A stretch of 51,926 nt of DNA, from contig JAFLKM010000063.1 of the NCBI GenBank assembly GCA_019163335.1, forward strand, positions 1 to 51,926, given 5' to 3'. The translations under genes were made by a program, and so were the position numbers. This stretch comes from Desulfobulbaceae bacterium (GTDB lineage: Bacteria > Desulfobacterota > Desulfobulbia > Desulfobulbales > Desulfocapsaceae). Every line of letters starts with the position of its first letter. The first letter of the stretch is position 1. Below are positions 1 to 51,926 of this stretch, piece by piece. Under the pieces are notes generated by a model. It saw only the letters and a program-made list of their open reading frames with translations, did no database searches and was not told the DNA's origin.

Positions 1-278
1 AACTGGCGCTCACCCGCCGCCTGCACCTGATTGCGATCATCGGCAGCAACGCCCCTTATGTCGGGCTTCTCGGTACCGTCCTTGGTATTATGCTGATATT
101 TTATACCATGGGACAGGAGGGGATGGTGGACTCCGCCCGGATCATGACTGGTCTTGCCCTTTCTTTGAAGGCCACTGCTGCCGGTCTGCTGGTGGCCATC
201 CCGGCGGTGGTGCTCTACAATCTGCTGCAGCGGAAGGTCAAGGAGTTGCTCCTCGGCTGGGAGGCGCAGAATGGATGA
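1..278 (+). CDS. exbB: ExbB/TolQ/MotA-family proton channel, 3' end only
   Basis: This is the C-terminal part of an inner-membrane proton-channel subunit. It passes proton motive force to TonB together with ExbD. The open frame runs in from the left edge (first full codon at base 3), so the start is missing. The visible piece has the family's conserved glycine-rich segment around residues [13 protein letters not shown], then a helix with [20 protein letters not shown], where the Thr/Ala-rich face normally lines the proton path. The last 8 bases overlap the start of exbD, which points to translational coupling. Family assignment is firm. The TonB-linked role, rather than Tol or flagellar, comes from the tonB gene two positions downstream. 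Confidence 0.9.
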
Positions 279-648
279 GACAAACTTTGATTCGATCAAC
301 GTCGTTCCCTTCATCGATATCATGCTGGTGCTTTTGACCATTGTCCTGACCACGGCCACCTTTATTGCCAACGGCACCATCCCGATCAATCTGCCCAAGG
401 CCGAAGGCAGCGCCACCGAAGGGCGGGGTCTGACCGTGGAGATCAATCAGGGCGGCCTGATCTATTTTCAGGGGGAGGCCCACGATCTGGCGTCGCTGCG
501 TCAGGCCCTGAATGGAGAGGACCGGCAGAAGCCGCTGCTGATCCGGGCCGACCGGTCATTGGCCCTGCAGTCCTTTGTCGATGTCATGGGGCTGATTAAA
601 GAGCTTGGTTTTGCCAAGATGAGTCTGCAAACCGAGGCCACACCATGA
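271..648 (+). CDS. exbD: ExbD/TolR-family biopolymer transport protein
   Basis: ExbD partners ExbB in the inner membrane and supplies the aspartate that is protonated during energy transfer to TonB. The 125-residue length is usual for the family. A single N-terminal membrane segment begins right after VVPFID, and Asp16 in that motif matches the essential membrane aspartate of ExbD. The rest is a periplasmic domain with the usual alternating strands. The start overlaps exbB by 8 bases and the stop overlaps the tonB start as ATGA, so the three genes are one transcription unit. Confidence 0.93.
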
Positions 649-1373
649 AACGGCATGGACGGGCCTTGACCGAATCCCTGGTCCTGCATGGGCTTCTCGC
701 GACCTCCATGATCCTTATGGCTGGCGCCCTGACCCCGCCGCCAAAGGTGTTCCGCCTTGATTTTTCCCTGCAACAGTCAGTTGCTACAGCCCCATCTGAA
801 AATCAGCAAGCGACTGCGGCAGAGTCGCTTGTGTCCCCACAACCTCCTCCGCCATTGCCCCAACCTGAGCCCAGGGCAGCCGAGGTGGTACCGCCCCCTG
901 AACGGCTGGAGCCGGCTGTGACCAAGATCAAGTATGTTCCGGCTCCGGTCAAGCCGGTACCGGAACATGTTGTGGTGCAGAGCAGTGCGGAAAATCGAAT
1001 CGAAGCTCCGGTCTCTGCCGCCCCCATGGATTCAGGGCCTGCCAACCATGCTGCGGTCAGCGAAAACAAAGAGCCCGTAACCAGTGTCGTCGAAGCCTAC
1101 CGGCAGGCGAATTACACCGCCATCCGCGACTCCATTCTCGGCAATCTGCAGTATCCGATGCTCGCCCGCCGCCGCGGCTGGAGCGGCCAGGTGGAGCTTT
1201 CCTTCACCATTGCCCCCGACGGTCAGGTCAGCGAATTAAAAGTCCTCACCAGCAGCGGCTTTCCCATCCTCGATGAGCAGGCCCTGACCGCCATCCGCCG
1301 CTCCGCCCCCTTCCGCCCGCCCCCGCCCGTTGTCGCCAGCCTGGTCATGCCGGTTACCTTCCGGCTGAATTAA
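645..1373 (+). CDS. tonB: TonB-family energy transducer
   Basis: TonB spans the periplasm and passes energy from ExbBD to outer-membrane receptors. The 242-residue protein has an N-terminal membrane anchor (about residues 8-28, with the SLVLHG motif that contacts ExbB/D). A proline-rich spacer follows at about residues 50-110 (runs such as PQPPPPLPQPEP). The C-terminal TonB domain is at about residues 152-242 (YPMLARRRGWSGQVELSF, then VLTSSGFPILDEQAL). The start codon overlaps the exbD stop. No TonB-dependent receptor lies in the window, so the substrate is unknown. Confidence 0.92.
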   Translation: MKRHGRALTESLVLHGLLATSMILMAGALTPPPKVFRLDFSLQQSVATAPSENQQATAAESLVSPQPPPPLPQPEPRAAEVVPPPERLEPAVTKIKYVPAPVKPVPEHVVVQSSAENRIEAPVSAAPMDSGPANHAAVSENKEPVTSVVEAYRQANYTAIRDSILGNLQYPMLARRRGWSGQVELSFTIAPDGQVSELKVLTSSGFPILDEQALTAIRRSAPFRPPPPVVASLVMPVTFRLN

Positions 1374-1462
1374 ACCGGGTTGCTTCTGACATTGTTTTTT
1401 GCCTTTTGACGCCGCGTTTTGCAGCGCCCTTCCCCAGCCTTTTAGAGGTCTCGCCGCCGGAC

Positions 1463-1491
1463 TTGACAGGGAATGCGGCGGCCTGTACCTT
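1463..1491 (+). promoter_or_regulatory. Candidate sigma70 promoter for the small membrane protein gene
   Basis: A perfect TTGACA box at 1463-1468 is followed, after 17 bases, by TACCTT at 1486-1491, which matches the -10 consensus at only three of six positions. Transcription would start near 1498, about 56 bases before the ATG at 1554. The -35 box and spacing support it; the weak -10 limits confidence. Confidence 0.35.
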
Positions 1492-1553
1492 TCTGATGAG
1501 GTCAATCGTGTTTGTCCTGTCCCGATAACTATCTGAATGGAGTTTTACCCGCC

Positions 1554-1748
1554 ATGAAAGCTCCCGTTAAATCGGCTCTCACGCCTCGTCAAATTTTGTT
1601 GATCCTGCTCATTGTTCCTGCTGCCACCTTTGGTTTGCTGACGCTGATAAACCCAGACACGCTGACTCTCTTTCTCTGGCTGGCCGTTGTCCCGCTGGTG
1701 CGGCTGACATGGAAAACAGTCAGGGCGTTTTGTGGTATGCTCTTTTAG
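1554..1748 (+). CDS. Small hydrophobic membrane protein, unknown function
   Basis: This 64-residue protein is not recognised. It has a short basic N-terminus (MKAPVKSALTPRQ) and then two closely spaced hydrophobic stretches at about residues 12-30 and 34-50, so it is probably a one- or two-helix inner-membrane protein. The frame also opens at a TTG at 1512, but the ATG at 1554 was chosen because GGAG lies upstream at 1537-1540 and the residues before the ATG look like leader sequence. A candidate promoter at 1463-1491 would make it independent of tonB. It is the last gene before the accessory island. Confidence 0.6.
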   Translation: MKAPVKSALTPRQILLILLIVPAATFGLLTLINPDTLTLFLWLAVVPLVRLTWKTVRAFCGMLF

Positions 1749-1802
1749 CGCAGGCCTACGGGCAGGAAGTAATCATACCAACAACCCCAAAGCATTTTTA
1801 GT

Positions 1803-1875
1803 GACTTACAGATTATTTTCTTGTTTTTTTGTCCGAAAATAATCTGCGAAAGGCACTTATCCCGTTCATCGGGGT
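1803..1875. repeat. Structured intergenic element, copy 1 (pairs with 39597-39666)
   Basis: A 12-bp perfect stem pairs 1809-1820 with 1835-1846 around a T-rich loop. The shared tag AAAGGCACTTATCCCGTT follows, then a small hairpin at 1859-1875 (ATCCCG with CGGGGT). The same arrangement and tag recur at 39597-39666, where the main stem differs but stays paired. The element lies about 55 bases after one gene and just before the hicA promoter. It could be a miniature mobile element or a structured RNA; the sequence does not decide between them. Confidence 0.75.
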
Positions 1876-1895
1876 TAGGAAAAGCAGGGGGGCCG

Positions 1896-1931
1896 TTGAC
1901 CGGGTTTCCGTTGTTGTGTATAGTACACAAC
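1896..1931 (+). promoter_or_regulatory. hicAB promoter with overlapping palindromic operator
   Basis: TTGACC at 1896-1901 and TATAGT at 1919-1924 are separated by 17 bases, a near-consensus sigma70 promoter. A perfect palindrome, GTTGTGTA-TAG-TACACAAC, covers 1913-1931, overlaps the -10 box and ends at the base before the hicA ATG. This is the expected site for autorepression by the ribbon-helix-helix domain of HicB. Transcription should start at about 1931-1932, which would leave hicA with essentially no untranslated leader. Confidence 0.8.
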
Positions 1932-2114
1932 ATGAACAGCAAGGAAATCATAAAACAGCTTGAGGCTGACGGCTGGGTGCTTCGAGGGGTGAAGGGATCG
2001 CATCACATTTTTTCCCATCCATCGCGGCCCGGTCACATCAGCGTGCCACATCCGAAGAAGGATCTTGGCTGGGGGTTGGTTGGCAAACTGTTGAAACAGG
2101 CAGAAAGAAAATAG
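1932..2114 (+). CDS. hicA: HicA-type mRNA interferase toxin
   Basis: HicA toxins are small ribonucleases with a double-stranded-RNA-binding-like fold that cut mRNA in translation. The 60-residue protein has the family pattern: KEIIKQLEADGW at the N-terminus, then the GSHHIF segment with the catalytic histidine (His24), and a basic C-terminus (GLVGKLLKQAERK). The reading frame continues upstream of 1932, but the ATG there fits homologues and directly follows the operator. No ribosome binding site precedes it. The antitoxin gene begins 10 bases after the stop. Confidence 0.92.
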   Translation: MNSKEIIKQLEADGWVLRGVKGSHHIFSHPSRPGHISVPHPKKDLGWGLVGKLLKQAERK

Positions 2115-2124
2115 GAGGGCACGT

Positions 2125-2532
2125 ATGAAGATAAGATATCCAATAGCTATTGAGCCAGGAGACGAAGCCGCTGCTTTTGGCGTTGTTGTTCCTGATCTAC
2201 CGGGATGTTTCTCCGCTGGAGACACCCTTGATGACGCCGTTGATAACAGCAGGGAGGCTATCTCCCTGTGGGTCGAGTCCGTACTCGATGATGGCGGAAC
2301 GGTTCCAGCTCCGGGCCTGCTGGCTGATCATGTCAAAAATCCTGAGTTTTCCGGCTGGCTATGGGCCGTGGTGGAGATTGACGGCGTGCTTCTTGATAAC
2401 CATTCGGAAAGGGTAAATATCAGCGTCCCCCGCCGGGTATTGTCCCGCATTGACAGCTACGCCGCAGCCCATGGTGAGACTCGCAGCGGATTTCTCGTCA
2501 ACGCCGCGCTTGAGCGGATTGTCCATGGGTAG
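2125..2532 (+). CDS. hicB: HicB-type antitoxin
   Basis: HicB binds and blocks HicA and represses the operon. The N-terminal half (about residues 1-75, with AFGVVVPDLPGCFSAGDTLD and DNSREAISLWVES) is the partial RNase-H-like fold that holds the toxin. The C-terminal part (about residues 97-133, VNISVPRRVLSRIDSYAA) is a ribbon-helix-helix DNA-binding domain. A strong AGGAGG at 2113-2118 sits 6 bases before the ATG, in contrast to the toxin gene. At 135 residues it has normal length and looks intact. Confidence 0.92.
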   Translation: MKIRYPIAIEPGDEAAAFGVVVPDLPGCFSAGDTLDDAVDNSREAISLWVESVLDDGGTVPAPGLLADHVKNPEFSGWLWAVVEIDGVLLDNHSERVNISVPRRVLSRIDSYAAAHGETRSGFLVNAALERIVHG

Positions 2533-2558
2533 CGACGCATCTTGCCGTTTTCACCAAC

Positions 2559-2886
2559 CAGATGCTTCTGAGTTTTGTCCACGATTCCTTCCAGGTGGTT
2601 ATGCCCTAACCCGAGGAACGGGCGTACGGGAATCTTCGATCCTGGGTGGTTTACGGACTTTACCGGGTGCCGTGCCCCTGGCCAAAGCAGCGCCCTGCCT
2701 TATTGCTCTGGCGGACGGCTCCCACCTTTTCCCCAGGCTTGCCTCTTGCGTCTCGAAATTCTCCTCCACCGCATCGCGCATATCCTCGGAGATTTTCCGC
2801 ATGAGTGGCGAGAGATTGCCAGCCCGCTGAGAGAGCCGGGCAAGAAGCGCCTGCACCTGTTTATCGTCGACGGGGATCTTGATCAT
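2559..2886 (-). pseudogene. Remnant of Mu gpG-like phage virion morphogenesis gene
   Basis: The minus-strand frame from 2886 encodes a start typical of the Mu gpG family (MIKIPVDDKQVQALLARLSQ, then MRDAVEENFETQ and GKRWEP), but after about 60 residues it drifts into unrelated sequence and stops at 2599. The family's C-terminal block (IPVRPFLGLG, then EGIVDKTQKHL) is present in another frame at about 2559-2636. The middle part is missing, so the gene has both an internal deletion and a frameshift. It lies on the same strand as the broken MuF gene, which is the order seen in Mu-like phages. The 3' end runs into hicB. Confidence 0.7.
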
Positions 2887-2927
2887 GATCTTGACTTTCT
2901 CTGTGGTTGGTGGTTATGATATGGGGT

Positions 2928-3194
2928 ATGACAACAATTACTTTTGACACACTGAAATATACCAAGCGGCTCCGTGCTGCTGGTTTCAGCGAGGAGCAAG
3001 CTGAGGCTTTCGCCGAGGCCCAGAAAGATACCCTTGAGAGCGCGATGGACACAACCCTTGCCACTAAGGTTGATATCCATGCTGTCCGCGATGACATCCG
3101 TGGCTTGCAGCTTGAGTTGCGGCTGCTGAAATGGATGTGTGCTACCACTCTTGGCGCCATGATTGCGGTATTGGTTCGGCTGTTTATTCATTGA
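2928..3194 (+). CDS. DUF1640-like coiled-coil protein with C-terminal membrane anchor
   Basis: This 88-residue protein resembles the small DUF1640/CCDC90-type proteins: an N-terminal segment TFDTLKYTKRLRAAGFSEEQAEAFAEA, a coiled-coil stretch (about residues 33-67), and one C-terminal membrane helix (CATTLGAMIAVLVRLFI). The function is unknown. Such genes are common near mobile elements. The ATG at 2928 fits homologues best; in-frame starts at 2907 (TTG) and 2916 (ATG) are possible. It is transcribed towards the MuF remnant, with an inverted-repeat element between them. Confidence 0.65.
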   Translation: MTTITFDTLKYTKRLRAAGFSEEQAEAFAEAQKDTLESAMDTTLATKVDIHAVRDDIRGLQLELRLLKWMCATTLGAMIAVLVRLFIH

Positions 3195-3204
3195 TTTTAT
3201 ATAG

Positions 3205-3306
3205 GGTGGTATTCAATCTGTGGCCTAAAGGTAAGGCATGAGCGATTGTCGGAAGACAATCGCCCACTATGTGCAGTGTCGAAGCTGCGCCAGATTGAAT
3301 ATCACC
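3205..3306. repeat. 102-bp inverted-repeat element with central GNRA hairpin
   Basis: The ends 3205-3220 and 3291-3306 are a 16-bp inverted repeat with one G-T wobble (GGTGGTATTCAATCTG and its partner). In the middle, GCGATTGTC at 3242-3250 pairs perfectly with 3255-3263 around a GGAA tetraloop. The element lies between two convergent genes, and the MuF stop codon (3302-3304) falls inside the right arm. There is no T-run as in a simple terminator and no clear target-site duplication. It could be a miniature inverted-repeat transposable element or a two-way terminator. Confidence 0.65.
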
Positions 3307-4630
3307 TTGTTTTTTCATACTGCCTAAGGCCTATAATTGATCCACTGGCCATCCTGTCTATTGTTACAATCTCGTTTATTCCATTTTTTCTATAATTAAC
3401 ACCAATTATTGCCTTATTTTCTTTTCCACCGACTACGCTGTCGAACAGGTACAGGATAGTTGCGTTGTTAGTGTCAAAAAACGCCTGCCCATAAATTATA
3501 GCGTCAGGTATATTGTAAATTTCTTCTATATTTACAGTGTGTTTTGCTCTTTTCTCCTCATCTTTTACCTTTGCGTGCCGAGAGTGTAGTAACCTGTCTT
3601 TCCATATCCAAATATGAGGGGTTGTTGGCTCAATTCCTTTGCCTGCAAGAAAGTCATACACCTGCAAGTCCACACATCCAGCAAGAGTTTTGTTTACCGG
3701 GTATCTCACATCTTCAAGAACATTCTTCACAAAAGAATCGTAATCAGCTTTATTGAATCCGGATTGCAACTCCTTTAAAATGCTTGCAAAGACGGCCCGC
3801 CTCCCCGCACAGCCTCCAGTTAAAGCAAAGCTACTGCCTTCACACCCGGAATACTGTTTTGCAGCCCTTTGAAAGAGCAGGCCCTCAAGCTGTTCTTTTT
3901 GCCCCTCCCCCGGATTATAACTCCAGCCGGAGTCAGTAAAATGAATATTCCCTTTCGCGTCCTTCCAGCCGGTTACGGACATTGGCGTTTTGTCCCGGCC
4001 CACCCCCACAATCTTCTCCACCATATCACCATCGCCAGATAGTACCTTAAGCCCCTTCTGTGCTATCTGCTTGGCAGTCAAGGCGCGGGTGCGACAACGA
4101 CAACGAAAACCAAGGGGCGGGAAGTGGGTCTTCCAGAAAACGTCATCATGTCTGAACACCTTCCCGTTTAAGGCCGAATGCGCTGGCCTGGTGCGATTAT
4201 CCATCACCGCGATATATTGCCAGTAGGGGGCGATCGTCAGCGTTCTCCCTGAAGTCCTTATGTCGACCGGCCATATAGGCGGTTTGCAGGTTGGTGCGGT
4301 AGATGGTTTCCAGCCGATGCGGGCTTCCCATCTGGGCGCCGGTGACTGGATCGCGGCCCCACCAGCCTTTTGCCTTGAGGAGTGGGGTCAGGTCATCCCT
4401 GAACTTGTCAAAGGTTGTACCGTCAGCAAGGGCCCTGTCTACCGCATTTCGGATATCTTGCAGGATGTCGAGTCGTGCCACCTTCGCCACGGCGAACGCC
4501 TTGGCATGGGCGTCCTGATCCATCTCGTGCCAGTCCCATGTAAAATCTTGTAGCCCTTGGCCTGAAAATACTTGATGGACTGCTCTGGCGGTAGGTTGAG
4601 AGCGTGGGAGAGGTCGGGTGCGTTGGTCAT
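3302..4630 (-). pseudogene. Mu gpF-like (MuF) head protein with C-terminal BECR-type toxin domain, two frameshifts
   Basis: Three minus-strand frames join into one MuF protein of about 440 residues. The ATG at 4630 has AAAGGAG upstream (MTNAPDLSHALNLPPEQSIK). Frame one breaks at AAAA 4542-4545, where one base seems lost; the next frame reads TWDWHEMDQDAHAKAF and LETIYRTNLQTAYMAGR. It breaks at GGGGG 4226-4230, where one base seems gained; the last frame restores RPYWQYIAVMDNRTRPAHSALNGKVF and the cysteine motif GFRCRCRTR. The C-terminal 100 or so residues (KDRLLHSRHAK, EIYNIPDAIIYGQ, AIIGVNYRKNG) match the pattern of Barnase-EndoU-ColicinE5/D-RelE (PBECR) nuclease domains often fused to MuF. 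That end is markedly AT-rich. Homopolymer sequencing errors could mimic the breaks. Confidence 0.72.
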
Positions 4631-4666
4631 TGTTTTTTTCTCCTTTCGCTTTTTGTCAAACAATAC

Positions 4667-4695
4667 TTTACAAAGTTTGCAAAGCCGCTTAACAT
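4667..4695 (+). promoter_or_regulatory. relE/XRE promoter with direct-repeat operator
   Basis: TTTACA at 4667-4672 and TAACAT at 4690-4695 are 17 bases apart. Two adjoining 9-base direct repeats, TTTACAAAG at 4667-4675 and TTTGCAAAG at 4676-4684, cover the -35 box and spacer and are a likely site for the antitoxin's helix-turn-helix domain. Transcription would start about 7 bases after the -10 box, at the A of the relE ATG (4702). The MuF gene starts on the other strand only 71 bases away. Confidence 0.6.
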
Positions 4696-4701
4696 AGGAG
4701 C

Positions 4702-4962
4702 ATGCTAACGATACGAATTGCAATGCAGGCGTTAAAAGTAATGCTAAAAATGCCAAGGGAGACCGCGTCCAAGATTCGGTCAGAGCTTGATGCCGTTGCC
4801 GCAAGCCCATCGTTATATCGCGGGGACTGGAAGCCGTTGCAAGGCTCCGCTGGATTCTGGCGGCTCCGTGTTGGCAGTTGGCGGGTAATCTGCGAACTGC
4901 GAGACGGTGAACTGGTACTGCTGGTTGTCAAAATAGCGCCAAGGGGAGACGCATACAAATGA
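4702..4962 (+). CDS. relE: RelE/ParE-family toxin
   Basis: RelE-type toxins cut mRNA on the ribosome or, in related groups, act on gyrase. The 86-residue protein has the family layout: N-terminal strand (MLTIRI), a helical hairpin (KMPRETASKIRSELDAVAASP), then strands ending in the diagnostic block FWRLRVGSWRVICEL and VVKIAPRGDAYK. The Arg and Lys/Tyr positions used by RelE for catalysis are present in that block. The ATG at 4702 lines up with homologues. An AGGAG at 4696-4700 is only 1 base away, too close to act as a normal ribosome binding site. The stop overlaps the antitoxin start (ATGA). Confidence 0.88.
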   Translation: MLTIRIAMQALKVMLKMPRETASKIRSELDAVAASPSLYRGDWKPLQGSAGFWRLRVGSWRVICELRDGELVLLVVKIAPRGDAYK

Positions 4963-5315
4963 ACGTGCAAATCATTGAAATGAAAGGAAATCCAGCTTTT
5001 GCAGTGGTTCCTGTCTCCGAGTGGGAATCACTGCTCGCAAGGCTTGAGGAGTTGCAGGACTTGGCAGACGCCAGGGGGGCGGCAGCAGGGGAGTCTTTTC
5101 CCGTGGAGCTGGCTGACCGTTTGCTGGCCGGCGATCCACCACTGCGCGTCTGGCGTGAATATCGAGGATTCACCCTGCAAGCCCTCGCTGAAGCCTGTGG
5201 CGTTTCCCGGCAGATGCTCTCCATGATCGAACACGGCAAGACTGCCCCATCTGCATCACTGCTTTCCAGGCTTGCATCAGCCCTGCGCTGCGACATGGAT
5301 GATCTTCATGCGTAA
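4959..5315 (+). CDS. XRE-family antitoxin with RelB/Phd-like N-terminus
   Basis: This 118-residue protein is the partner of the RelE-like toxin and the likely operon repressor. The N-terminal 40 or so residues (MNVQIIEMKGNPAFAVVPVSEWESLL) resemble the dimerising start of RelB/Phd-type antitoxins. About residues 62-116 are a helix-turn-helix of the XRE type (RVWREYRGFTLQALAEACGVS, SRQMLSMIEHGKTAPS). GGGAG lies 10 bases before the ATG. It overlaps the toxin gene by 4 bases and is followed 6 bases later by the restriction-modification gene, which may be read from the same transcript. Confidence 0.88.
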   Translation: MNVQIIEMKGNPAFAVVPVSEWESLLARLEELQDLADARGAAAGESFPVELADRLLAGDPPLRVWREYRGFTLQALAEACGVSRQMLSMIEHGKTAPSASLLSRLASALRCDMDDLHA

Positions 5316-5321
5316 TTCATC

Positions 5322-8300
5322 ATGACACCTGAATCCTTCATCGCCCTCTGGAAGAACAACCCTCTCACCGAGCGGGCTGGCGCGCAGGCCCATTTTGACG
5401 ATCTGTGTGACCTGCTGGGGGTGGATAAGCCCCGTGACCCGGACAACTACTGCTTTGAGCGGGGCGCAAAGAAATCTTGTGGCGGCGATGGCTGGGCCGA
5501 TGTGTGGAAGCGCGGCCATTTCGGTTGGGAGAACAAGAAGCCGGGCCGTGATCTCAAGGCCGCCTTGAAACAACTGACCGATTATGCCCTGCGCCTGGAC
5601 AACCCGCCCTTACTCGTTGTCTGCGACCGGGAGCGGATTATCATTCATACCGCTTTTACCGGCTATCCCGACCAGCCCACGGAAATCCGCATTGACGAGC
5701 TGGCCGATCCCGGCACGCGGCAAACCCTGGCCTGGGTCTTCACCGACCCGGAACGGCTCCGTCCGTCCAAGTCCACCGCCGCCATCACCGGCGAGGCCGC
5801 CGGGAAATTCGCCGGGCTGGCCGAGGGGATGCGGGCTCGCGGACAGGACGGGCAGCAGGTGGCCCACTTTTTAGTCCAATGCCTCTTTTGTATGTTTGCA
5901 GAGGACGAAGAACTTTTGCCCGGCTCGGTCTTTACCGGAATTTTGGGGAATGCGGCAGGCGATGCGGTCCGTGCCGCCGGGCGCATCCACCGGCTCTTTG
6001 TCGCCATGCGCGATGAGGGCGGCGAATATGGCGACCATGATATCGCCTGGTTCAATGGCGGCCTGTTCAAGACCATCGACATTCCCGCCTTAACCATCGC
6101 TGATCTTGCCGCTTTGCACGAGGCTGCCCACATGGACTGGCGGGCGATTGATCCCACCATTTTCGGCACCCTCTTTGAGCGCAGTCTTGACCCCGCCACC
6201 CGAGCGCCCTTGGGCGCGCACTACACCGACACCGCCACCATTGAAAAACTCATCACCCCGCTGATTTTCGACCCCTTGCTGAAAGAATGGCAGGCGGCCA
6301 AGGTGGTGATTGCGGCGGGTGCAGGCAAGGGCCAGCGGAGCAAGGCCTGCAAGGATGCAAGCGTCGCCTGGCACGGCTTTCTCACTCGCCTTGACCGCTT
6401 CCGGGTTCTTGATCCGGCCTGCGGTTCGGGCAATTTTCTCTATCTGGCCCTGGCCGCGTTGCGTGAGGTGGAACGGCGGGTCCTGCTCGAAGGCTTTGAG
6501 CTGGCCGGCTATCAGCCCGGGCTTTGGTTGCACACCGGGCCGCATAACATCTGCGGTATTGAGATCAACGAGTATGCCGCCGAGCTTGCCCGTGTTACCG
6601 TCTGGATCGGCGATCTCCAGTGGCACCGGCGCAATGGCCGTGAAATTGTCCGCAATCCGATCCTGCGCTCCCTTGACACCATCGAACGGCGGGACGCCTT
6701 GCTGGGTGAAGATGGGAGCGAGGCGAGTTGGCCAACGGTGGATGTGATTGTCGGCAATCCGCCGTTTTTGGGGGGCAGCAAGAAGCGAGGCGAACTGGGA
6801 GATGCCTATTTTGAGGCCCTGGCCCAGTGCTACGAGGGCCGAGTACCGTCGGGTGCCGATCTGGTGACCTATTGGTTTGAGAAGGCGCGGGCGCAGATTG
6901 AGTCAGGGCAGGCGGCAGCCGCAGGACTGGTTGCCACCAACTCCATCCGCGGCGGGGCCAATCGCAAGGTCTTGGAGCGGATCGTAGCCAGCACCCAAAT
7001 TTTCGAGGCCTGGAGCGACGAAGAGTGGATCAATAATGGTGCGGCGGTGCGGGTGTCACTGGTCTGTTTTGGCAACCCTTCTACCACCCCCAACCCCCTC
7101 CTTATCAAGGCGGGGGCTTTAGCTCCCCCTCCTGAGTCAGGAAGGGGCCGGGGGGTGGTTGGGCTGAACCACGTCAACCTGGACGGCCAGCCGGTTGCGG
7201 CTATTCATGCGGACTTGACGGCTGGGGTGGGGATGGATGTGACGAAGGCGTTGAAGTTGCCGGAAAATATGGGGGTGAGTTTTCAGGGATCGCAGAAAAT
7301 AGGGGCCTTCGACATCCCCGGTGAACTGGCCCGGCAATGGCTCAAGCTCCCCAATCCTAACGGTAGGCCCAACAGCGAGGCCCTTAAGTCAAGCTGGAAC
7401 GGCCTAGATGTCACCCGCCGCCCCCGTGATGGTTGGATTATTGACTTTGGTACAAGAATGTCTGAGGTTGATGCCGCGCTCTACGAAGAACCTTTCCAGT
7501 ATGCATTAAAGAATGTAAAGCCGGTACGGGATACGAATAATCGAGAGTCCTACCGAAAATACTGGTGGCGGCATGGTGAACCGCGTATCGCCATGCGGGC
7601 GGCCTTGTCAAAGGTTCAGCGTTATATCGTAACGCCCGAGGTGGCAAAACATCGTATTCTCATTTGGATGCATGGTACAATTTTACCAGATAAAAGATTG
7701 ATCGTCATCGCCCGTGCCGACGACACTACCTTTGGCATCCTCCATTCCCGGATGCATGAGCTGTGGGCGTTGAAACTTGGTGCAACTCTCGAAGATAGGC
7801 CATGTTATCGGCCAAGTACATCCTTCGAGACCTTCCCCTTTCCCGCTGGCCTGGCCCCTGCCGATACCGCACCCAAAAGCGACGAAGAAAAGCGGGCCTT
7901 TGGCTATACCCCGCTTATGGGCAGCATCGGTGATGAAAGCAACAAGCCTGGCGCGCCATCCAGCAGCCCAACGCCTGCTATCCTTGCCGATCCAACCATG
8001 CGCGGCCATGCGCAGCCCATCGCTGCCGCCGCCTTCCGCTTGAATCAGCTGCGGGAAAGCTGGCTCAATCCGCCCGAGTGGGTCGAATGGGTGCAAACCC
8101 TGGAAGAAAAAGAGGCCGGATTTCCACCGCGCCCGACTGCCAAGCCGGGACATGAGGCCGATCTCAAAAAGCGGACGCTGACCAACCTCTACAACCTCCG
8201 TCCGGCCTGGCTCAACCTTGCCCACCGCGATCTTGACGCAACAGTCGCCGCTGCCTACGGCTGGGCCGACTACACGCCGGACATGACCGAGGCAATCATC

Positions 8301-8345
8301 CTTGGTCGCCTGCTGGAGCTGAATCAAGAACGGGTCAAGGGGTGA
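5322..8345 (+). CDS. MmeI-like type IIL (type IIG) restriction-modification enzyme
   Basis: One chain carries endonuclease, methyltransferase and target recognition, as in MmeI. The nuclease signature near the N-terminus is Asp60, then Glu70-x-Lys72 (GWADVW, FGWENKK), with the same nine-residue gap as MmeI. The adenine methyltransferase has motif I DPACGSGNF (Asp364) and motif IV NPPF (Asn479). The target-recognition and C-terminal parts follow from about residue 640. At 1007 residues it is longer than MmeI (919), partly because of an insert at about residues 587-613 encoded by a palindromic repeat. It stands alone, with no separate methylase gene, and follows the RelE/XRE pair. The methylated strand and site cannot be read from sequence alone. 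Confidence 0.88.
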   Translation: MTPESFIALWKNNPLTERAGAQAHFDDLCDLLGVDKPRDPDNYCFERGAKKSCGGDGWADVWKRGHFGWENKKPGRDLKAALKQLTDYALRLDNPPLLVVCDRERIIIHTAFTGYPDQPTEIRIDELADPGTRQTLAWVFTDPERLRPSKSTAAITGEAAGKFAGLAEGMRARGQDGQQVAHFLVQCLFCMFAEDEELLPGSVFTGILGNAAGDAVRAAGRIHRLFVAMRDEGGEYGDHDIAWFNGGLFKTIDIPALTIADLAALHEAAHMDWRAIDPTIFGTLFERSLDPATRAPLGAHYTDTATIEKLITPLIFDPLLKEWQAAKVVIAAGAGKGQRSKACKDASVAWHGFLTRLDRFRVLDPACGSGNFLYLALAALREVERRVLLEGFELAGYQPGLWLHTGPHNICGIEINEYAAELARVTVWIGDLQWHRRNGREIVRNPILRSLDTIERRDALLGEDGSEASWPTVDVIVGNPPFLGGSKKRGELGDAYFEALAQCYEGRVPSGADLVTYWFEKARAQIESGQAAAAGLVATNSIRGGANRKVLERIVASTQIFEAWSDEEWINNGAAVRVSLVCFGNPSTTPNPLLIKAGALAPPPESGRGRGVVGLNHVNLDGQPVAAIHADLTAGVGMDVTKALKLPENMGVSFQGSQKIGAFDIPGELARQWLKLPNPNGRPNSEALKSSWNGLDVTRRPRDGWIIDFGTRMSEVDAALYEEPFQYALKNVKPVRDTNNRESYRKYWWRHGEPRIAMRAALSKVQRYIVTPEVAKHRILIWMHGTILPDKRLIVIARADDTTFGILHSRMHELWALKLGATLEDRPCYRPSTSFETFPFPAGLAPADTAPKSDEEKRAFGYTPLMGSIGDESNKPGAPSSSPTPAILADPTMRGHAQPIAAAAFRLNQLRESWLNPPEWVEWVQTLEEKEAGFPPRPTAKPGHEADLKKRTLTNLYNLRPAWLNLAHRDLDATVAAAYGWADYTPDMTEAIILGRLLELNQERVKG
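7083..7159. repeat. In-frame palindromic repeat inside the restriction-modification gene
   Basis: ACCACCCCC at 7083-7091 pairs with GGGGGTGGT at 7151-7159. Inside lie further C-rich/G-rich hairpin arms (CCCCCTCCTT with AAGGCGGGGG, and later GGGGGCTTTAGCTCCCCC). The core motif AACCCCCTCCTT recurs in the intergenic hairpin at 40259-40286. The element is read through in frame, adding a Pro/Gly/Arg-rich stretch (TTPNPLLIKAGALAPPPESG) between the methyltransferase and the LDGQPVAAIH region. It resembles the REP-type or palindromic elements found in many genomes, here tolerated in a coding region. Confidence 0.75.
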
Positions 8346-8476
8346 CCAACCGTAAAAAATGCGGGGATGGCTTTCCACCGCGCTCCCGGCTGCCCTTGAT
8401 GGACACCTTGGCTCAGTTGTTGAACTGTCCTGCGTCCTTCTATTCCTATAACGAAATCTCATCGGAGAGATAGAAA

Positions 8477-9688
8477 ATGAACGATGGTATTCCTGCACAA
8501 GAGTTATCTTCCCGGTGGGAGAGGTGTAGAAGTCTTCTTCAGCAATTTGTCCCGCAATCTACAGGGATCATGGTGTTTTCGCGCCTGAATATCTATTATT
8601 TCACGGGCTCCTTTGCCAACGGCGTTTTTTGGCTGCCGATCAGCGGCGAACCCGTCCTGTTGTGCAGACGCGGGGCGGAAAGGGCGAGAATCGAATCCCC
8701 AGTCAAACATATTTATCCCTTTAAATCTTACAGGGATATTGAAATCGTTCTGAACGAGTTGGGGGCTTCTTTACCCGAAATTATCGGAACAGAGATGAAT
8801 GGGTTATCGTGGGCGCTCTCAAATAATCTTGTCAAATATCTTGGATCGCACCAGTTTGTGGCCGCAGATAGAGTAATTGGTATGTGCCGGGCGAAGAAGT
8901 CGGCCTGGGAAATCGGTATCTTACGAGAAGCGGGCGCAAAACATGCAAAATGTTTAACGGAGCTGTTATTGCCTTTTCTTCATTCCGGGATAAGTGAACT
9001 TGAGATCTCTCATAAAATTTCAGAGCTGTTTTTTTCCGAAGGCCACCTTGGCATTCTTCGCATGGAAAATTACGGTGAAGAGGTTTTTCTTGGACATATT
9101 TCAGTGGGCGACAGCGCCAATTATCCCAGTTTCTTTAATGGTCCCGTGGGGCTGCAAGGTGTCCACCCGGCGGCGCCGTTTATGGGGGCAGCGGAGGTTA
9201 AATGGACGGCTGGCAAGCCGCTGATCATCGATAATGGCTTTACCGTTGCCGGCTATATGACCGATAAGACGCAAGTTTACTGGCTTGGCGCAATAGAAGA
9301 TATTCCTGTAAAAGCCAGAGCGGCACATGATTTCTGCATTGACCTGCAACATCAAATCGCCGGGCTTCTGAGGCCGGGCGTACTGCCCAGTGAGATCTGG
9401 AATCATTGCCTGGCCGAAGTTGAACGCTCCGGCTGGGGTGAGGGCTTTATGGGATGGGGAGGCAATAAGGTGTCGTTTGTCGGCCACGGGATTGGCCTTG
9501 CCATCGATGAATATCCGGTGTTGGCCAAGGGCTTCGATTTTCCCCTGGAAGAAGGAATGACGCTCGCCGTTGAGCCGAAAATCGGCATTCCCGGTTTTGG
9601 CATGGTCGGGGTCGAGAATACCTTCGAGGTTACCAGCGCCGGCGGAAAATCCTTGACCGGAGATACGTTTGACATAATAACAATTTAA
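8477..9688 (+). CDS. M24-family metallopeptidase (Xaa-Pro dipeptidase-like)
   Basis: M24 pita-bread peptidases remove N-terminal residues, usually next to proline, using two metal ions. The 403-residue protein has a creatinase-like N-terminal domain (about 1-165) and a catalytic domain with all five metal ligands: Asp in LIIDNGF, Asp in MTDKTQ, His in GHGIGL, Glu in AVEPKI and Glu in GVENTFEV. There is no signal peptide, so it is cytoplasmic. GGAGAG lies 8 bases before the ATG. The SulP transporter gene starts 9 bases after its stop, but no functional link is evident. Substrate is not known. Confidence 0.88.
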   Translation: MNDGIPAQELSSRWERCRSLLQQFVPQSTGIMVFSRLNIYYFTGSFANGVFWLPISGEPVLLCRRGAERARIESPVKHIYPFKSYRDIEIVLNELGASLPEIIGTEMNGLSWALSNNLVKYLGSHQFVAADRVIGMCRAKKSAWEIGILREAGAKHAKCLTELLLPFLHSGISELEISHKISELFFSEGHLGILRMENYGEEVFLGHISVGDSANYPSFFNGPVGLQGVHPAAPFMGAAEVKWTAGKPLIIDNGFTVAGYMTDKTQVYWLGAIEDIPVKARAAHDFCIDLQHQIAGLLRPGVLPSEIWNHCLAEVERSGWGEGFMGWGGNKVSFVGHGIGLAIDEYPVLAKGFDFPLEEGMTLAVEPKIGIPGFGMVGVENTFEVTSAGGKSLTGDTFDIITI

Positions 9689-9697
9689 GCTGGAAAA

Positions 9698-11521
9698 TTG
9701 GCACGAAAAAATTGTCTTGTGAGGTGCGAAGTGGCAGAGTCAGAGAGTTCTCATGGTTCCAAAGGCTGGAAAATGATGTTCCTGCCTTTTTTGCAGTGGC
9801 GGCACCGGGTTACCCCTCGAAATCTGCGTGCTGATCTGATTGCCGGTTTGACCGGGGCGCTCCTGGCCCTACCCCAGGGTGTGGCCTTTGCCACCATTGC
9901 CGGTATGCCCCCTGAATACGGGCTTTATGCCGGCATGGTTCCGGCAATCATTGCGGCCCTGTTCGGTTCATCCTGGCATCTGGTCTCCGGACCGACCACC
10001 GCCGCTTCCATTGTTCTGTTTTCTTCCTTGAGTGAGCTTGCCCCCCCCGGCAGTGCCGAATATGTGCAGTTGGCTCTGACCCTGACCATGATGGTGGGCC
10101 TGATTCAGCTCCTCATGGGGCTGGCCCGCATGGGTGCCCTGGTTAATTTTATCTCGCACTCGGTGGTCCTGGGTTTTACTGCCGGATCGGCTATTCTGAT
10201 CATGGCCAGCCAGATGAAGCATTTTCTTGGGATCAAGATCCCTTCCGGCGGCCATTTCCATCACACCCTGTACGCGGTATTCAATCATTGGCAGGATGTG
10301 AATCTTCATGTGGTGATTGTCGGCCTCTCTGCCATGATTGCCGGTCTGCTGGCCCGTCGCTTTCTGCCGAAAATCCCCTATATGATTGTTGCCATGCTGA
10401 CCGCCTGCGGGGTCTTTCTGGTTTTGTCACAGGGGATGGGGATAGCGGGCATCCCGGTGGTGGGCGCGCTGCCTTCTTCCCTGCCCCCGCTGTCGGCCCC
10501 ACATTTTACCCTGGATGCTTTACGCGCTCTGGCGCCTGTGGCCCTGGCCACCACACTTTTTGCCCTGACTGAGGCCGTCTCCATCGGTCGTTCGCTGGCG
10601 GTGCAATCCGGCCAGCATCTGGACGGGAATCAGGAGTTTATCGGCCAGGGGCTCTCCAATGTGGTGGGGAGTTTTTTTTCCGGCTATGTTGCCACCGGGT
10701 CCTTCAATCGCAGCGGCCTCAACTTTCAGGCCGGGGCCAAAACCCCGCTGGCCGCGATCTTTGCCGGGGTGCTGCTTATGGCCCTGGTGCCGGTGGTGGC
10801 CCCGTATGCCGTGTTTTTGCCCAATGCTGCCATGGCCGGGATCCTCTTTCTGGTGGCCTGGGGTCTGATTGATTTTCATCACATCCAAAGGATCCTTAAG
10901 ACTAGTCGAGGAGAGAGCGCCATTCTTGTGGTTACCTTTCTGGCCACCCTTTTTCTGGAGCTGGAGTTTGCCATTCTCTTTGGAGTGACATTATCTCTCA
11001 TGCTGTACCTGAATCAAACCTCACATCCCCGGGTGCTGGTCCGGGTGCCGGACCCCCAGCATCCCCTCCGGGCCTTCTGCACCGATCCGGCTTTGCCCGA
11101 GTGTCCGCAACTGAAGATGATCCGCATCGACGGGTCGATTTTTTTCGGCTCCATTGCCCATATCCAGGAGGAGTTGCAAATGTTGTTTCGTGCTAATCCT
11201 GAACAGAAGAACTTTCTGCTGATTTTTGCCGGCATCAATTTTGTCGATATGGCCGGAGCGGATTTCCTGGTGGATTTAATTGAAAAACAACGGGCCCGCG
11301 GGGAGAAACTCTTTTTTTGTGAGATGAAAAAACCGGTGCTTGACGCCCTGCGCCTGAGTGGCAAGGCCTCTGCCTTGAAGTCGGCAAATATCTTTGAACT
11401 GAAGTGTGAGGCCATTGCCGCCATCACTCAGGGTTTGGATCGTACTATCTGTGCCCAATGTCAGGCCCAGATCTTTCTGGAGTGTGTGGCTCTGTCCAGA
11501 GGGCCGCGGATTCAAAATTGA
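9698..11521 (+). CDS. SulP-family anion transporter with STAS domain
   Basis: SulP (SLC26-like) proteins carry sulfate, bicarbonate or other anions across the inner membrane. The 607-residue protein has the family opening (LRADLIAGLTGALLALPQGVAFATIAGMPPEYGLYAG) in transmembrane segments 1-2, about ten further hydrophobic segments to residue 440, and a C-terminal cytoplasmic STAS domain (about 465-575, MIRIDGSIFFGSIAHIQEEL). The frame opens at TTG 9698, but ATG 9773, with AAAGG upstream, is a credible alternative that removes 25 residues. The substrate cannot be told; bicarbonate or sulfate are the usual candidates. Confidence 0.88.
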   Translation: MARKNCLVRCEVAESESSHGSKGWKMMFLPFLQWRHRVTPRNLRADLIAGLTGALLALPQGVAFATIAGMPPEYGLYAGMVPAIIAALFGSSWHLVSGPTTAASIVLFSSLSELAPPGSAEYVQLALTLTMMVGLIQLLMGLARMGALVNFISHSVVLGFTAGSAILIMASQMKHFLGIKIPSGGHFHHTLYAVFNHWQDVNLHVVIVGLSAMIAGLLARRFLPKIPYMIVAMLTACGVFLVLSQGMGIAGIPVVGALPSSLPPLSAPHFTLDALRALAPVALATTLFALTEAVSIGRSLAVQSGQHLDGNQEFIGQGLSNVVGSFFSGYVATGSFNRSGLNFQAGAKTPLAAIFAGVLLMALVPVVAPYAVFLPNAAMAGILFLVAWGLIDFHHIQRILKTSRGESAILVVTFLATLFLELEFAILFGVTLSLMLYLNQTSHPRVLVRVPDPQHPLRAFCTDPALPECPQLKMIRIDGSIFFGSIAHIQEELQMLFRANPEQKNFLLIFAGINFVDMAGADFLVDLIEKQRARGEKLFFCEMKKPVLDALRLSGKASALKSANIFELKCEAIAAITQGLDRTICAQCQAQIFLECVALSRGPRIQN

Positions 11522-11574
11522 AGAGCAACTTCCTGATAAGCTGCTGAAAAAATGAGAACAGCATGTCGATATGT

Positions 11575-11603
11575 TTGATGATAATTCGTCGGCTCGATAT
11601 TAT
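11575..11603 (+). promoter_or_regulatory. Candidate promoter for the YbhB-like gene
   Basis: TTGATG at 11575-11580 and TATTAT at 11598-11603 are separated by 17 bases. The -10 box matches five of six consensus bases and the -35 four of six. Transcription from about 11610 would leave a leader of about 115 bases before the ATG at 11725; no clear structure was seen in that leader. Confidence 0.45.
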
Positions 11604-11724
11604 ATTTGAGAGCATCGAGTGTGAACGGAATAACGCGATATTTTCTCTGAAGATATCGTCCAGCCAGCGGGGCAGGCGTGAAAACACGGCCTTGCCCTCG
11701 TGAACACCAAAAAAGGAACCTCAT

Positions 11725-12279
11725 ATGTTCAGAACACGAATTGTACTTCTTTTCCTTTGCTGCCTGGCCTCAACGGGAGCCCATGCCGGAGACTTCCAAC
11801 TGACCAGCCCGACCATCCAGCCGGATGCTGTTCTCACTGACGATCAGGTGTATCAGGGATTTGGCTGCTCCGGAAAAAATCAGTCCCCGGCCTTGCAATG
11901 GACGGCAGGTCCACAGGAAACCAGAAGCTATGCCATTACCGTGTATGACCCTGATGCACCTACGGGGTCTGGCTGGTGGCATTGGGTTGTCTATAATATC
12001 CCCGCAAGTGCCACTGGGTTTGTTGCAGGTGCCGGCGATCCCACTGGAAAGCTGTTGCCTCCGGGTGCCGTTCAGGGCCGGACGGATTTTGGCACCCACG
12101 CCTTTGGCGGTGCCTGTCCGCCCCAAGGAGATCCGCCGCACCGCTATATTTTTACGATATACGCACTTAAGATTGATCGAATAGATGTCCCCTCTGATGC
12201 GAGCGCCGCTCACATTGGTTTTATGATCCATACAAATACCCTTGGAAAGGCAAGCTTTACTGCCAGGTATGGTCGTTAA
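11725..12279 (+). CDS. Periplasmic YbhB/YbcL-type PEBP-family protein
   Basis: The protein belongs to the phosphatidylethanolamine-binding/Raf-kinase-inhibitor-like family, whose bacterial members have no settled function. It has a signal peptide (about residues 1-21, ending AHA-GDF), so it is exported. The conserved ligand-pocket motifs are visible: DPDAPTGSGWWHWVVYNIP, then GGACPPQGDPPHRYIFTIYAL. Its 184 residues are typical of the exported members. It appears to be a single-gene unit with its own promoter. Confidence 0.88.
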   Translation: MFRTRIVLLFLCCLASTGAHAGDFQLTSPTIQPDAVLTDDQVYQGFGCSGKNQSPALQWTAGPQETRSYAITVYDPDAPTGSGWWHWVVYNIPASATGFVAGAGDPTGKLLPPGAVQGRTDFGTHAFGGACPPQGDPPHRYIFTIYALKIDRIDVPSDASAAHIGFMIHTNTLGKASFTARYGR

Positions 12280-12385
12280 ATCGCATATCAGACGAAGACC
12301 CCATACCAAAGCGTTCCCAGCCCTTTTCCCCCTGAGCAAAGAGTCAGCACCCTGATCTTTTTTCCTCGTTCTATTCTGAGAAACT

Positions 12386-15300
12386 ATGCCGAATCTGAAA
12401 AGAACCTTCATCATCCCTGCCCGTTTGCTGCTGCTGTTGGTCCTGGTTGTTTTCTGGATTGATGCCGTTCAGGCGGCAGAATCCCTTGAAATCCCCAAGG
12501 ATGAAAAGTCTTTCGTCTCTCCTGAAATTCTCAAGGCCAAAATCGACGACATTGCCAAAACAACTAGCCTTGACGAGGCTACTAAAACCGAGCTGCGTGA
12601 ACTGTATCGAAAAAGCCTGGAAAATCTGACATCGGCAACATCCCATGACGCCCTTGCAAAGAAGTTTGCCCAATACATCGAGACAGGGCCTGGCGATATC
12701 CAGAAAATTCGAGAAGAGATGACAAGGCCGCCGTCGCAGGATCAGCCGAAGGAGCTGGCAGGCGATGAGTTTGAGCGGGTGTCCCTGAAAGATCTTGAGC
12801 AGCAACTGCTGAAGGCTAAAGCCAGTTATGCAACGCTTGAGACAGATGTTTTATACACGACCCGTAAGCTCAATGTTCAGAAAGACCGACCAGTCCTGGC
12901 CGGTCATCGGCTCGCTGAAATAACTGAAAACGAGAAAAAACTGCTGGATGTGATTAAGGAACCGGTCTCCGGATCTCCTCTGGTGATGGAAGCCCGGGGC
13001 TGGATGCAGCAGACTCAGCTCCAGGCATTGCATAGTGAAGCCGGCATGCTCAACCAGGAACTGGTGAGTATGCCGGTGCTGGTGGAACTGGCAAATGTCC
13101 AACGAGAAGCGGCTGTTGGACGTTTGGAGGCGGCTCGTGCTCAGGTGCAGGGCCTGGAGGCACAAGTGAATCGCAAGCGCCAGGCCGAGGCGACAAGGAG
13201 TGTGGGCCAGGCCGAAGAGGCGGTGCGGCAGGTGGCTGGCAGCCCTGCTGTCCTCCAGCAGGCCGCTGCAATGAACACCTCTTTGGGAGATGAGCTGCAA
13301 GGGGTAATCAGCGCCCTGGAGCAAAGTGCTTTAGAGAAGGAGACCCTTGAGAAGGAATTGAAAAAACTCGAGGAGAGTTCGAAAAACACCAAACAAAAGA
13401 TTGAACTGGCTGGCTTAAGCCAGGCCCTTGGCCTGTATATGTACGAACAGCGGAGAAATCTTCCTGACCCAAGGCTGCTACGCAAAAAAATGGCCAGGAA
13501 TGGAGCGGCCCTTGCCGAGACCGGTCTGCTCCAGGTGCAATCCGCAGAGGAGCGCAAGAGGCTCAATGATATTGATGAATATATCGCGGAGCTCACCGCC
13601 GGCTCTTCTCCGGATGAGGTGAAAACGCTTGCACCGGAACTGCAAAAACTGCTTATCAGTCGGCGGGATATCCTCGACAAAATTATTGCCTCCAGCCAGA
13701 CGTACCTCGGGGTGCTCTCCGAGATTGAAGTCTTCTCTCTGCAACTCTTGAAAACCGTTGTCTCTTTTGGCAGCTTTTTGGCAGAGCGACTTCTCTGGAT
13801 ACGAAGTGTGCCCATGATGGGTGTCAAGGATTTCCAGAGCCTGGCATCCGAAACTGGAGCACTCTTCGCTTCCGGGCCATGGCTTATCACCGCCAAAGCC
13901 CTTGCTGGACAAGCGGGTTCAACAGCGTTTCTCACTCTGGCCGCCATCATAACGGCCGGCCTCATCGGGTTCAGAGGCTGGATACTTACCCGGATTGAAA
14001 CCACCGTCCGCCTGGCCGCCAATCCCGCCACCTATCAATTCACCCTTCCCCTGCAGGCATTAGGCCTGATCATGCTGCTCGCGCTGTCGTGGTCGCTGCT
14101 GCCCATGACCCTGGGCTGGCAAATTTACTCCCTGGCGGAAGCAACGGTTTTCTCCCAAGGGTTGGCAACAGTCTTGATCGTCTTTTCCTATCGGCTCTTC
14201 ATCCTGCGTGTGCTTTCCAATCTGCTGCGTCCGAAAGGTCTTGCCTCTGACTTTTTTCACTGGTCGAGAACGACCATCGATCTGCTTCGCCGGGAAGCCG
14301 GATTGTTTACGGTTACCTTTTTGCCCGCTTTAGTTATTGCCCAGCTGGCCTTTCAGGTAAGTTTTCGGGTCGGCGGCAGTCATGTCCTGGCCAGGCTGCT
14401 TCTTAGTGTCACCCTGGCCATCATCACGGTCTTTTTCTATCGGATACTCCATCCCAGGACCGGGGTGTGGCGCCGCTTTGTCGAAGGGCACTCGAAACGT
14501 CTTGCTGCCCGCCTCTATCCGCTGATTTTTACTGTAATCTTGCTTATTCCCCTGGGAATGATCGGGCTGGTCTTTTCCGGATATATCTTTGCGGTGGCTT
14601 CCTTGCTGCGATGCCTTCTCAGTAGTCTCTGGCTTGGCTTCGGCCTTGTTGTCTGCCACCAGCTCATCGAGCGCTGGCTGATCCAGTCCAGCCGCAGGCT
14701 TTCCATCGAGAAGGCATTACTTCTCTCTGCCCAGGCAAAGGCTTCGGAGGGGCAAGTCGTTGACAAAAAAGAAGCGATCAGCCCAATTGAGATGCCGGTG
14801 GAGGATCTGGTCGAGCTGAGCACGGAGAGCCAAAAACTCCTGAACACCCTGGTGACCATAAGCGCCTGTATCGGGCTTTGGCTGGTATGGGCGGAAGTGT
14901 TGCCGGCACTGCGCATCTTTAACGAGTTCACCCTCTGGAAATACAGCTCCGTGGTCAACGGTCAGACAACCACTGTACCCGTAACCATGGCGGATGCCGG
15001 TCTCGCCGTGTTTATCGGGATTATAACCTTGACGGCCACCCGCCATTTTCCTTCGCTTCTGAAAATTATTCTGCTCAAGCACCTGGATATAACTGCCGGC
15101 AGCCGCTATACCATCACTACTTTGTCCGGCTATCTGATCGGCGGAATAGGGATGATGAGCATTGCCGGTATCCTTGGGTTCAGCTGGTCGAAGATCCAGT
15201 GGCTGGTTGCCGCCCTGGGTGTTGGTATCGGTTTTGGCTTGCAGGAAATCGTCGCCAATTTTATCAGCGGCCTCATAATTTTGTTCGAACGGCCCATCCG

Positions 15301-15823
15301 GGTGGGCGATGTGGTCACCATTGGCACAACTGATGGCGTGGTAACCCGTATTCGTATTCGGGCCACCACCATCCGTGACTTTGACAGGAAAGAACTGCTG
15401 GTGCCCAACAAGGAATTTATTACCGGCCGTCTGCTGAACTGGTCGCTGTCGGACAAGGTGATCCGTATTTTAGTGCCCGTTGGTATTGCCTATGGCAGTG
15501 ATGTCGAAGCGGCCATGACCTTGATGAGGGACGCCGCAGAAAATAACGCACGGGTCCTGGTTGATCCAAAACCGGTGGTCACCTTTGACAGCTTCGGCGA
15601 CAATGCCCTGCTCCTGACGCTCCGTTGTTTTATCGGTACTGTCGATGAGCGCGTCGCCGTCAGAAGTGATCTGCACCGGGTTATTGACCAGAAATTCCGG
15701 GAGGCGGCAATCTCCATGGCCTTTCCCCAGCGTGATGTTCATCTCGATACCAATACCCCCCTTGATATCCGGATAGTGCAGGAGAAGGAAGCCGTACACG
15801 ATATTGCCACGCCTGCGAGTTGA
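12386..15823 (+). CDS. mscK: Large MscS-family mechanosensitive channel (MscK/KefA-like)
   Basis: This channel releases solutes when membrane tension rises. The 1145-residue protein has a signal peptide (about 1-30), a long periplasmic region rich in coiled coil (about 80-420, for example the LEKELKKLEESSKNTKQKIE stretch), about eleven membrane segments between residues 450 and 970, and the C-terminal MscS core. The pore helix and following beta domain are clear: GVGIGFGLQEIVANFISGLI, then FERPIRVGDVV and LLVPNKEFITGRLLNWS. Length and layout match MscK (about 1120) rather than the small MscS. It starts 106 bases after the YbhB-like gene. Confidence 0.85.
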   Translation: MPNLKRTFIIPARLLLLLVLVVFWIDAVQAAESLEIPKDEKSFVSPEILKAKIDDIAKTTSLDEATKTELRELYRKSLENLTSATSHDALAKKFAQYIETGPGDIQKIREEMTRPPSQDQPKELAGDEFERVSLKDLEQQLLKAKASYATLETDVLYTTRKLNVQKDRPVLAGHRLAEITENEKKLLDVIKEPVSGSPLVMEARGWMQQTQLQALHSEAGMLNQELVSMPVLVELANVQREAAVGRLEAARAQVQGLEAQVNRKRQAEATRSVGQAEEAVRQVAGSPAVLQQAAAMNTSLGDELQGVISALEQSALEKETLEKELKKLEESSKNTKQKIELAGLSQALGLYMYEQRRNLPDPRLLRKKMARNGAALAETGLLQVQSAEERKRLNDIDEYIAELTAGSSPDEVKTLAPELQKLLISRRDILDKIIASSQTYLGVLSEIEVFSLQLLKTVVSFGSFLAERLLWIRSVPMMGVKDFQSLASETGALFASGPWLITAKALAGQAGSTAFLTLAAIITAGLIGFRGWILTRIETTVRLAANPATYQFTLPLQALGLIMLLALSWSLLPMTLGWQIYSLAEATVFSQGLATVLIVFSYRLFILRVLSNLLRPKGLASDFFHWSRTTIDLLRREAGLFTVTFLPALVIAQLAFQVSFRVGGSHVLARLLLSVTLAIITVFFYRILHPRTGVWRRFVEGHSKRLAARLYPLIFTVILLIPLGMIGLVFSGYIFAVASLLRCLLSSLWLGFGLVVCHQLIERWLIQSSRRLSIEKALLLSAQAKASEGQVVDKKEAISPIEMPVEDLVELSTESQKLLNTLVTISACIGLWLVWAEVLPALRIFNEFTLWKYSSVVNGQTTTVPVTMADAGLAVFIGIITLTATRHFPSLLKIILLKHLDITAGSRYTITTLSGYLIGGIGMMSIAGILGFSWSKIQWLVAALGVGIGFGLQEIVANFISGLIILFERPIRVGDVVTIGTTDGVVTRIRIRATTIRDFDRKELLVPNKEFITGRLLNWSLSDKVIRILVPVGIAYGSDVEAAMTLMRDAAENNARVLVDPKPVVTFDSFGDNALLLTLRCFIGTVDERVAVRSDLHRVIDQKFREAAISMAFPQRDVHLDTNTPLDIRIVQEKEAVHDIATPAS

Positions 15824-16006
15824 TGATCTTCCCTCTGGTTCAGGCTCAAAAAAATAAGACTTATCCCAAATCTTCATCCCGGCAGACCAAGAAAAATTAG
15901 CTTTTCTGATTCCGTTGAAATAGAATGAACCACCGCATATAATGGTGGCAATTTTATCTGACCGGGCCATATCCATGGTATAAAATCAATTTAAAAAGGA
16001 GAACCC

Positions 16007-16867
16007 ATGCAACATCGAATTGTAACTGTTCTGTCTGTTTTGTTCCTGATTTTGTGTCTGACCCCCATGAATTTGGCCCTTGCCGCCAAAGATCCCAAAG
16101 ACGACCCGGGCAGTAAAGACCCGGATCTTTTTTCCCGTATGCCCGGCTTTTATATTTCCCGTTACGAGGCGCTGGAATTTAACCGGTATGAATTCAAGAC
16201 AGGGGCGGATACATCCGAAAAAGTGGAAGGACGTCATACCTTTGCGGCCTATACCGCCAATGAAGGCATCACCCATCCCAGCGGCCTTCAGGTAATCCGC
16301 AATTATGTCAATGCAGCCAAGGCCATCGGTGGCGGGCAGATCTATGAATTTGAAGATGGTGGAACCCTGTATTCCATTATCCGGATCGTCAAAGAAGATA
16401 AAGAGGTGTGGGCCGAGGTCTCCGGGGCCAACAACGGGATGTATAATGTTCAGATGGTGGAAAAACAGCTTATGAAGCAGGATGTGGTTGCCAACGCCGA
16501 TGCCCTGTCCGGCAGCATCAAGGAAACCGGGAGGGTGGCGGTTTATGGCATTTATTTTGATACCAACAAGGCCGATCTGAAACCTGCCTCTGACCCGGCC
16601 TTGGCCGAGATTGTCAAAATGCTCAAGTCCGATGGCAATCTCAAGGTCTATGTGGTGGGGCATACCGACAATGTCGGACAGTTTGCCCATAACGTCAAAC
16701 TGTCCCAGGACAGGGCGGCCTCAGTGGTGAATGCCCTGGTGAGCAAGCACGGCATTGCCGCAGCCCGGCTCACCCCCTTTGGTGCCGGTCCGGCAGCTCC
16801 TGTGGCGTCCAACAAGAACGATGAGGGCAAGGCCAAAAACCGCCGGGTGGAACTGGTGGCCCAATAG
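16007..16867 (+). CDS. OmpA-family outer-membrane/peptidoglycan-binding protein
   Basis: The protein probably sits in the periplasm or outer membrane and binds peptidoglycan. A signal peptide covers residues 1-26 (ending ALA-AKD). The N-terminal domain (about 30-170) is not recognised; it lacks an obvious beta barrel. The C-terminal OmpA domain (about 180-286) has IYFDTNKADLKPAS, the binding segment VVGHTDNVG, and the closing KNRRVELVA. AAGGAG lies 7 bases upstream of the ATG. A strong hairpin terminator follows the stop codon. Confidence 0.88.
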   Translation: MQHRIVTVLSVLFLILCLTPMNLALAAKDPKDDPGSKDPDLFSRMPGFYISRYEALEFNRYEFKTGADTSEKVEGRHTFAAYTANEGITHPSGLQVIRNYVNAAKAIGGGQIYEFEDGGTLYSIIRIVKEDKEVWAEVSGANNGMYNVQMVEKQLMKQDVVANADALSGSIKETGRVAVYGIYFDTNKADLKPASDPALAEIVKMLKSDGNLKVYVVGHTDNVGQFAHNVKLSQDRAASVVNALVSKHGIAAARLTPFGAGPAAPVASNKNDEGKAKNRRVELVAQ

Positions 16868-16893
16868 CCCGAACCGAAAACCTCTCTGTTTGT

Positions 16894-16932
16894 AAAGGGA
16901 GCCTTCCAATCGACAGGGGGGCTCCCTTTATT
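16894..16932 (+). terminator. Rho-independent terminator after the OmpA-like gene
   Basis: AAAGGGAGCC at 16894-16903 pairs with GGCTCCCTTT at 16920-16929, a 10-bp perfect stem with a 16-base loop, followed by TATTTAT. It begins 27 bases after the stop codon and faces a convergent gene, so it may also work in the other direction, though the tail on that side is poorer. Confidence 0.75.
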
Positions 16933-16999
16933 TATCGCTCAAATCTGCAAGCCCGGGCCTGCATAGGGCTTTGAAAGCAAGAACTCGGCGCGGCAGGGC

Positions 17000-17962
17000 T
17001 TATTGAATGGCCGGCCCGCTCTCTTTGATGATCTTCCGCTCTAGATCCTTCATTGCCTCGGAACGCTCATGGAGCAAGCCCAGCGGTGGGTCGGCTTTGG
17101 GGTATTTCTTGTAATAGACATGCAACGCCTCTTCAAGCGCGTTGGCGGCTTCCAGTTTTTTCCCCTCGCCCATCAGGAGCTTTGCCTGCAAGCGCAAAAC
17201 CCCGATATTCTCTGGCTCGCCGGCAAGCAGTTGCTCCACAAGACTGCCCGCAGTCTTGGCATCGCCCTTGAACAGTGAAAACTCAGCCATCTGCAATTGC
17301 TTTGCCGTGGCGGTTGCCTGGTCAAGCGATGCGGGTTCTTTTTCTATTTTCAGGTGAAAACGGTCGCTGCCGATAGAACTCGGCAGCCCCTCCACCGCAT
17401 CGGGACGAAAGGAGACGGTCAGGGCGTAGACGCCCGGTGCCAATTCCTGGGTCTCGGCAGGCTCCAGCCACCACTGTGCGCTGGCGGTCTCATCAACCCC
17501 AAGGGTGACGCTTGTCTCCGGCTGCTGCACCGGATGCAAGGGCCAGACGACAGGTTCGTCCGATGCATTCCGCACCTCAACCACCAGCGCGTCCCGCCAG
17601 GCACCCTGTTTGGCCTTGAGGGTGATCGGGGCAACCGCCGGCAGGATATCCTGGGCATCGGGGATCAGCGCCTTGCGCCACAGCGAGACGCTGATGATCA
17701 GCGGCCAGGAGGTGTAGAGTTCCGAGCCGGTTTCGGCGGACGGGGAAAGCACCAACTGCCCCGGCGCTTCCACCGGCGGCATATCGGTCTTTTCAGGTTC
17801 TACGTGCTGGGGTTCCGGCGCGGGTGCGACTGCCGCCGTGAAAGCTTCGGGTTTTGGCGCAGGTTTCTTGTCTTCCTCCTGATTGGAGCAGGACACGATT
17901 GTCATCAGCGCAAGAGCGATAACAAAAATAAGCGAGGATTTCGGGCAAGTGGTTTTCAGCAT
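17000..17962 (-). CDS. Predicted lipoprotein, unknown function
   Basis: The 320-residue product has a lipoprotein signal (hydrophobic stretch to residue 24, then VSCSNQ with the acylated cysteine). A Pro/Glu/Ala-rich linker follows. The middle (about 80-215) looks like a beta-rich domain beginning SWPLIISVSLWRKALIPD. The C-terminal 100 residues are helical and TPR-like (LFKGDAKTAGSLVEQLLAGEPENIGVLRLQAK). It starts 14 bases after the metzincin-like gene and is likely co-transcribed with it. The segment from SWPLIIS is echoed in the 39-codon frame upstream of that gene. No family was recognised. Confidence 0.65.
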   Translation of the reverse strand: MLKTTCPKSSLIFVIALALMTIVSCSNQEEDKKPAPKPEAFTAAVAPAPEPQHVEPEKTDMPPVEAPGQLVLSPSAETGSELYTSWPLIISVSLWRKALIPDAQDILPAVAPITLKAKQGAWRDALVVEVRNASDEPVVWPLHPVQQPETSVTLGVDETASAQWWLEPAETQELAPGVYALTVSFRPDAVEGLPSSIGSDRFHLKIEKEPASLDQATATAKQLQMAEFSLFKGDAKTAGSLVEQLLAGEPENIGVLRLQAKLLMGEGKKLEAANALEEALHVYYKKYPKADPPLGLLHERSEAMKDLERKIIKESGPAIQ

Positions 17963-17976
17963 CGCATAGACTCCCC

Positions 17977-20172
17977 TTAATGATACAGATCATTGACACA
18001 AATTTTATGTGCGCAGGCGCCTCTGCCTTTGTCGGCATCGCCGTATCGGGTCCTAGGTTTCCTGCCTTCTTTATTGACACCTGTTCCAGTTGGAAGCACG
18101 CATAAGCCCTGACCGACAGTTTCTTCAGGCCCCCACCTTAACCTAAAACGGCTGTTGGGTTCGTCCCAGCTCTTGAAAGCGTCGGAGATAGCATATCGCA
18201 TCACGCAATCCTCATCGCCGCTGTGCTGGCCATGGTGTTCGCCAAGATAAATTAATCTTGGTTGGGACCAAAAGCTGATGTCTATATCGTAATAGCCTCC
18301 ATCCTCATGTCTCATAAGAATACGACGGCCTTTTTCAGGGTGACCAGCATCGTCCTTATTGTCATATTCAATAATATATATATATCGACCACCGTATTCT
18401 TCAAACGTTTCTGCTTTCCAGAAAACACGTGCATCCCGCTGGCCGTGATGCCAGACATTGCAGCAATGAAGCAATTCATGTGCCACGGTTCGGACAAAAT
18501 ATTCGTGGATCTTTGTTGTTTCTCCTGTAAGCAACCTGGTGACTGTGTCAGGGAGAGCACGATCTAAAATTATTCGGTCGAAAGATTTTGGCGTTCCTGG
18601 CTCCCATGGCGCACCTGGTGCTGGCACGGCCATGCCGTTAAAGTTCTCTTTTTCTGTTTTATGAAAACCATCCAGCAATAATCCATGCTGATCGACGACA
18701 TGGGTTGAATCTTGGCCTTGGTTTCGGTTGATAACCCGGGACGGGCTTAATTCCTCCAGCGTTAGCTTGTCGTGGACGGCCAGTTTGGTCAGGGCGGCAA
18801 ACCGGTTTATACCCCGCTTGCTCCTGCCGCCATAGGTGTCGCAGATAAAGAGATCTTTTTGCTTTGGGTTGGTCCGGATATGCTTTCCGTCCTCCAGAAA
18901 CCCTCGATATTCTTCCCAGACCGTCAGGCCGTCACCGTTATGACCATCCCCCTGCGGCTCAGCGTCTTCATCGCTGTCAATCGGCTTGCCCAGGACGTCG
19001 TTCGCCTCCTCCCAGGCATCGGCAATGGTGTTGCCGTCCGGGTCGTAGGGAATGCTCACTTCGGTGAGATGGGAGTCAAGTTGAGCGGTGAGCACCGTGT
19101 CTTCACCATCAATACGCGCCAAAACGGTGAGTTTGCCCATGGCCGCCCCGTCAAAACTGCTGACGGTGATGCTGGCCGATTTGAGGCCCTTGGCGGTTTT
19201 GGCTGTCTGGCCATCGGCGGAGATGTCCAACAGCGCCGGGTTGTTGACTTTGAGGATCTTCAGGTCAGGATCGACACCCGTCCAGGGGCTGTTCATGGTG
19301 GAACCGGGGTGTCGGGAAGTTTCGAGCAGCTCAATCTCGAACTGTGCGGTCTTCTCCTTGGCCTTCCCGCCCTCGGGATCTCGGAGTTCGACATCAAAGG
19401 TGATGGTGTTTCCCGGAGTGTCCGGCCCCTTGGCCTTTGGCAGCCATTTTTTGTAATCTTCTCTGGGGATTAGTACTGCACGCAACTCTTCCGGCACTCC
19501 GGAGGTCACGGTGTAGTTGACGCTGAGCCTGCTGGTGCTGGCAATATTGTCGGATTCGTCCTTCCAGGTCGTTTGATAATTCGCCTGACCGCCGGCTGAA
19601 ATTCGCTTTGATTTCGGGTCAAAAGTGAAGTTCAATTCTTTAAGGAAACTCTCGTTTGAATCAAAAAATACGCCAGGAGGGATGCTGTTTGCGGCTTCAA
19701 TCGCCATCTCTGCCATATCAACCGCAAACCTGCCTCCTGGCGCATCCTCCGGACTGGCCTGGATCTCGGCTTCTTGCATGAAATTACCGATGATGATGTT
19801 GCCGGTCCCGTCCATGGTGTTGATATCGACACCCCCTTGAACCCGTATCGCGGGGTGGCCTGTTTTTAATGTCCACGAAGCGGACTCGATAGGAGATTTA
19901 TATGTGCCGCCGCCCGATATCTCGATACTGGTCTGGTTATCGATAAGCTCCAGTTCCAACCGTCCTCCTGCGGAAGAGACAATACGATAGACGGCCCTTT
20001 CACGGAGGGTGCCGGTTACTTTTTCTTTAAGGAGGGAATCCGATGTTTTCCCTGTCGAATCGGCCACGCAGGTGGCGTTGATGGTGAGCGTGACCTTATC
20101 ATCGTCCGGCGCTGCACAACACGCCCAAGATGCAGAAAAAAACAGGGCAATACACATAACCAATCGTTTCAT
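17977..20172 (-). CDS. Secreted metzincin-like zinc metallopeptidase
   Basis: The 731-residue protein has a signal peptide (about 1-20, ending CCA-APD). The catalytic signature is HELLHCCNVWH at residues 565-575, that is HExxH plus a third histidine at the metzincin position, followed about 80 residues later by a possible Met-turn (DCVMRYA). The usual glycine of the metzincin motif is Asn here. Before it, DPDGNTIADAWEEAN and DEDAEPQGDGHNGDG resemble calcium-binding loops of the thrombospondin-3 or dockerin kind. The N-terminal 400 residues look beta-rich and unrecognised. A good AAGGAGA precedes the ATG. It heads a minus-strand pair with the lipoprotein gene. The substrate is unknown. Confidence 0.75.
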   Translation of the reverse strand: MKRLVMCIALFFSASWACCAAPDDDKVTLTINATCVADSTGKTSDSLLKEKVTGTLRERAVYRIVSSAGGRLELELIDNQTSIEISGGGTYKSPIESASWTLKTGHPAIRVQGGVDINTMDGTGNIIIGNFMQEAEIQASPEDAPGGRFAVDMAEMAIEAANSIPPGVFFDSNESFLKELNFTFDPKSKRISAGGQANYQTTWKDESDNIASTSRLSVNYTVTSGVPEELRAVLIPREDYKKWLPKAKGPDTPGNTITFDVELRDPEGGKAKEKTAQFEIELLETSRHPGSTMNSPWTGVDPDLKILKVNNPALLDISADGQTAKTAKGLKSASITVSSFDGAAMGKLTVLARIDGEDTVLTAQLDSHLTEVSIPYDPDGNTIADAWEEANDVLGKPIDSDEDAEPQGDGHNGDGLTVWEEYRGFLEDGKHIRTNPKQKDLFICDTYGGRSKRGINRFAALTKLAVHDKLTLEELSPSRVINRNQGQDSTHVVDQHGLLLDGFHKTEKENFNGMAVPAPGAPWEPGTPKSFDRIILDRALPDTVTRLLTGETTKIHEYFVRTVAHELLHCCNVWHHGQRDARVFWKAETFEEYGGRYIYIIEYDNKDDAGHPEKGRRILMRHEDGGYYDIDISFWSQPRLIYLGEHHGQHSGDEDCVMRYAISDAFKSWDEPNSRFRLRWGPEETVGQGLCVLPTGTGVNKEGRKPRTRYGDADKGRGACAHKICVNDLYH

Positions 20173-20182
20173 TTGAGTCTCC

Positions 20183-20302
20183 TTAACTTGGATATGCAGT
20201 TCCCTGGTTATCCGGGGAGGGAATTTTTCTCCAAACGTCGGCGCTGATGATGAGGGGCCAGAAAAAAGAGAGTAACTGTTTAATATGTCTTATTTTATGC
20301 AT
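20183..20302 (-). CDS. 39-residue small reading frame sharing a motif with the downstream lipoprotein
   Basis: The minus-strand ATG at 20302 has AGGAG 8 bases upstream, and the frame stops at 20183, 10 bases before the metallopeptidase start, inside the ribosome-binding region of that gene. The product begins MHKIRHIKQLLSFFWPLIIS. The stretch WPLIISADVWRKIPSPD matches WPLIISVSLWRKALIPD of the lipoprotein at 17000-17962, and the DNA is also similar. It may be a coupled leader peptide or a remnant of a duplicated gene. There is a fair ribosome binding site but no other proof of translation. Confidence 0.5.
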   Translation of the reverse strand: MHKIRHIKQLLSFFWPLIISADVWRKIPSPDNQGTAYPS

Positions 20303-20593
20303 CCTGAAAGCTCCTCATAATAACTCAAATCGATGACACCGAATTAACCGCACAGTTGATCATGCCGGATTCCGAAAGAAACCTCATTCCCTCTTTTTCA
20401 TTTTATGTCTTTCTGAAAGAAATAATCAAATCCTAATGGTATTGTAACAGAACGAGGCTAGATTCAATCTTTTATCAGGGTTCTAAGGGAACGTACTTTT
20501 TTGAAGAAGGGACGTCCGTTGTTCCGATCTTTCTTCAGAAATCAATGCTGCGACAACAGCCATTCAACACCCAATAGCCGGGAGTGACAACGC
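20303..20593. other. Divergent intergenic region without a gene
   Basis: This 291-base, AT-rich stretch separates the minus-strand peptidase unit from the plus-strand EAL gene and must hold promoters for both. No convincing -35/-10 pair, operator palindrome or RNA structure was found. GGGAG at 20580-20584 serves as the ribosome binding site for the gene at 20594. Confidence 0.5.
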
Positions 20594-22423
20594 ATGCAGA
20601 CAAAGGTTTCACGGGAATTATTACTTCAACTTCTGGACAATAACGGTCTGACCGCCTGGTTTCAACCGATATTTTCCAGACAGAACGGTGAGATCTACGG
20701 GTATGAGGCCTTGGCGAGGGTTCGAGAGGGACTTGCGCTGAATCTGAATATCTACAAATTGTTCAAAAAGGCCCTGGAAGAAGGACTTGTTTCCTCCCTT
20801 GATATGCAGTGCCGGGAAAATGCCTTTAGTCGGGCCCGAGAATTAGGTTTTTCACACAAAAATGCCTATCTCTTTGTCAATATCTGCCCCCTGACCCTTG
20901 TCCACCCTGATCACCGGGGTGGGCTCACGGATCAAATGGTTGAAATTTATGATATTCCTCGCGACAGGATTATCCTTGAGATCACCGAAAAGGAATCCGT
21001 TAAAAACGAGGAACTTTTTCTACGGTCCATTAAACATTATCGCAAGCGGGGCTACAAGATAGCCATTGACGATTTTGGAGTCGGGTACGGCGGGCTGAAG
21101 ATGCTCTCCATGGTTCAGCCCGATTATATCAAGATTGACCGCCATTTCATTGATCACCTCGATCGATCGCCCTTTAAGTACAATTTGGTGGATGCCATGG
21201 CCACGGTCTGTCATCGTCTGGGGATCATGGTCATTGCCGAGGGAATTGAACGTCAGGAAGAGCTGGAGCTTGTCTCCCGTTTCGGCATTGATCTGTTTCA
21301 GGGCTTTTACCTGGAGCGTCCAGGGCCTGGATTATCCTGCAAATCCATGGCCATGCCTGACAATCGAAAAAATATCTATGACGCCCCTGAGTCGCTGATT
21401 TCTTCCTGTGTCATCGGCAGTATCTGCCAATGTGTGGAGCCCATTTCTCCCGAAGAGCAGGTGATGACCGCGTTCAAACGTTTTCACGTCGATCACGGCT
21501 TGCAGGGGATACCGGTGGTCAGCAAGGATCGGGTAATGGGGATGTTGCCGCGCATGCGTTTTCTGGAACAGCATATGATCGGCCCCCATGGATTTGGGTA
21601 CGCCCTTTCAAAGCATCGGCTCATTAAAGACGTTCTGGAGCCTGATTTTCTGCTGGTGGAGGATATGACTCCGGTGGAAGAGGTGGTCAACCTGATTCAG
21701 GGACGAAACGGGATCTCTTTGTACGACGACCTTTGCGTAAGCCGAAATGGAAAATATCTGGGTTCGGTGGCGATCTCCGCGCTGCTGGACACCATTACCC
21801 GCAAGAGCATCCAGTTGGCAAAAGGAGCGAGTCCCCTCACGGGCTTACCCGGCAATGAGTTTATTCAGCGCACGGTCTCCAGTCTCATTGAACAACGGGT
21901 AAGTTTCGATGTCTGTTATCTTGATATAGATGATTTCAAGCCCTACAACGACTACTATGGCTTTGAAAAAGGAGATGTTGCCATTAAGAAGATAGCGGGC
22001 CTGATTGTCGATGTCGTGCAGCCGGATGGGTATAATGACCGTTTTCGCTTTGTTGGCCATATCGGCGGCGATGATTTTATTGTCATCTGCCGACCCAATT
22101 CCTCAGTGCAGCTCTGCCAGCAGATTGTTGACGGTTTGCAGTACCTGCTGCCCGAACTTCATGGGGAGCAAGAGTTCTCCCAGGGGTGTTACCAGGCCAC
22201 GGACCGACAGGGACAGCTTTGTTCTTTTTCCCTCTTATCAATTTCCATCGGCATCGTCAGCACCGAGGATTGCACGGTAAGCTCCTATGGTGAGCTGGCA
22301 TTTCTTGCCTCAGGTGTCAAGCGGGCCGCAAAAAAGATACAAGGATCGGCCATCGTCAGCAATCGACGAAGCGCTGCCCAGATGCCCTTTCCCTTTCAGC
22401 CTGCTGAGACTCAAGATCGATAA
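20594..22423 (+). CDS. c-di-GMP phosphodiesterase: EAL-CBS-GGDEF protein
   Basis: The 609-residue cytoplasmic protein probably breaks down cyclic di-GMP. The N-terminal EAL domain (about 5-255) keeps its catalytic residues: YEALAR (Glu38), LFVNICP, ILEITEKE, the DDFGVGYGG loop, DYIKID, AEGIE and LFQGFYL. A CBS pair (about 275-400) may sense a nucleotide. The C-terminal GGDEF domain (about 415-590) reads GGDDF from residue 491 and lacks the RxxD inhibitory site, so it may bind GTP rather than make c-di-GMP. There are no membrane segments. It is a single-gene unit. Confidence 0.88.
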   Translation: MQTKVSRELLLQLLDNNGLTAWFQPIFSRQNGEIYGYEALARVREGLALNLNIYKLFKKALEEGLVSSLDMQCRENAFSRARELGFSHKNAYLFVNICPLTLVHPDHRGGLTDQMVEIYDIPRDRIILEITEKESVKNEELFLRSIKHYRKRGYKIAIDDFGVGYGGLKMLSMVQPDYIKIDRHFIDHLDRSPFKYNLVDAMATVCHRLGIMVIAEGIERQEELELVSRFGIDLFQGFYLERPGPGLSCKSMAMPDNRKNIYDAPESLISSCVIGSICQCVEPISPEEQVMTAFKRFHVDHGLQGIPVVSKDRVMGMLPRMRFLEQHMIGPHGFGYALSKHRLIKDVLEPDFLLVEDMTPVEEVVNLIQGRNGISLYDDLCVSRNGKYLGSVAISALLDTITRKSIQLAKGASPLTGLPGNEFIQRTVSSLIEQRVSFDVCYLDIDDFKPYNDYYGFEKGDVAIKKIAGLIVDVVQPDGYNDRFRFVGHIGGDDFIVICRPNSSVQLCQQIVDGLQYLLPELHGEQEFSQGCYQATDRQGQLCSFSLLSISIGIVSTEDCTVSSYGELAFLASGVKRAAKKIQGSAIVSNRRSAAQMPFPFQPAETQDR

Positions 22424-22618
22424 CTTAAAAAGGGGGCGTCGGGGGCAGGCGGACTTTATCCCGGACTTACAGAGCGTGGTTTGTCCTCCCATTTCTTTTA
22501 ATACCCTGTGTAAATTTCCAGGCCCAACTTTTTTTTAAGAGCCCTATTTCTCCCGTGAAGTTCTCTGAGCAGGATGTTTCCTCTCTCCCGAGGTGGGGAG
22601 TGAGGAAACCCGTCCATC

Positions 22619-24088
22619 TTATTTCACTCCCAGCACCACATACTGGCTGCGGTTGCCGCTGCGGATCAGGAGCAGAATATCCTTCGCGTCTTTGGATTTT
22701 ACCAGAACCTGTTCCAGTTCCTTGAGACTATGCACCGGCTGGCGGTTGACCTCCTCGATCAGGCTGCCGGCCGGGATGCGGGCCATGGCGGCGGGGCTGC
22801 CTGGGGTAACCTCTGCCACCAGCACGCCCTGACCCATCTGATAGCCAAACTGGCGGGCCAGCTCCGGGGTCAGATCCTGGAGAGACAGACCTGCTTTCTG
22901 GAAAGCCTCTTGCTGCTGCTGGCTTCCTCCGGCGAGGGACTTCATGTCGGAAGGCTGCTCCTCCACCTGGACGGTCAGCTCCTTTTGCTGCTCGTTGCGA
23001 ATCAGGGCAAGATCAACCTTGGTCTTGGGCGGGGTCATGGCCACCCGGTTGCGCAGGTCGGACACATCGGTTACCGGCTTGCCATCAAAACTGGTTATGA
23101 GATCTCCCTGCTTGATACCGGCCTTTTCTGCCGGCGAGTCCTTGGTCACTTCCGTCACCAGGGCGCCGGTTTTCTCCTTCAGCTTGAAGGAGCGGGCAAG
23201 CTCACTGGTCATATCCTGGATGGCGACACCGAGCCAGCTTCGGGTCACCTTACCCTTGGCCAGCAATTGAGCCTTGACGGTCTTGGCCATATTGACCGGG
23301 ATGGCAAAGCCGATGCCCATATAGCCGCCGCTGCGTGAAAAGATCGCGGTGTTCATGCCAATGACCTCGCCATGGATGTTCAGGAGTGGCCCGCCGGAGT
23401 TACCGGGGTTGATGGCGGCATCGGTCTGGATAAAATTCTCGTACTCGTTAATACCCATACGGTTGCGGCCCTTGGCGCTGACCACGCCCACCGTTACGGT
23501 GCGATCCAGGCCGAAGGGGCTGCCGATGGCAATGACCCATTCGCCGACCTCCAGCTTGTCAGAGTCACCCAAGGGGAGAGAGGGAAATTTTCGGCCGTCA
23601 CTGATCTTGATCAGGGCGACATCGGACTGCGGGTCTGTCCCGATGACCTTTGCCTCCAGCTCCTGCTCGCCTTCGACGCGGACCGTGATCTTGTCGGCGT
23701 TGTCAATGACATGATTATTGGTCAGGATGTAACCGTCATCACTGATGAGAAAGCCCGATCCTGAGGCCTGGGCTTTTTGTTCAGGTTGGGGTGTGTTGGG
23801 TTGCTTAAACGATGGCCCGAAAAACCGCTGAAAAAATGGATCATTAAAGGGGTTAATCTGGTCATTGGGGGCTTCCCCGGCCTTTTTCTCCACCCGCACA
23901 TGTACCACCGCCGGTTCCGCCTTTTTGACCACCGAGGAAAAGGCCTTGGCTGAACGGTCCAGAAGCTGGATGTTTTCATCTTCATTGGCCGCCAGCCCCA
24001 CTTTTGGAGTGAAGAGTTGGGCGGAGAGAAGCAGCGCAAAAAGGAAAAAATGGAAGGGCAAGGTCAAAGGTTGTATTTTTCGTAGCAT
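22619..24088 (-). CDS. htrA: HtrA/DegP-family periplasmic serine protease Do
   Basis: This protease and chaperone handles misfolded envelope proteins. The 489-residue protein has a signal peptide (about 1-34), a trypsin-like domain with the catalytic triad His126 (TNNHVID), Asp156 (SDVALIKI) and Ser231 (NPGNSGGP), and two PDZ domains (about 280-375 and 385-489, the second ending in the LLIRSG block). AGGAGG precedes the ATG. It lies 45 bases after batE and is the last gene of the Bat operon, so it may work with the Bat proteins in envelope stress. Confidence 0.92.
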   Translation of the reverse strand: MLRKIQPLTLPFHFFLFALLLSAQLFTPKVGLAANEDENIQLLDRSAKAFSSVVKKAEPAVVHVRVEKKAGEAPNDQINPFNDPFFQRFFGPSFKQPNTPQPEQKAQASGSGFLISDDGYILTNNHVIDNADKITVRVEGEQELEAKVIGTDPQSDVALIKISDGRKFPSLPLGDSDKLEVGEWVIAIGSPFGLDRTVTVGVVSAKGRNRMGINEYENFIQTDAAINPGNSGGPLLNIHGEVIGMNTAIFSRSGGYMGIGFAIPVNMAKTVKAQLLAKGKVTRSWLGVAIQDMTSELARSFKLKEKTGALVTEVTKDSPAEKAGIKQGDLITSFDGKPVTDVSDLRNRVAMTPPKTKVDLALIRNEQQKELTVQVEEQPSDMKSLAGGSQQQQEAFQKAGLSLQDLTPELARQFGYQMGQGVLVAEVTPGSPAAMARIPAGSLIEEVNRQPVHSLKELEQVLVKSKDAKDILLLIRSGNRSQYVVLGVK

Positions 24089-24133
24089 GATAGTCCTCCT
24101 TGATAGGGTAATAATGGGATTAATGTAATGGAA

Positions 24134-24916
24134 TTAGTTGTCCGTTATGGTCCTGGCGATATATTCAAACGATGCAATGGGAATCCAGCCGCCCTGTCCC
24201 TGATCATCGCGGATCAGGGCATACTGGTCATGGGTTTTCAACACATGGAGCAGGCTGCCTTCCCGGAGCAAGCCAGTGTCTTTCGCCCCGGCAAAGGGTG
24301 AAATCAGCAAGGGGGTATCAGTGAAACTGAGTACGGCCCGCTGCCAGTTCCGGTACTGGATCAGCATGGCAACGCTGCAGAGGAAGATTAGGAGAAGACC
24401 TCCGCTGGTCAGCATACGCGACAGCCTGGTTGAAACCGGCAGGCGCAGGGTTGCCAGATGAAAAAGGGCAAGTGCAGCCACAAGCGATGCCGCAAGCAGA
24501 GTCCACTCATTGAGGCCCAGCAGACCGGCGGCCTGCTGCATAAGGGGGATGTTTCCCTGCTCGAGGCCTTTTTCCTGGCGCAGCCTCTGCAGATTGTGGC
24601 GGATGTCGGCATCACCCGGGGCGAGAAGCCGGGCCCGTTCGTAATGGAGCACCGCCTTGCCGATCTGCCCGTTCTGGGCGTAGCTGTTGGCCAGATTATA
24701 ACAGAGTGGCGCCGAGAACCCGGCACTGGCCATCACTCCCTCATACAATGAAATGGCTGTACTCCATTGGCCGGTTGCGTAAGCTTGGCCTGCGGCGAGA
24801 AAATCCCGAAAGGGTTCCCTCTCATCGGCTGCAGCCGCCTTGGAAAAAGTCCCGAACAGGGCCAGAAAGAGAAGCCCAAGCCCGGTCATGGCTGCTGATC
24901 GTGGCCATTTTTTCAT
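24134..24916 (-). CDS. batE: BatE-like TPR protein with SH3-type C-terminus
   Basis: The 260-residue protein has a signal peptide (about 1-30), TPR repeats (about 40-110, for example YNLANSYAQNGQIGKAVLHYERARLLAPGDADI in two pieces), two membrane helices (about 133-152 and 165-185), and a C-terminal SH3-like domain (about 195-255, LLREGSLLHVLK, GGWIPIASFEYI). This is the layout of BatE of the aerotolerance-type operons. The start overlaps the batD stop (ATGA). Its exact role is not known. Confidence 0.8.
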   Translation of the reverse strand: MKKWPRSAAMTGLGLLFLALFGTFSKAAAADEREPFRDFLAAGQAYATGQWSTAISLYEGVMASAGFSAPLCYNLANSYAQNGQIGKAVLHYERARLLAPGDADIRHNLQRLRQEKGLEQGNIPLMQQAAGLLGLNEWTLLAASLVAALALFHLATLRLPVSTRLSRMLTSGGLLLIFLCSVAMLIQYRNWQRAVLSFTDTPLLISPFAGAKDTGLLREGSLLHVLKTHDQYALIRDDQGQGGWIPIASFEYIARTITDN

Positions 24917-26859
24917 GCAAGCCGCCTTAACTCGTTTTCCAATGTTTGCGCATATTCCGCCATCTCCTGGCTGTTGAGCTGACAGCCGCCATAGGCACTG
25001 GTCTCCGCCGTTCCAAAAAGGGAAATCAGGACTGCGTCAGCGGCAAGACGCTGGCGGAGATCGGCCAGGGTAATGGCCCCTGGTTCCATCTGCCAGAGAG
25101 ACCCGAGCTGTTCCTGCATGGCCTGTCGGCAGAGGGCCAGAAAGGCGCGGGTGTCGCCCTGATCCCGGAAAGCATGGATCTCCGCCATTCGGCTGTTGAG
25201 AAGTCGGGTCATTGCCTGATGGCGGCATCGCCAAGGATCTCCTGCCTGCCTTCGGGCGTGGATCTTCAAGGCAATGGCGGTGAACAGGAGCAGCAATGAT
25301 CCAAGGACGATGACCTGAAAACCGGTGCGGCGCATAAGAGGGGTGATGTCCTGATGCAGGCTGCCCAGCTGTGAATGGAGGGGCGCAAGATCAAGGCCTT
25401 TGATGGCTGGCCGTCCCGGTTGATCGCCGGTGGTGTCACCGATGATCTCTGCCGTCGGAGAAAGCCCCTGTCCATTTGTGTTCGCTGTGGTTCCTGAGCC
25501 GGTATTCTGCGCTTTGCCGGCATCCATTTCGGGTTTCCCGGCCCCGCTGATGTGCAGGGAGATGGGGGCACTGCGCAGGGTCTGGTATTGTTTTTTGTCC
25601 GGATCAAAGAAACTGAAGGCAAGGGGCGGGATGGCCGTTGTCCCGGGATCTTTGGCGATAATCGCCTGTTCAAAGACCTTGCTGCCTTCTCCGGGAGCCG
25701 CCCCGGGGGTAAATTTGGTTGTGGGGGTGTAGCTCTTCCAGTTCGTATTTCCGTTAAAAGACGGGGCCTCAACCCGGTCAAAATTCCCTGCTCCCTGCAC
25801 GGTCATGGTCAGGGTAATGGGATCGCCCGGCTCCACATCCGTCGGTTGAGCCTTGACCTCGAGTTGAAAGCGGCCGATGGCCCCGCTGAAATCCTCCGGT
25901 CTGCCCTCGGTGGGCAGGGGCAGCACCGTCAAGGTCGTTTCCGGGCTGATGAGCTGGATCTTTTTTTCCTGCATCTGCTGCTGGTTGAAAAAATCGGCCA
26001 TGGGATCATTGCCCAAAAAAGGATCGCCGCCCATGGATCTGCTCCGGCGGCTGTTCCCGGTTGGGACAAGCAGGGTGGACTCAACGGCGACCCGCAACGA
26101 CTGTTCGCCCTCCTTGATCCCGGACAATGAACCCTTCCAGGTGAGACAGGCATAGGGTGTGCCGTCGACAATTTCTTCTGTCTGGCGCGGTTCCTCATCG
26201 GGCAGGTTGAGGAGAAAGCCGTCCCCGTTGATGCGGGGATGGCTGTTGAGGCTGGCCCGCAGTCCACGGCGGAAATAGGCCTTGATCTGAAGCGGCAGGA
26301 ATTCTCCGGGATAGCTTTCCTGCTTGACTTGGCTGATTCGCAGAAAGGCCAGCTGTTCAGACCCATCGCCCGCAGGGGGGAATGTCTGGTCTCCTTCCGG
26401 CGGCTGCCCACCGGCGGTGGCGGGGGTCACTTCTACCCTGATTTCTTTGGTTTTAAGCGGTTGACCCTCGACGGTGATGGCAATGGCTGGAATGGTGAAG
26501 GTGCCGGGACGAGTGGCCTGCACCTGAAAAATGGTCGAAACGGAAGAGGACAAGGAGCCGTTGACGATCTGGTGCTGCCGGCTCTGGCCCCGGCGCTGAA
26601 AGAGCAGGCCATCCACCTCGGGCAGTTGATCGATGCTGCCCTTGCCATCTCCGATGGTAATGGTCAGGGGCGCCGCTTGATCCACGGGAAAGCTTGTGGG
26701 GGAAAGGGATGCCGAAATCGTCGGGGCGCCAAGGGAAGGCGTGGTGAGGCCAAGGATAGTCAGGAACAGAACCAGAGCCGCCAGCCCACCTTGACTTTTT
26801 GCTCGAAGCTGCCTGTGGATGTACCCAAAAGGGTCTGAAGTTGTTACCAGTCTTTCCAT
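24913..26859 (-). CDS. batD: BatD-family membrane protein
   Basis: BatD proteins are large, mostly periplasmic, with immunoglobulin-like beta domains. This 648-residue protein has an N-terminal signal or anchor (about 25-45), a beta-rich region with the family start (ISASLSPTSFPVDQAAPLTI), a Gln/Met-rich segment (FFNQQQMQEKKIQ), and a C-terminal membrane helix (about 520-540) followed by a helical cytoplasmic tail. It overlaps batB/C by 16 bases at its 5' end and batE by 4 bases at its 3' end, showing tight coupling. Confidence 0.82.
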   Translation of the reverse strand: MERLVTTSDPFGYIHRQLRAKSQGGLAALVLFLTILGLTTPSLGAPTISASLSPTSFPVDQAAPLTITIGDGKGSIDQLPEVDGLLFQRRGQSRQHQIVNGSLSSSVSTIFQVQATRPGTFTIPAIAITVEGQPLKTKEIRVEVTPATAGGQPPEGDQTFPPAGDGSEQLAFLRISQVKQESYPGEFLPLQIKAYFRRGLRASLNSHPRINGDGFLLNLPDEEPRQTEEIVDGTPYACLTWKGSLSGIKEGEQSLRVAVESTLLVPTGNSRRSRSMGGDPFLGNDPMADFFNQQQMQEKKIQLISPETTLTVLPLPTEGRPEDFSGAIGRFQLEVKAQPTDVEPGDPITLTMTVQGAGNFDRVEAPSFNGNTNWKSYTPTTKFTPGAAPGEGSKVFEQAIIAKDPGTTAIPPLAFSFFDPDKKQYQTLRSAPISLHISGAGKPEMDAGKAQNTGSGTTANTNGQGLSPTAEIIGDTTGDQPGRPAIKGLDLAPLHSQLGSLHQDITPLMRRTGFQVIVLGSLLLLFTAIALKIHARRQAGDPWRCRHQAMTRLLNSRMAEIHAFRDQGDTRAFLALCRQAMQEQLGSLWQMEPGAITLADLRQRLAADAVLISLFGTAETSAYGGCQLNSQEMAEYAQTLENELRRLA

Positions 26860-28832
26860 GTTCCTTCTTTCTCTGCCTTTCCCTGTCCTGTCTGGGGGAC
26901 AAAATTGAGCCTGCCTTCCTCTTCCTTAAGACCGCTCAAAAGCTGCCGAGCCTCTTCTTCAGTCATCTTGCCGGCCTGGCCTGGCCGGGCAGCCGTTGAC
27001 GTTGCGGAATTTTTCTGGGCCTGATCCTGATTATCGGCCTTTGCCCCTTGGGCCTGCGGATCTTCCTTGTCTGGCTTACCTGCTCCTTGTTCTTTTGCCT
27101 CTTTGGCTTTGTTCTCAGGACTTTTTTCGGCACTGGAAGACTGGTCAGGCTCAGGGGACGGACTCTCCTTGCCCTGCTGCCCATCCTGATTGCCCTGCTT
27201 TTTCTGCTGATCCTGTTGACTTTGATTATCCTGATTGCCCTGCTTCTCGCCGGTCTGATCCTGTTTTTGCTCCTGCTCTTTTTTCTGCTGTTCGTTCTGG
27301 TTCTTTTGCTGTTCCTGTTGTTTTTTCAGCTCCTCCAGCCTTCTTGACACCAGTTCCCTGTTATCTTTGCTGTCGCTTGCCGCCGGGTTCAGATTGAGAC
27401 TCCCGGTGTAGGCGTCTCTGGCTTGCTGCCAGAGCTTTTCCGCCTGCCCCGGATTACTCTGCGCCAGTTCCTCCCCTTTTTGGTAGAAGGCGTTGCCCAG
27501 ATTATAATACGTCTGTTCCTGCAGGCCAAGGTCATCGCTTTTCAGGGCTTGCTGGAAGGAGGCGATGGCCTCGTCATAGAGGTTGTTTTTGTAGGCCGCC
27601 GTGCCGGCGTTATAGTGCAGCCTTGGGTCATCAGGATTTTTTTTCAGGGCCTGGTCATAAAATTTCGCGGCCCCGAGATAGTCTCCGTTGGTGAAGGCCT
27701 CTTCTCCCTTCGACGCGCGAGCCTGGTCAAATCCGGCAAGTACCATCAGCAGGCACAGGAGCAGGGTCTTCTTGGAGATCCCCTGCCGGATTCGGCGTCC
27801 GGCGGTCTTGATGAAAGAGGAGTGCAAGGCCTGTGCCGACTTTCTGCCACTGATCATAAATTCTACCGCAAGCAGCAGGATCGCCGCGCCCAGCGGCCAA
27901 CTGAAGCGTTCCAGTGGTTGCCGGTGCTGCTTTTCCATCAACTCCTGTTTGGGGATGAGACGGAGTTTCTGTTGGTAAATTTGATCCAGTCCCTCGCCAT
28001 TTTTACCCAGGGGGGTATACAGGCCGTTCGTTGCCCCGGCGATGGCCGTTAGCGCTTTCTCGTCCAGTCTGGCGGTGATGAACTTGCCCGCATCGTCCTT
28101 GACGAAATGGCCGGCCCCCTTCTCGGGTTGCGGGATCAGCTCTCCTTCCGGGGTGCCGACCCCGACGGTAAAGATGGTCATGCCGTTCTGGCCGGCTTTT
28201 GTCGCTGCGGCCAGGGCGTCACCTTCCAGATTTTCGCCATCGGTGAGGAGGATGAGGATCTTGTGATTGCTGCTGCCGGTAAGTGAAGAGCCTGCCAGGT
28301 TGATGGCCTCGGCCAGATTGGTTCCGCCCCTGGGAATAATGGAGGTGTTCACCGCGCTGAGGGTGTTTTCAAAGGCGCTGTAATCGATGGTCAGCGGGCA
28401 CATGAGAAAGGCGGTGCCGGCAAAAGGGAGCAGGCCCACCCGGTCGCCCTCCAGTTGATGGATAAAATCCATAATCGCCAGTTTTGCCCGTTCCAGGCGG
28501 TTGGGACGAATATCTTCGCTCAGCATGCTTTTCGAGGTGTCCAGGGCAAAGAGGATGTCGATGCCCTTGCGTTTGACCTCCACCATCTGGAATCCAACCT
28601 GCGGGCGGGCCAGGGCCAGGAAGCAGCAGAACAGTGCCGCCAGCCACAGGCCCTGTTTCAGCCGTCGCCGCCCTGGAGAGAGGTTTTCGGTCAAACGGCC
28701 AACAAGCGGGGCGCCGGCAAAGCGTTCCAGCCGTGCTTGACGCAGTCTCTCCATCTTCCAGAAGAAGAAGGCGGCGCTTACGGCGACAAGCAGACCGGCC
28801 AGAAGCCATAATGGTTGTGAAAAGTGTATCAC
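26844..28832 (-). CDS. batB: BatB-BatC fusion: von Willebrand A domain plus TPR protein
   Basis: The 662-residue protein joins two genes that are separate in many operons. The BatB half (about 1-330) has two N-terminal membrane helices, a VWA domain with the MIDAS motif DTSKS, and a helix at about 315-332. A second hydrophobic segment then leads to the BatC half: TPR repeats (about 365-490) and a highly charged Gln/Lys/Glu-rich tail, ending in MTEEEARQLLSGLKEEEG. The start codon is GTG and no clear ribosome binding site precedes it. The tail is low complexity and may be disordered. Confidence 0.85.
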   Translation of the reverse strand: MIHFSQPLWLLAGLLVAVSAAFFFWKMERLRQARLERFAGAPLVGRLTENLSPGRRRLKQGLWLAALFCCFLALARPQVGFQMVEVKRKGIDILFALDTSKSMLSEDIRPNRLERAKLAIMDFIHQLEGDRVGLLPFAGTAFLMCPLTIDYSAFENTLSAVNTSIIPRGGTNLAEAINLAGSSLTGSSNHKILILLTDGENLEGDALAAATKAGQNGMTIFTVGVGTPEGELIPQPEKGAGHFVKDDAGKFITARLDEKALTAIAGATNGLYTPLGKNGEGLDQIYQQKLRLIPKQELMEKQHRQPLERFSWPLGAAILLLAVEFMISGRKSAQALHSSFIKTAGRRIRQGISKKTLLLCLLMVLAGFDQARASKGEEAFTNGDYLGAAKFYDQALKKNPDDPRLHYNAGTAAYKNNLYDEAIASFQQALKSDDLGLQEQTYYNLGNAFYQKGEELAQSNPGQAEKLWQQARDAYTGSLNLNPAASDSKDNRELVSRRLEELKKQQEQQKNQNEQQKKEQEQKQDQTGEKQGNQDNQSQQDQQKKQGNQDGQQGKESPSPEPDQSSSAEKSPENKAKEAKEQGAGKPDKEDPQAQGAKADNQDQAQKNSATSTAARPGQAGKMTEEEARQLLSGLKEEEGRLNFVPQTGQGKAEKEGTWKDW

Positions 28833-28871
28833 TGGGTCAGTTTTTATCCAGTTAAGTTGAAACTGATATGG

Positions 28872-28905
28872 AGCTCGGGCTTCCGATCAGGCGGAAGCCC
28901 GAGCT
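28872..28905. other. Strong 14-bp hairpin between batA and batB/C
   Basis: AGCTCGGGCTTCCG at 28872-28885 pairs perfectly with 28892-28905 around a 6-base loop. Neither strand has a T-run after the stem, so it is not a typical terminator. It sits in the only sizeable gap (117 bases) of an otherwise overlapping operon, just upstream of a gene with GTG start and no good ribosome binding site. It could set the relative amounts of the upstream and downstream proteins by RNA stability or processing. Confidence 0.65.
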
Positions 28906-28949
28906 GAAAATGGTTGCTTTTCTTTCAGCCTTCAGGCTCACCAATCTGG

Positions 28950-29936
28950 TCAAGGCAATTGCCTCCGGCTGCCCCACAGCTCAAAGCCCAGTAAAATCAA
29001 GGCCGTGCCAACGATCCAGGGGAAGAGCTCCCGGTAATGCTCAAATTTGTTGATGCTTCGGGTGGTGGTCTCCATGGTGTTGATCTCGGCATAGACCTTT
29101 TCCAGGGACTGGGTATCGGTTGCCCGGAAATACTGGGCCCCGGTCATGGCCGCGACCTGGCCCAGGGTTGCGTCATCAATATCCACTCTAACCCGCATCA
29201 GCCGTTTGCGGCCAAAGGCATCGACCACCGGTACCGGGGCCTCCCCTTTGGTGCCGGCGCCGATGGTGTAGACCTTGATCTTCAGGGCCTCGGCCGCCTC
29301 AGCCGCCACCAGCGGCGGCACGGTGCCGGCGTTATTCATGCCGTCGGTGAGCAGGATCATGATCCGTGATTTTGCCTGATGATCCTGCAGGCGGCTGACC
29401 CCGACACCGATGGCCGAGCCGATGGCGGTGCCGTCTTCCACCATGCCGAGGGACAGCGAGTCCAGTCGTTGCAGCAGCCAGTCATGGTCAAGGGTCAGCG
29501 GGCTGACCATATAGGGCCTGCCGCTGAAGGCGAGAAGGCCGATGCGATCGTTGGGCCGCTGGTTCACAAACTGGCGGATCACCGATTTGACCACCTCCAG
29601 GCGGTTGGCCGGTTTGCCCTGGAGGGTGAAATCCAGGGCCTCCATGGAACCGGAAACATCCACCGTCAGCAGGATGTCTATGCCGCTTGCGGTAATTTCG
29701 GTGGTGGTGTTGCCCAGTTGCGGCCGGGCGCAGGCCAGAATCAGCAGGGCCAGGGTCAGCAGCCGAAGGGCGGCGAGGAGGCGACCGGGCCGGGTCTTGC
29801 GGCCTTCGGCCAGAATGGCGAGAAGAGAGGTGGAGGAAAAGACCAGGGCCGGGGCCGCGCCTCTTTTTCCCCGGATGAGTGCCAGCAGCGGGAGGATGGC
29901 CAGCAGCCACAGCAGTTGCGGATAGAGGAAGCGCAT
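28950..29936 (-). CDS. batA: BatA: von Willebrand A domain membrane protein
   Basis: The 328-residue protein has two N-terminal membrane helices (about 5-22 and 55-75), a VWA domain (about 85-280) with a complete MIDAS (DVSGSMEA, later LTDGMNN), and a C-terminal membrane helix (about 303-320). BatA and BatB are thought to form a membrane complex with MoxR ATPases. The ATG shares bases with the stop of the DUF4381 gene, so translation is coupled. Its intact metal site contrasts with purely structural VWA proteins. Confidence 0.88.
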   Translation of the reverse strand: MRFLYPQLLWLLAILPLLALIRGKRGAAPALVFSSTSLLAILAEGRKTRPGRLLAALRLLTLALLILACARPQLGNTTTEITASGIDILLTVDVSGSMEALDFTLQGKPANRLEVVKSVIRQFVNQRPNDRIGLLAFSGRPYMVSPLTLDHDWLLQRLDSLSLGMVEDGTAIGSAIGVGVSRLQDHQAKSRIMILLTDGMNNAGTVPPLVAAEAAEALKIKVYTIGAGTKGEAPVPVVDAFGRKRLMRVRVDIDDATLGQVAAMTGAQYFRATDTQSLEKVYAEINTMETTTRSINKFEHYRELFPWIVGTALILLGFELWGSRRQLP

Positions 29937-30586
29937 TATTTCTCCCCCCGTCCAGGCCGCGGTTGGCCGGTGGCCATGATGAAGTCCCGCACCGCCTGTT
30001 CCATGGCTTCCAGTCCCTGCCGGCCGGGGGTGAAATGGGCGAACTTGGAGAGATCACACTGTTCCAGGCAGTTGCGCAGCCGCTCATGGTGCTGTGTCAG
30101 ATTATTTCCCGAGGGAGACTTTTTGCCCAGATCAAGGAGGAATTCCCGGGTGGTCTGGCGGGTTGAAGGAATGCGGAACCGCGCCTCAAGATAGCGGCGG
30201 AGAAGCTCGGCGAGCTGGTCGGCATAGAGCAGCGCCTGGTCCTCGTTCATCAGTGAGTGCAGTTGGTCAAGCTCTCTTAGGGCAATCTCATGGGAAAGCG
30301 GCGGTGGCGGCTCCTTTTTTCGCCGCTTCCGGAAATAAAAGAACAGGAGAGCGGTCACGAGCAAAACGGCCAAGGCTATCAGGAGCCAGAACAGCAGATC
30401 AGGGGGGTCCGGCAGGGGTACCGGCCCGCGAATATCATGCAGGGTTGTTTGGGTCGGGCCGAGTGATGATGGAACTGGCAGCGCCGATTGCGGATCTGGC
30501 ATTGGCACCAAGGCCGGGCTGTTCTCAGCGCAGAGTGCCGGTTTGGCCATTGCCGGCAGGAGCAGCCCCAGGAGTTGCTTTCTCAT
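29936..30586 (-). CDS. DUF4381 membrane protein of the Bat operon
   Basis: The 216-residue protein has an N-terminal signal-like stretch, a Pro-rich linker, one membrane helix (about 64-86, LLFWLLIALAVLLVTALLFF), a basic stop-transfer segment (YFRKRRKKEP) and a helical cytoplasmic domain with LAELLRRYLEARF and RQTTREFL. This is the pattern of DUF4381, a protein seen between the DUF58 gene and batA. Overlaps of one to four bases at both ends show coupling. Function is unknown. Confidence 0.78.
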   Translation of the reverse strand: MRKQLLGLLLPAMAKPALCAENSPALVPMPDPQSALPVPSSLGPTQTTLHDIRGPVPLPDPPDLLFWLLIALAVLLVTALLFFYFRKRRKKEPPPPLSHEIALRELDQLHSLMNEDQALLYADQLAELLRRYLEARFRIPSTRQTTREFLLDLGKKSPSGNNLTQHHERLRNCLEQCDLSKFAHFTPGRQGLEAMEQAVRDFIMATGQPRPGRGEK

Positions 30587-31494
30587 CTCTGTCTCCGTTG
30601 TCTGGCCTTGAAAAAATTGAGCAGGGCCGGAAGATAGGGCTGATCCGTGGACAGATCGAGCAGATCAAGGCCTGCGGTGCGCAGCGTCCGGTGCAGAGCT
30701 GACCGGCGGCTGGCCGCAAGCTCGGCATAGCCGCGGCGGACAGCGGGATCGGAGGTGTTTATCTCGACCTGGGCGCCGCTTTCGGCATCCTCCAGGGTCA
30801 GTCGGCCCACATCCGGGAGCTGGTGTTCCCGTGGGTCGGAGACGATGATGGCAATCAGATCGTGACGCCGGTTGGTGATCGTAAGCTTTGGTTGCAGCCG
30901 GTTTAGAGCCTCTTCAAAATCTCCGGGCAAGCAGAAATCCGAGATAAGAAAGGTCACGCAGCTCCGTTTGGCCACCCGATTGATAAAGTCCAGGGGGTTC
31001 AGCAGGTCTGTCTGCCGCTCCTGGGGCTGGAAAAAGAGGATCTCGCGAATCACCCGCAGGATGTGGGAGCGGCCCTTTTTGGGTGGAATATAGAGCTCGA
31101 CAAAGTTGCTGAACAGGATCAGTCCCACCCGGTCATTGTTGTGGCGGGCCGAAAAGGCGAGAATGGAACCAAGTTCCGCCATCAACTCCCGCTTGGAGCC
31201 CGGGCCGGAGCCGAAATCACCGGAACCGCTGATATCGATGAGCAGCATGATGGTCAGCTCCCGCTCCTCGGTGAATTTCTTGATATGGGGAACTCCGGTG
31301 CGGGCCGTCACATTCCAGTCGATGGACCGGATGTCATCGCCGGGCACATATTCCCGCACCTCGTCGAAATTCATGCCCCGTCCCTTGAAGACCGAGTGGT
31401 AATTTCCGGCCAGGGTGTCATTGACCAGGCGGTTGGTTCGCACCTCCACCTGTCGGACTTTTTTGAGGATCTCCTTGGTAGCTTGGTTTTCCAT
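30583..31494 (-). CDS. DUF58 domain protein (MoxR-associated)
   Basis: DUF58 proteins carry a VWA-like fold and accompany MoxR ATPases. The 303-residue protein has the diagnostic block VREYVPGDDIRSIDWNVTAR at about residues 47-66, followed by FTEERELTIMLLIDISGS, a modified metal-site motif. No membrane segment is seen, so it is cytoplasmic. It starts 17 bases after moxR stops and overlaps DUF4381 by 4 bases. Confidence 0.88.
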   Translation of the reverse strand: MENQATKEILKKVRQVEVRTNRLVNDTLAGNYHSVFKGRGMNFDEVREYVPGDDIRSIDWNVTARTGVPHIKKFTEERELTIMLLIDISGSGDFGSGPGSKRELMAELGSILAFSARHNNDRVGLILFSNFVELYIPPKKGRSHILRVIREILFFQPQERQTDLLNPLDFINRVAKRSCVTFLISDFCLPGDFEEALNRLQPKLTITNRRHDLIAIIVSDPREHQLPDVGRLTLEDAESGAQVEINTSDPAVRRGYAELAASRRSALHRTLRTAGLDLLDLSTDQPYLPALLNFFKARQRRQR

Positions 31495-31511
31495 GGGAAT
31501 CAGGCCACCAT

Positions 31512-32576
<1,065 letters not shown>

Positions 32577-32649
32577 GGAAGCTCCTTGTTTGGGGTACCT
32601 TTGCACAACGACTTATAGTACGATACAGGACGAATGATTCGCGAAACTG

Positions 32650-32678
32650 TTTATAATCATTTTGCTCTTCCCTGACAA
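32650..32678 (-). promoter_or_regulatory. Promoter of the moxR-bat-htrA operon
   Basis: On the minus strand TTGTCA (32678-32673) and TATAAA (32655-32650) are separated by exactly 17 bases. Transcription would start near 32643, giving a leader of about 67 bases before the moxR ATG. Boxes and spacing are close to consensus. The divergent ThiF-like gene begins 128 bases away. Confidence 0.65.
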
Positions 32679-32805
32679 CGGGCTCTGAACCAACAGCATT
32701 CCTGTGTTGCAATATTTGGGTGCTGTAAAGTTATGGCTGGAAAATTGTTACGAAAAGAGTCTGAACGTAGGGGTATGTTCTCATGTGAACCGGTCGGAGT
32801 CAACC

Positions 32806-33435
32806 ATGGAAAAAGAATGCTATCTGCAAGAGTTGTATGCACAGAATCCGCCCGGCTCCCTGAGGAGTCTGCAAGGGAAGGTGGTGGGGATTGCCGGCGT
32901 CGGGGGCCTGGGCTCAAATATCGCGGTCAGCCTGCTTCGCGCCGGCGTTCAGCGCTTCATCCTGGCCGACCACGATCGGGTGGAGCTGAGCAATCTCAAC
33001 CGTCAGCACTATTTTCTTGACCAGGTGGGGATGGAAAAAACAGCCGCCCTGCATCAGAACCTGCTGCGCATCAATCCCCATGTGGAGGTGACATTGCACT
33101 GCAGGCGGATCACTGCGGGTAATCTGGCCGCCATCTTTGCCGATGCCCATCTCCTGATTGAGGCCTTTGATGAACCCGAGATGAAGGCACTGACGGCTCA
33201 CTGCTGGACAAAAGCCTATCCCGACCGTTTTCTGGTCATGGGATCGGGGGTTTCCGGCTATGGCAAAAATGACGCCATTACGACCACGGTCCGGGGCAGG
33301 CTGGTAATCTGTGGCGACCAGCAGACACCCTGGACCCAGGAGGCCGGTCTGACCGCCTGTCGTCTTGGGATTGTCGCCCAGATGCAGGCCAATGCCGCTC
33401 TGGAGATCCTTCTCGATGGCAGTCTCCAGGGGTGA
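32806..33435 (+). CDS. thiF: ThiF-family E1-like adenylyltransferase
   Basis: The enzyme probably adenylates the C-terminus of a sulfur-carrier protein such as ThiS. The 209-residue length fits the short ThiF family 2. The nucleotide loop is GIAGVGGLGSN, and ADHDRVELSNLNRQ carries the conserved Arg/Asn residues. The CxxC zinc pairs of larger ThiF/MoeB proteins are absent, as usual for this branch. The ATG at 32806 has GGAG 7 bases upstream; the frame opens at 32704, but that part looks like leader. No thiS or other thiamine gene is nearby, so the pathway is inferred. Confidence 0.8.
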   Translation: MEKECYLQELYAQNPPGSLRSLQGKVVGIAGVGGLGSNIAVSLLRAGVQRFILADHDRVELSNLNRQHYFLDQVGMEKTAALHQNLLRINPHVEVTLHCRRITAGNLAAIFADAHLLIEAFDEPEMKALTAHCWTKAYPDRFLVMGSGVSGYGKNDAITTTVRGRLVICGDQQTPWTQEAGLTACRLGIVAQMQANAALEILLDGSLQG

Positions 33436-33824
33436 CAGAGGAACAGGAACAGGTTCCCCTCTGGCCGCAGAAAGGTTTTATTCCAGTCGCGGTATGAAGA
33501 GCCCTCCCTGTCTCCAGGCAATTCCTCTGCAATCCTTCTGTCGCCTTTCTGCTGGTCTATTCTGGAGTATTTTTCCTGGTTGAGAGGACGGTCGTCTCTC
33601 TGGCTGGGCCTAAAGTGATTGCCAACACCCTCATCGATGGCGTATATTGCTCCAGCAGTCAGCGCAGTTGCATCAAGACGATGACGGCTGATTACTCGTC
33701 CTGCCAATGGAAGGTCAGGACGAGTAGATGAACTTTGTAACGATGACGGTCCCAGGGCTGCCATGTAAACCATTTTCGCATCTTTTAATTTCTTTCTCGA
33801 CATCATTTACGGAGCAGCAAACAC
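33436..33824. other. 389-base gap between the ThiF-like and ACT genes
   Basis: No convincing gene was found. The only structure seen is a perfect 10-bp stem (ACTCGTCCTG at 33694-33703 with 33716-33725) with a 12-base loop and no T-run. GGAG at 33811-33814 serves as the ribosome binding site for the next gene. An antisense open frame covering part of the gap overlaps the ThiF gene and has atypical composition, so it was not called. Confidence 0.5.
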
Positions 33825-34382
33825 ATGAGCAAGCAGATGGTCATGTCGGTTATGTCCAAGGACAGGCCTGGCATTGTGGCCGATATCACCGGCGTTATTT
33901 ATCAACTCAAGGGGGATCTGGCTGATCTCAACCAGTCAGTTTTGTGTGATTATTTTTCCATGATCCTCATTGCCAGTTTTGATGACGCAGTGACCCCCGA
34001 GGATGTGGTTGCCGGTTTCTCCCACCTTCCGTCCGCAACCAAGCTGGAGGTGGTGGTCAAGGAGATGGAAGCTCCCCTGGAATCCGCCCCGGAAGGACGG
34101 AGTCAGGAGGTCTATGTGCTTACCGTCCAGGGGCAGAACAAAAGCGGTCTGGTGCACCGGATCGGCCTTTTCTGCTGTCAGCATGGAATCAATATCCTTG
34201 ATCTGGCCACGACCCTGAGTCGTGGTCTATATACCATGATCCTGCAACTTGATCTCAGTCACGTCGAATCGGTGGATGCCATCCGTACCGATCTTGCCCG
34301 ATGTGCCGAAGAAAGCGGCCTGCATCTGGTCCTTCAGCATGAAGACCTTTTTAAGGCCACCACCGAGATTACTTTGTTGTAA
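33825..34382 (+). CDS. Two-ACT-domain regulatory protein (GcvR/UPF0237-like)
   Basis: ACT domains bind amino acids or similar small ligands. The 185-residue protein contains two: about 1-75 (VMSVMSKDRPGIVADITGVI) and about 95-170 (VYVLTVQGQNKSGLVHRIGLF). This is the layout of GcvR-like regulators. It stands directly upstream of a DUF711 protein; a one-ACT protein (UPF0237) and DUF711 (UPF0210) form a conserved pair in many bacteria. The ligand is unknown. Confidence 0.82.
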   Translation: MSKQMVMSVMSKDRPGIVADITGVIYQLKGDLADLNQSVLCDYFSMILIASFDDAVTPEDVVAGFSHLPSATKLEVVVKEMEAPLESAPEGRSQEVYVLTVQGQNKSGLVHRIGLFCCQHGINILDLATTLSRGLYTMILQLDLSHVESVDAIRTDLARCAEESGLHLVLQHEDLFKATTEITLL

Positions 34383-34461
34383 GTCCAAGTCGCCTTCATC
34401 CCTGAAGGCTCTTTTTCACCTGAATCTAATATTACAGATTACCCGAGGGAGTTTCACCGCC

Positions 34462-35841
34462 ATGCTTCGATCCGACCATATCCTTGCCACCGTCGAGATG
34501 ATTCAAAAAGAAAATCTTGATGTGCGTGCCGTCACCATGGGCATCAACCTCCTTGATTGTCGGGGCGGCGGGGTGGCTGAGACCTGTCGCCGGGTGGAAG
34601 AAAAGATCGGGACGGCAGCGGCCCGTTTTGTCGAGACCTGTGAGCAGGTGAGTCGAAAATACGGGATTCCGGTGGTCAACAAACGGATCTCTGTTACCCC
34701 CATCGCCTTTGTCGGGGCTGGATTTGATCGCCATGGCTTTGTCGAGCTGGCCTTGAGCCTGGATCGTGCGGCCACCGCCGCCCACGTTGATATCCTCGGC
34801 GGATTTTCGGCACAGGTGGAAAAGGGGATGACCGCCACCGATCGGGAGTATATCGCTTCCATCCCCGAGGCCCTGGCGCGCACCGAGAAAATTTGCGCCT
34901 CCATCAATATTGCCAGCAGTCACAAAGGGATCAATATGGACGCCCTGGCCCTGATCGGCCAGACGGTGAAGGATCTGGCTGAAATCACTCGCGATCAGGA
35001 TGGCTTCGGGGCCGCCAAGTTTGTCGTCTTCTGTAACCAGCCGGGTGATAATCCCTTTATGGCCGGGGCCATCCATGGCCTGGAAGAGGCCGATCTGGTG
35101 CTCAATGTGGGGGTCAGCGGGCCGGGAGTTGTGGCCCGGGCCCTGGAACGACTGATCCAGACCCGAGGACGCGAGAATCTGCGGCTGGATGATATTGCCG
35201 AGGAGATCAAGCAGACCACTTTCCGGGTAACCCGCTGCGGTGAACTTATTGGTCGCAAGGTATCGGAGGAGTTGGGGATTGAATTCGGAGTGGTGGACCT
35301 CTCCCTGGCGCCGACCCCCACCGTGGGGGACAGTGTGGGCGAGATCCTCGAGATCCTCGGGGTGGACGTCGTTGGTGCGCCCGGGTCAACGGCCATTCTT
35401 GCCATGCTCAATGACGCCGTGAAAAAAGGGGGAATCTTTGCCAGCAAGGCGGTGGGCGGCCTGAGCGGTGCCTTTATTCCGGTGATGGAGGATGCGGTAT
35501 TGGCCGCCGCCGCCGGCAGCGGCGCCCTGTGTCTGGAAAAGCTGGAGGCCATGACCTGTGTCTGTTCGGTGGGACTTGATATGATCCCGATACCCGGTTC
35601 CGTTGATGCCGCCACCATTGCGGCGATCATTGCCGACGAAATGGCCATCGGAATGATCAACAACAAAACCACCGCCGTTCGCCTGATTCCGGTGCCCGGG
35701 AAAGAGGCGGGCGAGATCGTCGATTTCGGCGGCCTCTTCGGGGCCAGCCCGATTATGCCGGTGCGCAATGTCGGCAAGTCCAGCCGTTTTATTGCCTGGG
35801 GCGGTCGTATGCCTGCGCCGATTCACAGTTTTAAGAACTGA
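34462..35841 (+). CDS. DUF711/UPF0210 (PFL-family) protein
   Basis: The 459-residue cytoplasmic protein matches the PFL-like family UPF0210 over its length: AVTMGINLLDCRGGGVAET, KRISVTPIAFVGAGFD, SSHKGINMDALALIG and the C-terminal SIGMINNKTTAVRLIPVPG-like segment (AIGMINNKTTAVRLIP). Biochemical function is not established. The ATG at 34462 fits the family start; the open frame reaches back into the ACT gene but that part is out-of-frame overlap. GGGAG lies 12 bases upstream. It is likely co-transcribed with the ACT gene. Confidence 0.88.
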   Translation: MLRSDHILATVEMIQKENLDVRAVTMGINLLDCRGGGVAETCRRVEEKIGTAAARFVETCEQVSRKYGIPVVNKRISVTPIAFVGAGFDRHGFVELALSLDRAATAAHVDILGGFSAQVEKGMTATDREYIASIPEALARTEKICASINIASSHKGINMDALALIGQTVKDLAEITRDQDGFGAAKFVVFCNQPGDNPFMAGAIHGLEEADLVLNVGVSGPGVVARALERLIQTRGRENLRLDDIAEEIKQTTFRVTRCGELIGRKVSEELGIEFGVVDLSLAPTPTVGDSVGEILEILGVDVVGAPGSTAILAMLNDAVKKGGIFASKAVGGLSGAFIPVMEDAVLAAAAGSGALCLEKLEAMTCVCSVGLDMIPIPGSVDAATIAAIIADEMAIGMINNKTTAVRLIPVPGKEAGEIVDFGGLFGASPIMPVRNVGKSSRFIAWGGRMPAPIHSFKN

Positions 35842-36083
35842 TCGGGGAGTCTCTTTTTTCCATCTTTGTTGCGATTCCTCATCAATATCTAACAGCGTTC
35901 TTCCGGAGAAACCCTTGTTCGGCTTTCTGGAAGATTGTATAGTTGTCACCATTGTCAACGAGATGAGCGGCGACATCCATTCACATCCCGGCCTTGCCGT
36001 GTCCGGTTTTCTGCGGTAAACGGTCGGTGCTGTGACAGGCCCATTCTTCTTCAATCTTTTCTTTTATCAGAGACAAGAACATC

Positions 36084-36965
36084 ATGCGCAAAGGTATTAT
36101 TCTGGCCGGCGGTTCCGGTACCAGGCTGCATCCCCTGACCCATTCGGTGAGCAAACAGCTCATGCCGGTCTACGACAAGCCGATGATCTATTATCCCCTG
36201 TCGACCTTGATGCTGGCGGGAATCCGGGAGATCCTCATCATCACCACTCCGGCGGATCGGCCACTGTTCGAGAACCTGCTGGGAAACGGCAGTCAGTGGG
36301 GCCTTGAACTGCGCTACGCGGTGCAGCCAAGCCCGGATGGTCTGGCCCAGGCATTCATCATCGGTGAAGATTTTATCGGCAAGGAGTCGGTGACCCTGAT
36401 CCTTGGGGATAATATCTTCCATGCCGAAGGGTTGTCGCACCGACTGCAGCAGGTCAGTCAGCAGGAGAGCGGGGCCACGGTCTTCGGCTATTATGTGCAG
36501 CGGCCGGAACGCTACGGTGTGGTGGTCTTCGACAAGCAGGGCAAGGTCATTGACCTGGAAGAAAAACCGGTTCAGCCCAAATCGTTTTATGCCGTAACAG
36601 GTCTCTACTTTTACGATAACGCGGTGGTGGAAATCGCCAAAACCATCCGGCCGTCTGAGCGTGGCGAACTGGAGATCACCGACGTCAACCGGGAGTATCT
36701 CAAACGGGAGGCCCTCCATGTCGAACTCCTCAGCCGCGGCACCGCCTGGCTTGATACCGGCACCCATGCCTCGCTCCTCGATGCCGCTAATTTTGTCCGG
36801 GTCATTGAAGACCGGCAGGGACTGAAGATCGCTTGCCCGGAGGAGATTGCCTTCCGCATGGGGTATATCTCGCGGCAGGAACTGGAGGCGCTGGCTCTGC
36901 CTTTATCCAAAAACGGCTATGGCGCCTATCTCCAGTCCATCTGCCGGATGGAGGAACAGCCATGA
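36084..36965 (+). CDS. rmlA: Glucose-1-phosphate thymidylyltransferase
   Basis: RmlA joins dTTP and glucose-1-phosphate to dTDP-glucose, the first step to dTDP-L-rhamnose. The 293-residue protein has the nucleotide-binding start [16 protein letters not shown], the [16 protein letters not shown] segment, the metal-site [11 protein letters not shown] and [13 protein letters not shown]. It is complete and of normal length. The stop overlaps the rmlC start (ATGA). It is the first gene of an rmlACDB operon that supplies rhamnose for O-antigen or other surface polysaccharide; no glycosyltransferase is in the window. Confidence 0.95.
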
Positions 36966-37525
36966 AGGTCCTGGAGACGCCGCTTGCGGGGGTGTTGATC
37001 CTTGAACCCAAGGTCTTTGGCGATGAACGGGGGTTCTTTATGGAGACCTGGTCGCGTCAGCGCTACCTGGAGGCGGGCATTGATGCTGATTTTGTCCAGG
37101 ACAATCTGTCCTCATCGAGCCATGGCGTTCTGCGCGGATTGCATTTTCAGAACCCCCGGGCCCAAGGCAAGCTGGTCCATGTCCTTGCAGGCGAGGTCTT
37201 TGATGTGGCGGTGGATCTTCGCCAGGGCTCGCCCACCTTTGGCCGCTGGCACGGCGTTGTCCTTTCGGGCGCCAATAAACGTCAGTACTGGGTGCCGCCC
37301 GGATTTGCCCATGGTTTCTGTGTCACCAGCGAGTCCGCCCTTTTTGCTTATAAATGTACGGAGCTCTATGCCCCGCAGCATGAAAAATCCATCCGCTGGG
37401 ACGACCCAGCTCTCGCCATTGACTGGCCGGTGGCCAAGCCCCGGGTCTCGGACAAGGACCGCCTGGCGCCGCTTTTGGCCGACATCGATCCCGGCGATCT
37501 TTTTCTCTTTGCGGAGAAAGGGTGA
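36962..37525 (+). CDS. rmlC: dTDP-4-dehydrorhamnose 3,5-epimerase
   Basis: RmlC epimerises dTDP-4-keto-6-deoxyglucose at C3 and C5. The 187-residue cupin-fold protein has [44 protein letters not shown] with the catalytic-base histidine in RGLHFQ, and [12 protein letters not shown]. The ATG at 36962 overlaps the rmlA stop, which settles the start; the frame is open further upstream within rmlA. Complete and typical. Confidence 0.95.
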
Positions 37526-38421
37526 TGGGCACCGCTCCAATCCTCCTCACCGGGGCAGGCGGTCAGGTTGGCTATGAGGTGAAGCGCCTGGCCGCGGATC
37601 AGGGGAGAGCTCTGATTGGCCTGACCCGCTCCGAGCTTGATATCGCCGACAGCAAGGCCGTGGAGCAGATTTTTCACCAGGTCCGACCGGCACTGGTTAT
37701 GAATGGCGCCGCCTACACGGCCGTGGATAAGGCCGAACAGGAGGTTGAGGCGGCCATGCGGGCCAACCGGCAGGGGCCGGCAGTGCTGGCTGCCGCCTGT
37801 CGGGAACATGCTGTTCCGCTGCTCCATCTTTCCACCGATTATGTCTTTGATGGCAACAGCGCCGGGGCCTACCGGGAAGATGATTCCGTTGCCCCCAGCG
37901 GTGTCTATGGTCTGAGTAAATGGGAGGGCGAAGAGGAGGTGCGTGCCGGGCTTAAGGAGCATCTGATTCTTCGCGTCAGCTGGGTTTTCGGGCCGCATGG
38001 CAATAATTTTGTCAAAACCATGCTGCGACTGGCTGCCGAGCGTGATGCGTTGCAGGTGGTCGCGGATCAGCGGGGATGCCCCACCAGCGCCGCCCATATT
38101 GCCGCTGCCCTGCTGAGCATTGCCGACCGGCTCGGGCAGGGGATTGATGTCCCCTGGGGAACCTATCATTTTTGCGGTATGCCGGAGACCACCTGGCACG
38201 GTTTTGCCGAGACCATTCTCCGCGAGGCGGTGCGGATGGGGATTCTTGCCCATGTCATCCCTGTCCATCCGATTAGCACCGATCAGTACCCGACCCCGGC
38301 TCGTCGCCCCCAGAATTCTGTCCTTGACTGTCACAAGTTTATGCAGACTTTCGGCATCCAGCCCCCTGCCTGGCAGGAGGGATTACGCGCCATGCTGTCC
38401 CGGATTAAACACCAAAAATAG
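37525..38421 (+). CDS. rmlD: dTDP-4-dehydrorhamnose reductase
   Basis: RmlD makes dTDP-L-rhamnose with NAD(P)H. The Rossmann loop is LLTGAGGQVGYE, the substrate segment NGAAYTAVDKAE, and the catalytic Tyr-Lys pair sits in VYGLSKWEGE after STDYVFDG. At 298 residues it is normal. ATG 37525 shares a base with the rmlC stop; GTG 37522 is also possible. GGAG at 37513-37516 fits the ATG. Confidence 0.94.
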   Translation: MGTAPILLTGAGGQVGYEVKRLAADQGRALIGLTRSELDIADSKAVEQIFHQVRPALVMNGAAYTAVDKAEQEVEAAMRANRQGPAVLAAACREHAVPLLHLSTDYVFDGNSAGAYREDDSVAPSGVYGLSKWEGEEEVRAGLKEHLILRVSWVFGPHGNNFVKTMLRLAAERDALQVVADQRGCPTSAAHIAAALLSIADRLGQGIDVPWGTYHFCGMPETTWHGFAETILREAVRMGILAHVIPVHPISTDQYPTPARRPQNSVLDCHKFMQTFGIQPPAWQEGLRAMLSRIKHQK

Positions 38422-38432
38422 AAGGAATATCC

Positions 38433-39551
38433 ATGTCCCATCAGCCTCAAAGAATCCTTGTCACCGGCGGTGCCGGTTTTATCGGTGCTAATTTTGTTCA
38501 CTTCTGGCTGCGCCGCTATCCCGGCAGCCGGGTGGTGGTGCTCGACGCCCTGACCTATGCCGGCAACCGTGCCAGCCTGCTGGCAGCTGAGTCAAATGGG
38601 AACTTTCGGTTTGTCCATGGCGATATCCGCGATTATGCCCTGGTGTCCGGCCTGTTGCGGGATGAACAGATTGACACCCTCATTCACTTTGCCGCCGAAT
38701 CCCATGTGGATCGCTCCATCCATGGCCCGGATGAGTTCATTGACACCAATGTGGTTGGTACCCATGTCCTGCTCAAGGCGGCCAAGGCCGTATGGCTGGA
38801 TGGCGGACCCTGTCCGCACCGGTTTCATCATGTCTCCACCGATGAGGTCTACGGCACGCTGCTCGCCGGCGCGCCGCCCTTCACCGAAAATAACCAGTAC
38901 GCGCCTAATTCCCCCTACGCAGCCACCAAGGCGGCCTCCGATCATCTGGTGCGGGCCTATCATGAAACCTATGGCCTGGAGGTGACGACCAGCAACTGTT
39001 CCAATAATTACGGGCCGTACCAGTTCCCGGAAAAACTGATCCCCCTGATCATCGGCAATATCCTCGATGGCCGGCCCCTGCCTATTTACGGCGACGGCCT
39101 GCAGATCCGTGACTGGCTCTATGTGGATGATCATAACCGGGGCATTGATCTGGTGGTGCGCCAGGGCAGGCCCGGCGAGACGTACAATATCGGGGGGAAT
39201 AATGAGTGGACCAATATCGAGATTGTTCGTTTGATCTGCCGCCTTGTGGATGGGAAATTTATGGGCCAGGAACCCGGTCGTGACACAATGCGTAAAAGAT
39301 TTCCGCACGCCCCGCAAGTGTTCGGAGCCAATGCGGAAAGTCTGATCACCCACGTCAAAGACCGGCTGGGCCATGATCGCCGCTATGCCATTAATGCCGG
39401 CAAGATTACAGCTGAGTTGGGCTATGCCCCGATGGAGTCCTTTGAAACTGGAATCCGCAAGACCCTTGACTGGTATCTGGACAATGAAGACTGGTGGCGG
39501 TCGGTGATGGATGGAAGCTACCGGAAGTGGGTGGAATTGAACTATGCTTAA
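38433..39551 (+). CDS. rmlB: dTDP-glucose 4,6-dehydratase
   Basis: RmlB converts dTDP-glucose to the 4-keto-6-deoxy sugar. The 372-residue short-chain dehydrogenase has VTGGAGFIGANFV, HFAAESHVDRSI, the STDEVYG segment, the catalytic YAATK, and RDWLYVDDHNRGI. Placed last in the operon (order A-C-D-B), 11 bases after rmlD. The pathway is complete in this window. The C-terminal 15 or so residues are slightly longer than usual. Confidence 0.95.
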   Translation: MSHQPQRILVTGGAGFIGANFVHFWLRRYPGSRVVVLDALTYAGNRASLLAAESNGNFRFVHGDIRDYALVSGLLRDEQIDTLIHFAAESHVDRSIHGPDEFIDTNVVGTHVLLKAAKAVWLDGGPCPHRFHHVSTDEVYGTLLAGAPPFTENNQYAPNSPYAATKAASDHLVRAYHETYGLEVTTSNCSNNYGPYQFPEKLIPLIIGNILDGRPLPIYGDGLQIRDWLYVDDHNRGIDLVVRQGRPGETYNIGGNNEWTNIEIVRLICRLVDGKFMGQEPGRDTMRKRFPHAPQVFGANAESLITHVKDRLGHDRRYAINAGKITAELGYAPMESFETGIRKTLDWYLDNEDWWRSVMDGSYRKWVELNYA

Positions 39552-39596
39552 GCAAATAGGATAAAGAAGGGAAGACCGTTTTCAGGGTTGTTTTAT

Positions 39597-39666
39597 GACT
39601 TGCAGAGTATTTCTTGTTTTTTACAAGAAATACTCTGCAAAAGGCACTTATCCCGTTTGTCGGGGT
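39597..39666. repeat. Structured intergenic element, copy 2 (pairs with 1803-1875)
   Basis: GCAGAGTATTTCTTG at 39602-39616 pairs perfectly with 39624-39638 around a T-rich 7-base loop, and two more T-A pairs extend the stem. The shared tag AAAGGCACTTATCCCGTT and the small hairpin ATCCCG/CGGGGT follow (39650-39666). Compared with copy 1, a G-C pair in the main stem is replaced by T-A, so both sides changed together. It lies about 45 bases after rmlB and about 50 before the ferredoxin gene. Confidence 0.78.
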
Positions 39667-39716
39667 CGAGTAAGCCCTTGGGAATAGAGTATAAAATTTA
39701 AAAATGGAGTATTGCC

Positions 39717-39902
39717 ATGTGGGAAGTCATTGTTGATAAGGATAAATGCAAGGGAAGTGAAGAGTGTGTCAGCGCCTGTCCAGCATCTGTCTACGAGATG
39801 GTTGATGGAAAGGCTGAACCGGTGAATGCCAGCGAATGCATCGGCTGCGAGACCTGTGTAGAGGTTTGTCCCAATGGGGCTTGTACGGTTACTGAGGTTT
39901 AG
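39717..39902 (+). CDS. Small ferredoxin, probably [3Fe-4S][4Fe-4S]
   Basis: This 61-residue electron carrier has two cysteine motifs. The second is the classic CIGCETCVEVCP. The first reads CKGSEECVSACP: the second cysteine of a CxxCxxC motif is Ser14, leaving three cysteines (11, 17, 21), which in other ferredoxins goes with a [3Fe-4S] cluster or a non-cysteine ligand. Such short ferredoxins are frequent in sulfate-reducing Desulfobacterota. GGAG lies 8 bases before the ATG. It is flanked by structured repeats on both sides. Its redox partner is unknown. Confidence 0.9.
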   Translation: MWEVIVDKDKCKGSEECVSACPASVYEMVDGKAEPVNASECIGCETCVEVCPNGACTVTEV

Positions 39903-40150
39903 AGACCGTTATGAAATAAGCAAGGTCTTCGTCTTGCTTGTTTCATTTACGGTCTCTTATGCCGCATCCCCGAAACAGCAATCTTTTCGGCTGTTTTGTG
40001 GTGTGGCGTCCGGCAAACAACATCTGCCGAAGATTATACAGGAGGTCGTAACGAACTGAGCAAGGTCTTCGTCTTGCTTGTTTCATTTACGGCCTCTTAT
40101 GCCGCATCCACGAAACAGCAATCTGTCCCGCTGTTTGAGAGCGTGGCGTC
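39901..40150. repeat. Two tandem 140-bp structured repeats downstream of the ferredoxin gene
   Basis: A unit beginning at 39901 recurs exactly 140 bases later at 40041. The best-conserved 66 bases (39919-39984 and 40059-40124) differ at two positions. Each unit has a long imperfect hairpin (39901-39957; 40042-40097) whose top is AGCAAG/CTTGCT, and a second one (AAACAGC/GCTGTTT, 39973-39996 and 40113-40136) with conserved stem and variable loop. In the long stem an A-T pair of unit 1 is G-C in unit 2. A weaker third copy may lie at about 40190-40242. Open frames across the units seem accidental. Confidence 0.75.
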
Positions 40151-40261
40151 CCCTGGCCTAAGATTATCCCAAAGTCCGTATGCCAGCCAAACAAGCTTTC
40201 TTTCATGTGTGTCTTCATTGCCGACCTCTTATATGATGCGCCGGAACAACACCACACCCAA

Positions 40262-40293
40262 CCCCCTCCTTGAAAAAAGGAGGGGGCTTTTTT
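40262..40293 (+). terminator. G/C-rich hairpin with T-run, likely terminator
   Basis: CCCCCTCCTT at 40262-40271 pairs perfectly with 40277-40286 around GAAAA, followed by CTTTTTTG. It fits a Rho-independent terminator and ends about 57 bases before rsmE. The arm AACCCCCTCCTT is the same motif found in the palindromic repeat inside the restriction gene (7083-7159), so it may be a shared repeat that serves as a terminator here. Confidence 0.7.
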
Positions 40294-40349
40294 GCTGTGC
40301 CCTGGACGCGGCGCGTGGTCGATAAAATATAAACGATTGCTTACACTCT

Positions 40350-41090
40350 ATGCGAAGATTCTTCTTTGACCCGGCGGCCAGAAATGGCGATATCGTTCTC
40401 CTGTCCGAGATCGAGTCGCGCCATATCGTCAAGTCCCTGCGTCTCCATGTCGGCTCTCAGATTGAGCTCCTTGATGGCTCGGGTGTGCGGTATCTTGCTG
40501 AAATACGGGATCTTGGCAGGCAGGTTGCGGTTCGTATTCTTACCGCTGACGCGGATGTGCAGGAGGGAAGGGTGGCCTTGCATGTGGGCCAGGCGATGTT
40601 GAAAAATACCAAGATGGATTTTGTCGTTGAGAAATGTACGGAGCTTGGAGTGACAAGCCTGAGCCCTTTTGTCAGCAGCCGATGTCAGGGAAAGCTGGAC
40701 AATGAGGAGCGGGGTGGCAAGCGGCAACAGCGCTGGCAACGAATTGTCGAATCCGCCTGCAAGCAGTGTTCACGTCCCCGGCCCATGGAGCTGAGTGGCT
40801 GTTGCTCCCTGGCCAAACATTGTGCTGCTGTCAGTGCAGAGCCGCAGAGCCTGCGCCTGTTGTTCTGGGAAGAGGAAAAAGAGCGCCGTCTGCATGATCT
40901 TCCACCCTTTAGCAACTATGGCCGCATCGACCTTCTGCTTGGTCCGGAAGGGGGTTTCAGCCGGGAAGAGGTTGAGTTGGCCAGCCAATTCGGGTACCAG
41001 AGTATCAGTCTGGGGCAACGCATTCTGCGGGCTGAGACCGCCACCGTGGCGGCCATTGCCATCGTTCGCTATCTGAGCGGTGAGATGTAA
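40350..41090 (+). CDS. rsmE: 16S rRNA (uracil1498-N3)-methyltransferase RsmE
   Basis: RsmE methylates U1498 of 16S rRNA with S-adenosylmethionine. The 246-residue protein begins MRRFFFDP as in homologues, with a PUA-like N-terminal domain (about 1-70), and ends in a SPOUT knot: LLLGPEGGFSREEVELA, SLGQRILRAETATVAAI. No ribosome binding site was seen before the ATG; a TATAAA at 40329-40334 suggests a very short leader. Complete and of usual length. Confidence 0.93.
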   Translation: MRRFFFDPAARNGDIVLLSEIESRHIVKSLRLHVGSQIELLDGSGVRYLAEIRDLGRQVAVRILTADADVQEGRVALHVGQAMLKNTKMDFVVEKCTELGVTSLSPFVSSRCQGKLDNEERGGKRQQRWQRIVESACKQCSRPRPMELSGCCSLAKHCAAVSAEPQSLRLLFWEEEKERRLHDLPPFSNYGRIDLLLGPEGGFSREEVELASQFGYQSISLGQRILRAETATVAAIAIVRYLSGEM

Positions 41091-41237
41091 TTCTCCGTCG
41101 CATTCAAACCGTTCCGTTGTCAACCGCCCGGCACGGTTTCTCATCGTCCTAAACCGTCCGGACTGTTCCGTCGCCGGCCGGCTTGTCTTCTCGGCCTTGC
41201 ATTGAATGGAACGAAGATTAAAGAGATTGCTTCTCTG

Positions 41238-42380
41238 TTATCCGCAGACCGCCAGCAGTCCATGGCGAATGGCTGGCGCTGGTGTTGTGCCGTGCGCCTG
41301 GCCGATCAATACCGAACAGGGCATTCCTGCCAGCAGATGGATGGTGAGGGGGATGCGGCCGTATTGGTCGGTTGGAAAGAGAGACTCCAGCGTTGCATTC
41401 CAGTTTTCCTGCCATTGCTCCGTCCGGGGCAGAAGGGGAGCGGTGGCATCCATCTCCGGACTCTCGCTTTCAACAAGCCTGGCCAAGGCAGCGGCCAGTT
41501 CCTCCATCTGCGTCTGCATTGCTTCCTTAAATTGCCGAATCTTTCCTGCCTCTTCCGTCTCGTCACCCTCAAAGCCTTCAGGAAGACCGATCTGCAAAAC
41601 CACAACCGGGGCTTGGCCGCACTCTTTCTCGTACTGTTCGAGCAGGATATCGGCGGCCTCCTGACGGCAGGTTGTCCAGAGGGCAATATCTTTTGGCAGC
41701 GGCCCGGATAGATAGAGCTTGCTCCAGGCCCGAAGACGATTCTTGATCATCCCGGGCCGGGGCTGATTCATCTTCTGGCGCAGTTCCAGCAGTTCCTGGA
41801 ACGGGTCCTCGACGACCGTGTCTTCGTCGCCGCTCTCCCGAATTTCCCCCTGCAGATGGCGAAACAGGGCGATCTCCTTATCGTCGATGGTGGCCAGCTG
41901 CAGGGCCAGTTCCTCCTCCTCGCGATCAAGGATTTCGGCAATGGAAAGGACCAGGCGGGCCTGCCATAAGGCCTGGCGTGCCTCTTCATCCTGGGGGCCA
42001 TTCTTTTGATCCATTCCCTGCATCAGGGAAGAGATGATCGTCTGTTTGGACTGATCGCCACGGTTGGCCGGATCCGACAGAGATGCAAGGGAGAGATAGC
42101 TTAATTGTTCAACATAGTTATCTTTTCTGCTTCTGATGTCATTCAGGAGATGGAGGAAGCGATCACGATCCGCCCCCAGCCTTGATGGAGTATGGACTTG
42201 ACAGAAGTCCGTTTCCATGAAAGGATAGCTGCCTGTGGCCGATGATTGATCGGTGGCACTTTCCCCGCCGGGTTCGACGGGCTGGAGCAGATGAATGGCG
42301 GAGAAGAAAAGGGCCAGGGGAAACTGTTGTTGGGTGGACAGGACGGTGTCCGGGAAATAAAGCGTATCAAGGGTGTTCAT
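41238..42380 (-). CDS. Conserved-looking hypothetical protein, unknown function
   Basis: The 380-residue cytoplasmic protein was not recognised. It begins MNTLDTLYFPDTVL, is largely helical, rich in Glu/Gln/Leu, and has a coiled-coil-like middle (about 145-205, ILDREEEELALQLATIDD). There is no signal peptide or membrane helix. Its codon use resembles its neighbours, and its length makes a chance frame unlikely. The ATG at 42380 directly abuts the start of a divergent gene, with no ribosome binding site in view; a TTG two codons upstream also opens the frame. Confidence 0.65.
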   Translation of the reverse strand: MNTLDTLYFPDTVLSTQQQFPLALFFSAIHLLQPVEPGGESATDQSSATGSYPFMETDFCQVHTPSRLGADRDRFLHLLNDIRSRKDNYVEQLSYLSLASLSDPANRGDQSKQTIISSLMQGMDQKNGPQDEEARQALWQARLVLSIAEILDREEEELALQLATIDDKEIALFRHLQGEIRESGDEDTVVEDPFQELLELRQKMNQPRPGMIKNRLRAWSKLYLSGPLPKDIALWTTCRQEAADILLEQYEKECGQAPVVVLQIGLPEGFEGDETEEAGKIRQFKEAMQTQMEELAAALARLVESESPEMDATAPLLPRTEQWQENWNATLESLFPTDQYGRIPLTIHLLAGMPCSVLIGQAHGTTPAPAIRHGLLAVCG

Positions 42381-42683
42381 ATGCAAGGTGTGAAGGAAAA
42401 TGTTTCATTTTATCTGACCGCGGCAGGGTATCTGCTCTTTAATCTGCGGCCTGCCGGTGATCTGTCGGTGACCGTGCAGTCCACTTTGTGGCAGATTCTG
42501 CAGACGGCCCCCTATGTGGCCGGCGTCACCTGGTTTATCATCGCCGTTCTGCAATACATGTCAGATGGCGAAAAGGTGCCGTGGGAGCGCCGGTTCCGAT
42601 TGTTTTTCACCATAGGAATATTTGCTGGTCTTGTCCATGCAATTATTGAATATACGGCGAAAGGGACGGCGGCCGGCCAGTAA
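42381..42683 (+). CDS. Small membrane protein, unknown function
   Basis: The 100-residue protein has two hydrophobic stretches (about 42-60, VAGVTWFIIAVLQYM, and 72-88, LFFTIGIFAGLVHAIIEY), so it is probably an inner-membrane protein with two helices. The ATG at 42381 has AAGGG upstream at about 7 bases; the frame is open back to 42246, which lies inside the divergent gene. Its ATG is back to back with the ATG of the minus-strand gene (CATATG). No family recognised. Confidence 0.6.
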   Translation: MQGVKENVSFYLTAAGYLLFNLRPAGDLSVTVQSTLWQILQTAPYVAGVTWFIIAVLQYMSDGEKVPWERRFRLFFTIGIFAGLVHAIIEYTAKGTAAGQ

Positions 42684-42708
42684 GCAGGGTCCTGTTCCAA
42701 AGGAAGTG

Positions 42709-43863
42709 CTATTTCTCTGCCTCGATCTCCTCTGTCCGAACACAAACAGGCTCCTGAATACCTACCTGTTTAGAGAAATTATCCAGTCCCTGGAGGATTG
42801 GCCAGGTCACAACCTGGCCACGGGGAACGACCATGACCCCGTTATTGGCAAAGACATCTTCCTCGACCACCATGCCGGTCTGGATATCCTTCACCATAAG
42901 GCTCATCACCTTCCCCTGGCCCCTTTTGATGTGTAACCCTGCCAGGGCATCCAGAATCTCCTGATTATAAACCCCCTGTTTTTTTTTCATTCCCTGGACG
43001 ATGATTTTATGGACCAGGCCCTGATATCCGAGGCGGTCATAATCAATGGACACCCTCAACAGCTGGGCACCACGACAAACCTCCTCATCGACAAGGGAAA
43101 CGGCATCGTCCGTGTATTCGTCCATGCGCTGCAGCTGCTTGCCGATCATCGCGGCGACTTTTTCCATTCTGGGAATGTGGGAGAAAAGTTCCTGACCTAC
43201 CTGGGGATGCTGCTCATACATGCGACGCTCCGCAGCAGTGAGTTCAACACCGCTGTACAGCTTGTGCAGTATGTCTGACGGCAGGGTGATGCAGCCAACC
43301 TGAGACATCAGGGCGGCAATCTCATACTGCCAGGCATTGGCGAGATGGAGCTGATCGCACAGACGGGTCACCAGCTCCTTGATCCTTGACCCTGCCCCGA
43401 AGATCGTGGCATTTGTCTGACCGAGCAGCTCGCTGAGCACCTTCATGCTTCCCTTCAAGGTCTCGTTCAGGAGCTCTTTTTCGGCAATAATAAGCTTGTA
43501 CTGCCTTTCGGCCAGGGCCAGAGCCGTGGCAAGGGTGGCTGTGGAACAGGGCTTGTTGAGAAAACGGAAGATCTGGCCGGTGTTCACCGCCTCCACCGCC
43601 GTCTCCTGCTCAGCGTTGCCGGTGAGCATGATTCGTACCGTCTCGGGGTACATCTCTTTGACCAGGGAGAGCAGTTGGATCCCGTCCATCCCCGGCATGC
43701 GCAAGTCGGAGACAATAATGCTGAATGGCCCCTGGGTTTTGAGGGCCTCCAGGGCCTCTTCCCCACTCTGGGCGGTGACAATCTCGAAGCGATTGCGTAA
43801 CTGTCGCCGCATGGATTCAAGCACCAGGGTCTCATCGTCCACCAGCAGAATTTTCTCACTCAT
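42709..43863 (-). CDS. Response regulator with degenerate HD-GYP-like output domain
   Basis: A receiver domain (about 1-120) keeps DD at 9-10, the phospho-acceptor Asp53 (IIVSDLRMPGMDG) and FLNKP. The rest (about 150-370) aligns with HD-GYP proteins, but the metal-binding HD is replaced (SQVGCITLP where HDIGK is expected), and the usual HHE-x-x-GSGYP is replaced by KQLQRMDEYT. It therefore probably binds a partner or ligand rather than cutting c-di-GMP. It is divergent from an intact REC-HD-GYP gene 470 bases away, suggesting a regulatory pair. Confidence 0.8.
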   Translation of the reverse strand: MSEKILLVDDETLVLESMRRQLRNRFEIVTAQSGEEALEALKTQGPFSIIVSDLRMPGMDGIQLLSLVKEMYPETVRIMLTGNAEQETAVEAVNTGQIFRFLNKPCSTATLATALALAERQYKLIIAEKELLNETLKGSMKVLSELLGQTNATIFGAGSRIKELVTRLCDQLHLANAWQYEIAALMSQVGCITLPSDILHKLYSGVELTAAERRMYEQHPQVGQELFSHIPRMEKVAAMIGKQLQRMDEYTDDAVSLVDEEVCRGAQLLRVSIDYDRLGYQGLVHKIIVQGMKKKQGVYNQEILDALAGLHIKRGQGKVMSLMVKDIQTGMVVEEDVFANNGVMVVPRGQVVTWPILQGLDNFSKQVGIQEPVCVRTEEIEAEK

Positions 43864-44333
43864 GCCTTTCTCGCCCCTTCTGTTCTTTTATGGATCACAG
43901 CGCCATATGCCTGCCGTCGTCTTTTTTAAAACACCAAAGAGTTCAAGTCAGAAATCATACACCATTGTCCAAGCTCTCTTCAATGAACAAACATTGGCCA
44001 TGGCGCAAATGCAGTTGCTTTTAAGATACTCAGCGATGAATCGCGGCAAAATGTATTTCCCATCGCACAATGTTGTTAACGTTGTGCGGGAAAGCCGTCT
44101 TGTTGTGATCCTGCAGGATTGACTATTTTTAATTCAGGAATGGTTAATCCTCAAAAGTCCTCGGCCCCGTACTCCTTGCGTGGAATGGATCAAGCTGGAA
44201 CCAATTCAGTCCAGGACGCGGCAGATGGAACGCTTGGTATTGACTAAATGGGACGTCAACGGTATCCTGAAAAATAGAATAACAATATGATTCCCCACAG
44301 AAAACATCGAGGAACTGAAGGGTGTGACAAGGC
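43864..44333. other. 470-base divergent intergenic region
   Basis: No gene of credible length was found. It contains the promoter at 44240-44268 for the plus-strand gene and a 7-bp inverted repeat, CGCACAA at 44063-44069 with 44081-44087, centred on GTTAAC-like sequence, which could be an operator but is weak. Short open frames lack ribosome binding sites. Confidence 0.45.
44240..44268 (+). promoter_or_regulatory. Promoter of the signalling operon (REC-HD-GYP gene)
   Basis: TTGACT at 44240-44245 and TATCCT at 44263-44268 are 17 bases apart. The -35 box matches five of six and the -10 four of six consensus bases. Transcription from about 44275 would give a leader of about 59 bases. The four following genes run the same way with short gaps and could share it. 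Confidence 0.5.
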
Positions 44334-45395
44334 ATGGATATAAAACCCGCCCAGACAACCCTGCTCATTATTGAAGATGATCCAATAATGCGGCAGAGCA
44401 TGGCCGTTTTTTTAGAAAATTGCGGCTTTCAAGTCCTTCAGGCCGGTGATGGGCAAGAAGGGCTCCGTCTCTTCTTGGAAAAAAATCCTGATCTTGTCAT
44501 CCTTGATCTGCAGATCCCGGGGATGGGCGGGCTTGAGTTTCTGGCCGCCATCAAAAATGATCTTCCGGTCATCCCGACCATAATCGTTTCCGGTACCGGC
44601 TCCCGCGACGATGTTATTGTTACCCTCAAGCTCGGTGCCTGGGATTATCTGACCAAGCCCATGGCCGATCTCACTGTCCTTGAAAGCGCCGTCACCAAGG
44701 CCCTGCATAAGGCCCGTCTGATCACCGAGAACACCCGATACCAGATCCATCTGGAAGAAGAGGTCTGTCGCCGCACCGCTGAACTGCAACGGCAGGAGCA
44801 GGAACTGAAAATGACCCTGATCAGCGTCGTTGAGGTGGTAGCCTCGATGGTGGAAAAACGTGACCCCTATACCGCTGGTCATCAGCGACGGGTGTGCTCA
44901 CTGGCCCTGGCCATTGCCCGGGAGCTGGATTTGGAGGAGAAATGCTACGAAGGGCTGGGGTTGGCTGCCACCATTCATGACCTGGGCAAGGTGGCAATCC
45001 CCAGTGAAATTCTCTCCAAGCCCGGCAAGCTCACCGACATTGAGTATCAACTGATCCAGACCCATGTCCAGGCAGGGCACGACATCCTGGCCCATGGGAC
45101 AGCCTCATTTCCCTGGCCCATAAAGACCATTGTTCATCAGCACCATGAACGGATGGATGGCAGCGGCTATCCCCTTGGTCTCAAGGGGCCGGATCTGTTG
45201 CTCGAATCCCGGATTCTGGCGGTGGCCGATGTGGTGGAGGCCATGGCCTCACACCGGCCCTATCGACCTGCCTTGGGGATTGAGGCCGCCCTTGAGGAGA
45301 TCACCAGGAATCGTGGCAGTTTTTACGATGATGATGTTGTTGCCGCCTGTCTCACCGTCTTTACCACCATGACCTTTTCCTTTGAGCAATCCTAA
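44334..45395 (+). CDS. Response regulator with active-type HD-GYP phosphodiesterase
   Basis: The 353-residue RpfG-like protein has a receiver domain (about 1-120, phospho-acceptor Asp58 in LVILDLQIPG) and an HD-GYP domain (about 165-345). The domain keeps HDLGK with His215-Asp216, the HVQAGHDIL segment, HQHHERMDGSGYP and the RILAVADVVEAM helix, so it should cleave c-di-GMP. The following kinases are candidates to phosphorylate it. It begins the plus-strand signalling cluster. Confidence 0.9.
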   Translation: MDIKPAQTTLLIIEDDPIMRQSMAVFLENCGFQVLQAGDGQEGLRLFLEKNPDLVILDLQIPGMGGLEFLAAIKNDLPVIPTIIVSGTGSRDDVIVTLKLGAWDYLTKPMADLTVLESAVTKALHKARLITENTRYQIHLEEEVCRRTAELQRQEQELKMTLISVVEVVASMVEKRDPYTAGHQRRVCSLALAIARELDLEEKCYEGLGLAATIHDLGKVAIPSEILSKPGKLTDIEYQLIQTHVQAGHDILAHGTASFPWPIKTIVHQHHERMDGSGYPLGLKGPDLLLESRILAVADVVEAMASHRPYRPALGIEAALEEITRNRGSFYDDDVVAACLTVFTTMTFSFEQS

Positions 45396-45422
45396 GCAAA
45401 CGGGCTGAAGGCCTAAGAAACC

Positions 45423-47516
45423 ATGGCAAAACCTCCGTCAATTCCGACCCGCAACACCATCCACTGGCGTCAGATTCTGCCCACGTTTCTCGTCCTGTTT
45501 CTGCCTCTGATCACCTGCCTTGCCGTTCTTCTCTTTCTGCATACGGAGGAAGTTGTTCGCCTGAACACCCTCCTCATTGCCCCTGAACAAATCCAGGGGA
45601 ACGCCTTTTCTTCGTCGGATCAACGAGCACGCCAAGGGCAACCGGCAGACAAAAAAGTCCAGATTCGACGCTCTCATCTGGTCCTGTTTCTTGGACTCCT
45701 CACGGTGGCGTTGCCTCTTTTCTGGTGGTTGGCCTTGCTCCTGACAGCAACCCGGGAGCATAGAAAGCATCTGCTGACCGAGAAGCAGCAGGTCGCCCAT
45801 CTCAGTGTCCTGTTACAGACCATCATTGATCTGCATCGCCTTATTGGTCAGGAAAAAGAAAAAGACAAGCTGATCCAGGCCTGTTGTGAACTGCTGGTTG
45901 CCAGTCGCGGTTATGCCAGCGCCTGGATCATCTTGCTGGCTCAAGACGAGAAAATCGAGTTCAGCGCTGAGTCCGGATTATACCACAGTATGGATGCACT
46001 GCAGAAGCAGATAAGCCTGGGCGGTCTTCCGCCCTGTGTCGTTGAGTGCCGGAGGAAGCAGCCGGAAATAGTGGCCATTGAGGCGTCGACGAGCTTCTGT
46101 CAGCATTGCCCCATGGCGAATAATTATCCTTCCTCCGGGCTTATGTGTGTCGCCCTGGAGCACAACTCCAGGGTCTTTGGTTTTTTGAATGTCTCCCTGG
46201 CACCGGAACTGATTGGGGATCAGGAGGAACAACGCCGATTCAGTGAAATCGCCGGGGATATCGGGTATGCCCTGTTTAATCTGGACGAGCAGCAGAAAAA
46301 AATCGAGATGGAAACCGCCTTACGTCAGAGTGAGGCGTGCCTGCGCAGTATCACCGATTTTGCCAAAGACGCCATCCTGATGATGGATTCGCAGGGCGCC
46401 ATCTCGTTCTGGAATCCGGCTGCGGAAACAATCCTTGGGTATCGTGCTGAGGAGGTCTTAGGCAAGAATCTGCATGCCCTGCTCGTGCCCACACGCTATC
46501 ATCAAGCCCATCATGATGCCTTTCCCGAATTTATCCGCACCGGTTGTGGCAATGCCATGGGCAAAACCCTCGAATTGGCCGCACTTCGCAAAGATGGCCG
46601 GGAAATCCCGGTCGCCCTCTCGTTGTCAGCGGTCTTTCAGGATGGAAGCTGGCAGGCAGTGGGCATATTGAGAGATATTACCGACCGTAAAAGAATGGAA
46701 GAACAGATGCTTCAATCGGAAAAGATGACCACCATAGCCGGACTGGCCGCCGGGGTGGCGCACGAGATTAACACCCCGCTGTCCGCAATTCTCCAGTCCA
46801 TCCAGGTCGTCCGCCAGGATCTGTCTCCCGAACTTCCCCGCAATCAGGAGATCGCCGGTCTCTGTGGGCTTGATCTCGCCCGGGTTACGGAGTATTTTGA
46901 AAAACGGGAGATCAACTATTTCCTTGATGGAATCCGCGATTCGGCCATCAAGTCGGGAAAGATTATTGCCAACCTGCTTCAGTTCAGCCGTCCCCGGCAG
47001 CTTGTTTTCGGTATGGCCGATCTGGCCCAGTTGCTCGATAAATCGGTGGAGCTGAGTCATACCGATTATGATTTACGCAAACTTTACGCATCCCTGCATG
47101 TGGAGTTTATTCGCGAGTATGCCCCGAACTTGCCTCCGGTATCCTGTGTGACCACGGAAATTGAGCAGGTTTTCATCAATCTGCTGAAAAATGCGGTGCA
47201 GGCCATGGCAGAACTCCCGGAGCCGCGGCCCGCTCCCCGGATAACCCTTCGCATCCGCCGGCAGGATTCGATGCTCCGGGCAGAGATCGAAGACAATGGC
47301 ATCGGCATGGACGAGAACACCCGGCGTCATATCTTCGACCCATTTTTTACCACCAGAGATGTCGGGGCAGGCCCCGGACTGGGGCTTTCCGTTTCATACA
47401 TCATTATAGTTACCAAGCATGGCGGCCAGCTAACCGTCCAGTCCACACCAGGGCAGGGAACAACGGTGGCCGTTGACCTGCCCCTTACATCAACTCCACC
47501 AGATGAGACCACATGA
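45423..47516 (+). CDS. Membrane sensor histidine kinase (GAF-PAS-HisKA-HATPase)
   Basis: The 697-residue protein has two N-terminal membrane helices (about 16-39 and 80-102) flanking a short periplasmic loop, a GAF domain (about 135-285) with a cysteine pair SFCQHCPM, a PAS domain (about 300-420), HisKA with His447 in GVAHEINTP, and an ATPase domain (N box NLLKNAVQAM; G boxes DNGIGM and GPGLGLS). It is complete. The stop overlaps the next gene (ATGA). The GAF cysteines could make it a redox or metal sensor, but this is inference. Confidence 0.9.
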   Translation: MAKPPSIPTRNTIHWRQILPTFLVLFLPLITCLAVLLFLHTEEVVRLNTLLIAPEQIQGNAFSSSDQRARQGQPADKKVQIRRSHLVLFLGLLTVALPLFWWLALLLTATREHRKHLLTEKQQVAHLSVLLQTIIDLHRLIGQEKEKDKLIQACCELLVASRGYASAWIILLAQDEKIEFSAESGLYHSMDALQKQISLGGLPPCVVECRRKQPEIVAIEASTSFCQHCPMANNYPSSGLMCVALEHNSRVFGFLNVSLAPELIGDQEEQRRFSEIAGDIGYALFNLDEQQKKIEMETALRQSEACLRSITDFAKDAILMMDSQGAISFWNPAAETILGYRAEEVLGKNLHALLVPTRYHQAHHDAFPEFIRTGCGNAMGKTLELAALRKDGREIPVALSLSAVFQDGSWQAVGILRDITDRKRMEEQMLQSEKMTTIAGLAAGVAHEINTPLSAILQSIQVVRQDLSPELPRNQEIAGLCGLDLARVTEYFEKREINYFLDGIRDSAIKSGKIIANLLQFSRPRQLVFGMADLAQLLDKSVELSHTDYDLRKLYASLHVEFIREYAPNLPPVSCVTTEIEQVFINLLKNAVQAMAELPEPRPAPRITLRIRRQDSMLRAEIEDNGIGMDENTRRHIFDPFFTTRDVGAGPGLGLSVSYIIIVTKHGGQLTVQSTPGQGTTVAVDLPLTSTPPDETT

Positions 47517-49216
47517 TGGAACCCGTCATCACCATTCTTTACGCGGAAGACGATCCCTTGCTGCGTCATTCAACGTCCAGGTATCTCAACAATCTCGGCT
47601 ACCAGACCCTTGAGGCTGAAAATGGCCGGCAGGCCTGGGAGCTTTTTCTGGAGAAGAGACCGGACCTGGTACTTACCGATCTGCGCATGCCGGTGATGGA
47701 TGGCTTTCAACTCCTGACCAGGATCATCGGTGAGTCTCCCGATACTCCGGTCATCGTCTTTTCCGGGGTGGGGACGCTCACCGATGTCATTGAGGCCATC
47801 GGCCTTGGGGCCTGGGATTATCTCAGCAAACCGATCCCGGATATGACGATTTTGTCGCATGCCGTAAGTCGGGCCCTGGATCGCCTGAAACTCGTCCGAA
47901 CTTCGCGGGAGCATCAGCAGATATTGGAGCAAACCGTTCGCGAAAGAACGCGGAAATTGGCCGATGAGCTGAAGGAACGAAAGAAGGTTGAGCAGCTTGT
48001 GACCAATGCCAAAAATGAATGGGAACGAACCATGGATGCCATGCCGGATCTCATTGCCCTGCTCGACCTTGATCAGCGGATGATCCGCCTGAACCGAACC
48101 ATGGCGGCAGCCATCGGTCTGACCCCGAAAGAGGCGGTGGGCACGAAGTGTTTTCTTTGCATGCACGAAAAAAAATGTCCCCCTGACCAGTGTCCCCATC
48201 TCCAGATGCTCAAAGACAGCCAGCCCCACGTCACTGAAATATATGAAGAGCTTTTTGACCGCACCTTTGAGGTGAGTGTGGTGCCGCGCTTTGATGTGGA
48301 TAATACGACCCTGATCGGCTCCATCCATATTGCCCGGGATATCACGGCCCGCAAGGAGGCGGAAAAGGAGCAGAAAAAGCTTCAGTCGCAGCTGCTCCAT
48401 GCCCAGAAGCTGGAATCCGTGGGGCAACTCGCGGCCGGCATTGCCCATGAGATCAATACCCCGACCCAGTATGTCGGGACCAACATTGATTTTCTTGATG
48501 AGTCCTTTCGCGATGTCGGGAAACTGGTGGGCCATTTACAAACACTGCTGGAGGCGGAAAAGGCAGGCACTCTCTCGCCGCAGCAGTTTCAGGATGCCCG
48601 GCAGGCCATGGGCGATGTTGACTGGGACTATCTGGCAACGGAAATCCCCACTGCCATCGGCCAATCGCGGGACGGGGTGAAGCGGGTCAGCTCCATTGTC
48701 CGGGCAATGAAGGAATTTTCCCATCCCGGCAGCAAGGAAAAGGTGGCGATCAATCTGAACACCATTATCCAGACCACCATCACGGTTGCAACCAATGAAT
48801 GGAAATATGTAGCGGAGGTCGAAACCGATCTTGATCCAAACCTCCATTCCATCCCTTGCCTTTCCGATGAATTGGGCCAGGTTATCCTCAACATGGTGGT
48901 AAATGCCGCCCATGCCATTGCGGAACAGCTGGGGGGGAACCTGGAAGGCCGCAAGGGAAAGATCACCTTGGTCACCCGGCAGGATGAAGAATGGGTGGAA
49001 CTGCGCGTCTGCGATACCGGCGCGGGAATCCCTGAGGCAATCCGGGCACGGATCTTCGATCCCTTTTTCACCACGAAAGAAGTAGGGAAAGGCACCGGGC
49101 AGGGGCTGGCCATCGTCCATGATGTCGTCGTCGATAAGCACCAGGGCACCATCAGTGTTGAGTCGGAGGTCGGAGTCGGCACCACCTTTATCATTCGTCT
49201 GCCCAGAAACGGTTAA
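47513..49216 (+). CDS. REC-PAS histidine kinase (soluble hybrid kinase)
   Basis: The 567-residue cytoplasmic protein starts with a receiver domain (Asp56 in LTDLRMP), then a coiled coil, a PAS domain with a cysteine cluster CFLCMHEKKCPPDQC (about 208-222), HisKA with His312 (GIAHEINTPTQ), and an ATPase domain (NMVVNAAHAI, DTGAGI, GTGQGL). An N-terminal receiver suggests input by phosphate from another kinase, likely the one encoded just upstream, with which it is translationally coupled. The cysteine cluster may bind a metal. Confidence 0.9.
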   Translation: MMEPVITILYAEDDPLLRHSTSRYLNNLGYQTLEAENGRQAWELFLEKRPDLVLTDLRMPVMDGFQLLTRIIGESPDTPVIVFSGVGTLTDVIEAIGLGAWDYLSKPIPDMTILSHAVSRALDRLKLVRTSREHQQILEQTVRERTRKLADELKERKKVEQLVTNAKNEWERTMDAMPDLIALLDLDQRMIRLNRTMAAAIGLTPKEAVGTKCFLCMHEKKCPPDQCPHLQMLKDSQPHVTEIYEELFDRTFEVSVVPRFDVDNTTLIGSIHIARDITARKEAEKEQKKLQSQLLHAQKLESVGQLAAGIAHEINTPTQYVGTNIDFLDESFRDVGKLVGHLQTLLEAEKAGTLSPQQFQDARQAMGDVDWDYLATEIPTAIGQSRDGVKRVSSIVRAMKEFSHPGSKEKVAINLNTIIQTTITVATNEWKYVAEVETDLDPNLHSIPCLSDELGQVILNMVVNAAHAIAEQLGGNLEGRKGKITLVTRQDEEWVELRVCDTGAGIPEAIRARIFDPFFTTKEVGKGTGQGLAIVHDVVVDKHQGTISVESEVGVGTTFIIRLPRNG

Positions 49217-49269
49217 GGGTCGTCCCGGCCTTTCATATTTTATCTCAAATCTCCAGGAAGGATTCGTTT

Positions 49270-50574
49270 ATGCCCCGCGATGTGGATAATGCTCAGTGCA
49301 GTTTGCCGAAAATGCTGAAAAGTTCTGATTTTGTCAGAAAGTATCTGCTCGGCATCTTTCTTGTTATCGGGTTGATTCTGTTGTCCGTTTTCTGGGGCTT
49401 CAGTTATCGCTCCAATACCTTGATCAAGGGACAGCTGTTGAAGCAGGGGCAGGCTTTTTTTGAGGAAATGGTGATTACCCGTGAGTGGGCAGCCAAGCAT
49501 GGCGGAGTCTATGTCAAGATCACCCCGGAGACGTTGGTAAATCCCTATCTTCTTAAAATCCCCGGCCTGAAAGTAGTCATCAAGGATGAGGACGGTGTGG
49601 ATTACACCTTGAAAAACCCTGCCCTGATGACCCGAGAGTTGTCCGAGATTGCCAACCGATATGGAATTTTCAGGTTCAAGATTACCAGTCTTAATCCTTT
49701 CAATCCTGCCAATAAGCCGGATCTTTTTGAACAGTCGGCGTTAACTTCATTCAATGAAGGGAAGAAGGAATATTCATCCTTCGAGCAGGAAAACGGGGAG
49801 GTCTTTTTCCGCTATATGGCGCCCCTGGTCACCAGCAAGGCATGTCTGCAATGTCATGCCCAGCAAGGCTATAAGGAGGGCGACGTCCGTGGCGGGATCA
49901 GTGTCAGTATTCCGGCAACGACAATCCTGAAGCAGATCAATGTAAACCGTTATGCCATCCTCTTCATTGCCTTGGGCATCGTTGGCCTTCTCTATGCCAT
50001 GATCCGGTATGTGACCCGCATATTTATCGGAGATCTGAACCGCTCCGAACAGCAGTTACAGGAGATGGCGAGTCATGATTATCTCACCCATCTGTTCAAC
50101 AGGCGGGCAGGGTATCAGCGCATCTCCGAAGAGATGGTGCGTTCAGCCCGTACCGAAAAGCCGTTGGTGTTTATTCTCTTGGATATCGATTATTTCAAAC
50201 GGCTTAATGACAGTCATGGCCACACTGCCGGAGATATGGTTCTGCACCAGTTGGCCTGCACACTGCTGGAGGCCCTGCGAGATTACGATATCGCCTGTCG
50301 TTATGGTGGTGAAGAGTTTCTGGTGGTAGCCCCTGAAACCTCAGTGGAGCAGGGGCTCAAGCTCGCTGAGCGATTGCGGGCGACCATTGCCGGGATTCAT
50401 TTTAACATCTCGACCCAGCATATCTCCATCACTGTCAGTGTCGGCGTGAGCCGGATGGAAGAACATGACAGCATAGAAGATGCCATATCCCGGGCGGACA
50501 CTGCCCTGTACCAGGCTAAAAATGGCGGTCGTAATCGGGTCTGTGTTGCCGGGGAGAGCGCTGCGGCATCCTGA
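49270..50574 (+). CDS. Diguanylate cyclase with haem-motif DUF3365 sensor domain
   Basis: The 434-residue protein has a membrane helix (about 25-45), a periplasmic Tll0287-like (DUF3365) domain (about 50-215) with a single haem c motif CLQCH at 192-196, a second helix (about 223-243), and a cytoplasmic GGDEF domain (about 265-430). The active site is GGEEF from residue 346, with the inhibitory RxxD (RDYD) five residues before it, so it should make c-di-GMP and be feedback-inhibited. The haem suggests redox or gas sensing. It opposes the HD-GYP enzyme in the same cluster. Confidence 0.9.
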   Translation: MPRDVDNAQCSLPKMLKSSDFVRKYLLGIFLVIGLILLSVFWGFSYRSNTLIKGQLLKQGQAFFEEMVITREWAAKHGGVYVKITPETLVNPYLLKIPGLKVVIKDEDGVDYTLKNPALMTRELSEIANRYGIFRFKITSLNPFNPANKPDLFEQSALTSFNEGKKEYSSFEQENGEVFFRYMAPLVTSKACLQCHAQQGYKEGDVRGGISVSIPATTILKQINVNRYAILFIALGIVGLLYAMIRYVTRIFIGDLNRSEQQLQEMASHDYLTHLFNRRAGYQRISEEMVRSARTEKPLVFILLDIDYFKRLNDSHGHTAGDMVLHQLACTLLEALRDYDIACRYGGEEFLVVAPETSVEQGLKLAERLRATIAGIHFNISTQHISITVSVGVSRMEEHDSIEDAISRADTALYQAKNGGRNRVCVAGESAAAS

Positions 50575-50651
50575 AGATCCCCAGAAGTCGGAGGAGCGCA
50601 GAACTGCTGCCCGATAAAAAAAATGAATACCTTTCAGGGGAGGTGTGAAGC

Positions 50652-51917
50652 ATGAAGGATGATCGGTGCCAAAAACTTCATCATCTTGTCGCCGAGCAGG
50701 AAGACTGGTTGATGGAGAGCATCCTGGCCTATGCCATCCAGCATGGCTACGCGGCCTACACCTCGACTCTGGTGGAACCTTGGCGTCTTTCCATCTGCGG
50801 CCTCTCCGCTCCGCTTCTTGTTGCCCTTGAGAGCAATCGGGCGACCCTGGAGCTGCATCCCGACGAGGAGTTCGGCAGTGATCCCATTGCCGCCTTCGGG
50901 ATTCTGGAGGCGAAAAGGCATCGGCAGCGCGGCATTTCCATCGGCATGTTTATGGGCCTTTTCAAGTATTACCGGCAGAGCTATCTTGATCTGCTCGACA
51001 AGGAATCCTTGCAGAAGACCTGGACGGCCGAGGAAAAACTCTGGGCAACGACCTATCTGCATCGTTTCTTTGATCGCATTGAACTGGGCCTGTGCAGTGA
51101 GTGGACCAGGGACAGTGAGGCAGAGAAGATCGCGGAATTGCAGTTGGCGAACCGGCAGATGACCAATGAGAAGAACAAGTATCTCACCCTTTTTGAAAGT
51201 CTCTCGCAGCCGGTTATCCTGCTTGATGCGAACGGGGTTCTTGATCGGATCAACGAGGCGGCTGCCCAATGGCTGCAGAGTGCTGATAACCGCTATTACT
51301 CCATCGATCCGGATATCGACGCCGTCAATAAATCCCTCCAGGGGAAAAGATATGACGAACTCTTTCCCTGGTTGCAGGGTATCCTTGAAAAACTCGATCA
51401 AAAACAGACGGTGACAACTGAGCACCACAGCATCATCGTGAATCAGCAGCAGCTGGAGATCAATGTTCTCTGTTCGGCGATGTGCGATATCAGCCGCAAA
51501 TGGAACGGATTTGTGCTCGTGTTTTCCGATCGAACCCAGGAATATAAATTGATATCGGACCTGCAGACCATGCATGTCCAACGGCTTCAGGCCAGCAAAC
51601 TTGAATCCATCGGCCAGCTTGCCGCCGGGATCGCGCACGAGATTAACACCCCCTCCCAGTTTGTCAGCTCCAATATCACCTTCCTCAAAGAGGCCTTCAG
51701 CGATGTCAGAAACAGTATGACCACACTTGCTGGTGCGGCACAAACCGGGCAGATTCCTGCCGATCTGCTCCAGTCAGTCCTGGAGGATCTGGACTGGCCC
51801 TACCTGGAGGAGGAGATCCCTTTGGCCATCCAGCAGTCCCAGGAGGGGCTGGCCAGAATCACCTCCATTGTCCGTAAGCGCAAATTAAACCCCACTCACA
51901 GTATGCCCCAGAGTTAG
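50652..51917 (+). pseudogene. Sensor histidine kinase cut off before its ATPase domain
   Basis: The 421-residue frame has an unrecognised helical N-terminal domain (about 1-155), a PAS-like region (about 175-305) and HisKA with His329 (GIAHEINTPSQ). It follows the kinase at 47513-49216 closely up to ARITSIVR, then changes to KRKLNPTHSMPQS and stops at 51917. The kinase ATPase domain is missing, so it cannot phosphorylate itself. The break at about 51875 is abrupt and probably marks an insertion. GGGAGG precedes the ATG. The rest of the gene may lie beyond the window. Confidence 0.8.
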
Positions 51918-51926
51918 ATCAGTCTG
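51876..51926. mobile_element. Possible insertion-sequence end interrupting the kinase gene
   Basis: From 51876 the sequence no longer follows the kinase. It begins TAAGCGCAAATTAAACCCCA, a style of C-rich end seen in some IS21-type elements; that family guess is from memory. Only 51 bases are visible, with no transposase gene, so the element type and the target duplication cannot be checked here. Confidence 0.4.

Follow-up and report, generated by a model that had tools for sequence, protein, structure and literature searches.

According to the accounts in PMC6006769 and PMC8266576, IS200/IS605 enzymes read hairpins; a guide tetranucleotide at the foot of the hairpin sets where they cut, and insertion takes place next to a tetranucleotide. 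REP/REPIN sequences, which are thought to be mobilised by RAYT/TnpA-REP, and the CGTC-tagged palindromic repeats, in PMC3733652 high-copy hairpins without linked transposase gene as far as that source describes them, are the other close relatives in form. The element described here represents a new family of small mobile elements with two hairpins each, which occurs in sulfur-cycling bacteria and behaves as a non-autonomous IS200/IS605 element would.

Like IS200/IS605 elements, it has a hairpin near each end and a tetranucleotide just 5′ of the foot of the right hairpin, inserts on the 3′ side of a fixed tetranucleotide, leaving the target unduplicated, and closes at its right end on a similar tetranucleotide. 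However, it is 81 nt long and gene-free with no autonomous partner in the loci examined, and its first hairpin (H1) begins right at the target TTAG, leaving no space for a left guide as in IS608. Moreover, transposition of IS200/IS605 elements is strand-specific, whereas the 22 copies scored in 800 kb of the relative G003 were oriented 11 to 11 with respect to GC skew, with no replication-strand bias. With REP/REPIN sequences the element shares high copy number, mostly extragenic location, a tetranucleotide at the hairpin foot and the presence of RAYT-like genes in its genome. Compensatory hairpin change, which it also shows, is described for REPINs in PMC3116915. The differences are that it carries TTAG/TTAT and not GT[AG]G (GTAG stood on the left of 2 of 85 full own-genome copies), consists of two unlike hairpins in one orientation, flanks none of the RAYT-like genes examined and has precise empty sites between species. 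The CGTC-tagged repeats have another tag, 8–9 bp stems and single hairpin units in what PMC3733652 describes of them. MITEs with terminal inverted repeats (TIRs) are likewise small, non-autonomous and interspersed, but the element has no such repeats, and no target duplication at clean sites. Hence, we do not file it as a REP, since neither the tag nor RAYT linkage was found, nor as a proven IS200/IS605 derivative, since an autonomous partner was not found and no strand bias was seen. A literature search, largely outside subscription journals, gave no TTAG/TTAT two-hairpin element and none from Desulfobulbales.

Two copies stand in the window, the whole 51,926-nucleotide stretch of DNA that was analysed, with the following features.

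1798–1878, + strand: element copy 1 (81 nt), layout TTAG-H1-TTAT-H2-TTAG; covariance model score 104.5 bits.
1798–1801, + strand: left TTAG of copy 1, read from the sequence and, by analogy with empty sites elsewhere, the putative target tetranucleotide.
1800–1857, + strand: hairpin H1 of copy 1, with bulged outer stem, inner stem (1809–1820/1835–1846) and T-rich loop; from fold and pair counts.
1857–1860, + strand: TTAT of copy 1 between the hairpins, at the foot of H2, a candidate guide position; read from the sequence.
1859–1875, + strand: hairpin H2 of copy 1, ATCCCG-TTCAT-CGGGGT; from DNA and RNA fold and pair counts.
1875–1878, + strand: right terminal TTAG of copy 1, brought by the element; from empty-site comparison of other copies.
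39592–39669, + strand: element copy 2 (78 nt), its site empty in G003; model score 79.1 bits.
39600–39640, + strand: hairpin H1 of copy 2, with arms 39600–39617 and 39623–39640 of 18 nt, 100% complementary; from inverted repeat and fold.
39650–39666, + strand: hairpin H2 of copy 2; from DNA and RNA fold.

The initial annotation of this DNA had noted two elements with a common tag and a 3′ hairpin, and both traits were confirmed. Exact copies of the 18-nt tag AAAGGCACTTATCCCGTT stand at 1849–1866 and 39640–39657; matches within 3 mismatches are expected 0.06 times, and two were reached in 0 of 100 shuffles. The tag comprises part of the 3′ arm of the outer stem (AGTGCCTT/AAGGCACT) plus the beginning of the second hairpin. 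Both copies fold far beyond shuffles, with z values of −5.3 and −9.0 as DNA and −4.2 and −6.8 as RNA, and 0 of 200 shuffles equalled either copy in either calculation. The extents first given, 1803–1875 and 39597–39666, were too short on both sides.

In the consensus the order is TTAG, H1, TTAT, H2 (CCCG-TTYRT-CGGG type) and TTAG, and H1 consists of an outer stem TGCCTT/AAGGCA with a bulge, an inner stem of ~15 bp and a T-rich loop. The ends are asymmetric: on the left the TTAG target itself abuts H1, and TTAT sits at the foot of the right hairpin. Flanks outside the consensus have no common sequence, with a slight T excess just before and an A excess just after. Among the 85 full own-genome copies, the left tetranucleotide was TTAG in 60 and TGAG, TAAG or TCAG in 12 more; on the right TTAG (36), TCAG (11) and TTAA (10) were found. 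Left and right agreed in 30 of 85 copies against 26.2 ± 2.4 after shuffling (p 0.09), which is not decisive alone.

The element had been taken to be present twice, and this was far too low. The tag within 3 mismatches occurred 143 times in the own genome, compared with 5 occurrences of the reversed pattern. Within 4 mismatches, 109 stretches were extracted, 88 with a recognisable left end and 21 without; 85 of the 88 were aligned after exclusion of an opposite-strand echo (L054:907) and two copies that were not full (L036 and L039). The covariance model built from these 85 copies was then used for the genome searches that had been proposed. It gave 149 matches among 150 candidates scored in the 3.2-Mb own genome, a lower bound, and 12 of these were opposite-strand echoes of a near-palindrome, leaving at least ~137 copies. 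Including the own genome, 35 of 58 genomes carried the element with 1 to at least 80 matches each: all 17 genomes of the genus (from 1 to at least 80 matches), 9 of 20 others of the family and 9 of 21 in the rest of the order. In G041, from another family, there were 35 matches, the best one near the consensus.

An exact 29-nt pattern hit 76 stretches in a named genome collection: 34 in one Desulfoarculaceae genome (KA05), 16 labelled Desulfobulbaceae, 13 Desulfocapsa, 5 Desulfocapsaceae, 5 Delta- or Proteobacteria, 2 Syntrophus and 1 Rhodocyclaceae. The last, a single copy (L337) on contig JACDZI010000131.1, is possibly misbinned; accession and isolate name look like those of the same study as an element-rich Desulfocapsa bin. 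The consensus had no match among phages or plasmids and an exact 25-nt pattern had none among viral contigs, and a phage or plasmid origin was rejected on these results.

Gene context followed no general rule. The 85 full copies comprised 67 intergenic ones, 14 overlapping a naively called ORF and 4 at an edge, and among the 67 the stop of the left neighbour faced the element in 28 and that of the right neighbour in 32, without preference. The earlier observation that the elements lie between genes, 45–55 bases past a stop codon on the same strand, thus describes the window copies approximately (~50 nt past the stop of an ORF ending at 1748, and ~40 nt past that of an ORF ending at 39551, both on the same strand) and does not extend to the family. 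Copy 1 has a TonB-like gene and HicA/HicB as neighbours, and copy 2 a nucleotide-sugar dehydratase-like gene and a ferredoxin. The HicA/HicB toxin-antitoxin pair, at 1932–2532, lies directly downstream of copy 1.

Comparison with relatives showed the element to be mobile, as one of the two readings first offered, a miniature mobile element, had it: sites are empty in relatives, copy number is high and varies, and the ends are sharp. Across the L056 alignment, identity of G003 and G005 to the own genome is mostly 82–92%, and all four own-genome element sites of this locus are empty in both; near its site B, a different copy lies in G003 in opposite orientation. The 109 own stretches were compared with 800 kb of G003 as well as with four smaller loci of G003/G005. 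A flank matched for 47, and both flanks were placed together in 38; after removal of right-end-only entries and one echo, and with L039 included, 28 left-end copies were left. In 20 of these 28 full copies with both flanks aligned, the relative has net 1–6 nt instead of the element. Unaligned flank bases numbered at most 9 in 14 of the 20 empty sites and 18–83 in L001, L054, L055, L056:3830 and the L064 pair; the calls for the L064 pair and L023 depend on short flank matches. The other eight (L003, L031:5493, L039, L056:2023, L057, L058, L063 and L078) are not simple empty sites, as the relative carries other or element-related DNA there or the flank is rearranged. At L056:2023 the G005 match has net 50 nt, yet the site is clean in G003. 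Element-related DNA was seen in G003 at L083:7376, L057 and L039.

The clean sites L022, L087 and L056 sites A and C gave the insertion rule. The empty sites (slash, insertion point) read TTAG/TCAT at L087, TTAG/CCAGA at L022, where the right end of the element is CTCG, and TTTTTAG/CATTTT at L056 site C, where it is TCAG. At L022 the right end CTCG differs from the target TTAG, so the right tetranucleotide did not arise by duplication of the target. The element inserts 3′ of an existing TNAG, mostly TTAG, without target-site duplication, and its right tetranucleotide is element-borne. Copies truncated at the 5′ side looked like retroposition at first, but the one at L083:7376 has a full-length counterpart in G003, and L021, L062 and L073 at least are read as copies interrupted by another repeat. 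That repeat contains GGGGACTGAATTTATTTTGAGGCTTTATGC or its complement.

The long 5′ stem had been described as differing in sequence while staying paired, with a G-C to T-A change on both sides, and the enlarged alignment agrees: columns 16–48 are UA in 65, AU in 7 and GC in 6 of 85 copies. Across the full 28-pair structure of these 85 copies, 90.8% of 2371 cells pair compared with 87.2% after shuffling, so that the refuting case named, further copies with an unpaired main stem, was not borne out. Cells changed on both sides numbered 66 against 14.7 ± 3.2 (0 of 500 shuffles), and the covariation score was 0.166 against 0.098; these shuffles overstate significance because the copies are related. 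Pairing fell to 45–54% in slid structures. Pairs with both-sided change numbered 12 against 9.2, a value reached by 57 of 500 shuffles and not extreme, and thus the covariation signal is concentrated at few inner-stem positions. For other genomes, 55 matches in 50 chosen loci were used (49 distinct rows; 7 echoes). This alignment is biased in favour of the model, to which it was fitted; paired cells make up 96.3% compared with 88.5%, 74 cells changed on both sides against 13.1 ± 3.0 (0 of 500 shuffles), and 13 pairs show both-sided change against 6.8.

Relatives also carry changed hairpins in the same frame. In G017 (genus g2) a fuller model gave 56 matches, and among 30 copies read, the left TTAG was present in 27 and TTAT before H2 in 24. 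Their H2 was exactly CCAGCTCAGCTGG in 12 and a near variant in 8, and in the other 10 it was of ACCCC...GGGGT type; those 10 end differently and lack the right TTAG. Moreover, the frame recurs in a second repeat family, TTAG-GAGCCGTTACGAAAT...ATTTCGTTACGGCTCC-TTAT-GCCGC...GCGGC, whose stems are unrelated to those of the window family. It is represented in the window as follows.

39899–40015, + strand: second-family repeat, TTAG-H1-TTAT-GCCGC...GTGGC hairpin, 3′ end approximate; from the repeat pair and matches in G003.
40042–40151, + strand: decayed second-family copy, 85% identical to 39899–40015; from the repeat pair.

The TTAG of the copy at 39899 overlaps the ferredoxin stop codon, and this copy has many matches in G003. 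The second family of the window happens to end in GGCGTC. Between the window family and the GAGCCGTTACG family, target and frame are in common and stem sequence is not. Second-family copies adjoin family-1 copies past a shared TTAG (L282, L325), a second-family H1 is joined to a family-1 H2 at L340, and chains of copies sharing one TTAG occur at L378, L362 and L282. We infer that both families have a common mover. It is possible, and we suggest it tentatively, that they belong to a class of mobile single-stranded DNA defined by the layout TTAG-H1-TTAT-H2-TTAG, with exchangeable hairpins, shape-reading enzymes encoded elsewhere and stems renewed by template switching. A generic TTAG-stem-TTAT finder gave 11 matches in 800 kb of G003 compared with 1 in the reversed control, and none in the window; it was too strict, as it missed bulged family-1 copies, and 4 of the 11 G003 matches were terminator-like (two places, both strands).

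Discrete ends, the at least ~137 interspersed copies, kept pairing and the largely constant TTAG/TTAT/TTAG frame form the basis for our preferred reading, that this is 81-nt non-autonomous mobile DNA which probably moves as folded single-stranded DNA, with a Y1 HUH transposase acting in trans as the candidate mover. A Y1 enzyme in trans is the most likely mover and the best among the families tested, because the own genome has 7 Y1_Tnp matches and none for Y2_Tnp (IS91) or IS110. From the first start codon, six of the seven frames are of 200–282 aa and one of 106 aa, and by these lengths we take them to be RAYT-like. At L089 (own contig C1, 143–146 kb), one RAYT-like Y1 gene is present as three adjacent copies, some of them truncated.

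In the mechanism that we propose, such a transposase of the IS200/IS605-RAYT superfamily would bind H1 and H2 by shape, cut at the left TTAG and past the element's own right TTAG, and join the excised strand again on the 3′ side of another TTAG. The junction of the excised element would read GGGGTTAG joined to TGCC, and TTAT at the foot of H2 would occupy the position of the IS200/IS605 guide tetranucleotide. A further insertion may use the right TTAG as its target, and such reuse would string copies together head to tail. Template switching within the hairpin during replication probably accounts for part of the paired stem change.

Searches for a partner used the Y1 matches of 17 genus and 4 other genomes, with frames from fetched loci (47 distinct in one set) compared by BLAST, and no clade was conspicuous. 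None of 54 Y1 regions scanned (5 + 28 + 21; some cut by contig ends) was flanked by the element, the nearest clear copies lying ~1.3 kb (L150) and ~6 kb (L092) from a scanned Y1 gene, and 20 further regions, scanned with the strict stem finder only, gave no linkage. Neither in the Y1 regions nor in the other loci examined was there an autonomous copy that combined these ends with tnpA, although one may exist elsewhere in the genomes. Likewise, no gene between the hairpins was found among left-end-only and right-end-only copies, which were just decayed, interrupted, variant or palindromic-echo copies. In 17 genomes, the number of element matches (at least 80 at the top) showed a weak correlation with the number of open Y1 frames that reach 200 aa (Spearman 0.44, p 0.075) and none when every Y1 match was counted (Spearman 0.07, p 0.80); G001, 76% complete, has at least 80 element matches and a single Y1 match.

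These results leave some room for the same mobile element having another mover, a site-specific recombinase or HUH protein with the crossover in a common TTAG core, which we regard as a doubtful but real alternative. It would accord with the lack of linkage to all Y1 genes examined, with the lack of strand bias (one orientation in 41 of 76 cases in named loci, besides the GC-skew result), and with the BLAST comparison, in which no clade of Y1 frames was common to all high-copy genomes; the CGTC-tagged repeats are a precedent without linked transposase in what PMC3733652 describes. However, Y2_Tnp and IS110, the two other families tested, had no match in the own genome. A classical MITE would instead carry terminal inverted repeats and duplicate 4 bp of target; IS5 has the target YTAR, and an IS5-like origin would explain TTAG on both sides as a duplication, for which the counts of 60 and 36 in 85 and the slight excess of equal ends could be quoted. 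This reading is very improbable and was rejected, as the asymmetric ends lack terminal inverted repeats and, at L022, L087 and L056, the target stays on the left and the tetranucleotide on the right is another one.

Strong conserved pairing, mostly intergenic location and a stable RNA fold are also what a cis-acting regulatory RNA (attenuator, riboswitch or mRNA stabiliser) would show, and a new regulatory RNA family was the other reading first offered. Nevertheless, most comparable sites (20 of 28) are empty in a close relative, no rule holds for orientation or position relative to genes, the window neighbours of the two copies are unrelated, and no Rfam 15 family matched the window above its gathering score. 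We rejected this explanation, the least credible one, on empty sites and gene context. Pairing itself is kept, as had been noted, but the step from conserved folding to selection needs care: covariation alone does not show selection on RNA, because DNA hairpins pair as well and loop inversions suggest template switching. An inverted loop, with an A-run for the T-run, was found in 3 of 27 perfectly paired copies and 1 of 187 imperfect ones (one-sided Fisher 0.0066), after a classification revised twice, the first version giving 2 of 20 against 2 of 172 (A/T loops; p 0.055). Loop inversion together with simultaneous paired changes corresponds to published footprints of template switching, as far as PMC8794818 describes them. 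It is suggestive, then, that DNA template switching contributes to the covariation. That the covariation is mostly such a mutational product, arm copied onto arm, and not folding selection is nonetheless hardly likely: H2 in another genus differs and still pairs, and unrelated stems of the same layout are also paired, so function probably needs hairpins too. Covariation of the stems is compatible with two forces, a hairpin needed for movement and template switching that copies one arm, and template switching is more a complement to movement as folded single-stranded DNA than its rival.

Empty sites between species reveal the insertion rule of the element, and domesticated Y1 transposases can thus be tested on a defined substrate and target. 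In addition, the element is a warning against taking covariation alone, in interspersed hairpins, as evidence for an RNA gene.

Other repeats accompany the element. At L056:7450–7577, a separate repeat of ~127 nt with terminal inverted repeats TTCCATTTCTNAATCAAG is inserted within an element copy, and it has many copies in the own genome and relatives. In the window, a C-rich repeat, ACCACNCCCAACCCCCTCCTT, stands at 40251–40271 and 7083–7103, with more matches in G003; a G-rich inverted partner and a T-run come after it at 40251.
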